Positions 1 through 37,221 of a stretch of DNA of 37,221 bases are shown here, one piece after another. The notes under the pieces were generated by a model. That model was not told the DNA's origin. It saw only the letters and a program-made list of their open reading frames with translations, and did not search any database. The number at the start of each line of letters is the position of its first letter. Positions within the stretch are counted from its first letter, which is position 1. The position numbers were made by a program, and so were the translations under genes. This stretch comes from an uncultured Rhodospirillales bacterium (lineage in GTDB: Bacteria; Pseudomonadota; Alphaproteobacteria; Reyranellales; Reyranellaceae): contig CAMFJT010000025.1 of assembly GCA_945957125.1 (NCBI GenBank), positions 1 to 37,221 of the forward strand, written 5' to 3'.

Positions 1-362
1 TGGCCTACATCATGATCAGCCACGATCTCGGCGTGGTCGAGCATGTCAGCGACCGGGTGGCGGTGATGTATCTCGGCCGCATCGTCGAGCAGGGCGGCTG
101 GCGGGAGATCTTCGAGAACCCGCGCCATCCCTACACGCGCGCCCTGATCGCCGCGATCCCCGACCCGTTCAACCGCACCGCCGTTGCGGCACGGGACAAG
201 GCGAAAGGCGAGATCGCCAGCGCCCTGAACCCGCCGCCCGGCTGCCACTTCAACCCGCGCTGCCCCCTCAAGGCCGACCGCTGCGTCACCGAGGTCCCGA
301 CCCTGGAACCGGTCACTCCCGACCACCGCGCCGCTTGCCACTTCCGCGATATAGCCGGGTAG
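1..362 (+). CDS. Oligopeptide/dipeptide ABC transporter ATP-binding protein, C-terminal fragment
   Basis: Only the last ~119 codons are present; the gene is cut by the window's left edge (first whole codon at base 3). The visible part begins just after Walker B with the H-loop region ([21 protein letters not shown]) and continues with the RIVEQG and HPYTRAL segments. It ends in the Opp/Dpp-type C-terminal extension, recognisable by [15 protein letters not shown]. In this family (DppD/DppF, OppD/OppF) that extension is characteristic of peptide, nickel or glutathione importers, where the ATPase drives uptake on the cytoplasmic face of the membrane. The DppF/OppF-like second ATPase is the likelier identity because it would be the last gene of such an operon, and an unrelated gene follows. 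The substrate cannot be told from this fragment. Confidence 0.93.
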
Positions 363-409
363 CAGGCTCTGAGCGCTTGTGAGTTTCCAGCCGATTTGAT
401 GTCATGCCT

Positions 410-500
410 GCTGGGAGCGCGGCTCTCCAGAGCCGCTCTTCCTTCGGCTTGCCCCATCCCTCGAGCGGCTCTGGAGGCTCTGGAGAGCCGCGCTCCCAGC
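410..500. repeat. Palindromic repeat family A, copy 1
   Basis: A 23-base left arm (410-432, starting GCTGGGAGCGCGGCTCTCCA) is matched perfectly by its reverse complement at 478-500. A second, inner pair (AGAGCCGCTC at 429-438 with GAGCGGCTCT at 463-472) competes with it, because this copy has an extra ~9-base duplication in the right half. The asymmetric centre contains CTTCGGCTTG, which gives the element an orientation. It fills most of the 163-base gap between the ABC ATPase and the cyclase gene. Related copies lie at 1757-1838 and 16048-16128. It could form a strong RNA hairpin or a DNA cruciform; no encoded mobility function is visible. Confidence 0.9.
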
Positions 501-525
501 GTTACCTAGCGGAGCTCGCATCACC

Positions 526-1743
526 ATGGACCAAGCCGACATCGAGCGCCTGATCGACTGGGTCGTCCGGCGCGGGCTCGAAGGGATGGATGCGGCGGAG
601 CTGCTGCGGCGGTTCTGCGAGAAATGCGGCGCGCTCGGGCTGCCGGTCAATCGGGCGCTGATGGTGATCGACACGCTGCATCCGGTGCACGAGGGCCGGT
701 TGTTCCGCTGGCGCAACGACGGGCTGGAAGACGACGCGCCGATGCGCGAATACGGGCCGACCACCGAGGGCGAGGCGGCGCAGTCGTGGCAGCGCAGCCC
801 GTTCTTCCATCTGCTGCGGAACGGCGGGGAGGAGCTGCGGCGGCGGATCGGCTTCGGCGAGGCGCCGGACTTCCTGATCATCCAGGAGATGAAGGACGCC
901 GGCCACACCGACTACGTGCTGTTCGTCCATCGTTTTGCTGCCGAAGGCACGATCGGCGAGATGGATTGCTTCTACTCGGCCTGGTCGACGCGGCATCCGG
1001 ACGGGTTCAGCGACGGCAACATCGCCGCGTTGCGCCGGCTGGTGCCCGCGCTCGGCCTCGCCGTGAAAAGCGCGTCGCTGGCGCAGATCGCCGGCACTCT
1101 GGTCGACGTCTATCTCGGCCGCGATGCCGGCCAGCGCGTGCTGCGCGGGCGCATACAGCGCGGCGTCGCCGACCGCATCGAGGCGGTGCTGTGGTTCTCC
1201 GACCTGCGCAGCTTCACGACGATCACCGACACCGCGCGGCCGAACGAGATCATCCCGCTGCTCAACGACTACGCCGACGCCGTGATCAGCGCCATCCAGG
1301 ATGCCGGCGGCGACGTGCTGAAGCTGATCGGCGACGGCACGCTCGCGATCTTCCGCGCCGACGATCCGGCCGCCGCCTGCGCCGCCGCGCTCGCGGCCGA
1401 AGCCGACATGCGCCGGCGCGTGCACGATCTCAACGAGCGGCGCAAGGCGGCCGAGCGACCGGCTACCTCGGTCTATGTCGGCCTGCATATCGGCGAGGTC
1501 TTCTACGGCAATATCGGCAGCGTCGACCGGCTCGACTTCACGGTCGTCGGGCCGGCGGTGAACGAGACCAGCCGCATCGCCTCGATGTGCCGCTCGGTCG
1601 ACCGGCCGTTGCTGATCTCCTCGGATTTCGCCGGCACGCTGCCGGCGGCGGCGCGCGCCACGCTGGTGTCCGTCGGTCGCTTCGCCCTGCGCGGCGTCGG
1701 CCGCGCCAAGGAGCTGTTCACGCTCGATCCCGAGAGCCTGTGA
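526..1743 (+). CDS. Class III adenylate/guanylate cyclase
   Basis: 405 residues. The C-terminal half (about 215-400) is a class III nucleotide cyclase homology domain. The first metal aspartate is D226 in FSDLRSFT. LKLIGDG gives the purine-binding lysine K266 and the second metal aspartate D270. D337 in RLDFTVVG is the usual partner for adenine recognition, and VNETSR supplies the transition-state pair N346/R350. With Lys and Asp both present, ATP to cAMP is the likely reaction. The first ~210 residues match no domain I can name. No membrane segment or signal peptide is evident, so it is probably cytosolic with an N-terminal sensory region. The ATG at 526 has a GGAG about 15 bases upstream, slightly far. 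No functional link to either neighbour is seen; the gene is bracketed by two repeat A copies. Confidence 0.93.
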   Translation: MDQADIERLIDWVVRRGLEGMDAAELLRRFCEKCGALGLPVNRALMVIDTLHPVHEGRLFRWRNDGLEDDAPMREYGPTTEGEAAQSWQRSPFFHLLRNGGEELRRRIGFGEAPDFLIIQEMKDAGHTDYVLFVHRFAAEGTIGEMDCFYSAWSTRHPDGFSDGNIAALRRLVPALGLAVKSASLAQIAGTLVDVYLGRDAGQRVLRGRIQRGVADRIEAVLWFSDLRSFTTITDTARPNEIIPLLNDYADAVISAIQDAGGDVLKLIGDGTLAIFRADDPAAACAAALAAEADMRRRVHDLNERRKAAERPATSVYVGLHIGEVFYGNIGSVDRLDFTVVGPAVNETSRIASMCRSVDRPLLISSDFAGTLPAAARATLVSVGRFALRGVGRAKELFTLDPESL

Positions 1744-1756
1744 CGGGCGATCGCTT

Positions 1757-1838
1757 GCTGGGAGCGCGGCTCTCCAGAGCCGCTCTTTCTTCGGCTTGCG
1801 ACGTTCCATGAGCGCCTCTGGAGAGCCGCGCTCCCAGC
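1757..1838. repeat. Palindromic repeat family A, copy 2
   Basis: The same 23-base left arm as copy 1 (1757-1779) pairs perfectly with 1816-1838. The central loop again begins with the CTTCGGCTTG-type sequence, so this copy has the same orientation as copy 1. It begins 13 bases after the cyclase stop codon and occupies the intergenic space before the ABC importer. It may act as a transcription terminator or 3'-end stabiliser for the cyclase mRNA, although there is no clear U-tract. Confidence 0.9.
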
Positions 1839-1964
1839 CGCGGTCCGGCGCTTCGCTCCACCCGTAAAAATTAAACAACCCGGCTTGCGCGCGGTCCCGG
1901 GCGCTGCGTACGATGCGTGCAAATAAGCGCTGTCCAAAGAGGCAGCCGTCATCGGGAGGAAAAT

Positions 1965-3290
1965 ATGGCGAATACGAAGCGTCGCAGCGTGATCAAGCTT
2001 GCCGGCAGCGCGGCTGCCGTGGCGTCGACCGGCATGGCCGGCATCCTGGCCAGCGGCCGAACGCCCGCCTATGCACAGACGAAGACCGTGCACTGGCTGC
2101 GCTGGGTCGACTTCGTGCCCGCCTCGGACCAGCTCATGACCAAGGTGCTGATGCCCGAGGCCGAGAAGGACCTCGGCATCAAGATCAAGTTCGAGACGGT
2201 CAACGGCAACGACCTGCAGCCGCGCGCGACGGCGGCAATCCAGTCGGGCTCCGGCCCCGACCTGATCCAGGCGTTCAACAACAACACCTACATCTACGCC
2301 AACAGCGTGGTCGACCTCACCGACCTCGCCGAGGAGCTCGGCAAGCGCGAGGGCGGCATCTACAAGTACTGCCGCGCGTTCGCCAGCGACGGCAAGATGT
2401 TCATGAGCATGCCCTGGGCGGTGATCGGCGGCATGATCGCCTACCGCAAGTCGTGGTTCGACGAAGTCGGCGTCACCTCCTTTCCCAAGACGTGGGTCGA
2501 GTACCGCGAGGCGGCCAAGAAGCTGAAGGCCAAGGGCCATCCGATCGGCCAGACGCTCGGCCACACCTTCGGCGACGCGCCGACCTTCACCTATCCCTAC
2601 CTGTGGTCGTGGGGCGGCAAGGAGGTCGAGGCCGACGGCAAGACAGTGGCGCTCAACTCCAAGGAGACGGTCGAATCGGTCAAGTTCCTGCAGGGCTTCT
2701 GGAAGGACGGCTGCGACGAGGGCGCGCTCGCGTGGGACGACACCAACAACAACCGCGCCTTCCTGTCGCAAACCATCTCGGCCACGCTGAACGGCGCCTC
2801 GATCTACATCGAGACCCTGCGCAAGCCCGATCAGTACCAGACTGAAAAGGGCACGCCGATGAACAAGGACATCCTGCACGCGCCGCTGCCGGCGGGCCCG
2901 GCCGGACAGTTCGGCATGCATCTCAACCAGTCCGACATGCTGATGAAATATTCCAAGAACCAGGATGCCGCGAAGGAATTCCTGAAGTGGATCCACGCCG
3001 AGAAGAACTACGAGCGCTGGTTCGTCTCGCAGAAGGGCTTCGCGACGCCGCCGACCGCCCGGTGGGAGACGCACAAGGTGTGGGACGAGGATCCGGTGAT
3101 GGCGCCGTTCAAGGTCGCCGCCAAGCTCGGCCAGACGCCGGGCTATGCCGGGCTGCCCAACCAGAAGGCCGCCGAGGCGCTGTCGAAATACATCATCACC
3201 GACATGTACGCGAAGGCCGCGCAGGGCATGGCGCCCGAAGAGGCCGTCAAGTGGGCCGAGAGCGAGCTGAAGAAGATCTACTCGGCGTGA
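1965..3290 (+). CDS. ABC transporter extracellular solute-binding protein (family 1, sugar type), Tat-exported
   Basis: 441 residues from the ATG at 1965, chosen because GGGAGGA lies just upstream and because the product then begins with a twin-arginine signal (KRRSVIKLAG, hydrophobic stretch, cleavage near AYAQT). An in-frame ATG at 1917 would add 16 residues in front of this signal and is unlikely. The mature protein has the hallmarks of family 1 binding proteins, with a SGSGPDLIQAFNN segment near residue 105 and a C-terminal EEAVKWAESELKKIY helix. It captures a sugar, polyol or glycerophosphodiester-like solute in the periplasm. It is the first gene of a four-gene importer (binding protein, two permeases, ATPase). 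The exact substrate cannot be read from sequence. Confidence 0.93.
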   Translation: MANTKRRSVIKLAGSAAAVASTGMAGILASGRTPAYAQTKTVHWLRWVDFVPASDQLMTKVLMPEAEKDLGIKIKFETVNGNDLQPRATAAIQSGSGPDLIQAFNNNTYIYANSVVDLTDLAEELGKREGGIYKYCRAFASDGKMFMSMPWAVIGGMIAYRKSWFDEVGVTSFPKTWVEYREAAKKLKAKGHPIGQTLGHTFGDAPTFTYPYLWSWGGKEVEADGKTVALNSKETVESVKFLQGFWKDGCDEGALAWDDTNNNRAFLSQTISATLNGASIYIETLRKPDQYQTEKGTPMNKDILHAPLPAGPAGQFGMHLNQSDMLMKYSKNQDAAKEFLKWIHAEKNYERWFVSQKGFATPPTARWETHKVWDEDPVMAPFKVAAKLGQTPGYAGLPNQKAAEALSKYIITDMYAKAAQGMAPEEAVKWAESELKKIYSA

Positions 3291-3336
3291 AGCGGTCCGC
3301 GATCGCGGTTCCCTGAGGAAGACGGGCAGGTAGGCC

Positions 3337-4266
3337 ATGGCGGTGACTGCATTGGGAAGCACGGAGGTCGTTCGGCCTTCCGTGCGCCGGCGCAGGCTCG
3401 AGGACGAGCGCTGGCTCGCCCTCGTCCTGCTGATGCCGACGGCGATCCTGCTCGGCCTGTTCATCGCCTACCCATTCTTCGAGGGCGTGATGCTGTCGCT
3501 CAGCAGCGCGCGGGTCGGCGATCCGGGCGAGTTCGTCTGGTTCAAGAACTTCGTGAAGCTGTGGCACGACAGCATCTTCTGGACGGCCGTCTGGAACACC
3601 TTCTGGTACACGGCCGTCACGACGGTGTTCAAGCTGGGGCTCGGCCTGTGGCTGGCGCTGCTGCTCAACCGCCACTTCCGTGGCAAGGCGATCGTGCGCG
3701 CCTTCGTGCTGCTGCCCTTCATCATCCCGACCGTGCTGTCTACTTTCGCATGGAAGTGGATGTTCGATCCGACCTTCAGCGTGATCAACTGGTCGCTGTT
3801 CAAGCTCGGCCTGATCAGCGCGCGCATCAACTGGTTGGGCGACGCCGATCTCGCCATGACCTCGATCATGATCGTGAACATCTGGCGCGGCGTGCCGTTC
3901 TTCGCCATCAGCCTGCTGGCCGGCCTGCAGACCATCAGCCCCGAGCTGAACGAGGCCGCCGCGATCGACGGGGCACGGCCGTGGAACCGCTTCTGGTACG
4001 TCACCTGGCCATTGCTGCTGCCGGTCACCATGGTGGTGATGCTGTTCTCGGTGATCCAGACTTTCGCCGACTTCCAGCTCGTCTACGTCATGACCGGAGG
4101 CGGGCCGGCCAACGCCACCCATCTGTTCGCCACCTACGCCTACCAGATCGGCATCGTCTCCGGCCTGCTGTCGGAGGGCGCGGCGGTCTCGCTCGCGATG
4201 TTCCCGTTCCTGTTCGTCATCGTGGTCGCGCAGCTCCTCTATATCCGCCGCGTGGAGGTCCGCTGA
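3337..4266 (+). CDS. ABC sugar-type permease, MalF/UgpA-like subunit
   Basis: 309 residues with about six hydrophobic membrane segments; the first (LALVLLMPTAILLGLFIAYP) starts near residue 27. The cytoplasmic coupling loop EAAAIDGARPWNRFW (206-220) is the EAA motif that contacts the ATPase. Family membership is CUT1 (MalF/UgpA/LacF type). The start is 46 bases after the binding-protein stop, and the stop is directly followed by the next permease ATG, leaving one base between. The two permeases should form a heterodimeric channel in the inner membrane for the solute delivered by the 1965-3290 protein. Confidence 0.93.
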   Translation: MAVTALGSTEVVRPSVRRRRLEDERWLALVLLMPTAILLGLFIAYPFFEGVMLSLSSARVGDPGEFVWFKNFVKLWHDSIFWTAVWNTFWYTAVTTVFKLGLGLWLALLLNRHFRGKAIVRAFVLLPFIIPTVLSTFAWKWMFDPTFSVINWSLFKLGLISARINWLGDADLAMTSIMIVNIWRGVPFFAISLLAGLQTISPELNEAAAIDGARPWNRFWYVTWPLLLPVTMVVMLFSVIQTFADFQLVYVMTGGGPANATHLFATYAYQIGIVSGLLSEGAAVSLAMFPFLFVIVVAQLLYIRRVEVR

Positions 4267-4267
4267 C

Positions 4268-5119
4268 ATGATCGAGGGGGCCCTCTGGCGGCGCTGGGCG
4301 TTCAGCTACCTGCCGCTCATCCTGTTCGTCGTCGTGCTGCTCTTCCCGTTCTACTGGATGATCATCACGACCTTCCGGCCCGACGGCGAGCTCTACCGGC
4401 CGTGGAACGCGCCCAACAACATGCCGTTCTGGACGACCAAGCCGACGCTCGAGCACATCATCTACCTGTTCGAGGAGACGAGCTTCGCGCGCTGGATGTT
4501 CAACACCATGTTCATCGCCGCGATCTCGACCCTGATCTCGCTGTTCTGCGGCGTGCTGGCGGGCTACGCGCTGGCGCGGCTCAACTTCCCCTGGGCGGGC
4601 AGCCTCGGCACGCTGATCTTCATCACCTACCTGGTGCCGCAGACGCTGCTGTTCATCCCGCTGGCCGAGATCATCCGCGACTTCCGGCTGGGCGACACGC
4701 CGTGGTCGCTGATCCTCACCTACCCGACCTTCCTGATCCCGTTCTGCACCTGGCTGATGATGGGCTACTTCAAGGCCATCCCGAAAGAGCTCGAGGAGTG
4801 CGCGCGCATCGACGGCGCCTCGCGCTGGAAGGCGATGGCTTACATCATCATCCCGATCGCGGTGCCCGGCATCCTGTCTTCGGGCATCATCGCCTTCACC
4901 CTCTCCTGGAACGAATTCATCTACGCCCTCGTCTTCCTGTCCTCGCCGGACCAGAAGACGGTGGCGGTCGGCGTCACCTCGGAGCTGATCCGCGGCGACG
5001 TGTTCTTCTGGGGCTCGCTGATGGCCGGCGCCCTGCTCGGCTCGGTGCCGGTGGCGATCGTCTACTCGTTCTTCGTCGAGCACTACGTCTCGGGCCTCAC
5101 CGGCTCGGTCAAGGGATAG
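4268..5119 (+). CDS. ABC sugar-type permease, MalG/UgpE-like subunit
   Basis: 283 residues with an N-terminal membrane segment ([19 protein letters not shown]) and about five more. The coupling motif [15 protein letters not shown] lies at 176-190, and the C-terminal part resembles MalG/UgpE. It is the second half of the importer's channel. The ATG starts one base after the preceding stop, which indicates translational coupling and a fixed 1:1 partnership with the upstream permease. Confidence 0.93.
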
Positions 5120-5124
5120 AGATC

Positions 5125-6216
<1,092 letters not shown>

Positions 6217-6233
6217 GGTTAATTCCGTCCCGG

Positions 6234-6302
6234 CTTGCCGGACCGCGGGCGTCTCGCCCGCTCATGGTCATGAGGCGGGCGGGACGCCCACGGTCCGGCA
6301 AG
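6234..6302. repeat. Palindromic element C between convergent genes (likely bidirectional terminator)
   Basis: Two 28-base arms (6234-6261 and 6275-6302) are reverse complements with only two mismatches, both compatible with G-U pairing. The 13-base centre (TCATGGTCATGAG) is itself nearly palindromic, so almost the whole 69 bases fold. The element lies between the stop of the plus-strand ATPase (6216) and the stop of the minus-strand oxidoreductase (6314). That is a natural place for a terminator serving both. There is no U-run, so a repeat element that has been co-opted is also possible. No second copy was found in the window. Confidence 0.85.
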
Positions 6303-6313
6303 AGCGGCAAGCG

Positions 6314-7297
6314 TCAGGTGGCGATCACGATCTTGCCCAGATGGGCGTTGGCGCGCATGTGGGCGTAGGCGTCGGCGATCCGGTCGAGCGCGAAGACGCG
6401 GTCGATCGGCAGCTTGACCTGGCCTGCCGTCACGGCCGGCCAGATGTCGGCGACCATCAGCCGGATGATGGTCTCGATCTCCTCGACCGAGCGGGTGCGG
6501 AACGTCACGCCGATGAAGCTGATGCGCTTGCGGCTGTGCAGGTCGAGGTCGATCTCGCCCTTGAGCCCGGCCATGCGGCCGACATCGACGATGCGGCCGG
6601 TCACGGCGGCGGCTTCCATGTTCTGGTTGACGACGGGGCCGCCCAGCATGTCGATCACGAGGTCGGCGCCCTTGCCGCCGGTCGCCTCGGTCACGCGCGC
6701 CACCACGTCGTCGGTCTTCGAATTGACGCCGAGATCGAGGCCCCACTGCTTCAGCGTCGCGAGCTTGGCGTCGGACGTCGACGTGCCGATCACCGGCCTT
6801 GCGCCCTTGAGCCGGGCGATCTGGAAGGCGGCGATGCCGACGCCCGAGGTCACGCCCTGCACCAGCACGGATTCGCCAGCCCGAAGCCGGCCGTTGGTGA
6901 CCACCGCATCGTGCATGGTCATGAAGGCGACCGGTGCCGTCGCCGCCTCTTCCCACGAGAAGGTCGCCGGCACCGGGATCAGCAGCCGGTGATCGATCCG
7001 CGCAAACTCGGCGAAGGCGCCCTGCCCCATTGCCATGACCCGGTCTCCGGCCTTCACACCGGAGACGCCGGTGCCGACTTCCACGACTTCCCCCGCGAAC
7101 TCCAGCCCCGCGACCGGCGCGGCGAGCGCCGTGCCCGCGCCCCTGAAGTGCCCGACGGCCATCGCGAGGTCGGCGCGATTGGCGCCGGCCGCCCGCACGC
7201 GGACGACCACCTCGCTCTCGCCCGGCGCTGGCTTGGGCACCTCTTCCACTTCCAGACGCTTGCCGTCCGCATCCTGGATGACCACCGCCGCCCGCAT
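6314..7297 (-). CDS. Quinone oxidoreductase-like (zinc-independent MDR) NADPH reductase
   Basis: 327 residues starting at the ATG whose complement is 7295-7297, preceded by a GAGGAGAG ribosome-binding site; the longer reading to 7348 overlaps the next gene and lacks one. The N-terminal GroES-like half includes the VAGLEFAGEVVEVGTGV segment. The Rossmann half carries VLVQGVTSGVGIAAFQIA around residue 145, the nucleotide-binding AxxGVG-type motif of quinone oxidoreductases. The catalytic zinc ligands of classical alcohol dehydrogenases are not evident. It should reduce quinones or enones with NADPH in the cytosol. It is the last gene of a five-gene minus-strand unit starting at 10505, 20 bases after the lipocalin-like gene. 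Confidence 0.9.
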   Translation of the reverse strand: MRAAVVIQDADGKRLEVEEVPKPAPGESEVVVRVRAAGANRADLAMAVGHFRGAGTALAAPVAGLEFAGEVVEVGTGVSGVKAGDRVMAMGQGAFAEFARIDHRLLIPVPATFSWEEAATAPVAFMTMHDAVVTNGRLRAGESVLVQGVTSGVGIAAFQIARLKGARPVIGTSTSDAKLATLKQWGLDLGVNSKTDDVVARVTEATGGKGADLVIDMLGGPVVNQNMEAAAVTGRIVDVGRMAGLKGEIDLDLHSRKRISFIGVTFRTRSVEEIETIIRLMVADIWPAVTAGQVKLPIDRVFALDRIADAYAHMRANAHLGKIVIAT

Positions 7298-7317
7298 CGG
7301 TCCTCTCCTCCTCGAGA

Positions 7318-7779
7318 TCAGCCGTAGACCACCGGGCAGCGCTGCCAATGCAGCACGCTGCGTCCCTGCTTGCCCGCCACCGTCATCGGCGGCGAGGCCA
7401 GCACCAGCACGTCACCCTTGAACTCATAGTGCCGCACGTTCACCGCGCCCTCCCAGTTGGGCAGCAGGGCGGAGACGATGCGGTGATTGACGATCCGTTT
7501 CGCCTCGTCGACGTCGTAAGTGCAGTAATACGCGACGTAACCGTTGAAGGCGGCGCGCACCTCGGCATCACTGCCGAAATCCTTCTGTGCCGCCGACGTC
7601 CGCGCCTGCGCGAATTTCGGCCGGCCCTTCTGCATCATCTGCCCGGTAAAGAAGCCCTCGCGCGTATAGGCGATCAGCCCCTCGGCATCGGCCCCCAGCG
7701 GATGCTCCACCGTGCCGTCGTCGAACTTCAATTCGAACGAACGCAGCCGGTAGCTGCCGACGAAATCGCGCGCGCTCAT
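7318..7779 (-). CDS. Lipocalin-like domain protein
   Basis: 153 residues. The opening FVGSYRLRSFELKFDDG and the following GLIAYTREGFFTGQMM match the small bacterial lipocalin-like family (Pfam Lipocalin_5 type), which consists of single beta-barrels of about 140-150 residues. There is no signal peptide, so it is probably cytosolic. Its ATG overlaps the stop of the upstream isomerase by four bases (ATGA), so the two are translationally coupled. The longer open frame to 8181 is antisense-like shadow and was not used. The ligand or reaction is unknown; members often accompany catabolic enzymes. Confidence 0.85.
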   Translation of the reverse strand: MSARDFVGSYRLRSFELKFDDGTVEHPLGADAEGLIAYTREGFFTGQMMQKGRPKFAQARTSAAQKDFGSDAEVRAAFNGYVAYYCTYDVDEAKRIVNHRIVSALLPNWEGAVNVRHYEFKGDVLVLASPPMTVAGKQGRSVLHWQRCPVVYG

Positions 7780-8564
7780 CGCGGCTTGCCGATGCCGAAC
7801 GGCGCGCCCCAGGCGAGCGAATCGAGCGTGTTGGTCGACGGCGTGTACTCGCAGCCGATCCAGCCCTGCCAGCCCTTGGCGTCGACCATGTCGAAATAGT
7901 GCTGCAGGTTCAGCTCGCCGACGCCGGGCTCGTGCCGCCCCGGCGGATTGCCGAGCTGCAGGTGGCCGATCCACGGCCAGGCCCGCTCGAGGTTGGCGCT
8001 GAGCGCGCCTTCCTCCATCTGGACGTGATAGGTGTCGAAGCAGAGCTTGAGGTTGTCGCGGCCGACCTCCTCGATCAGCCGGATGCCTTCGTCGAGCGTA
8101 TGGATGAAGAAGTCGGGGAAGCGCACGCTGCTCACCGGCTCGATCGGCAGGGTGAGGCCGGCCTTCTTCCCCTCGTCGCAAGCGTAGGCGAGGTTCTCCA
8201 CGCAGCGCGCCCAGGTCCGCTCGCGCGCTTCGGCCTTCGGCGTGGCGCCGATCGCGGGATGCAGCAGCTTCGTGCCGACCTCGGCGGCATAGTCGATGCC
8301 GCGCTTCACCGACTCGCGGAAGTCGGCTTCGCGGCCCGGCAGGCTGACGAGGCCGAGCTCGCCGGCCGCCCAGTCCTGCGGCGTCAGGATCTGGACCATC
8401 TCCAGGCCGTTGTCCTTCAGCCAGCGCGCCACGTCCTTCGCCTTCCAGGGGTAGGGATCGCCATGCTCGACGCCCTTGAAGCCGCAGCGCGCCGCCTGCA
8501 CGAAGCGCTCGGGCATGTCGAATTCCTTGAACATCCAGCGGATGTTCGCCTCGAAACGGGGCAT
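7776..8564 (-). CDS. hyi: Hydroxypyruvate isomerase family protein
   Basis: 262 residues with a TIM-barrel fold that closely parallels E. coli Hyi along its whole length. It begins MPRFEANIRWMF, then has CGFKGVEHGDPYPW, DWAAGELG and LPGREADFRESV. Likely metal and catalytic residues are E142 (IEPVSS), D177 (CFDTYH) and E239 (GCEYTPS). The family interconverts hydroxypyruvate and tartronate semialdehyde, or related short sugars such as erythrulose/otnI substrates. The start is the ATG complementing 8562-8564, with GAGAGGA upstream, 11 bases after the Bug protein stop. Together with two carboxylate-type binding proteins, this suggests use of a small hydroxy-acid; that is inference. Confidence 0.88.
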   Translation of the reverse strand: MPRFEANIRWMFKEFDMPERFVQAARCGFKGVEHGDPYPWKAKDVARWLKDNGLEMVQILTPQDWAAGELGLVSLPGREADFRESVKRGIDYAAEVGTKLLHPAIGATPKAEARERTWARCVENLAYACDEGKKAGLTLPIEPVSSVRFPDFFIHTLDEGIRLIEEVGRDNLKLCFDTYHVQMEEGALSANLERAWPWIGHLQLGNPPGRHEPGVGELNLQHYFDMVDAKGWQGWIGCEYTPSTNTLDSLAWGAPFGIGKPR

Positions 8565-8575
8565 CTCGATCCTCT

Positions 8576-9556
8576 CTACGCGTCTACCTTGATGTTGCCG
8601 CGCCGGACCACGTCGGCCCAGCGTGTCGTCTCGGCCTCGACGAAGGCGGTGAATTCGGCGCGCGACTGCGGCTGGATGTCGATCGCCAGCGGCTCCATGC
8701 GACGGCGCGCCTCTTCGTCCTTCAACGCCTCGACCAGCGCGGCATGGAGGCGGTCGAGCACGGCCGGCGGCGTGGCGGCGGGCCCGAACAGGCCGGCCCA
8801 ACCCGTGACGACGAAGCCCGCGAACCCTTGCTCGACCATGGTCGGCACGTCGGGCAACAGGGGCGAGCGCTGCGCGCCGGTCTGGGCGATCGCGCGGATG
8901 CGGCCGGCCTTGACCTGCGGCAGGGCCGAGGGCGCGTTGTCGAACATCATCTGGATCTGGCCCGACACGAGATCGGCCAGTGCCGGCGCGCTGCCCTTGT
9001 ACGGCACGTGCTGGAGGTCGATTCCGGCGGCGAGCTTCAGCATCTCGCCGCACATATGCAGCGTACTGCCCGACCCGGACGAGCCGAAATTCACCTTGCC
9101 CGGATGCGCCTTGGCGTAGGCGACCAGCTCGGCAACCGTCTCGACGGGCAGCGAGCCGGTGACCGAGAGGACGTTGGGCACCGAGCCGACGAGCGACAGC
9201 GGCGCGAAATCCCGGCGATGATCGTACGGCAGGTTGGGATAGAGACTGGCATTGATGGCGTTGGTCGAGATCGTGCCGAGCAGCAGCGTGTAGCCGTCGG
9301 GTGCCGACTTCGCCACGAGGTCGGCGCCGAGCCCGCCCGCCGCGCCCGGCTTGTTGTCGATCACCACCGGCTGACCGAGCCGGTCGCTCATGCGCGGCGC
9401 GATCGCCCGCGCCATGATGTCGGGCGCGCCGCCGGCCGGAAACGGCACGACGAGACGGATCGGCCGTGCCGGAAATTCCTGCGCCCGCACCGGCGCGGCC
9501 GAAAGGATCAGTGCGCCGGCGACGAACGCGCGTCTAGTTGATCTTGATGTCGGCAT
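8576..9556 (-). CDS. Tripartite tricarboxylate (Bug/TctC) family substrate-binding protein
   Basis: 326 residues from the ATG complementing 9554-9556. This start puts a signal peptide (STRRAFVAGALILSAAPVRA) at the N-terminus and overlaps the previous gene by 23 bases. Family features follow the signal: FPARPIRLVVPFPAGGAPD, VIDNKPGAAGGLGAD, APDGYTLLLG and HVPYKGSAPA. Bug proteins are periplasmic receptors for carboxylates and similar small anions, normally delivering to TctAB membrane subunits. No TctA or TctB gene is in the window, which is common for the large Bug families of some proteobacteria. It lies directly upstream of the hydroxypyruvate isomerase gene in the same unit. Confidence 0.93.
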   Translation of the reverse strand: MPTSRSTRRAFVAGALILSAAPVRAQEFPARPIRLVVPFPAGGAPDIMARAIAPRMSDRLGQPVVIDNKPGAAGGLGADLVAKSAPDGYTLLLGTISTNAINASLYPNLPYDHRRDFAPLSLVGSVPNVLSVTGSLPVETVAELVAYAKAHPGKVNFGSSGSGSTLHMCGEMLKLAAGIDLQHVPYKGSAPALADLVSGQIQMMFDNAPSALPQVKAGRIRAIAQTGAQRSPLLPDVPTMVEQGFAGFVVTGWAGLFGPAATPPAVLDRLHAALVEALKDEEARRRMEPLAIDIQPQSRAEFTAFVEAETTRWADVVRRGNIKVDA

Positions 9557-10505
9557 CGCGGACGACCTTGCCCCATTTCTCGTACTCGGCGCGCAGGAAG
9601 GCACCGGTCTGCTCCGGCGTCATCGGCGCCGGATGGAAGCTCTGCTTGAGGAAGCCGTCGCGCACCTCGGGCGTCTCCAGCGCGGTGCGGACCGCCGCGT
9701 TCAGCGTGTCGATGACCGGCCGCGGCGTGGCCTTCGGCGCCATCAGCACGCCCCAGGCACCGACCTCGTAGCCCGGCAGGGTGTCGGCGATCGGCGGCAC
9801 GTCGGGCAGCTCGGGCTGGCGCTGCAGGCTCGCCACGCCGAGCGCGCGTACCTTGCCGGCGCGCACGTTGGGCACCGCCACCGGCATGTTGTCGAGCAGG
9901 AGCTGGATGCGCCCCGCGATAAGGTCGAGCTGGAGCGAGGCCGAGCTGTACGGCACGTGCTGCATGTCGGTGCCGCTCATCATCCGGAACAGCTCCATGC
10001 CGAGATGGAGGTTCGAGCCGATGCCGGTCGAGCCGTAGGAAAGCTTGCCGGGATTGGCCTTGGCATAGGCGATCAGCTCCGGGACGGTCTTCACCGGCAG
10101 CTCGGGATTGCACACCAGCACGTTGGCGACCTTGGCGATCAGGCTGATCGGCTCGAAGTCGTCGACCGGCTTGTACTTGATATCGGTCAGGATGTGCGGA
10201 CTGACGACATGGGTGGTGCTCGAGCCGAACACCAGCGTGTAGCCGTCGGGCTTGGCGCGCGCCACGAACTCGCCGCCGATATGGCCCGACGCACCGGGCT
10301 TGTTGTCGATCACGAAGGAGGCCTTCATCGACTGAGCCATCGCCGCCGTCATCAGCCGCGCCAGCGCGTCGAGCGCGTTGCCGGCCGGACCGGGCACGAC
10401 GACGTGGATCGGCTGGCCGGGCTGCCAGGCCTGGGCGACGGCTTGCCGAGCCGCCGCCGTGACGGCAAGCGCCGCCAGCGAGGCGAGCGCCCTCCTGCGC
10501 TTCAT
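9534..10505 (-). CDS. Tripartite tricarboxylate (Bug/TctC) family substrate-binding protein
   Basis: 323 residues from the ATG complementing 10503-10505, supported by GGGAGGGA seven bases upstream. A signal peptide (MKRRRALASLAALAVTAAAR, cleavage near AVAQA) precedes a typical Bug core: PIHVVVPGPAGNALD, VIDNKPGASGHIGGEF, KPDGYTLVFG and HVPYSSAS. It is the first gene of the five-gene minus-strand unit and is a divergent tandem paralogue of its neighbour. It probably binds a small carboxylate in the periplasm. The spacer upstream, shared with the META/LysR genes, carries a LysR-type palindrome. Confidence 0.93.
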   Translation of the reverse strand: MKRRRALASLAALAVTAAARQAVAQAWQPGQPIHVVVPGPAGNALDALARLMTAAMAQSMKASFVIDNKPGASGHIGGEFVARAKPDGYTLVFGSSTTHVVSPHILTDIKYKPVDDFEPISLIAKVANVLVCNPELPVKTVPELIAYAKANPGKLSYGSTGIGSNLHLGMELFRMMSGTDMQHVPYSSASLQLDLIAGRIQLLLDNMPVAVPNVRAGKVRALGVASLQRQPELPDVPPIADTLPGYEVGAWGVLMAPKATPRPVIDTLNAAVRTALETPEVRDGFLKQSFHPAPMTPEQTGAFLRAEYEKWGKVVRDADIKIN

Positions 10506-10584
10506 GCTTCCCTCCCATCTTGTCCTTGGCCACAGCACAGCACCGATCGGCCGGTGCCGTCCAAGCCGGGCTTTGACTTGATCG

Positions 10585-10599
10585 ATAAGCAACGCTTAT
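10585..10599. promoter_or_regulatory. Candidate LysR-type operator in divergent spacer
   Basis: ATAAGCAACGCTTAT is a perfect palindrome of two 6-base arms with a 3-base centre, and it contains the T-N11-A arrangement of LysR-family boxes. It lies in the 126-base spacer between the Bug gene start (10505) and the META gene start (10632). A LysR regulator gene is encoded just downstream on the plus strand. It is the most AT-rich, regular motif of that spacer. That the local LysR protein binds here and controls the Bug-hyi unit is inference. Confidence 0.6.
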
Positions 10600-10631
10600 T
10601 GTTTTGCCGACGGCACCCTGGGAGCGTTGCG

Positions 10632-11048
10632 ATGAAGACGGTTCTCCTTCTTGCGCTGGCGGCAGTGCTGAGCCTGGGCGGCCGTGCGGCGACCGCCGCC
10701 GACGGCATCGCCGAAAAATACTGGAAGCTGGTCGAGCTGAACGGCAAGCCCGTGCCGACCCTGGAGCGCGAGCCGCACATGATCCTGAAAGCGGACGGGC
10801 GCGTGAACGGCTTCGGCGGCTGCAACGCATTTACCGGCGACTACAAGCTCGATGCCGCGACCTTGCGACTGAGCTTCGGCCAGATCGCCTCGACGATGAT
10901 GGCCTGCGCCGCCGGCATGGAAGTCGAACAAGCCTTCCACGAAGTCCTGCGCAATGCCGACAGCTTCGCGCTCGATGGCGACCGGCTGGTTCTCAACCGC
11001 GCCCGCATGGCCCCGCTCGCGCGCTTCGAGGCGGTTTACCTGCGCTGA
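10632..11048 (+). CDS. META-domain (HslJ-like) secreted protein
   Basis: 138 residues from the ATG at 10632, preceded by GGGAGCG. A signal peptide (VLLLALAAVLSLGGRAATA) is followed by a META domain with the typical YWKLVELNGKPV opening, the GRVNGFGGCNAFTGDY core and the IASTMMACAAGMEVE segment. META/HslJ proteins are periplasmic or envelope proteins linked to stress or drug resistance, without a known enzymatic reaction. Its stop is two bases before the LysR start, so the pair is probably co-transcribed. The much longer open frame from 9390 is shadow. Confidence 0.88.
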   Translation: MKTVLLLALAAVLSLGGRAATAADGIAEKYWKLVELNGKPVPTLEREPHMILKADGRVNGFGGCNAFTGDYKLDAATLRLSFGQIASTMMACAAGMEVEQAFHEVLRNADSFALDGDRLVLNRARMAPLARFEAVYLR

Positions 11049-11050
11049 TC

Positions 11051-11938
11051 ATGCACCTGCGGCAGCTCCGCACCTTCGTCACGGTGGCCCACGAACGCCA
11101 TTTCGGCCGGGCAGCGCGGCGCCTGCATATCGCCCAGCCCGCCGTCAGCCAGCAGATCCGCATCCTCGAGGCCGATCTCGGCACGCGCCTGTTCGAGCGC
11201 ACCAGCCGGTCGGTCGAGCTGACCGCGGCCGGCCACACCCTGCTGGCCGGCGCGCCCGACATCCTGGAGCGCATGGCCAAGCTCGCCGAGGCGACGCGCG
11301 CAACCGGGCGTGCGCTGCGCGGCGAGCTGCGGCTCAACTACGCGCGCACCGCGCCGGTCGGCATCGCCACCGACATCGTCGAGGAATTCCGACGGCGCCA
11401 TCCCGACGTGACGCTGATGACCGACACGGCCAACACCGCGCGCAGCCTCGTACAGCTTCGCGACGGAGCACTGGAAGCCGCTTTCGTGCGCCTGCCGGTG
11501 ATCGACCCATCGGACCTCGCCATCCTGGAGGTCGGCCGCGACCCGCTGGTCGCGGCCCTGCCGACAGGCCATCGACTGGCGCGCCGACGCACGCTCAGGC
11601 CCGCGGACCTGCGCAACGAGCGGCTGGTCTTCTGGCCTCGGGCGAACGGACCGGGCTTCCACGACTGGATCGTCGAGCACCTGTTCGAGGGAGAGATGCC
11701 GGCGGTCGCCCGGATCGAGCCCGACACCGAGCAGATGGTGCGCGCCGTGGCGCACGGCGAAGGCTGCGCGGTCACCACGGCGGCGCGCGCCTCGATGCTG
11801 TCGATGCGCGGCGTGGCGTTCAAGCCGTTCGCCGAGCCCGCACCCGCCTCTCCGCTCGGCCTCGTCTGGCGATCGGCCGAGATCTCGCCGCCGCTGCGCC
11901 AGCTGGTGACGATCGCGCGGAAGCTGGCGCGGCGGTGA
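11051..11938 (+). CDS. LysR-family transcriptional regulator
   Basis: 295 residues. The N-terminal winged helix-turn-helix spans about residues 3-62 (LRQLRTFVTVAHERHFGRAA, then AQPAVSQQIRILEADLG and RLFERTSRSVELTAAG). The rest is the two-lobed effector-binding domain. It begins two bases after the META stop. LysR regulators usually control a divergently transcribed operon. Here the divergent unit is the Bug/hyi/quinone-reductase set, and the palindrome at 10585-10599 is a plausible target, although the META gene intervenes. The effector is unknown; a small carboxylate would fit. Confidence 0.93.
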   Translation: MHLRQLRTFVTVAHERHFGRAARRLHIAQPAVSQQIRILEADLGTRLFERTSRSVELTAAGHTLLAGAPDILERMAKLAEATRATGRALRGELRLNYARTAPVGIATDIVEEFRRRHPDVTLMTDTANTARSLVQLRDGALEAAFVRLPVIDPSDLAILEVGRDPLVAALPTGHRLARRRTLRPADLRNERLVFWPRANGPGFHDWIVEHLFEGEMPAVARIEPDTEQMVRAVAHGEGCAVTTAARASMLSMRGVAFKPFAEPAPASPLGLVWRSAEISPPLRQLVTIARKLARR

Positions 11939-11943
11939 GTTCC

Positions 11944-12057
11944 CGTCGTCCCGACCGGAGCGAAGCGGAGTGGAGGGACCTGTTCATCCCGACAGACGTC
12001 GCATGAGGAGATCCCTCCACTACGCCTCGCCCCGCTCGGCTCCGGTCGGGACGACGG
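11944..12057. repeat. Palindromic repeat family B, copy 1
   Basis: Nineteen-base perfect terminal arms, CCGTCGTCCCGACCGGAGC at 11944-11962 and its complement at 12039-12057, enclose a second inner pair (GTGGAGGGA at 11971-11979 with TCCCTCCAC at 12012-12020). The element is 114 bases long, the same as copy 2 at 19340-19453. It lies between the convergent lysR and acid phosphatase genes, five bases after the lysR stop, where it could serve as a bidirectional terminator. It has no coding capacity and resembles a non-autonomous, hairpin-forming interspersed repeat. Confidence 0.9.
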
Positions 12058-12075
12058 AATCTTCCCAAGATTCGA

Positions 12076-12930
12076 CTATTGCGCCTTGGGCCCCGCCCAG
12101 CCGTCCAGCACCTCCCACTTCGCCTTGCGCTGATCCTCGCGCGACTTCTTGAAGTCGTGGCCGAAGGGAGCGCTCTCGAAGCTGCCGTAGGTCGGATTGG
12201 CGAGCACCAGCCATTCGCGGCCCCAGCGCTCCCTGTTCTCCTCGAATGCTTTCTCGCGCTCCGCCTCGCTCAGGCGGTAGCGATCGTCGAAGTCGCCGAA
12301 GTTGTCGCCGAAGTTCAGAAGGACCCGATAGTCCTTGGCGACCGCCGCGCGCCGCGTGCTCTTGGCGCTGCCCCAGTCCTTCTGCTCGCCCTGCATCAGG
12401 AAGGTGTCGACATTGCCGCCCATCGGGAAGCCGAGCTTCTCCATGTTGGCGCGCGTGTCCTTCTCGGTCTCCACGCCGCGGCCGGTGATGTAGAACACCT
12501 TCACGCCCTTTGAATCGGCGAGCTTCGTGAACTCGACGGCGCCGGGGATCGCGCGCGAGATCTGCGCGGCGCAGAATTCGTTCCAGGTCTTGATGCTGAA
12601 GACCTGGTTGTTCTTCAGCAGCCAGACCTCGTAGGGCGAATTGTCGAGCACCGTCTCGTCGACGTCGAGAATGACCGCCGGCGGCAGGTTGGCGAAATCG
12701 CCCTTCTGCTCGCCGGGCGCGGCGGTCCAGCTCTTGTCGGCCAGCGCCTGCTCCAGCCGGATCTTCGCCAGCGCATAGACGGTGAGCGCGTTGCCCTTGT
12801 ACTCGACGGACCGCTGGTTCCACAGCGCCGCGAGCAGCATGTCGTGCGGCGTCGGCTCCTGCGCGCCGGCCGTACCCGCCCCGAGCGCGACGGCGATCGC
12901 GCCGAGCGCGATGATCTTCCTGGCTGTCAT
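12076..12930 (-). CDS. HAD-superfamily acid phosphatase, lipoprotein e(P4)-like 5'-nucleotidase
   Basis: 284 residues with a cleavable signal peptide (KIIALGAIAVALGAGTAGA). The class C/P4 acid phosphatase signature DVDETVLDNS is at 89-98, with D89 the likely nucleophile and D91 the acid/base. It is followed by ITGR (T149), K190 and the metal-binding GDNFGDF near 208. e(P4) of Haemophilus is an outer-membrane lipoprotein that dephosphorylates nucleotides. Here no lipobox cysteine is seen, so a soluble periplasmic enzyme is more likely. Its start overlaps the adenosine deaminase stop by four bases, so it belongs to the nucleoside operon. It would supply nucleosides to the BMP-type importer, which is inference from context. 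Confidence 0.9.
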   Translation of the reverse strand: MTARKIIALGAIAVALGAGTAGAQEPTPHDMLLAALWNQRSVEYKGNALTVYALAKIRLEQALADKSWTAAPGEQKGDFANLPPAVILDVDETVLDNSPYEVWLLKNNQVFSIKTWNEFCAAQISRAIPGAVEFTKLADSKGVKVFYITGRGVETEKDTRANMEKLGFPMGGNVDTFLMQGEQKDWGSAKSTRRAAVAKDYRVLLNFGDNFGDFDDRYRLSEAEREKAFEENRERWGREWLVLANPTYGSFESAPFGHDFKKSREDQRKAKWEVLDGWAGPKAQ

Positions 12931-13886
12931 GACGGCACCCCCTTCAACAGTTTCGCCTTGGTCGCATCGTCGGCGAACGATGCCTCGATCGCGGTGCGCG
13001 TGATCGCACGCAGCACCAGCTCACCCAGGCCCGCCTGATCGTATTCCGTCCCGAGCGTGGTGTGGAAGAACGGCGGATCGTCGGAACCGAGCGTCACCCG
13101 CACGCCGCCCGCGATCAGCCGCGGCAGCGGATGGGCGGCGCGGTTGGGATAGAGGCCGAGCGCCACGTTGCTGCCGGGGCAGACCTCCAGCGCGATGCCG
13201 CGCCGCGCCAGCTCCTCGACCAGCGCCGAATCCTCGATCGAGCGCACCCCGTGGCCGATGCGCGTCACCGGCAGGTCGCGAATGGCCGCCCACACGCTCT
13301 CGGGCCCGACGACCTCGCCGGCGTGGATGGTGCAGCCCAGCCCGTTCTCGTGCGCCAGGCGATAGGCCGGCGCGAAATCGGCCGGCGTGAACTTCGCCTC
13401 GTCGCCGCCCATGCCGAGCGCCACGACATAGGGATGCGGCTCGGCCACGATCTGCCGCGCCAGCGCCAGCGCGCGGTCGGGACCGAGATGGCGAATGCAG
13501 ATGCCGATGATGCGCGCCTCTATGCCGAAGTCGCGCCGCGCCCGATCGATGGCGTCGACCAGCGCGCCGAGCCAGTCGGCATAGGGAATGCCGAGCGACT
13601 TCGGCCGCTCGGGCGAGCAGAACATCTCGACATAGATCGCGCCCTCCGCCGCCGTACGCTGGAGGTAGGAGTAAAGGATGTCACCGAAGTCGCGCGCCGT
13701 GCGCAGCACGCCGCACACCCGGTCGTAGGCGTCGAGGAAGCTCAGGAAATCGCGCCAGATATAGTGGCCCTCGGCATCGAACAGCTTGTCCGGCAGATCG
13801 AGGCCGTTGCGCGCCGCCAGCGCGTGCGCCAGATCGGGGGGGATGGAGCCTTCGAGATGGCAATGAAGCTCGGCCTTGGGAATCAC
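12927..13886 (-). CDS. add: Adenosine deaminase
   Basis: 319 residues. The zinc and catalytic motifs of the adenosine/adenine deaminase family are complete: HCHLEGS (H8, H10), HAGE (H188, catalytic E191), RIGHG (H212) and GSDDP (D269, D270). The reaction would be adenosine or deoxyadenosine to inosine plus ammonia in the cytosol. Adenine or aminodeoxyfutalosine deamination are alternatives within the family, but nucleoside context favours adenosine. The start is a GTG (complement of 13884-13886) overlapping the dioxygenase TGA as GTGA, and the end overlaps the phosphatase start. Inosine formed here is a substrate for the phosphorylase at 16136-16897. Confidence 0.92.
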   Translation of the reverse strand: MIPKAELHCHLEGSIPPDLAHALAARNGLDLPDKLFDAEGHYIWRDFLSFLDAYDRVCGVLRTARDFGDILYSYLQRTAAEGAIYVEMFCSPERPKSLGIPYADWLGALVDAIDRARRDFGIEARIIGICIRHLGPDRALALARQIVAEPHPYVVALGMGGDEAKFTPADFAPAYRLAHENGLGCTIHAGEVVGPESVWAAIRDLPVTRIGHGVRSIEDSALVEELARRGIALEVCPGSNVALGLYPNRAAHPLPRLIAGGVRVTLGSDDPPFFHTTLGTEYDQAGLGELVLRAITRTAIEASFADDATKAKLLKGVPS

Positions 13887-14668
13887 GTAAATCCTCGCAG
13901 TGGCAGGTCGGGCCGTTGCAGCCAGTTGTCCGCATCGTACGACGCGTGGCCGTCGATCAGGTGCAGCGTATAGGCATGACGCGGCCGCGACGAGCGGTTC
14001 GCGCTGCTGGCATGCGGCAGCAGGCCGTGCAGCACGACCAGCGTGCCGCGCCGGACCTCGATCGGCACCGGCTCGACAGCAGGCCAGAGAGTGGCGTCGA
14101 TCTCCTCGGTGACGGTGCCATCGCCCGAGCGGCGGAAGCGCTGGCGCAGCGGACCGCGATGGGCGCCCGGCAGCGCGAGCAGGCAGCCGTTCTCCCGGTC
14201 GGCATCGTCGAGGGCGATCCAGAAGCCGGTCACGGTGACGGGCGTGGTGTGCAGGAAGGTCGCGTCCTGATGCCAGCCGACCTCGCCGCCGATGCCGGGA
14301 TTCTTGAAGATGTACATCGATTGCAGCAGCAGGGGCCGGACCAGGCCGACCTCGCGCGCGAGCGCCGCGAGCCTGGGCTGGCGCGAGATCCGATCGAACA
14401 CCGGATCGAGATCGTGCAAGGCGTGGCCGATCTTGTTCGGCGCGTCCGGCGCCTCCTCCTCGAAGAAGAACCGGATCGCGCCGCCCGAGTCGAGGAAGTA
14501 CCGGTCGCGCGCGTGGCCCTGGTCGCGGGTCGAGAAGACTGTGCGCGCCCGACCGGGATCGAAGCCGGCCATAAGCTCGGCCGCGCGCGCCTGCAGGGCG
14601 TCGCAGTCGCCGGCCGGAAGGAAGTCCGGCAGCACGAGGAAGCCGTCGCGCGCGTAGTCGCCGCTCAT
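13883..14668 (-). CDS. Phytanoyl-CoA dioxygenase (PhyH) family 2-oxoglutarate/Fe(II) oxygenase
   Basis: 261 residues from the ATG complementing 14666-14668. The iron-binding HxD is H133-Q-D135 in GWHQDATF, the distal histidine is H219 in LLPHASSANRS, and R230, eleven residues later, is placed to bind 2-oxoglutarate as in human PHYH. The family hydroxylates diverse small molecules. Start and stop each overlap neighbouring genes by four bases (deoA upstream, add downstream), so it is translationally locked into a nucleoside salvage operon. A substrate related to nucleosides, modified bases or ribose-like breakdown products is therefore plausible but unproven. The open frame continuing to 14962 overlaps deoA and is not used. 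Confidence 0.9.
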   Translation of the reverse strand: MSGDYARDGFLVLPDFLPAGDCDALQARAAELMAGFDPGRARTVFSTRDQGHARDRYFLDSGGAIRFFFEEEAPDAPNKIGHALHDLDPVFDRISRQPRLAALAREVGLVRPLLLQSMYIFKNPGIGGEVGWHQDATFLHTTPVTVTGFWIALDDADRENGCLLALPGAHRGPLRQRFRRSGDGTVTEEIDATLWPAVEPVPIEVRRGTLVVLHGLLPHASSANRSSRPRHAYTLHLIDGHASYDADNWLQRPDLPLRGFT

Positions 14669-15987
14669 TCGACGATCCGGTCGATCACCACCGGCCGCGG
14701 TGGCGGTGCGGGCTCGCCGATGCGGATCGCCTTGCGCAGACGGGCAATCGCCTCGTCGGCATCGACCTCGCGCGCGGCATGGACCAGGCAGAGCGGGCTG
14801 CCGGTACGGACCTTCGTGCCGACATCGACGAACTCCGTGAAACCGACCGCCGGATCGATCGCATCGTCGGCATGGCTGCGGCCGCCGCCCAGCCCGATCA
14901 CCGCGATACCGACCTCGCGCGCGTTCATGCCGACGACATGACCCGGCCGCGCCGCCGTGCACGGCTTGATCACGGCTGCATGCGCGAGGTAGCGCCCCGG
15001 ATTCTCCACCACGTCGGTCGGCCCGCCCAGCCCCGCTACCATGCGCGCGAACGTCTCCGCCGCGCGGCCGTCCGCCAATGCCGCCTCCGCGCGCGCCCGG
15101 CCCGCCGCGACGCTCGGCGCCAGGTCGCCCAGCGCCAGCATCTCGCCGGCCAACGCCATGACGACCTCGTGCAGGCGCGGATCGCGCGGGCCCTCACCGG
15201 TGAGATAGGCGATCGTCTCCAGCACCTCGAGCGCGTTGCCGACATCGCGGCCCAGCACTTGGTCCATGTCGGTGATCAGCGCGGTGGTCGACAGCCCCGC
15301 CTGGTTGGCGACGGTGACCAGGCTGCCGGCGAGATCGCGCGCCATCACCTCGGTGTCGCAGAAGGCGCCGGAGCCGCACTTCACGTCCATCACCAGCCCG
15401 TCGAGCCCGGCGGCGATCTTCTTCGACAGGATCGAGCTCACGATCAGCGGGATCGATTCGACGGTCGCCGTCACGTCGCGCACGCCGTAGAGCCGGCGGT
15501 CGGCGGGCGCGAGATCGTCGGTCTGGCCGATGATGGCGCAGCCGACCTCGCGCACGACCCGGCGGAAGGTGGCTACGTCCGGCTGCACGTCGTAACCCGA
15601 GATCGCCGACAGCTTGTCCAGCGTGCCGCCGGTATGGCCGAGCCCGCGGCCGGAGATCATCGGCACGAAGGCGCCGCAGGCGGCCACGATCGGCGCCAGC
15701 ATGAGGCTCACCTTGTCGCCCACGCCGCCGCTGGAATGCTTGTCGATGATCGGGCCGGGAAGATCGAGGTCGTTCCAGTCGAGCGTGACGCCGGACCGCA
15801 CGAGCCCCAAGGTCATCGCCACCCGCTCGGCTGTGGTCATGCCGCGGAAGAACACCGCCATGGCGAAGGCCGCGACCTGACCCTCGCTCAGGCTGTTGTC
15901 GGTGATGCCGCGGGCGATGAACGCGATCTCCTCGCCCGACAGCTCGAGCCCGTCGCGCTTCCGGCGAATGATCTCCTGCGGCAGCAT
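14665..15987 (-). CDS. deoA: Thymidine (pyrimidine-nucleoside) phosphorylase
   Basis: 440 residues, the same length as E. coli DeoA, from the ATG complementing 15985-15987. No good ribosome-binding site is seen, but longer in-frame starts run into the repeat. Signature segments are KHSSGGVGDKVS (83-94), which binds phosphate, and SGRGLGHTGGTLDK (112-125). Further matches are the MDVKCGSGAF and MNAREVG regions. It splits thymidine or deoxyuridine (some relatives also uridine) into base plus (deoxy)ribose-1-phosphate in the cytosol. It lies downstream of punA across a 148-base gap that holds repeat A copy 3, and overlaps the dioxygenase gene at its end. Confidence 0.94.
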   Translation of the reverse strand: MLPQEIIRRKRDGLELSGEEIAFIARGITDNSLSEGQVAAFAMAVFFRGMTTAERVAMTLGLVRSGVTLDWNDLDLPGPIIDKHSSGGVGDKVSLMLAPIVAACGAFVPMISGRGLGHTGGTLDKLSAISGYDVQPDVATFRRVVREVGCAIIGQTDDLAPADRRLYGVRDVTATVESIPLIVSSILSKKIAAGLDGLVMDVKCGSGAFCDTEVMARDLAGSLVTVANQAGLSTTALITDMDQVLGRDVGNALEVLETIAYLTGEGPRDPRLHEVVMALAGEMLALGDLAPSVAAGRARAEAALADGRAAETFARMVAGLGGPTDVVENPGRYLAHAAVIKPCTAARPGHVVGMNAREVGIAVIGLGGGRSHADDAIDPAVGFTEFVDVGTKVRTGSPLCLVHAAREVDADEAIARLRKAIRIGEPAPPPRPVVIDRIVE

Positions 15988-16047
15988 GCGGCAGATTATG
16001 CCCGCGCCGAAGACGCTGTCATCCCGGAGCGCAGCAGGGTTCCTTAC

Positions 16048-16128
16048 GCTGGGAGCGCGGCTCTCCAGAGCCGCTCTTACTTCGGTTGACACATCCCATG
16101 AGCGGCTCTGGGAAGCCGCGCCCCCAGC
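16048..16128. repeat. Palindromic repeat family A, copy 3 (inside the nucleoside operon)
   Basis: The left arm at 16048-16070 is identical to that of copies 1 and 2. The right arm (16106-16128) has two substitutions (GGGAAGCC and CGCCCCCAGC in place of GGAGAGCC and CGCTCCCAGC), so this copy has drifted. The centre reads CTTCGGTTGA, in the same orientation as the other copies. It sits between punA and deoA, both read on the minus strand, eight bases past the punA stop. It could attenuate transcription or stabilise the upstream message. Confidence 0.88.
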
Positions 16129-16135
16129 GACCTCG

Positions 16136-16897
16136 TCAGGCGTACCCTTCGAGGAAGCGGCGCAGCTGGCGCCGGACCTTTCCGGCGGCTTCCTGCGCGA
16201 CGGCGAGGGTCTGGGCGTGGCCGAGCTTGTCCGGAGTGAGGCCGGCGGCATAGTTGGTCATCAGCGACAGCGCCGCCACGCGCAACCCGGCATGACGCGC
16301 CAGGATGGTCTCGGGCACGGTCGACATGCCGACGGCGTCGGCGCCCAGCACGCGCGCGGCGCGGATCTCGGCCGGGGTCTCGAAGCTCGGGCCGCTGAAC
16401 CAGATGTAGGTGCCCTCGAACACGTCCTCGCCGGCGGCAACCAGCGCCGCCCGTAGCGCCGGATCATAGGCATCGACCATGTCGACGAAGCGGCCGTTGC
16501 CGGTCTCGCCGAACAGCGGGTTGACGCCGGTGAAGTTGATGTGGTCGGTCACCGCCATCACCGCGCCCGGCGGCATATCGAGCCGCAGGCTGCCGGCGGC
16601 ATTGGTCTGCAGCAGCGTCTCGCAGCCGAGCTCGGCGATGGCGCGGATCACCGGCTTCATCTCGTCGGCCCGGCCGCGCTCGTAGTAGTGGGCACGCCCC
16701 TGCAGCACGGCGACCGGAGTCCGGCCGACATGACCCAGGACGAGGCGTCCGGCATGGCTGCCGACCGTGGTCGGCGGGAAGCCGGGCAGCTCGGAATAGG
16801 ATAGTGTCGCGACGGGCTCGACCTCGTCGGCGAACCCGCCGAGCCCCGAGCCGAGGATCACGGCGACCTTGGGCCGGAAGCCAGGAATGTCCCGCAT
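16136..16897 (-). CDS. punA: Purine nucleoside phosphorylase, trimeric type
   Basis: 253 residues from the ATG complementing 16895-16897. Phosphate and base-binding motifs of the class I (trimeric) family are present: GSGLG (16-20), QGRAHYYE (66-73), TNAAGSL (98-104), GPSFETPAEIR (169-179) and VGMSTVPE. The asparagine N215 in LMTNYAAG corresponds to the residue that favours 6-oxopurines, so inosine and guanosine are the expected substrates; MTA phosphorylases have aspartate there. It lies two bases after the cytidine deaminase stop. It consumes inosine made by the adenosine deaminase of the same operon. Confidence 0.93.
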   Translation of the reverse strand: MRDIPGFRPKVAVILGSGLGGFADEVEPVATLSYSELPGFPPTTVGSHAGRLVLGHVGRTPVAVLQGRAHYYERGRADEMKPVIRAIAELGCETLLQTNAAGSLRLDMPPGAVMAVTDHINFTGVNPLFGETGNGRFVDMVDAYDPALRAALVAAGEDVFEGTYIWFSGPSFETPAEIRAARVLGADAVGMSTVPETILARHAGLRVAALSLMTNYAAGLTPDKLGHAQTLAVAQEAAGKVRRQLRRFLEGYA

Positions 16898-16899
16898 GG

Positions 16900-17289
16900 T
16901 CAGCCGAAATGCTGCGGGCCGAACGACATCGGCAGCAGCATGCCCAGCGTGACGGTACGGTGCAGGCCGTCGGGCCCGCAGAGATGGATCTTCAAGTCGT
17001 CCGCCGCGAACTCGCGCAGCTTCTGGCGGCAGCCGCCGCACGGCGTGATGACCTCCGGCCCCGGTCCCACCACCAGGCATTCCAGCACCCGACGCTTGCC
17101 CGCGGCGACCAGCGCGGCAAGCGCGCCGGCTTCCGCGCAAATGCCCTGCGGGTAGGCCGCGTTCTCGACGTTGCAGCCGCCATGGATGCCCCCGTCCTCG
17201 TCGCGCAGCGCGGCGCCGACATGGAACTTCGAATAGGGCGCATGGGCGCGCATCATCATGGTGCGCGCCAGATGCAGCAGGTCGTCCAT
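16900..17289 (-). CDS. cdd: Cytidine deaminase
   Basis: 129 residues, the length of the small tetrameric class. The zinc site is CAE (C51, catalytic E53) with PCGGC (C84, C87); three cysteines are typical of the tetrameric form. NVENAAYPQGICAEAGAL and the early PYSKFHVGAAL complete the signature. It converts cytidine and deoxycytidine to uridine and deoxyuridine. It starts one base downstream of the permease stop and is followed two bases later by punA, so it lies in the middle of the nucleoside import/salvage operon. Confidence 0.95.
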   Translation of the reverse strand: MDDLLHLARTMMMRAHAPYSKFHVGAALRDEDGGIHGGCNVENAAYPQGICAEAGALAALVAAGKRRVLECLVVGPGPEVITPCGGCRQKLREFAADDLKIHLCGPDGLHRTVTLGMLLPMSFGPQHFG

Positions 17290-17290
17290 C

Positions 17291-18211
17291 TCAGTGCTCC
17301 TTCTCGTAGGGCACGCCGATCGCGCGGGGGGCGACGGCGCGCCCGATGAAGCCGGCCAGCAGGAACATGGTCAGAAGATAGGGCAGCGACTGGATCAGTT
17401 GTACCGGCACCTCGCCCACGCCCGGCACCTTCACGCCCTGCAGGCGAATCGCCACCGCGTCGAGCAGGCCGAACATCAGGCAGGCGCCGAAGGCCGGAAA
17501 CGGCCGCCACTTGCCGAAGATCACGGCGGCCAGCGCGATGAAGCCCTGGCCCGCCGTCATGTCGCGGCTGAAGCCGGCATTCTGCGCGATCGCGATATAG
17601 GCGCCGGCCAACCCCGAGAACAGGCCGCACAGCAGCACCGCGCGATAGCGCAGCCACGTCACCGAGATTCCGGCCGAATCGACCGCCAGCGGCATCTCGC
17701 CGACGGCCCGCAGGCGCAGGCCGAAGCGCGTGCGCGTCACGATCCACCAGGTGAGCGGCACGGAGAGGAGCGCGGCATAGACAAGGATGTTGTCGCCGGC
17801 GCGCGGAAAGAAGAGCGGCAGCAGGCGCTCGCTGCCCTCCAGCGCCGGCGTCTGCCCGCCGCGCGCGAACCACGCTGTGCCCCACACCACGGTGAGGCCG
17901 GCGGCGATGATGTTGAGGGCGACGCCGCTCACCACCTGATTGCCGCGATAGGTGATGCAGGCGAGCCCATGGAGCAGCGCCAACGCCTCGGCGGCGGCGA
18001 CGGCGGCGGCGACGCCCCACCACGCCGAATGGGTGGTGGCGGCCACGGCGCCGGCAAAGAAAGCCGCCATCAGCATCTTGCCTTCGAGCCCGACATCGAT
18101 GATGCCGCTGCGCTCCGAGAACAGCCCGCCCATGGCGCACAGGATCAGCGGCGTCGCCGTGCGCAGGGTCGCGGCGGCGACGAGGAAGAGCAGCGACAGC
18201 GGGTCGTCCAT
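17291..18211 (-). CDS. Nucleoside-type ABC permease (YufQ/NupQ-like)
   Basis: 306 residues and strongly hydrophobic, with about eight or more membrane segments. The GLFSERSGIIDVGLEGKMLM segment near residue 28 is typical of the branched-chain/BMP-type permease family for nucleosides (YufQ, NupQ, BmpC partners). The ATG shares its A with the TGA of the other permease (TGATG), so the pair is translationally coupled. It forms the second channel subunit of the importer fed by the BMP binding protein at 21009-22016. The long in-frame extension to 18538 lies over the other permease gene and is not used. Confidence 0.93.
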   Translation of the reverse strand: MDDPLSLLFLVAAATLRTATPLILCAMGGLFSERSGIIDVGLEGKMLMAAFFAGAVAATTHSAWWGVAAAVAAAEALALLHGLACITYRGNQVVSGVALNIIAAGLTVVWGTAWFARGGQTPALEGSERLLPLFFPRAGDNILVYAALLSVPLTWWIVTRTRFGLRLRAVGEMPLAVDSAGISVTWLRYRAVLLCGLFSGLAGAYIAIAQNAGFSRDMTAGQGFIALAAVIFGKWRPFPAFGACLMFGLLDAVAIRLQGVKVPGVGEVPVQLIQSLPYLLTMFLLAGFIGRAVAPRAIGVPYEKEH

Positions 18212-19278
18212 CACGGCCGCCGGAACGCGAACAGCGCCTGCAGCCACGGCCGCGGCAACTGGACCAGCGCGCCGGAGAACAGGATCACCAGGCCCTGGAT
18301 CAGCACCACTGTCTCGCGCGTAATCTGCGGGATGTCGAAGGCGAGCTCGGCGCCACCCTGCTGCAGCGCGCCGAACAGAAGCGCGGCGAGCGCGATGCCG
18401 AGCGGGTGGTTGCGGCCCATCAGCGCCACGGCGATGCCGGCAAAGCCGTAGCCCGCCGGGAAGTCGAGCACGATGCGGTGATGCACGCCCATCAGCTCGT
18501 TGACGCCGACGAAACCGGCCAGCGCGCCGCTGAGGCACATCGCCAGCATGGTCATGTGGCGCAGGTTGGTGCCGGCATAGACCGCCGCCTCGGGATTATG
18601 GCCCATGGTGCGCAGCGCATAGCCCCACGGCGTGTGCCACAGGAACACCCAGACGGCGACGCAGCAGGCCAGCGCCAGCAGCAGCGAGAGGTTGAGCGCA
18701 TTGCCGCCCATCTGCGGCAGGAAGGCCGAGGGCGCGAAGCCGCGGCTCTGCGGCGTCATCGAGCCGGGCGCGATCAGCACGTTGACCATCAGGTAGACCA
18801 TCAGCGCGGCGGCGACGAAGTTGAACATGATGGTGGTGATGACGATGTGGCTGCCGCGCCACGCCTGCAGCCAGGCCGGCACGGCCGCCCAGGCCGCGCC
18901 GAACAGGGCGGCGGCGGCGATGCCGACGGGGATCATCAGCCAGGCCGGCAGGTAGCGGTCGAGCGCGAGGATCGCCAGGCCGCAGCCCAGCCCGCCGAGA
19001 TAGGCCTGGCCCTCGCCGCCGATGTTGAACAGGCCGCCGTGGAAGGCGACGGCCACGGCAAGGCCGGTGAAGATGAAGTTGGTCGCGTAGTAGAGCGTGT
19101 AGCCGATCGACTCGGGCGAGCCGACGGCGCCCACCACCAGCAGCGAGAGCGCATGAAACGGATCGACGCCGATGATGCGCACGATGATGCCGACGGTGAC
19201 GAAGGCGAGCGCGATGTTGACCAGCGGCAGCAGCACGATGTCGGCCCAGGCCGGCAGGGGTCGGCGAGACAGGGTCAC
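18211..19278 (-). CDS. Nucleoside-type ABC permease (YufP/NupP-like)
   Basis: 355 residues with about nine hydrophobic segments and the family-typical FHGGLFNIGGEGQAYLGGLG around residues 80-99 and MRTMGHNPEAAVYAG-like coupling sequence near 227. The start is the GTG complementing 19276-19278, with AAGG directly before it; an ATG 37 bases further upstream is in another frame. It pairs with the 17291-18211 permease. A 192-base gap containing repeat B copy 2 separates it from the ATPase gene, the widest gap in an otherwise tightly packed operon. Confidence 0.92.
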   Translation of the reverse strand: MTLSRRPLPAWADIVLLPLVNIALAFVTVGIIVRIIGVDPFHALSLLVVGAVGSPESIGYTLYYATNFIFTGLAVAVAFHGGLFNIGGEGQAYLGGLGCGLAILALDRYLPAWLMIPVGIAAAALFGAAWAAVPAWLQAWRGSHIVITTIMFNFVAAALMVYLMVNVLIAPGSMTPQSRGFAPSAFLPQMGGNALNLSLLLALACCVAVWVFLWHTPWGYALRTMGHNPEAAVYAGTNLRHMTMLAMCLSGALAGFVGVNELMGVHHRIVLDFPAGYGFAGIAVALMGRNHPLGIALAALLFGALQQGGAELAFDIPQITRETVVLIQGLVILFSGALVQLPRPWLQALFAFRRP

Positions 19279-19339
19279 CCTTCGGCCCTTTTCTCATGTG
19301 GCCGGGAGCCGCCAACTTTTGGTTCGTTTACCCTTCTTT

Positions 19340-19453
19340 CCGTCGTCCCGAGCGGAGCGAAGCGTAGTCGAGGGACCTGCCCATCCCGGCGGACGTTGCA
19401 GGAAGAGGTCCCGCCACGACGCCTCGCTTCGCTCGGCTCCGGTCGGGACGACG
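19340..19453. repeat. Palindromic repeat family B, copy 2 (inside the nucleoside operon)
   Basis: The left arm CCGTCGTCCCGAGCGGAGC (19340-19358) pairs with 19436-19453 apart from one mismatch. The 114-base element is in the same orientation as copy 1 (11944-12057) and shares its internal GAGGGACCTG-type sequence. It interrupts the junction between the double ATPase (stop 19471) and the first permease (start 19278), both on the minus strand. Any hairpin in the mRNA would sit between a cytosolic subunit and the membrane subunits and could set different expression levels. Confidence 0.88.
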
Positions 19454-19470
19454 AGCTTTTTCGATCAAAG

Positions 19471-21012
19471 TCAGCGCCCATGAGAGTCGCGCTCCCGGCC
19501 AGCGCCCGCCATCATCAGGCCGAGCGTGCGCTCGTCGGCACGGCTGCCTTCGACCTCGCCGACGATCCGGCCGCCGAACATCACCAGGATGCGGTCGGCG
19601 AGCGACAGGATCTCGTCGAGCTCGACCGACACGACCAGCACCGCGCAGCCCGCGTCGCGGCTCTTCACCAGCTCGCGATGGATGAACTCGATCGCGCCGA
19701 TATCGACGCCGCGCGTCGGCTGGCCGACCAGCAGGACCTTGGGCTCGCGCGCCATCTCGCGCGCCAGCACCAGCTTCTGCTGGTTGCCGCCGGAGAAGCT
19801 CGACGAGCGCAGGCCCGGCACGCGCGGACGTACGTCGAAGCGTTCCATAAGCCGTGCGCAATGGGCGCCCACGGCCGGGCCGTTCAGCAGGCCGTGCTGG
19901 CTGAACGGCGGGAGCTCGTGATAGCCGAGGATCGAGGTCTCCGAGGCGCGGAACGCCGCGACCATGCCTTGGCGCTGGCGGTCCTCCGGCACATGGGCGA
20001 CGCCGAGATCGCGCATCTCGGCCGGGTCGCCCGGATGGTCCGCGTCGATCGTCCGACCACAGACGACCAGCCGGCCGCTCGTGGGGCGGCGGATGCCGGC
20101 CAGCACCTGCAGGAGCTCGGTTTGGCCGTTGCCCGAGACGCCGGCGATGCCGACGATTTCGCCGGCCCGCAGCGCCAGCTCGATGTCGTCGAGCAGGACC
20201 ACGCCGCGGCCGTCGACCAGGCCGAGATGCTCGGCAGAAAGCCGCACCTCGCCCGGATGCGGCGGCACCTTGTCGAACTGCAGCCGCACCTTGCGGCCGA
20301 CCATCAGCTCGGCGAGCTCCTCGGCATCGGTGTCGGCGGTGCGCCGCTCGGCCACCATCTGGCCCTGGCGCATCACGAACACCCGGTCGGTCGCCGCCAT
20401 GATCTCGCGCAGCTTGTGGGTGATGAGCACGACGGTGACGCCGCGTTCCTTCAGCGTCGCGAGGATGCGGAAGAGCCGGTCGGTCTCCTGCGGCGTCAGC
20501 ACCGCGCTCGGCTCGTCGAGGATCAGGATGCGCGCGCCGCGGAACAGCACCTTGAGGATCTCGACCCGCTGCTGCTCTCCGACGGAAAGATCGGCGACCT
20601 TCGCATCGGGATCGACGGTGAGGCCGTAGTCGCGCGACAGCCGCGCCAGCTCGGCGCGCGCCGCGGCGAGGCCGCCGGCCAGCATCGGCCCGCCTTCTGC
20701 GCCCAGGATCAGGTTCTCCAGCACGGTGAAGCTGTCGATCAGCATGAAATGCTGGTGCACCATGCCGATGCCGTGGCGGATGGCGTCGCGCGGACCGTCC
20801 ATCTGCACGGGCTGGCCGTCGACGCGGATCGTGCCGGCGTCGGCGCGATAGAGCCCGTAGAGGATGCTCATCAGCGTCGACTTGCCGGCGCCGTTCTCGC
20901 CGATGATGCCGGTGATCGCACCCTTCTCGATCGAGAGCGACACGCCGCGCACGGCGTGCACGCTGCCGAACGACTTGTCGATCCCCTCGAGCGCGATCGC
21001 CGGAACGGTCAC
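19471..21012 (-). CDS. Nucleoside-type ABC transporter ATP-binding protein with two fused cassettes (YufO/NupO-like)
   Basis: 513 residues with two ABC cassettes in tandem. The first is complete: Walker A GENGAGKST (38-46), signature LSVGEQQR, Walker B ILILDEPSAVL. The second has the degenerate Walker A GVSGNGQTE and Walker B VLLVGQPTRG usual in this family, with signature FSGGNQQK. The start is the GTG complementing 21010-21012, which overlaps the binding-protein TGA as GTGA; the open frame reaching 22122 merely shadows that gene. It energises import of nucleosides by the two permeases downstream. Confidence 0.94.
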   Translation of the reverse strand: MTVPAIALEGIDKSFGSVHAVRGVSLSIEKGAITGIIGENGAGKSTLMSILYGLYRADAGTIRVDGQPVQMDGPRDAIRHGIGMVHQHFMLIDSFTVLENLILGAEGGPMLAGGLAAARAELARLSRDYGLTVDPDAKVADLSVGEQQRVEILKVLFRGARILILDEPSAVLTPQETDRLFRILATLKERGVTVVLITHKLREIMAATDRVFVMRQGQMVAERRTADTDAEELAELMVGRKVRLQFDKVPPHPGEVRLSAEHLGLVDGRGVVLLDDIELALRAGEIVGIAGVSGNGQTELLQVLAGIRRPTSGRLVVCGRTIDADHPGDPAEMRDLGVAHVPEDRQRQGMVAAFRASETSILGYHELPPFSQHGLLNGPAVGAHCARLMERFDVRPRVPGLRSSSFSGGNQQKLVLAREMAREPKVLLVGQPTRGVDIGAIEFIHRELVKSRDAGCAVLVVSVELDEILSLADRILVMFGGRIVGEVEGSRADERTLGLMMAGAGRERDSHGR

Positions 21013-22016
21013 TTGCAGGCGTTGTTGCTCATGTAGTCGACGACGACGATCTTGCCCGAGATGATGTCGGCCTTGGCCGCCTCGACCTTGGCCTTCATCT
21101 CCGGCGTGATCAGCTTCTCGTTGTACTGGTCGAGCGCCCAGTCGACGCCGCCTTCCTTGAGGCCCAGCACCGATACGTCGCCCTTCCATGTGCCAGCCTG
21201 CATCGCCTTGAAGCTGTTGTAGGCCGCGACATCGACCCTCTTGAGCATCGAGGTCAGCATGTTGCCGGGATGCAGGTGGTTCTGGTTCGAGTCGACGCCG
21301 ATGCCGAGCTTGCCGCGATCCTTGACCGCCTGGAGGATGCCGATGCCGGTGCTGCCGGCCGCGGCGTAGATGACGTCGACGCCGCGATCGATCTGGCCCT
21401 TGGCGAGCTCCGCGCCACGGCCGGGATCGTTCCAGGCGGCCGGCGTCGTGCCGGTCATGTTGGAGATCAGCTCGGCATTCGGATTGGCGTACTTGATGCC
21501 CTGCTCGTAGCCGCACTGGAACTTGCGGACCAGCGGGATATCCATGCCGCCGACGAACCCGACCTTGCCGGTCTTCGACGCCATCGCCGCCAGGATGCCG
21601 ACCAGGAACGAGCCTTCGTGCTCGCGGAACACCACCGACTGGACGTTGGGCAGCTTCACCACGCTGTCGATGATGGTGAAATGCGTGTTGGGGAATTCCT
21701 TGGCGACCTTCTCCAGTGCCACCGCCTGGGAGAAGCCGACGGCGATGATCGGATCCTGCCCTCTTTGGGCAAATCTCCGCAGCGCCTGCTCGAACTGGGT
21801 CTCGTTGCTGGGCTCGAAGTCGGCGACGGCGATTCCCGTCTCCTTCGTGAACTTCTGGGCGCCGTTGCTCACGCCTTCGTTGAAGGATTTGTCGAACTTG
21901 CCGCCGTTGGCATAGACGATCGCCGGCTTGACGGTCGTCTGCGCCTCGGCGACGCCGGCCATGTTGGGACCAGTCACGGCGACGAGCGCGAGCAGCGATA
22001 AGATCCAACCCTTCAT
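21009..22016 (-). CDS. BMP-family ABC substrate-binding protein (nucleoside type)
   Basis: 335 residues with a signal peptide ending AEAQT. There is no lipobox cysteine, so it is a soluble periplasmic receptor rather than the lipoprotein seen in Gram-positives and spirochaetes. Family features are VYANGGKFDKSFNEGV near residue 35, IIAVGFSQA, EHEGSFLVGILAA, KVGFVGGMDIPLV and the AAAGSTGIGI region. BMP/PnrA/BmpA proteins bind purine and pyrimidine nucleosides. It is the promoter-proximal gene of the ten-gene operon, with GAGGGAGCC before the ATG, and it diverges from the dihydropyrimidinase gene across 104 bases. Confidence 0.94.
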   Translation of the reverse strand: MKGWILSLLALVAVTGPNMAGVAEAQTTVKPAIVYANGGKFDKSFNEGVSNGAQKFTKETGIAVADFEPSNETQFEQALRRFAQRGQDPIIAVGFSQAVALEKVAKEFPNTHFTIIDSVVKLPNVQSVVFREHEGSFLVGILAAMASKTGKVGFVGGMDIPLVRKFQCGYEQGIKYANPNAELISNMTGTTPAAWNDPGRGAELAKGQIDRGVDVIYAAAGSTGIGILQAVKDRGKLGIGVDSNQNHLHPGNMLTSMLKRVDVAAYNSFKAMQAGTWKGDVSVLGLKEGGVDWALDQYNEKLITPEMKAKVEAAKADIISGKIVVVDYMSNNACK

Positions 22017-22047
22017 GAAGGCTCCCTCGATGATTGTTACAAGTGTG

Positions 22048-22068
22048 GACCGGCGCGGCCCGCCGGTC
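22048..22068. promoter_or_regulatory. Inverted repeat in the divergent bmp/hydA spacer
   Basis: GACCGGCG at 22048-22055 and CGCCGGTC at 22061-22068 form an 8-base stem with a 5-base loop. It lies in the 104-base spacer between the divergent BMP-protein and dihydropyrimidinase starts. The position suits an operator shared by both units, but GC-rich inverted repeats of this size arise readily by chance in such DNA. Confidence 0.3.
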
Positions 22069-22120
22069 TAGGCGGGGATGGACCGGCACGCGCCTTGCAG
22101 CCCTTTGCCCCGGAGGAACC

Positions 22121-23566
22121 ATGGCCGACTACGATCTCGTGATCCGCAACACCACCATCGCCACCGCTTCAGACGTGGTGAAAGGCGATATCGGCATCGT
22201 GCGCGGCCGGGTCGTGGCGCTCGGCGAGCATCTCGACAAGGGGCAAAAGGAGATCGACGCGACCGGCCTGATCGCCGTCCCGGGCGGGATCGACGCCCAT
22301 GTCCATTTCGACCAGGACACCGCCGACGGCTCGGTCTTCGCCGACGACTTCGAGAGCGGCAGCCGGGCGGCGGCGGCGGGCGGCACCACGACCATCATTC
22401 CCTTCGCCTACCAGAGCAAGGGCCAGCCGCTGCGCGACGCGGTCAACAAGTACCACAAGCGCGCCGAGGGCAAGTCGCTGATCGACTACGCCTTCCACGT
22501 GATCCTGTCCGACGCCAGCGAGAAGATCATGGGGCAGGATTTCACCGCCCTGGTCGCCGACGGCTACACCTCGTTCAAGGTCTACATGACCTACGACGAC
22601 GTGAAGCTGACCGACCGCGAGGTGCTCGATGCGCTCGCCGCCGCGCGGCGCGAGCAGGCGATGCTGATGATCCATGCCGAGAATTCCGACTGCATCACCT
22701 GGCTGACCGAGCGGCTGGAATGGAAGGGCATGACGGCGGCCAAGTTCCACGCCACCTCGCGGCCCTACGTGGTCGAGCGCGAGGCGACGCACCGGGCGAT
22801 CTCGCTCGCCGAGCTGCTCGACGTGCCGATGCTGCTGGTCCACGTCTCGGCCAAGGAGGCGATGCACGAGATCCAGCGGGCGCAGGCGCGCGGTCTCAAG
22901 GTCTATGGCGAGACCTGCCCGCAGTACCTGTTCCTGAGCGAGGAGGATTTCGACAAGCCGGGCGACGAGGGCAGCAAGTGCGTCTGCTCCCCGCCGCCGC
23001 GCGGGACCGAGAACCAGGAGCATATCTGGACCGGCCTCAGCGCCAACACCTTCCACGTGCTGTCGTCCGACCATGCCGCGTTCAAGTACGACGACCCGCG
23101 CGGCAAGAAGCTGCCCGGCGCCGAGAAGAGCTTCCGCCGCATCCCCAACGGCGTGCCCGGCGTGGAGACCCGCCTGCCGCTCTTGTTCTCCGAGGGCGTC
23201 AACAAGGGCCGCATCACCCTGCAGCAATTCGTGGCGCTCTCCTCGACCAACGCCGCGAAGATCTACGGCCTGCATCCCAGGAAGGGCACGATCGCGGTCG
23301 GCGCCGATGCCGACATCGTGCTGTGGGACCCGACGCGGCGGGTGAGCCTCACCAACTCGATGCTCCACCACAATTGCGACTACACGCCCTACGAGGGACG
23401 CGAGCTGACCGGCTACCCGGTGATGACGCTGTCGCGCGGCGAGGTCGTGATGGACGAGGGCCGGATGAGCGGCTCCGCCGGCCGCGGCCTGTTCCAGAAA
23501 TGCGACCGCCCCGACCCCGCCCGCCCGCGCGGCAAACCCCTGATCGACCCGTCGATCTTCAGTTGA
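22121..23566 (+). CDS. hydA: Dihydropyrimidinase / hydantoinase
   Basis: 481 residues from the ATG at 22121, with CGGAGGAA upstream. The binuclear metal site is complete: HVH (H60, H62), carboxylated lysine K153 in FKVYM, H185 in IHAEN, H241 in LVHVSA and D317 in SSDHAA. GGIDAHVHFD and GETCPQYLFL are typical of dihydropyrimidinases. It opens dihydrouracil or dihydrothymine to N-carbamoyl-beta-amino acids; hydantoin opening is the related activity. It diverges from the nucleoside operon, so uracil and thymine released there could be degraded further. However, dihydropyrimidine dehydrogenase and beta-ureidopropionase genes are not in the window. Confidence 0.93.
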   Translation: MADYDLVIRNTTIATASDVVKGDIGIVRGRVVALGEHLDKGQKEIDATGLIAVPGGIDAHVHFDQDTADGSVFADDFESGSRAAAAGGTTTIIPFAYQSKGQPLRDAVNKYHKRAEGKSLIDYAFHVILSDASEKIMGQDFTALVADGYTSFKVYMTYDDVKLTDREVLDALAAARREQAMLMIHAENSDCITWLTERLEWKGMTAAKFHATSRPYVVEREATHRAISLAELLDVPMLLVHVSAKEAMHEIQRAQARGLKVYGETCPQYLFLSEEDFDKPGDEGSKCVCSPPPRGTENQEHIWTGLSANTFHVLSSDHAAFKYDDPRGKKLPGAEKSFRRIPNGVPGVETRLPLLFSEGVNKGRITLQQFVALSSTNAAKIYGLHPRKGTIAVGADADIVLWDPTRRVSLTNSMLHHNCDYTPYEGRELTGYPVMTLSRGEVVMDEGRMSGSAGRGLFQKCDRPDPARPRGKPLIDPSIFS

Positions 23567-23834
23567 GCTGACTTTGCCCTATTCTTATGGTGAGGTGGCG
23601 CCGCCATACGACGCGTCCCTACCGTCAATCATGACTAGGGCTTAGGAGTGTTGTCGACGGGCTCGGCTCCTCGACCGCATTCTCACAAGCGAGAACTCAA
23701 TGGAGGACACCGACCGCCAAAACTATCAAGCTGCCTGACCAGCATCCGGTGCGGCTTCTGCCAGTCGATTACCAACTCAGTCTAAGCGGGGCGTTCTATC
23801 TGAGAATAACTTCAATCTTATCCCCCCAAATTCC
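23567..23834. other. Intergenic left flank of the STAND-gene island
   Basis: These 268 bases lie between the convergent hydA and STAND genes. Composition drops visibly from the GC-rich hydA end to AT-richer sequence. No tRNA, integrase, insertion sequence, terminator-like hairpin or obvious att duplication is seen. A plus-strand open stretch around 23717-23900 without a plausible start could be the remnant of an older gene, but this cannot be shown. Confidence 0.5.
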
Positions 23835-26800
23835 TTACCAGTCCGGAAGGAAGTGCGCAGAGGGTGACTTGTCTCCGAAGAGATGGTCTTCGCGTTTCTT
23901 TTGAGTCTTTTCGATGCGACTTCCGATCGCGCGAAGCACGGTTGGTAGAAAGGCGCGATGCGTATTGCTTCTTACTCCCAACGTCTCGGACCAGATATCG
24001 ACGCGAAGGTCGACAATCTTGGCGAGCAGCACCGAGGCCTGCCAAAACTCCAACGGGGTCCTAGCGGATATCATCTGCCCGTACCAAGTGCGCGCCCAGA
24101 GGTTTCGCTCGTAGGCCTTGGTCGCCGCTTTCTGGGCAATACCGATATAGCCTTGCGCACCATTAAAACGGGAAAGAACACTTTCCGCATGGACACTTTG
24201 ATCAGAATATCCAGCGAGTGTCAGCGCTAAACATAAGTCGGCGGGCTGACCGGTCGTAAGCAAATCATCGATTGTGTCTTCGACAACGTTAGCCTTACCA
24301 TTCAGACAGGCAGCGAAGACTTCTAAGGCGATCTTGCTATCGTCTCGGCAGGTAACCAAGCGGCGCTTGCAAACATCTTGGAGTTCGGGAACATCAGCAT
24401 TTTCCCAGAGGTAAAGCGATTCTGCAGGCGCCTTCGCAACGCCCTGCACTCGATTGATTGCGGGCTCGATAGTTGCAAGCCGGGACAGCAGCCTTCTAGC
24501 GCCAGTATGCTTTGAAAGGATGACTGCCAGTTGCATTGCAAAGTGATGGAGGTAGCGCAGTTGAACATCTGTCGCCGCATTTAGTAATTCAATCCAATGC
24601 TCCCCTGCGCTCTCTTCCGCCTTAATAAGCGATTTTACACCTTCTAGCGTCAGGTCAGAAAGTACGAGGTTGGCGTCGGCCGTCGTGAGCTCTTTCCTGA
24701 AGCTATCAAAAGAACGTGCCATTCGGTCTTGTCGAGCATCAAACTGCTCATCTGTCTCTCCGAGACGGCCGAACTGATCCCCTAGATCCTGACTTGGCGG
24801 TGGATCGTTGAGCGAGATCAGCGGCGGCTTAGCGTCGGCCACATTCGGTGTCGAAGTTGTCATCTTCGGCAAGTTAGAGGTGTGCGAATACCCAAGCGCT
24901 CTGATGAGGGCCGCCTCAACGCGTTTTGCGATCGCGCTCGCGGCCGTTGGGCCTAGCGTCTGCGCAGCGAATCCATAATGATCAAGGTCCATGCGATCAA
25001 GAGCCTCATCAAGAGTGATAAGACCTGCCTTTGCGGCTTGAAGAATCGCCGACGAACCGTACCACCGCTCGAAAGTCTGCTTCCCATGACGTAAGGCACG
25101 GGCATCCCATCCGATTGCAACGATCGCCTTCAGTAGGTTCAGATCTCCGCTGGCGGCAGCAGCACCAAGCGCTTGAGTGCGCACACCATCGTCACTGGAC
25201 TCTAGGAGTTCCCGCACGATCGCGCGCGACCGCTGTGAGAGGGGAGGGTTCGAATACCGTATGGCGGCGAGAACCGCGCTTTGTTTATCGGTATCGGTCG
25301 ATTGGAGAATACGCTCAAGGATGTGCTCGGCGCCTTCTTCCGAGGCTGGACGCAGCGCAGCCAGAATATCGAGCAATACGGTGTTTCCTCCGATTCCCGC
25401 GATCGCTTCGAGCTGTTCGTCCGCCGGAAGGTGAGTAATCGCGGTAAAAATCAAATATTGAGCGGCAATCCACTCATCGCGATGATCCCTATGATCATCA
25501 TGCCTTGCAGTGCTGGCTTGCCCGGCTTTCAGGATGTTGCGCGCCTGTTGATCTGTTAGTGCGGCACTATGCTCTAGCAGGGTAAGAGCGCCCAGCCATC
25601 TGGCTAAGTCCGCTCTGTTCAGAATGTCATCAGCTAGAGCTCTATGAACTGCAACAGCGTCAGCGAGGTGAAACCGTGCGACGCCTGCCCGAGCCGTGTT
25701 GAAGAGCCTGTCTTCTGAGCCCGGACCCCTATGGGTTGCGAGCTTAGATGCGTCGATTGCGCGATACTGTGTTGCTGTCGTATCAACATTGTCGGGCTTT
25801 TTCGTGCCCGGATCGCACGGATCGACCTCGCAGTACTTCTCGACGAGCGACCATCCCAAGAACTTCTCACGATCTCTCGTGAGCCATTCGGCCAGGTCCT
25901 CGGCGCGCTTCGCGTCATCGACCGCCCCCGTTGCGCGCAAGATCTCAACGCTCGACCATTTACCAACGGTCGAAGAGTTGTCGCCGTCGAACGTCGTTAT
26001 CCATTTTAGAAGGCCCGCTTGCGTCTCGTTCCAATCCACGCGATTGAACCGAATAAGCTGCTCAAACTCCTTGCTTGGTGCATGGGTGGCTGGTCCAAGC
26101 GCGTTGGAGAAGCTCCATCTCACAAGATCGTCCGCAAAACCTTTTAGGTGCTTACCGGCAAGAAGGTAGAAGGCCGTGCGATGCAACGTATCCAAATGCC
26201 ACTTATTCGAAAGAACAAGATTTTCGTCGCGATACTTTCTCTCCACGCTGGTGAGGTCATTGACTCTCTTATCAATATCAGTCTGCCGCTTGTTCCGTTC
26301 CTCGATGACTTCGTTCTCGGGGTCGCGTCTGGGCGATTTGAACATTCTTCGTTCAGGGGCGAGCGAGTAATATGCGAGCCAACGCCGCACTGCGTCCGAG
26401 ATAGCTTCCCATACGAGCGGATTATCTCGATGCTTATGCAGTGCATAAAGTATCCAATCAGCATTCGGAATATGAGTCTCACTGGTGTATACGTTCTCAG
26501 CGGCTTCAAGGAAGGAGAGCGTTGCCGATCGTGCCAAAACAGCGAAGGCATCGGCCTCACTATTTGGAAGGTTCTGCAGCGAGACGAAGTGCTCAATCAG
26601 AGCGGATCGTGCCGGAGGACTCGCCTCTGCATCGAGGCAGGCAATCTGAGTGGCCAGGAAGACGACACTTGCTGTCTCATCAAGGGCGGTAATCGGTTCG
26701 AGGATAGTGGCGAGCCGCTCTCTTGGGTCCCGTTTGTTGCGAAGCTCCCTCTCAAGGGCACCGATTAACGAGAGCGCCAGTCCAAGGTTGAGACCGTCTT

Positions 26801-28427
26801 GCTTGACTTCGTACTTTGCACTGCTGCCCTTGACGGGTACAAAGAAGCGGGACGAGGCTACGTCTTGCAACCCTCTGTGGCTCTTCACATCAAAGAGACG
26901 TAGATCGTCAGTCTGCTGGTATTGCGCTCGTGTCAGGGTTTCGTTCGCAAGGTCCACGAGAAGTTCTGCAAACTCCAAACCCGACATTGGTGCCGCGCCT
27001 GTAGTCTGGGCCTTTCGCAGATGCTCAAACATTAGGCGCCCAACGCTAAGCTGATCGATAAGCTCGACATCGTTCGCGCTAAGAAGATCAATCGCGATCC
27101 CCAAGATCCTGGGATTGCGAAGCGACTGAAGAACGTCTGCCTTTACCTTGCTCACAGCGATGTTCCGACTCTTAAGAATCCCTTCCAACTCGACGATGGT
27201 CCATTGGACGACTGGCACTTCCACGACTCTGCAAGCAAGAGTGTTCTTCAGATGTGTCCAGTGCGTAGACCTTGTTGTGATGACAAGGCATCCACCCAGC
27301 TTCGCAAGCTCAGACGCCGTGTTGTCGAGCGTCTTTGACCAATCCGCCTTCAAAGGTTGATTGAGCCCATCGAAAACCATCGTCACACGAACATTCTTCG
27401 GAATGGGATTGGCACGCCATCCTTTAATGCGCCGACGCCATCTCTCCTTTGCACGTTCAGAGCGCTGCCCGCCCGTTTGTGCGATCAATTTGTCGATGAG
27501 AAAACTTTCAAAGTCGTTAGTGGCTTCAGGAGCGAGTAAGTCTTCGGCGGGACTAATGATGAGGATAGAGGCGGTGGTGCAAGCAAGCCACGTCGATGCT
27601 GCGAGCCACGATTTGCCGACACCTTCAGGGCCAATGACAGCGTAAATTTCTGCTGCGGCTTGCCCTGTAAAGGCGCTTGCTAGCTTCGCTTCCAGAGACC
27701 GCGCGATGCCTGCCAGACCAGACTGGTCGCGCGGCGCTAAAGGCTGGCCGAATGCAGCCCGCGCGGACACTCGACTCGAGAGCGTATCCGTCAACCACTG
27801 GCGATTGCGCACTCGAGCTTGCCCTAGTCCAGCCTCCTCAGCCGATAATGCAGTACGAAGGGCTGCAAGGCGTGCAGGTAGCGCGGGATGTTTCGTGAAA
27901 TGGTCAATCGCGAGAAGTGCATCTTTGGTTAAATGCGCTTTCGGTTTGCCCCTGAGGTTGTCAGCAATGAAGTCCTTTGCTCTCTGATTGGCGTGAACGA
28001 CAGCGACCAACAGCGCACCGAGATCGTTGTTGCTCCAATCGAGGAGAACTGCTCCGATTCCCGACTTCTCACAGAAGCCGCGAAGGCTGCTTGCAGTCTG
28101 TGCTGCCACCTCACACGACGCACCAAGAATCCAAAGGTCCACTTGTCCTGCATCATCCTGGATAAGGTCAAAAAGCTTCGCCGTAATCTCGGCTGGCTTC
28201 GGACTCGTGCGATAACGTTTGCCTTCGAAGTAGGTGGCACCACCATTGAAGGCGCTATCGCCATCGCGCCCGCGCTGCGACCCAGACTTGGCAAGGCGAA
28301 ACGATTGCCCCGTCACAGATGCGAGCACGATCCCCAGCAGCCCCTCAAAGCCGTTGGGACCTGAGTGATGAAGCGCAAGTAGCGCTTCACGTAAATTCTC
28401 GGAATGTTTCTTATCGGTTGTGTTCAC
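23835..28427 (-). CDS. Large STAND NTPase with N-terminal PD-(D/E)XK-like nuclease domain; putative Avs-type antiphage protein
   Basis: 1530 residues. The N-terminal ~150 residues look like a restriction-endonuclease fold: GFEGLL (E28), GRDGD (D55, D57) and YFEGKRY (E68, K70) form a D...ExK pattern, followed by VDLWILGAS. The NTPase region (about 230-470) has Walker A GPEGVGKS (266-273), Walker B VTMVFDGLN (D353), an ITTRSTHW sensor (R386) and an LRNPRILGIA segment near 436, as in STAND/NACHT ATPases. The remaining ~1000 residues are mostly helical. One stretch (about 1071-1103, SSDDGVRTQALGAAAASGDL) reads as a HEAT-type repeat, and a proline-rich linker follows near 1188-1215. There is no signal peptide or membrane segment. 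The start is a GTG (complement of 28425-28427) with a weak ribosome site. Base composition is clearly more AT-rich than all neighbours. By architecture it is a single-protein defence sensor: a phage protein is sensed, the NTPase oligomerises and the nuclease fires. The exact family is not recognised. Confidence 0.82.
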   Translation of the reverse strand: MNTTDKKHSENLREALLALHHSGPNGFEGLLGIVLASVTGQSFRLAKSGSQRGRDGDSAFNGGATYFEGKRYRTSPKPAEITAKLFDLIQDDAGQVDLWILGASCEVAAQTASSLRGFCEKSGIGAVLLDWSNNDLGALLVAVVHANQRAKDFIADNLRGKPKAHLTKDALLAIDHFTKHPALPARLAALRTALSAEEAGLGQARVRNRQWLTDTLSSRVSARAAFGQPLAPRDQSGLAGIARSLEAKLASAFTGQAAAEIYAVIGPEGVGKSWLAASTWLACTTASILIISPAEDLLAPEATNDFESFLIDKLIAQTGGQRSERAKERWRRRIKGWRANPIPKNVRVTMVFDGLNQPLKADWSKTLDNTASELAKLGGCLVITTRSTHWTHLKNTLACRVVEVPVVQWTIVELEGILKSRNIAVSKVKADVLQSLRNPRILGIAIDLLSANDVELIDQLSVGRLMFEHLRKAQTTGAAPMSGLEFAELLVDLANETLTRAQYQQTDDLRLFDVKSHRGLQDVASSRFFVPVKGSSAKYEVKQDGLNLGLALSLIGALERELRNKRDPRERLATILEPITALDETASVVFLATQIACLDAEASPPARSALIEHFVSLQNLPNSEADAFAVLARSATLSFLEAAENVYTSETHIPNADWILYALHKHRDNPLVWEAISDAVRRWLAYYSLAPERRMFKSPRRDPENEVIEERNKRQTDIDKRVNDLTSVERKYRDENLVLSNKWHLDTLHRTAFYLLAGKHLKGFADDLVRWSFSNALGPATHAPSKEFEQLIRFNRVDWNETQAGLLKWITTFDGDNSSTVGKWSSVEILRATGAVDDAKRAEDLAEWLTRDREKFLGWSLVEKYCEVDPCDPGTKKPDNVDTTATQYRAIDASKLATHRGPGSEDRLFNTARAGVARFHLADAVAVHRALADDILNRADLARWLGALTLLEHSAALTDQQARNILKAGQASTARHDDHRDHRDEWIAAQYLIFTAITHLPADEQLEAIAGIGGNTVLLDILAALRPASEEGAEHILERILQSTDTDKQSAVLAAIRYSNPPLSQRSRAIVRELLESSDDGVRTQALGAAAASGDLNLLKAIVAIGWDARALRHGKQTFERWYGSSAILQAAKAGLITLDEALDRMDLDHYGFAAQTLGPTAASAIAKRVEAALIRALGYSHTSNLPKMTTSTPNVADAKPPLISLNDPPPSQDLGDQFGRLGETDEQFDARQDRMARSFDSFRKELTTADANLVLSDLTLEGVKSLIKAEESAGEHWIELLNAATDVQLRYLHHFAMQLAVILSKHTGARRLLSRLATIEPAINRVQGVAKAPAESLYLWENADVPELQDVCKRRLVTCRDDSKIALEVFAACLNGKANVVEDTIDDLLTTGQPADLCLALTLAGYSDQSVHAESVLSRFNGAQGYIGIAQKAATKAYERNLWARTWYGQMISARTPLEFWQASVLLAKIVDLRVDIWSETLGVRSNTHRAFLPTVLRAIGSRIEKTQKKREDHLFGDKSPSAHFLPDW

Positions 28428-29029
28428 AGGCCTACGCTACAACGGTCTTGATTGTGCCAGCCAGTAAAAACACCCGCTAACAATTTTTCATAGCGCTTCA
28501 ATTCCTCAGAGCAACCATTCAAGCGATCTCTGACGCAAAGCGCTCATCGCCCTTCTGGATCGGGGCTTGATCCTATCTCGACGTCTCCTGCGGACGACGT
28601 TATGCTTCAACCATGCACATCAAGCTTTACCTTTGCGCCTTTGTTATCGGCAGCTACGCAGGGGCCTTGAATGCAGGAGGCGCAGCCTGATCCAAGGGGA
28701 CTACGGGCGGGTCGTCTTCGTCAAGGAGCGAAACATCAGGGTTATTCGTACGGACCCGCCAAGCGTCGCGAACGACGAGTTTATACTTGCCGATCGGGTC
28801 TTGGGGCGGGCACGACGGCCCTTCTCCAAGCGCGATGAACGGGCGCACGGTTCCGGCGCTGAGGAGGCTCGAAGCCGACGAACCGCCCCGCGTGGGGAAG
28901 CAACGGGTCAAGTGAGTTGGCATTGGCCTGACAGATTGCGCCACACCGGGTGCCGTGAAGCGAAGGGCCGCATCGAGGCTTTGCGACACTGCGCATCCGG
29001 GTATGCCGCGCACGATCGACGATGACGGA
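28428..29029. other. Gene-poor right flank of the STAND-gene island
   Basis: About 600 bases between the STAND start and the hydrolase stop, AT-richer near the STAND gene and returning to high GC by about 28870. It must hold the STAND promoter, but no convincing -35/-10 pair was found. Two weak coding candidates exist. One is a minus-strand open frame ending at 28654 (tail containing IGKYKLVVRDAWRV). The other is a 25-codon plus-strand frame at 28613 whose product looks like a bare signal peptide (MHIKLYLCAFVIGSYAGAL). Neither has a clear ribosome-binding site or a family match; they may be remnants. No tRNA, integrase or transposase is present. Confidence 0.5.
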
Positions 29030-29701
29030 TCAATTCGCCGGCCGGTACTGCTCCATGAAGGCCAGCACCTCGGCGACGGGCAACACGTCGGCGTACTTCA
29101 CCGCCATGTCGTAGAGGTTGGCGAAGTGCGGGCTCTCGTGCTTGTCGGAGACGCACTCCTCCGGGACGATCATGCGGTGGCTGCGCGACAGGCCGTCGAC
29201 GACCGTGGCGCGCACGCAGCCGGAGGTCGAGCCGCCGGTCACCACCACGGTGTCGACGCCGTGGAACGTCAACAGCGACGGCAGGTTGGTCTCGAAGTAG
29301 GCCGACGCCATGCGCTTGTTGATCACGATGTCGCCCGGCTCGATCGCGCAGCGCGCGTCGAGCGCGGCGCGGCGCGAGCCGGCCTTGATGTTCTGCAGCG
29401 AATCGGGCGTGTCGGTGCGCGTGCCCCACACGCCGCAATCCTCGCCCGAGTCGAGATACGACACGTAGGTCCAGACCACCGGGCAGCGATGCAGCCGGAA
29501 CAGCCGCGCCAGCGCGTTGACGTGCTCGATCTGGCGCGGGTCGGTCTCGTAGGCGGTGACGAACTCCGCCGGCCGGGTATAGGCGTTCTGGAGATCGACA
29601 TTGACCAGCGCGGGCTTACGGCCAAAGCCGAAGCGCGCCCGCGGCGGCTGGGCCTTGAGCGCCTCGTACATCTCGCGCGCCGTCATGCGGGACAGCTCCA
29701 T
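29030..29701 (-). CDS. Isochorismatase-fold cysteine hydrolase, N-carbamoylsarcosine amidase-like
   Basis: 223 residues. The catalytic triad of the family is visible: D36 (VNVDLQNAYT), K129 (VINKRMASAYF) and C162 (GGSTSGCVRATV). The end contains HESPHFANLYDMAVKYADV, the CV-D-PH-KYADV style shared by N-carbamoylsarcosine amidases and maleamate amidohydrolases. It would hydrolyse an amide or carbamoyl group in the cytosol. The ATG shares a base with the TGA of the 952-residue oxidoreductase (TGATG), so the two work together. An N-carbamoyl-amino-acid substrate feeding the oxidoreductase is possible; a maleamate-like substrate is the alternative. Confidence 0.87.
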   Translation of the reverse strand: MELSRMTAREMYEALKAQPPRARFGFGRKPALVNVDLQNAYTRPAEFVTAYETDPRQIEHVNALARLFRLHRCPVVWTYVSYLDSGEDCGVWGTRTDTPDSLQNIKAGSRRAALDARCAIEPGDIVINKRMASAYFETNLPSLLTFHGVDTVVVTGGSTSGCVRATVVDGLSRSHRMIVPEECVSDKHESPHFANLYDMAVKYADVLPVAEVLAFMEQYRPAN

Positions 29702-32559
29702 CAGCCGAACCTCCGGATCGAATAGGGCTCCACCGGCAGGCTGGTCGCACGGCCGGCGATCATCTCCGCGGTGAGCCGCGACAGGACCGGAGCCAGCGTG
29801 TAGCCGTTGGAGCTGACGCAGTTGTAGAAGCCCGGCAGGCCGGGCACCTCGCCCAGGATGGGCGCGCGGTCGATGTTCACGTTCATGCCCGCCCATATGC
29901 GAATAGCGTGCAAATCCTTCAGCGCCGGAACTGCGCGCGAGGCGATCCAGAGATTGCCCTCGACGCTGGCCCGCAGCGCGCGCGACAGCTTCTGCGCCTC
30001 GTCCAGCCCGGCGGTCCAGCCGCCGCCGACCATGAAGGCGCCCGACGCCATCTGCTTCAGCGTCAAGTGGCGGCCGGCATAGGCGACCAGCCGCGTAAGG
30101 GTCGGTCCCGTCGGCTCGGTCACGATCATCTGCAGCGGCGCGCCGCGCACCGGGATCGACACGCCGGCCAGCGACGCGATCTGCGCGGCCCATGGCCCGG
30201 CCGCGTTGACGATCCGCCCGCAGCGGATCTCGCCGCGGCTGGTCGTCACCTTCCAGCCGGCGCCGGCACGCTCGATCGACTGGACGTCGCTGCCGCGCCG
30301 GAACCGCGCGCCGAGCTCCTTTGCCCGCGCGATCACCGCATAAGTCCCGCGCAAAGGATTGATCTTTCCCTCGCCCGGGCACCATTCGGCGGCGATCGCG
30401 GCGTCGCCGATGCATGGCTCCATCCGGCGCAGCTCGTTGCCGCCGATCAGCTCGGCCTCGATGCCGCGGCTGTTCTCGAGCGCGATCTTGCCTCTGAGGA
30501 ACTCGATGTCGCGCTCGCTCTCGCCCAGCATCAACCCGCCGGTGACCTTGATCTCGAGGTCCTCGCCCGTGTCGCGCTCGATCTCCTGCCACAGCTTCAC
30601 CGACGCCGGGCCGAGCGGCAGCGTGTCGGCCGCGCGGTTGCCGGCAGGCGGGGCGCCGGCGACGAAATCGAAAGCCAGCAACTGGACGTGCAGGCTGCCG
30701 GCATTGGCGCCGGAGGCCTGCAGGTTCATGTCGTCGCGCTCGACGACCATCACGTCGATGCCCTCGTGCGCCAGCCAGTAGGCCACGCACGAGCCCGCAA
30801 CGCCGCCGCCGATCACCAGCGTGTCGACCGTCTCGACCGGCAGCGGATCGGTCTCGCGCGGCCGCGCCATGTCGGGCGGCACGAAATCGACATGGCCGGT
30901 CCATTCGGGCCGCTCGACGGCGAGCGCGCGGATCGGCACCGGCTTGGCCGGCGGGCGCGGCGCGAACAGGTCGAACTCGCCCGGTTCGCCCGAGCAGATG
31001 CGCGCGATCAGCGGCGCGCAATAGCGCCCCTGGCAGCGGCCCATCCCGGCTCGCGTGGCGCGCTTGAGCGCCGCCGGCGTGGTGTGGCCGGCCTTCACGG
31101 CCTCGCGCAGCACCCCGGCGTTCACTTCCTCGCAGCGACAGACGAGGGCCGCCGAATCGATCGCGGCGGCCTGCTGCGGCGCCGCCTCGAACAGGCGCCA
31201 CAACGCCTTCTGGAAGCGCTGGGCGCGCGCCAGGCTGCGGCGCGCCCGACGCGGTTCCACTGCGGCCAGGCCGAGATCGCGGGCGATGGCGGCAGCGGCG
31301 ATCGCGCCCGCCGCCATCGCCGCTTGCGCGCCGCCGAACCGCGCACCGTCGCCGATCGCGAAGACTTCCGGCACGCTGGTGCGGCCGTCGGCATCGGTTA
31401 CGGTTTCCATCGAGCCGTTGCCGCGCGGCACGAACCGGTGGCTGCAGCCGAGCGCGCGGGCAAGCTCGCTCGACGAAGAGAAGCCGTAGCCCAGCGCCAC
31501 GATGTCGGCGTCGATCCCGAAGTCGGCCGCTTCCGCGCGGCGCACGCGGTCGTCGCCCAGCAGGCGGGTGACACGGCGGCGCCAGTGCAGCAACGGATTG
31601 AGCTTGGTCACCAACGCAAGGCCGTTGGCGAGCAGCGACGGCGCCGCCCAGCCGGCCTGGAGGAGCTCGAGCAAGGCGCCGAGGCTGGGGCGCGATGCCG
31701 ATTCCAGCACCGCCACGACATTGGCACCACCGTCGAGCAGCTCGGCCGCGGTCTGCAGGCACAACGGGCCGTTACCCGCGATGACGATCCGCTCGCCCGG
31801 CGCCACGCGATAGGAGCGCGCCAGGGTCTGCAACGCGCCGACCGTCATGACGCCGGGCAGCGTCCAGCCCGGCACCGGTAGCGACTGCTCGTAGGCGCCG
31901 GTCGCCAGCACGAGGCGCCGCGGCCGGAACAGGGTCGATCGGCCGGCGACGATGGCCGCCACGTCGGTCGGCGAGAACGCGGCCCACACGGTGGTTTCGT
32001 TCAGGATGCGGACGCCGGCCCGCAACGCCGCCTCGTGCAGCGCCACGCCGTCGCGGAACTGGCGATCGAGATGGCGGCGCTCGGCGACCTGCGAGGGGGC
32101 GAGCGGCTTGAAGAACTGGCCGCCGGCATGCAGCCGCTCGTCGGCGACGACGACGCTGGCGCCGGCGTGGGCGAGGGCACGCGCGGCGGACAGGCCGGCC
32201 GGCCCGGCGCCGACCACCAGCACGTCGCAGGCGATCTCCTCGGCGGCGGCGGCCGGAGCGGCGGCCGGCTTGGCGCCGGCCAAAGGCTCGGACAGCACCT
32301 CCATGCCGTCGGCCACCTTGGTCAGGCAGGCCCGCTGGTTGGGCCGGCCGTCGACCGTCACGAGGCAGTCGAAGCAGGCGCCCATGCCGCAGAAGGGCCC
32401 GCGCGGCGCACCCGACCGCGCCTGGCGCACCGACACGATGTCGGCCGCGGCCAAGGCGGCGGCGATGGTCTCGCCGCCCAGCGCCTCGATCTCGACGCCG
32501 TCGAAGCGGAGGCGGACCGGCGCGCCGGCCGGTCGCATGTTCGGATGCTTCAGGCGCAT
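29701..32559 (-). CDS. Three-module fused FAD/[2Fe-2S] amine or imino-acid dehydrogenase (HcnA-HcnB-HcnC-like)
   Basis: 952 residues in four parts. Residues 1-95 form a ferredoxin-like [2Fe-2S] domain with C57, C62, C65 and C78. About 110-435 is a pyridine-nucleotide-disulphide-type FAD domain (VVGAGPAG at 115-122, second dinucleotide fold IAGNGPLCLQ near 260). About 470-520 is a BFD-like [2Fe-2S] segment (C474, C476, C509, C514). About 575-950 is a DAO-type FAD oxidase (GGGVAG at 584-589). Separately encoded equivalents are HcnA/B/C, octopine/nopaline oxidases and D-hydroxyproline dehydrogenase; heterotetrameric sarcosine oxidase is a more distant cousin. Fusion of all three subunits is unusual. 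The ATG at 32559 is preferred; a second at 32538 is possible. It diverges from a DapA-family gene and is coupled to the amidase-like gene. Confidence 0.88.
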   Translation of the reverse strand: MRLKHPNMRPAGAPVRLRFDGVEIEALGGETIAAALAAADIVSVRQARSGAPRGPFCGMGACFDCLVTVDGRPNQRACLTKVADGMEVLSEPLAGAKPAAAPAAAAEEIACDVLVVGAGPAGLSAARALAHAGASVVVADERLHAGGQFFKPLAPSQVAERRHLDRQFRDGVALHEAALRAGVRILNETTVWAAFSPTDVAAIVAGRSTLFRPRRLVLATGAYEQSLPVPGWTLPGVMTVGALQTLARSYRVAPGERIVIAGNGPLCLQTAAELLDGGANVVAVLESASRPSLGALLELLQAGWAAPSLLANGLALVTKLNPLLHWRRRVTRLLGDDRVRRAEAADFGIDADIVALGYGFSSSSELARALGCSHRFVPRGNGSMETVTDADGRTSVPEVFAIGDGARFGGAQAAMAAGAIAAAAIARDLGLAAVEPRRARRSLARAQRFQKALWRLFEAAPQQAAAIDSAALVCRCEEVNAGVLREAVKAGHTTPAALKRATRAGMGRCQGRYCAPLIARICSGEPGEFDLFAPRPPAKPVPIRALAVERPEWTGHVDFVPPDMARPRETDPLPVETVDTLVIGGGVAGSCVAYWLAHEGIDVMVVERDDMNLQASGANAGSLHVQLLAFDFVAGAPPAGNRAADTLPLGPASVKLWQEIERDTGEDLEIKVTGGLMLGESERDIEFLRGKIALENSRGIEAELIGGNELRRMEPCIGDAAIAAEWCPGEGKINPLRGTYAVIARAKELGARFRRGSDVQSIERAGAGWKVTTSRGEIRCGRIVNAAGPWAAQIASLAGVSIPVRGAPLQMIVTEPTGPTLTRLVAYAGRHLTLKQMASGAFMVGGGWTAGLDEAQKLSRALRASVEGNLWIASRAVPALKDLHAIRIWAGMNVNIDRAPILGEVPGLPGFYNCVSSNGYTLAPVLSRLTAEMIAGRATSLPVEPYSIRRFG

Positions 32560-32594
32560 GCGGATGGTTTACAATGGTCGCAGCGAGGGACGAC

Positions 32595-33503
32595 ATGAAG
32601 AAATTTCGCGGCACCTACACGGTCCTGATCACGCCTTTCACGGCCGACGGCAAGAAAGTCGACGAACCGGCGTTGCGGCGCCTGGTCGATTTCCAGATCG
32701 AGGAAGGCATCCACGGCCTGATCCCGCTCGGCAGCACGGGCGAGTTCCTGAGCGTGACGCCCGACGAGCGGCGCCAGATCGTCGAGACCGTCGTGAGCCA
32801 GGCGGCGGGCCGCGTACCCGTGCTGATCGGAACCGGCGCGGAATGGACCGACGAGGTGGTCCGCACCAGCCGTGAGGCCGAAGCGATGGGCGCCGACGGG
32901 GTGATGATCATTCCGCCGTTCTACAGCGTGCCGACCGACGACGAGCTGTTCGCGCACTACAAGAAGGTATCGGACGCCATCGGCATCCCGGTCATGGTGT
33001 ACAACAACCCGGCGACGGCCAATGTCGACATGCAGCCGGAGCTGATCGCGCGGATCGCGCAGATTCCCAATTGCCTGTACGTCAAGGAATCGACGCTCGA
33101 TCCGACCCGGGTGCGCGACATCATCCGGCTCGCCGGCGACAGGATGACGGTGTTCGCGGGCGTGCTCGGCTACGAGTCGTTCTGGCTCGGCGCGGAGGGC
33201 TGGGTCGCGGTCTGCTCGAACGTGATCCCGCGCTGGTCGGCCGAGCTGTTCGAGCTGGTCGCCGACAGGCGCGACATGGATGCGGCGCTGGCGCTCTACA
33301 TGAAGATGACGCCGCTGCTGTGGTGGGTCGGCGGGCCGCGCTATGTGTCCGGCACCAAGGCCGCGTTCGAGATGATCGGCCGGCCGATGGGCCCGCCGCG
33401 CGCGCCGCGCCTGCCGCTGCCGGAGGCGCAGCGACCGGCGCTGCGCGAGGTGCTGCGGCAGATGGGCGTGCTCGCCGAGGAGAAAGCGCGCGCCCGCGCG
33501 TAG
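32595..33503 (+). CDS. DapA-family (dihydrodipicolinate synthase-like) lyase/deaminase
   Basis: 302 residues from the ATG at 32595, with GAGGGA upstream and a TACAAT-type -10 box at 32570-32575. The class I aldolase features are present: GSTGEF (46-51), Y136 in MVYNNPAT and Schiff-base lysine K164 in YVKEST. Biosynthetic DapA is one option, but the context is catabolic. In hydroxyproline pathways a DapA-family enzyme deaminates 1-pyrroline-4-hydroxy-2-carboxylate, the product of an HcnABC-like D-hydroxyproline dehydrogenase. The divergent fusion enzyme makes that role plausible. No hydroxyproline epimerase is in the window, so other keto-acid aldolase roles remain open. Confidence 0.9.
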   Translation: MKKFRGTYTVLITPFTADGKKVDEPALRRLVDFQIEEGIHGLIPLGSTGEFLSVTPDERRQIVETVVSQAAGRVPVLIGTGAEWTDEVVRTSREAEAMGADGVMIIPPFYSVPTDDELFAHYKKVSDAIGIPVMVYNNPATANVDMQPELIARIAQIPNCLYVKESTLDPTRVRDIIRLAGDRMTVFAGVLGYESFWLGAEGWVAVCSNVIPRWSAELFELVADRRDMDAALALYMKMTPLLWWVGGPRYVSGTKAAFEMIGRPMGPPRAPRLPLPEAQRPALREVLRQMGVLAEEKARARA

Positions 33504-33576
33504 CTGCGGCCGCACGACGCTTGTCATCACAATGGCCGGCGGGCACTCTGGATAGGCTAACGCTACCAGAGGCCCC

Positions 33577-34233
33577 ATGCTCCCGTTGACTTACGACGTC
33601 TTCACCGAACCCGAAGACGTTTCGCCCGATACGCTGGCGAACCTGGGGCCGCTGCGCCGCCTGGCCGGCGTCTGGCAATCCGATCACGAGGGCGTGGATG
33701 TCAGCCCCAAGGCGGAAGGCCCGGAGCGGCGCATCTACCGCGAGCAGATCCGGATGCAGCCGATCGATCCGCAACCCAACGGCCCGCAGCTTCTCTACGG
33801 CCTGCGCTACCATATCCACATCACCACGGCGGAAGAGCTCACCACCTTCCACGACCAGGTCGGCTACTGGCTGTGGGAACCGGCTACGGGATTGATCATG
33901 CAGACCATCGCCATCCCGCGCGGCCAGGTGGTGCTGGCGGGCGGCACGGCGGGAGCGGACGACAAGAAGATCTCGGTCGAGGCGCGGCGCGGCGACACGC
34001 GCTTCGGGATTTGCTCGACGACGTTCCTCGAGCAGGCGTTCCGCACCGACTACTACCGCATCGACATCACCTTCAACGACGACGATAGCTGGACCTACCT
34101 TACCCGTACCGACCTCGCCGTCCGCGGCCGCGAGCCGGTGTTCAACCATCACGACACGAACACCCTGCGGCGGGTCTCGCCACCCACGCCCAACCCGCTC
34201 GTCGGCCTGCTGAAGGACAGCAAGGCGGGCTGA
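33577..34233 (+). CDS. Nitrobindin/FABP-like heme-binding beta-barrel domain protein
   Basis: 218 residues without signal peptide. LGPLRRLAGVWQSDHEG (23-39) resembles the GxW-G strand that opens nitrobindin-type barrels. FHDQVGYWLWEPATGLIMQ (91-109) and IPRGQVVLAGG (113-123) are also typical of that family. Nitrobindins bind heme and handle nitric oxide or peroxynitrite, but whether this protein binds heme cannot be decided from sequence alone. The start at 33577 has CCAGAGG just before it, lying in the right arm of a short imperfect inverted repeat (33546-33551 with 33566-33571). It follows the DapA-like gene by 73 bases and converges on the amino-acid ABC genes. Confidence 0.65.
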   Translation: MLPLTYDVFTEPEDVSPDTLANLGPLRRLAGVWQSDHEGVDVSPKAEGPERRIYREQIRMQPIDPQPNGPQLLYGLRYHIHITTAEELTTFHDQVGYWLWEPATGLIMQTIAIPRGQVVLAGGTAGADDKKISVEARRGDTRFGICSTTFLEQAFRTDYYRIDITFNDDDSWTYLTRTDLAVRGREPVFNHHDTNTLRRVSPPTPNPLVGLLKDSKAG

Positions 34234-34254
34234 CAACGGCCTCGCTGAAGAAGA

Positions 34255-34962
34255 TCAACGATCGTCGCGCGCGAGCTGGCGGTCGGCGGTGGCGCCGTAG
34301 GCCTTGCCGTAATAGGCCTCGATGCGGCGCTGCACGAGGTCCCAGCAGGTCGTCATGGCGAGATAGATGATCGCCACCACCATGAAGACCTCGAGCACCT
34401 GGAACTTCTGCTGCATCAGGATCTGGCCGCGGCGCAACACCTCCTCCATCGAGATCACCGAAGCGATCGAGGTCGTCTTGAGCAGGCCGTTCACCGAATT
34501 GCCGAGCGGTGGGATGATGACCCGCAGCGCCTGCGGCAGGACGACCAGCCGGAAGATCTGGAACGGGCTCAGCCCCATCGCCCGGGCCGCCTCGGTCTGT
34601 CCCTTGGCGACTGACAGGATGCCGCCGCGCAGGATCTCGGAAAGATACGCCGCTTCGTTCAGCGCCAGCCCGATGACCGCCGCCTCGAGCACGCTGAAGC
34701 GCACCAGCCCGAGCTGCGGCAAGCCGGTATAGATGATGATGAGCTGCACCAGCAGCGGCGTGCCGCGGAAGATCCAGATATAGGCCTGTGCCGTACGCGA
34801 CAGCGCCTTGTGCTTGCTGAGCCGCATCACCGCGAGGCCGAGCCCGATCAGGCCGCCCAGGACCAGCGTGCTGAGCGTCAGCCCGATCGTCCACAGCGCG
34901 CCTTCGAGTAGGTAGAGGTTGGTGAAGTAGCTCCAGAAGCCTTCCCAGTTCCAGACTTTCAT
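34255..34962 (-). CDS. Polar amino-acid ABC transporter permease (HisM/GlnP type)
   Basis: 235 residues with about five membrane segments. FRGTPLLVQLIIIY (65-78) and the EAARAMGLSPFQIFRLVVLP coupling loop (124-143) are diagnostic of the His/Glu/Gln/Arg permease family. It forms the inner-membrane channel for the binding protein encoded upstream at 35035-35877. Only one permease and no ATPase gene follow before the convergent nitrobindin-like gene, so the ATPase must be encoded elsewhere. Confidence 0.93.
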   Translation of the reverse strand: MKVWNWEGFWSYFTNLYLLEGALWTIGLTLSTLVLGGLIGLGLAVMRLSKHKALSRTAQAYIWIFRGTPLLVQLIIIYTGLPQLGLVRFSVLEAAVIGLALNEAAYLSEILRGGILSVAKGQTEAARAMGLSPFQIFRLVVLPQALRVIIPPLGNSVNGLLKTTSIASVISMEEVLRRGQILMQQKFQVLEVFMVVAIIYLAMTTCWDLVQRRIEAYYGKAYGATADRQLARDDR

Positions 34963-34987
34963 CGGCAGGCCCTTGCAATCATTCCCT

Positions 34988-35016
34988 CTCCCCTTCGCGG
35001 AGCCCGCGAAGGGGAG
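34988..35016 (-). promoter_or_regulatory. Intercistronic hairpin between binding protein and permease genes
   Basis: CTCCCCTTCGCG (34988-34999) and its exact complement CGCGAAGGGGAG (35005-35016) give a 12-base stem with a 5-base loop, in the 72-base gap between the binding-protein stop and the permease start. Such hairpins downstream of binding-protein genes commonly protect the 5' message from 3' exonucleases, or partly terminate, giving excess binding protein over permease. Confidence 0.7.
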
Positions 35017-35034
35017 GAAATCTGTATGAGGGAA

Positions 35035-35877
35035 TCAGCCCGGTCCCGGGCCGCTGATGGCAAAGGGGCCGTCGATCTTGAGCACGCCGTACTGGTCGAG
35101 CAGCTTGTCGTAGAAGCCGTCCTTCTTGAGATCGTTGAGCGCGCCGACGACGGCGTCGGCCAGAGGCCGGTTCGCGAAGGCGAAGCAGGCAGTCTGGGGG
35201 AACACGCCGGAGATCGCGCGGGTGAAGTCGCCGCGCTGCTGCATGAACATCGCCGTGGCGTCGATCGCGGTCGCGGCATCGGACTGGCCGGCGCGCAACG
35301 CCTGGAAGGCCTCGGCGAAGTTGTTGAAGGTCATCACCGTGACCGGCTTGAGGCCCTTGTCCTGCGCCATCTTGGCGACCTCGCGCGTGCGACGCTCCTC
35401 GATGCCGCCGAGCTCGACAGAGATCTTCTTTCCCGCGAGGTCCTCGACCGTCTTCAGCCCGAGCGGGTTGCCCTTGGCGGCGAGGAAGCTGATCGCGGCC
35501 TGCTCGGTGGGCACCATGTACATCAGCTTCGAACGCTCCTCGGTGAAGAAGATGCCGGTGTTGATCATGTCCCAGCGCTTGGCCGCGAGGCCCGGGATCA
35601 TCGTCGCGAACTCGGTGCGGATATATTCCGGCGTCAGGCCGAGCCGCTTGCAGACCTCGTTGGCGAGCTCGACCCGCATGCCCTGAAGCTGGCCCTTGTC
35701 GTCGACGAACTGCAGCGGCGGCAGGGTCGGGTTGATCGACATCACCAGCGTGCCCGCCTTGATGATGTTGGGCGGCGCGATCTTCGGCTGGGCGCGCACC
35801 GCGGCGGGCGCGACGGCCAATGCCGAGAGCGCGGCGCCGGCCCCGAGCAGGCTGCGGCGGCGAATGATCTTGTTCAT
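35035..35877 (-). CDS. Polar amino-acid ABC transporter substrate-binding protein
   Basis: 280 residues from the ATG complementing 35875-35877, supported by AAAAGGGGGAACAG upstream; the longer open frame to 36006 overlaps the M20 gene. A Tat-like signal (IRRRSLLGAGAALSALAV, cleavage near VRAQP) is followed by family 3 features: LPPLQFVDDKGQLQGMRVEL, WDMINTGIFFTEER and GKKISVELGG. It captures an amino acid or amino-acid-like solute in the periplasm for the 34255-34962 permease. The substrate is not predictable here. Confidence 0.93.
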   Translation of the reverse strand: MNKIIRRRSLLGAGAALSALAVAPAAVRAQPKIAPPNIIKAGTLVMSINPTLPPLQFVDDKGQLQGMRVELANEVCKRLGLTPEYIRTEFATMIPGLAAKRWDMINTGIFFTEERSKLMYMVPTEQAAISFLAAKGNPLGLKTVEDLAGKKISVELGGIEERRTREVAKMAQDKGLKPVTVMTFNNFAEAFQALRAGQSDAATAIDATAMFMQQRGDFTRAISGVFPQTACFAFANRPLADAVVGALNDLKKDGFYDKLLDQYGVLKIDGPFAISGPGPG

Positions 35878-35935
35878 CTGTTCCCCCTTTTCGGTCCCCG
35901 ATGGCATGCAAGTTTGACGCCGAAGCGCACGGCGA

Positions 35936-37150
35936 TCAAACCGCGCCGCACCAGCCGTCGATGATCGCCGCCGCGACCTCGACCGCGCGGCGATAGTCGG
36001 CGACATCGACCCATTCGTCGGTAAGGCCGTTCTGCGTGAGGCTTCCGCCCAGCGGCCCCAGCCCGACGGTCGGAATCGCGGCCTGCACGATCGGATTTCG
36101 GATATCGCTCGCGGTGTGCAGCGGATTGACCTGCGGCGGCTGGCCGGTGATCGCGACGATCGATCGCGCGACGAGGCGGTAGAGCGGGCCGTCGAGCGCC
36201 ACCTCCGCGCCCGAGACGCCGGCGATCCAATCGAGCCGCGCGCCGTCGCCGACCACCGTCTCCACCTGCTTCTGGAGCCCAGCCAGGTCCTCGCCCGGCA
36301 GCAGCGTCAGCGCGCCTTCCATGACGCCCCGGTCGGCGATGCGGGTATGCGCTCCGGCGCGGCCGACATCGAGACGGGAGACCAGCAGGTTGGCGGTGCG
36401 TTCGAGCAGCGGATGGCGAAGCGTCGCGGCCCGATGCGCGACGAAGTCGTGCAGCCGGCGATGGATCGCCATCAGGAGATCGGCAGGGTTGGTCGCCTGA
36501 TGGGTGAAGGCAAGGTGGCTGATCTCGCTGGTCGGCGGCGGCCTGCCCTGCACGGTGATGCGGAAGTCGAGCTCGCCCAGGCAGAAGGCCTTGATCTCGC
36601 GCAAGCCGACGCCCGATTCGGCGGGATGGAGGTAGACGGCGGCGTCCGCGCGCAGCCCGCCATGGAGCAGGGCCGATACGCCGCGCGCATGCCGCTTGCT
36701 CGGCGTGCTGGCGAGGATGACGTCGCCCGCCGACGCGCGGCCGCTCGCGCGCACCACGCGCAGGGCCTCGATCATGATCGCCACCCCCGACAGATCGTCG
36801 GCGACGCCCCAGCCGTGGATACGACCATCCTCGACAATCCCGGCGAAGGGATCGCGCCGCCAGCGCTCGATGCCGGCCAGCGGCTCGCCGTCGGGATGGG
36901 CGAAGAAGATCAGGCTTCGGCCGCCGCCGCGTCCCGCGAAGCGCGCCACGACGCTCTCGCGTTCGCCGGCATCGATCGCCCGGGCGCTGGCGAACTCGCC
37001 GACCATCGGCACGTCGCCCGGCCGGTAGCGCACGGTCTGCACGTTGCAGCCGAGCGCCCGCGCCTCGGCGGCGACGAGCCGCTGCACCGCCGCCTCGCCG
37101 TCACGCTGGGCACGGATCAAGGTTTTCAGGAAGGCAAGCGGGTCAGTCAT
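35936..37150 (-). CDS. M20-family peptidase/deacylase-like protein
   Basis: 404 residues from the ATG complementing 37148-37150 (MTDPLAFLKTL). Anything further upstream, including an apparent MYKRQ start, is translated from adapter sequence. Family features are H85-x-D87 in FFAHPDGEP, D118 in GWGVADDLSG and H346 in NPLHTASDIRN. Where ArgE/DapE enzymes have the adjacent Glu-Glu pair (general base and bridging ligand), this protein reads TPSKRHARG (149-157), so canonical activity is doubtful. E178 in HPAESG may supply another ligand. It lies 58 bases upstream of the amino-acid binding protein gene, in the same direction, and may process an imported acyl amino acid or peptide. Confidence 0.82.
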   Translation of the reverse strand: MTDPLAFLKTLIRAQRDGEAAVQRLVAAEARALGCNVQTVRYRPGDVPMVGEFASARAIDAGERESVVARFAGRGGGRSLIFFAHPDGEPLAGIERWRRDPFAGIVEDGRIHGWGVADDLSGVAIMIEALRVVRASGRASAGDVILASTPSKRHARGVSALLHGGLRADAAVYLHPAESGVGLREIKAFCLGELDFRITVQGRPPPTSEISHLAFTHQATNPADLLMAIHRRLHDFVAHRAATLRHPLLERTANLLVSRLDVGRAGAHTRIADRGVMEGALTLLPGEDLAGLQKQVETVVGDGARLDWIAGVSGAEVALDGPLYRLVARSIVAITGQPPQVNPLHTASDIRNPIVQAAIPTVGLGPLGGSLTQNGLTDEWVDVADYRRAVEVAAAIIDGWCGAV

Positions 37151-37174
37151 CTCTTCGCTGGGACCGCGCCACTC

Positions 37175-37221
37175 CTGTCTCTTATACACATCTGACGCTG
37201 CCGACGAAGAGGAGAGTGGGG
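37175..37221. other. Illumina Nextera adapter read-through at contig end (not genomic)
   Basis: 37175-37193 is the 19-base Tn5 mosaic end CTGTCTCTTATACACATCT, followed at 37194-37207 by GACGCTGCCGACGA, the Nextera i5-side adapter in reverse complement. The next bases (AGAGGAGA, then GTGGGG) resemble an i5 index plus the start of the P5 tail, with a few T-to-G changes as in low-quality read ends. Everything from 37175 should be trimmed. It creates the false MYKRQ (minus) and SLIHI (plus) peptide ends. Confidence 0.98.

Follow-up and report, generated by a model that had tools for sequence, protein, structure and literature searches.

As described in the available excerpts of the sources cited here, STAND antiphage proteins combine a C-terminal sensor, a central oligomerising module and an N-terminal effector (PMC12169576); the phage proteins recognised are terminase for Avs1-3 and the portal for Avs4 (PMC12724215), Avs5 senses a jumbo-phage protein, and the effectors of Avs1-4 are nuclease-based (PMC12931631). 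In bNACHT25 and bNACHT32, an N-terminal PD-(D/E)XK domain degrades DNA on infection, with the active-site Asp being required (PMC12169576). From the excerpted account of the defence sirtuin DSR2, this protein binds the phage tail tube protein via its HEAT-repeat and C-terminal regions (PMC11263360).

Here we analysed a gene lying in a 37,221-nucleotide stretch of DNA (the window, i.e. the whole stretch under analysis), whose protein displays the same order as Avs1-Avs5: effector, STAND module and long C-terminal region. Among the described systems, Avs4 joins a nuclease of Mrr-like type to a STAND ATPase and has a length similar to that of the window protein. We consider it likely that the gene encodes a single-protein antiphage alarm, in which the head is like an Mrr-type nuclease, the middle part resembles a STAND ATPase and the tail acts in sensing, and we predict that its homologues constitute a new Avs-like family of nuclease-STAND antiphage sensors acting by abortive DNA cleavage.

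The gene and its predicted nuclease domain

The open frame consists of 1530 codons on the minus strand, from a GTG start at position 28427 to its single stop, ending at 23835, while the plus strand of 23835-28427 is stop-rich. The frame of 1530 residues proposed in the earlier note was exact, and we add the strand. The family consensus starts at the same residue as the window protein, which supports the GTG start. The features discussed below are the following:

23835..28427, minus strand, nuclease-STAND gene, 1530 aa (frame reading and family consensus start)
27978..28427, minus strand, Mrr_cat-type PD-(D/E)XK nuclease domain, residues 1-150, with E28, D55, E68 and K70 (hhalign, Pfam and motif census)
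28218..28265, minus strand, catalytic stretch D55 ... E68-x-K70 (187/187 members with letters there)
27018..27680, minus strand, STAND (NACHT-like) NTPase module, residues 250-470 (hhalign; NACHT in the distant member P0101)
27609..27632, minus strand, Walker A GPEGVGKS, residues 266-273 (K272 in 188/188 members)
27357..27371, minus strand, Walker B DGLNQ, residues 353-357 (Q357 in 178/188 members, E in 10)
23838..26990, minus strand, long C-terminal region, presumed sensor, residues 480-1530 (no family model above cut-off)
25125..25328, minus strand, HEAT_2-like stretch, about residues 1034-1101 (below cut-off)
23569..29029, no strand assigned, low-GC insert of 5461 bp between convergent genes (missing from this site in relatives of the same genus)

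Taken alone, the window protein matches no Pfam model at its cut-off, nothing in NCBIfam and none of the PADLOC families (E ≤ 1). We relied on profiles of the family. Compared to a profile of 16 Mrr_cat domains found by profile search of related genomes, family residues 1-150 scored 96.3% in hhalign (E 1.6e-9) over 106 columns (residues 20-133), with the catalytic residues paired, versus 0.1 to 1.0% when six different slices of the family were compared and 0.1% with the reversed template. Over the 189 aligned members, E28, D55, E68 and K70 are jointly present in all 185 that are readable at the four sites, and the last three in all 187 with letters there. By this profile homology, residues 1-150 are related to Mrr_cat PD-(D/E)XK domains, in line with the fold that the sensor reading of the earlier note would require, and DNA cleavage is predicted. 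From the pattern D55/D57...E68-x-K70 that it had read, D55, E68 and K70 are invariant wherever readable, whereas D57 varies among family members.

The relationship is less apparent from individual sequences. When 30 N-terminal domains were scanned singly, Pfam Mrr_cat was matched (E ≤ 1) by 11, with a best E of 1.4e-4, and missed in 19, the second most frequent Pfam family, the unrelated nsP3_ZBD, being matched by four; in P0080 and P0098, Mrr_cat was weak and below cut-off. The sole Pfam match of the N-terminal domain of the window protein itself is to this nsP3_ZBD, at a weak E of 0.037, and the PADLOC Aga_REase model was matched by one of the 30 members (E 2.3e-4). Two weak matches of the N-terminal domain in the structure database (E 0.45 and 1.1), both unrelated, were judged spurious.

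A search with residues 580-1530, in which 7989 candidates with lengths of 0.55-1.75 times the query were scored, yielded 87 other proteins. The nuclease motif is present in 81 of them; of the six without the full motif, five start within the protein, and the sixth, which starts shortly ahead of D55, retains D...E-x-K. Thus, no member carrying a different effector was found among the 87.

The STAND module and the C-terminal region

Based on alignments, residues 250-470 are a STAND module with a Walker A, a Walker B and a sensor Arg. Against a six-row STAND/NACHT set, one Avs2 included, hhalign gave 96.9% (E 1.4e-10), versus 0.1% for the reversed set and at most 0.2% for six other family slices, the nuclease slice among them. 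The single rows of this set differ: Avs2 scored 96.0%, one NACHT protein 64.3% and a clear NACHT protein (L137) 0.5%. The module scored 96.4% over 176 columns against a profile of three Avs2, and 96.0, 72.2 and 12.8% against Avs2 sequences taken singly, to be compared with 0.2 to 83.0% for six non-Avs2 neighbour proteins cut at their first Walker A-like site, among which the sites of Dsr1 and L043 may not be true P-loops. When the family profile was used at full length and compared with a single entire Avs2, this region was again found, but at just 10.7%. From these uneven scores, we class the module as STAND, with Avs2 among its nearest tested kin, but not exclusively. The Pfam NACHT model, which is neither listed for the window protein nor found in the source genome, exceeds its cut-off of 26.7 bits in the distant P0101 (28.4 bits), with 26.6 and 25.1 bits in P0100 and P0080 (six members scanned). 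Precomputed PF13191 (AAA_16) or PF05729 (NACHT) marks are carried by few homologues among the matches listed, most having none.

The Walker A at 266-273, D353 and R386 stand at the residues previously given: K272 and D353 are found in 188/188 members and R386 in 178/188 (189 aligned). Motif residues conserved over such an alignment are not chance matches. The Walker B reads D-G-x-N-Q, with N356 in 185/188 members and Q357 in 178/188, the other 10 having Glu; in contrast, the three Avs2 read here display DGINE or DAINE, i.e. Glu at the place of Q357. The ten Glu members share 26, 33-34 and 43-47% identity with the window protein, and this spread indicates that the Gln/Glu exchange probably occurred more than once. 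In other P-loop ATPases, Gln at the place of the Walker B Glu slows ATP hydrolysis. Its presence in 178 of 188 members suggests, by analogy, that hydrolysis is weak in this family, and it would allow a direct test of whether STAND immune receptors need ATP hydrolysis or just ATP binding.

The remaining residues, 480-1530, match no family at cut-off in Pfam, NCBIfam or PADLOC. The HEAT-like repeat announced in the earlier note corresponds to a single HEAT_2 stretch, at residues ~1034-1098, with 15.7 bits in hmmscan and 22.2 bits in the genome search, below the cut-off of 27.7; a Cnd1 match at residues 1015-1058 is also below its Pfam cut-off. Conservation peaks at residues 1-100 and 551-600 and is lower, yet not lost, in the tail; distant relatives on Sphingobium plasmids align over residues 15-807 only. 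Among solved structures, two designed TIM barrels matched residues 792-845, at E 6.8e-6 and 5.9e-5 using a first profile and at 0.0012 and 0.081 using a second. An oxysterol-binding protein (E 0.029) and one further protein (E 2.3) were also returned; all these matches were judged spurious. By analogy with the described STAND proteins, the tail is presumed to be the phage sensor.

The order of events can be proposed from the descriptions of STAND proteins, Avs and bNACHT25/32. The tail would bind a phage-made protein, upon which the STAND module would bind ATP and oligomerise; the nuclease heads would then cut DNA and the infected cell would stop. Given the Gln found in most members where three Avs2 have the Walker B Glu, ATP hydrolysis would be slow or absent, so that binding of ATP would work as a latch in one direction.

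We considered whether the protein could be a Type IV-like restriction factor, with the Mrr-type head cutting modified invading DNA recognised by the protein itself and the STAND module serving as a motor or gate. The head does share its catalytic domain family with Mrr_cat restriction endonucleases (PF04471). The Mrr_cat proteins of related genomes are encoded by frames of 238-640 codons, too short to include a STAND module together with a tail of a thousand residues. Against the restriction reading, the NTPase aligns with STAND modules, which are switches, not motors, and Pfam recognises no DNA-binding domain in the tail. We regard such a restriction activity as highly improbable.

Could the protein instead belong to a true Avs family (Avs2 or Avs4), having diverged beyond the reach of the models while keeping the same terminase or portal trigger? 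The effector-STAND-tail order is equal, the STAND module aligns with that of Avs2 (the 96.4% above), and the Avs2 N-terminus is itself weakly Mrr_cat-like (45.8%); the triggers would be those described for Avs1-3 and Avs4 in the excerpted source (PMC12724215). Against this, the nuclease part (≤2.1%) and the tail (≤2%) of Avs2 fail to align with the family. Moreover, none of 30 diverse members matches a PADLOC Avs model (E ≤ 0.01), including that of Avs4, a system otherwise compared by description only. In the source genome, the Avs4 (1570 positions) and Avs5 models have no match, and the Avs2 model matches another gene, not the window gene. Note that the Avs3b model is silent even in control genomes and thus says nothing on Avs3. 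Descent from Avs2 or Avs4 with an unchanged trigger therefore appears rather unlikely. With no Avs model matched, the STAND module alone aligning with Avs2 and NACHT being borderline, we do not class the family as Avs or bNACHT, and the suggestion that the clade is undescribed has held so far.

The other two comparisons rest on published descriptions, seen in excerpts. bNACHT25 and bNACHT32 (bNACHT clade 6) resemble the window protein in joining an N-terminal PD-(D/E)XK DNase to a NACHT ATPase, but, as described, they have an NCH1 C-terminal domain and their sensing needs host DnaJ (PMC12169576), whereas about 1050 residues of the window protein remain unmatched after the ATPase. DSR2 and Dsr1 are likewise large single-gene sensors; they differ by their NADase effector, and a STAND module is absent from the excerpted description of DSR2 (PMC11263360).

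Distribution, neighbours and probable acquisition of the gene

Searched against 5.8 billion proteins, the full-length sequence returned 97 relatives besides the query (E ≤ 1e-3), and a ten-member profile at least 419 proteins, window protein included, which is a lower bound from 7989 scored candidates, with 120 of the 419 listed. Scanning species genomes gave 45 loci, mostly from Pseudomonadota, the others being labelled in their records as Spirochaetia, Bacteroidales, Gemmatimonadota, Desulfobacteraceae, Deltaproteobacteria and Arthrobacter, with one on a Manganitrophus plasmid. By these labels, the family occurs in Pseudomonadota and at least five other phyla. Judged by frame calls, five copies among the 45 (L031, L034, L041, L043 and L044) look broken or incomplete; they were left out of the tree together with L023 and L025, leaving 39 rows, i.e. 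the window and 38 loci. The tree displays a well supported, short-branch clade of Desulfobacteraceae, Myxococcota and Bacteroidota rows and groups Halomonadaceae with a Rhizobiales row. Such mixed-phylum clades would fit with transfer between lineages, several rows being bins of uncertain label. Over all groups, phylum changes are no different from those with shuffled labels (200/200 shuffles as low).

Homologues are named in their sources, among the matches listed, 'hypothetical protein', 'NACHT domain-containing protein' or 'P-loop NTPase family protein', and, in agreement with the defence reading of the earlier note, none of these matches has a described non-defence role. Among the papers listed by full-text searches, none deals with this family, as judged by titles and the beginning of abstracts. 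DefensePredictor reports, in the excerpted source, 31 further validated systems, including 13 that have PD-(D/E)XK domains and 7 that have P-loop NTPase domains (PMC13092281), among which the family, compared by description only, may have a counterpart. If defensive, these proteins would represent a large uncatalogued receptor family, and their trigger would add to the terminase and portal patterns.

We investigated the neighbours of the homologues within 5 kb, keeping no more than two ORFs per side and only those of at least 150 aa, which gave 146 ORFs from 43 of the 45 loci, two loci having none. At E ≤ 1e-8, 67 ORFs of set A4 match 59 PADLOC models (E down to 0) and 79 of set A5 match 221, these tallies being of models, not loci, with related models counted separately. 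From the matches listed, the models comprise Avs2, Dsr1, a type III MTase, PD-T7-4, Lamassu LmuB, SoFic, Hachiman HamA and HamB, AbiE, type I-F Cas with TniQ, RT_I-B, type II R-M and XamI, with weaker matches to GajA, AriA and mad proteins. As a control, 80 ORFs from 20 places, located 44 kb to 2.3 Mb off along the contigs of the 20 loci (out of 45) that have long contigs, match 23 models: 17 GajB (UvrD-helicase), three ZorB (MotB) and one each of RTasHel (E 3.9e-25, the best), mad3 (1.1e-24) and AriA (3e-13). Since the control is not empty, the weaker mad, AriA and GajA matches of the neighbours carry little weight. Checked by name, Dsr1 adjoins the homologue in L004 and Avs2 in L021. A fixed partner gene was rejected: among the neighbours considered, a protein of 1.7 kilo-residues is present in 5 of the 45 loci, L038 having a fragment of it, while DUF4238 is seen in four loci or more.

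Matches were also found in 12 of 72,556 plasmid records, six of them over at least 80% of the protein. One plasmid copy, 26% identical, comes with HamA and a PD-(D/E)XK gene and another with SAVED and XamI genes; a distant relative is accompanied by VapC, RloB and an integrase, and one copy lies beside a recombinase-like gene. None of 50,697 phage records matches, and a scan of viral contigs with two exact patterns, which would miss divergent members, confirmed one copy. Overall, the family is sporadically present and its homologues recurrently lie in a defence-gene neighbourhood, and the earlier note's expectation of homologues beside defence genes and on mobile DNA was borne out. The plasmid copies and the one beside a recombinase-like gene could also speak for a guard against plasmids or other mobile elements, or for a control of their spread, instead of a response to phages. 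The strong neighbour matches listed are antiphage or restriction systems, and we find this target very unlikely. Together with the Mrr_cat homology and the absence of Avs model matches, this context supports the candidate sensor proposed at the outset, the antiphage role being inferred.

In a more far-reaching variant, this sensor would form a separate NLR-like branch of bacterial immunity, with one fixed effector, the latch made by the Walker B Gln and, in some genomes, pairing with the 1.7-kilo-residue protein. The head-to-tail arrangement with this unrelated nuclease-STAND-like protein would then be a sensor-helper pair, like the paired NLRs of plants. We hold this elaboration, taken as a whole, to be unlikely.

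The window copy itself has no adjoining defence gene, only metabolic-type neighbours as read from sequence. It lies in a stretch of 5461 bp (23569-29029) flanked by two convergent genes, both named from their sequences: hydA on the plus strand and, on the minus strand, an isochorismatase-like hydrolase. The GC content is 54.9% for the gene and 55.3% for this stretch, compared to 68.5% for the rest of the window. The gene is found in none of 36 same-genus genomes (73-100% complete) and is the only long gene in the 5.5-kb stretch lacking from close relatives. A hydA orthologue was identified in 15 of 18 same-genus genomes searched. In nine of these 15, right-flank sequence lies 8 to 926 bp from hydA, a space too small for the gene; for G005, G009 and G013, which are among these nine, the right-flank match does not start until the gene that follows the hydrolase. 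In another relative, G018, the site holds other genes over 4156 bp, and five display no right-flank match in the stretch examined. From the absence in 36 genomes and the closed site in relatives, the gene was most likely gained alone at this spot between two converging genes. A copy standing alone, outside a defence island, also implies that this type of gene is overlooked by island-based searches.

Its position between metabolic-type genes would suit a non-defence STAND regulator or a host DNA-repair protein. Absence from all 36 same-genus genomes, foreign GC, invariant nuclease residues and the defence neighbours seen elsewhere all argue against a housekeeping role of this kind, which we deem extremely improbable compared to an antiphage sensor.

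At the ends of the insert, no target-site repeats of note were found. An insertion hotspot is not shown, with one relative (G018) having other genes at the site. The promoter and terminator scan gave 1 and 5 sites, respectively, where shuffled sequences gave 2.0 and 5.2. As read from sequence, a long inverted repeat rich in GC lies within the gap in two relatives.

Genes adjoining the family gene

In 5 of the 45 loci that carry a gene of the family, this gene is adjoined by one of a second large protein family (1708-1782 aa), whose members contain a Walker A site and, near the N-terminus, an invariant and nuclease-like Q-x-K. The two genes lie on the same strand in four of the five loci, with a gap of 22-293 bp according to the frame calls. 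Neither Pfam nor PADLOC gave a match for the L001 and L023 copies, the two tabulated singly.

Genes of the 1708-1782-aa neighbour
L001, 4622-9748
L011, 14868-20216
L023, 4339-9564, minus strand
L030, 4592-9919
L031, 3292-8517

We also observed, in four sphingomonad-type loci, a convergent DUF4238-type gene (234 aa) facing the family gene, followed in two of them by a related second gene. DUF4238 is matched by 7 of the 79 ORFs in one of two sets (146 ORFs together) that adjoin family genes (at least 150 aa, within 5 kb, up to two per side).

Genes of DUF4238 type
L029, 9951-10655, minus strand
L033, 14639-15343, minus strand
L037, 14639-15343, minus strand
L045, 11033-11737, minus strand

The record of L037 is named Arthrobacter; its family copy is very near a Sphingomonas copy, and the two loci have a neighbour gene in common, 97% identical. 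Given this closeness and the shared neighbour, the Arthrobacter record probably bears a wrong label or is a mixture.

From reading the translations, the one family copy confirmed in a pattern scan of viral contigs (L090:1-12578) is adjoined by a tyrosine-recombinase-like gene, with a Zot-like gene of filamentous-phage type farther along.

The window protein, its site and its genome

With family profiles, residues 792-845 of the window protein (25893-26054, minus strand) match designed TIM-barrel proteins (E 6.8e-6 with one profile and 0.0012 with another), probably by chance. At the site of the window's insert, the same-genus relative G018 carries 4156 bp of other genes (L096:850-5007), among them an amidohydrolase-like gene. 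Elsewhere in the window's own genome, another frame, of 2106 codons, matches the Avs2 model (L179, G000:C113:13732-14103; E 2.1e-9) over model positions 342-463, the ATPase part of the model.
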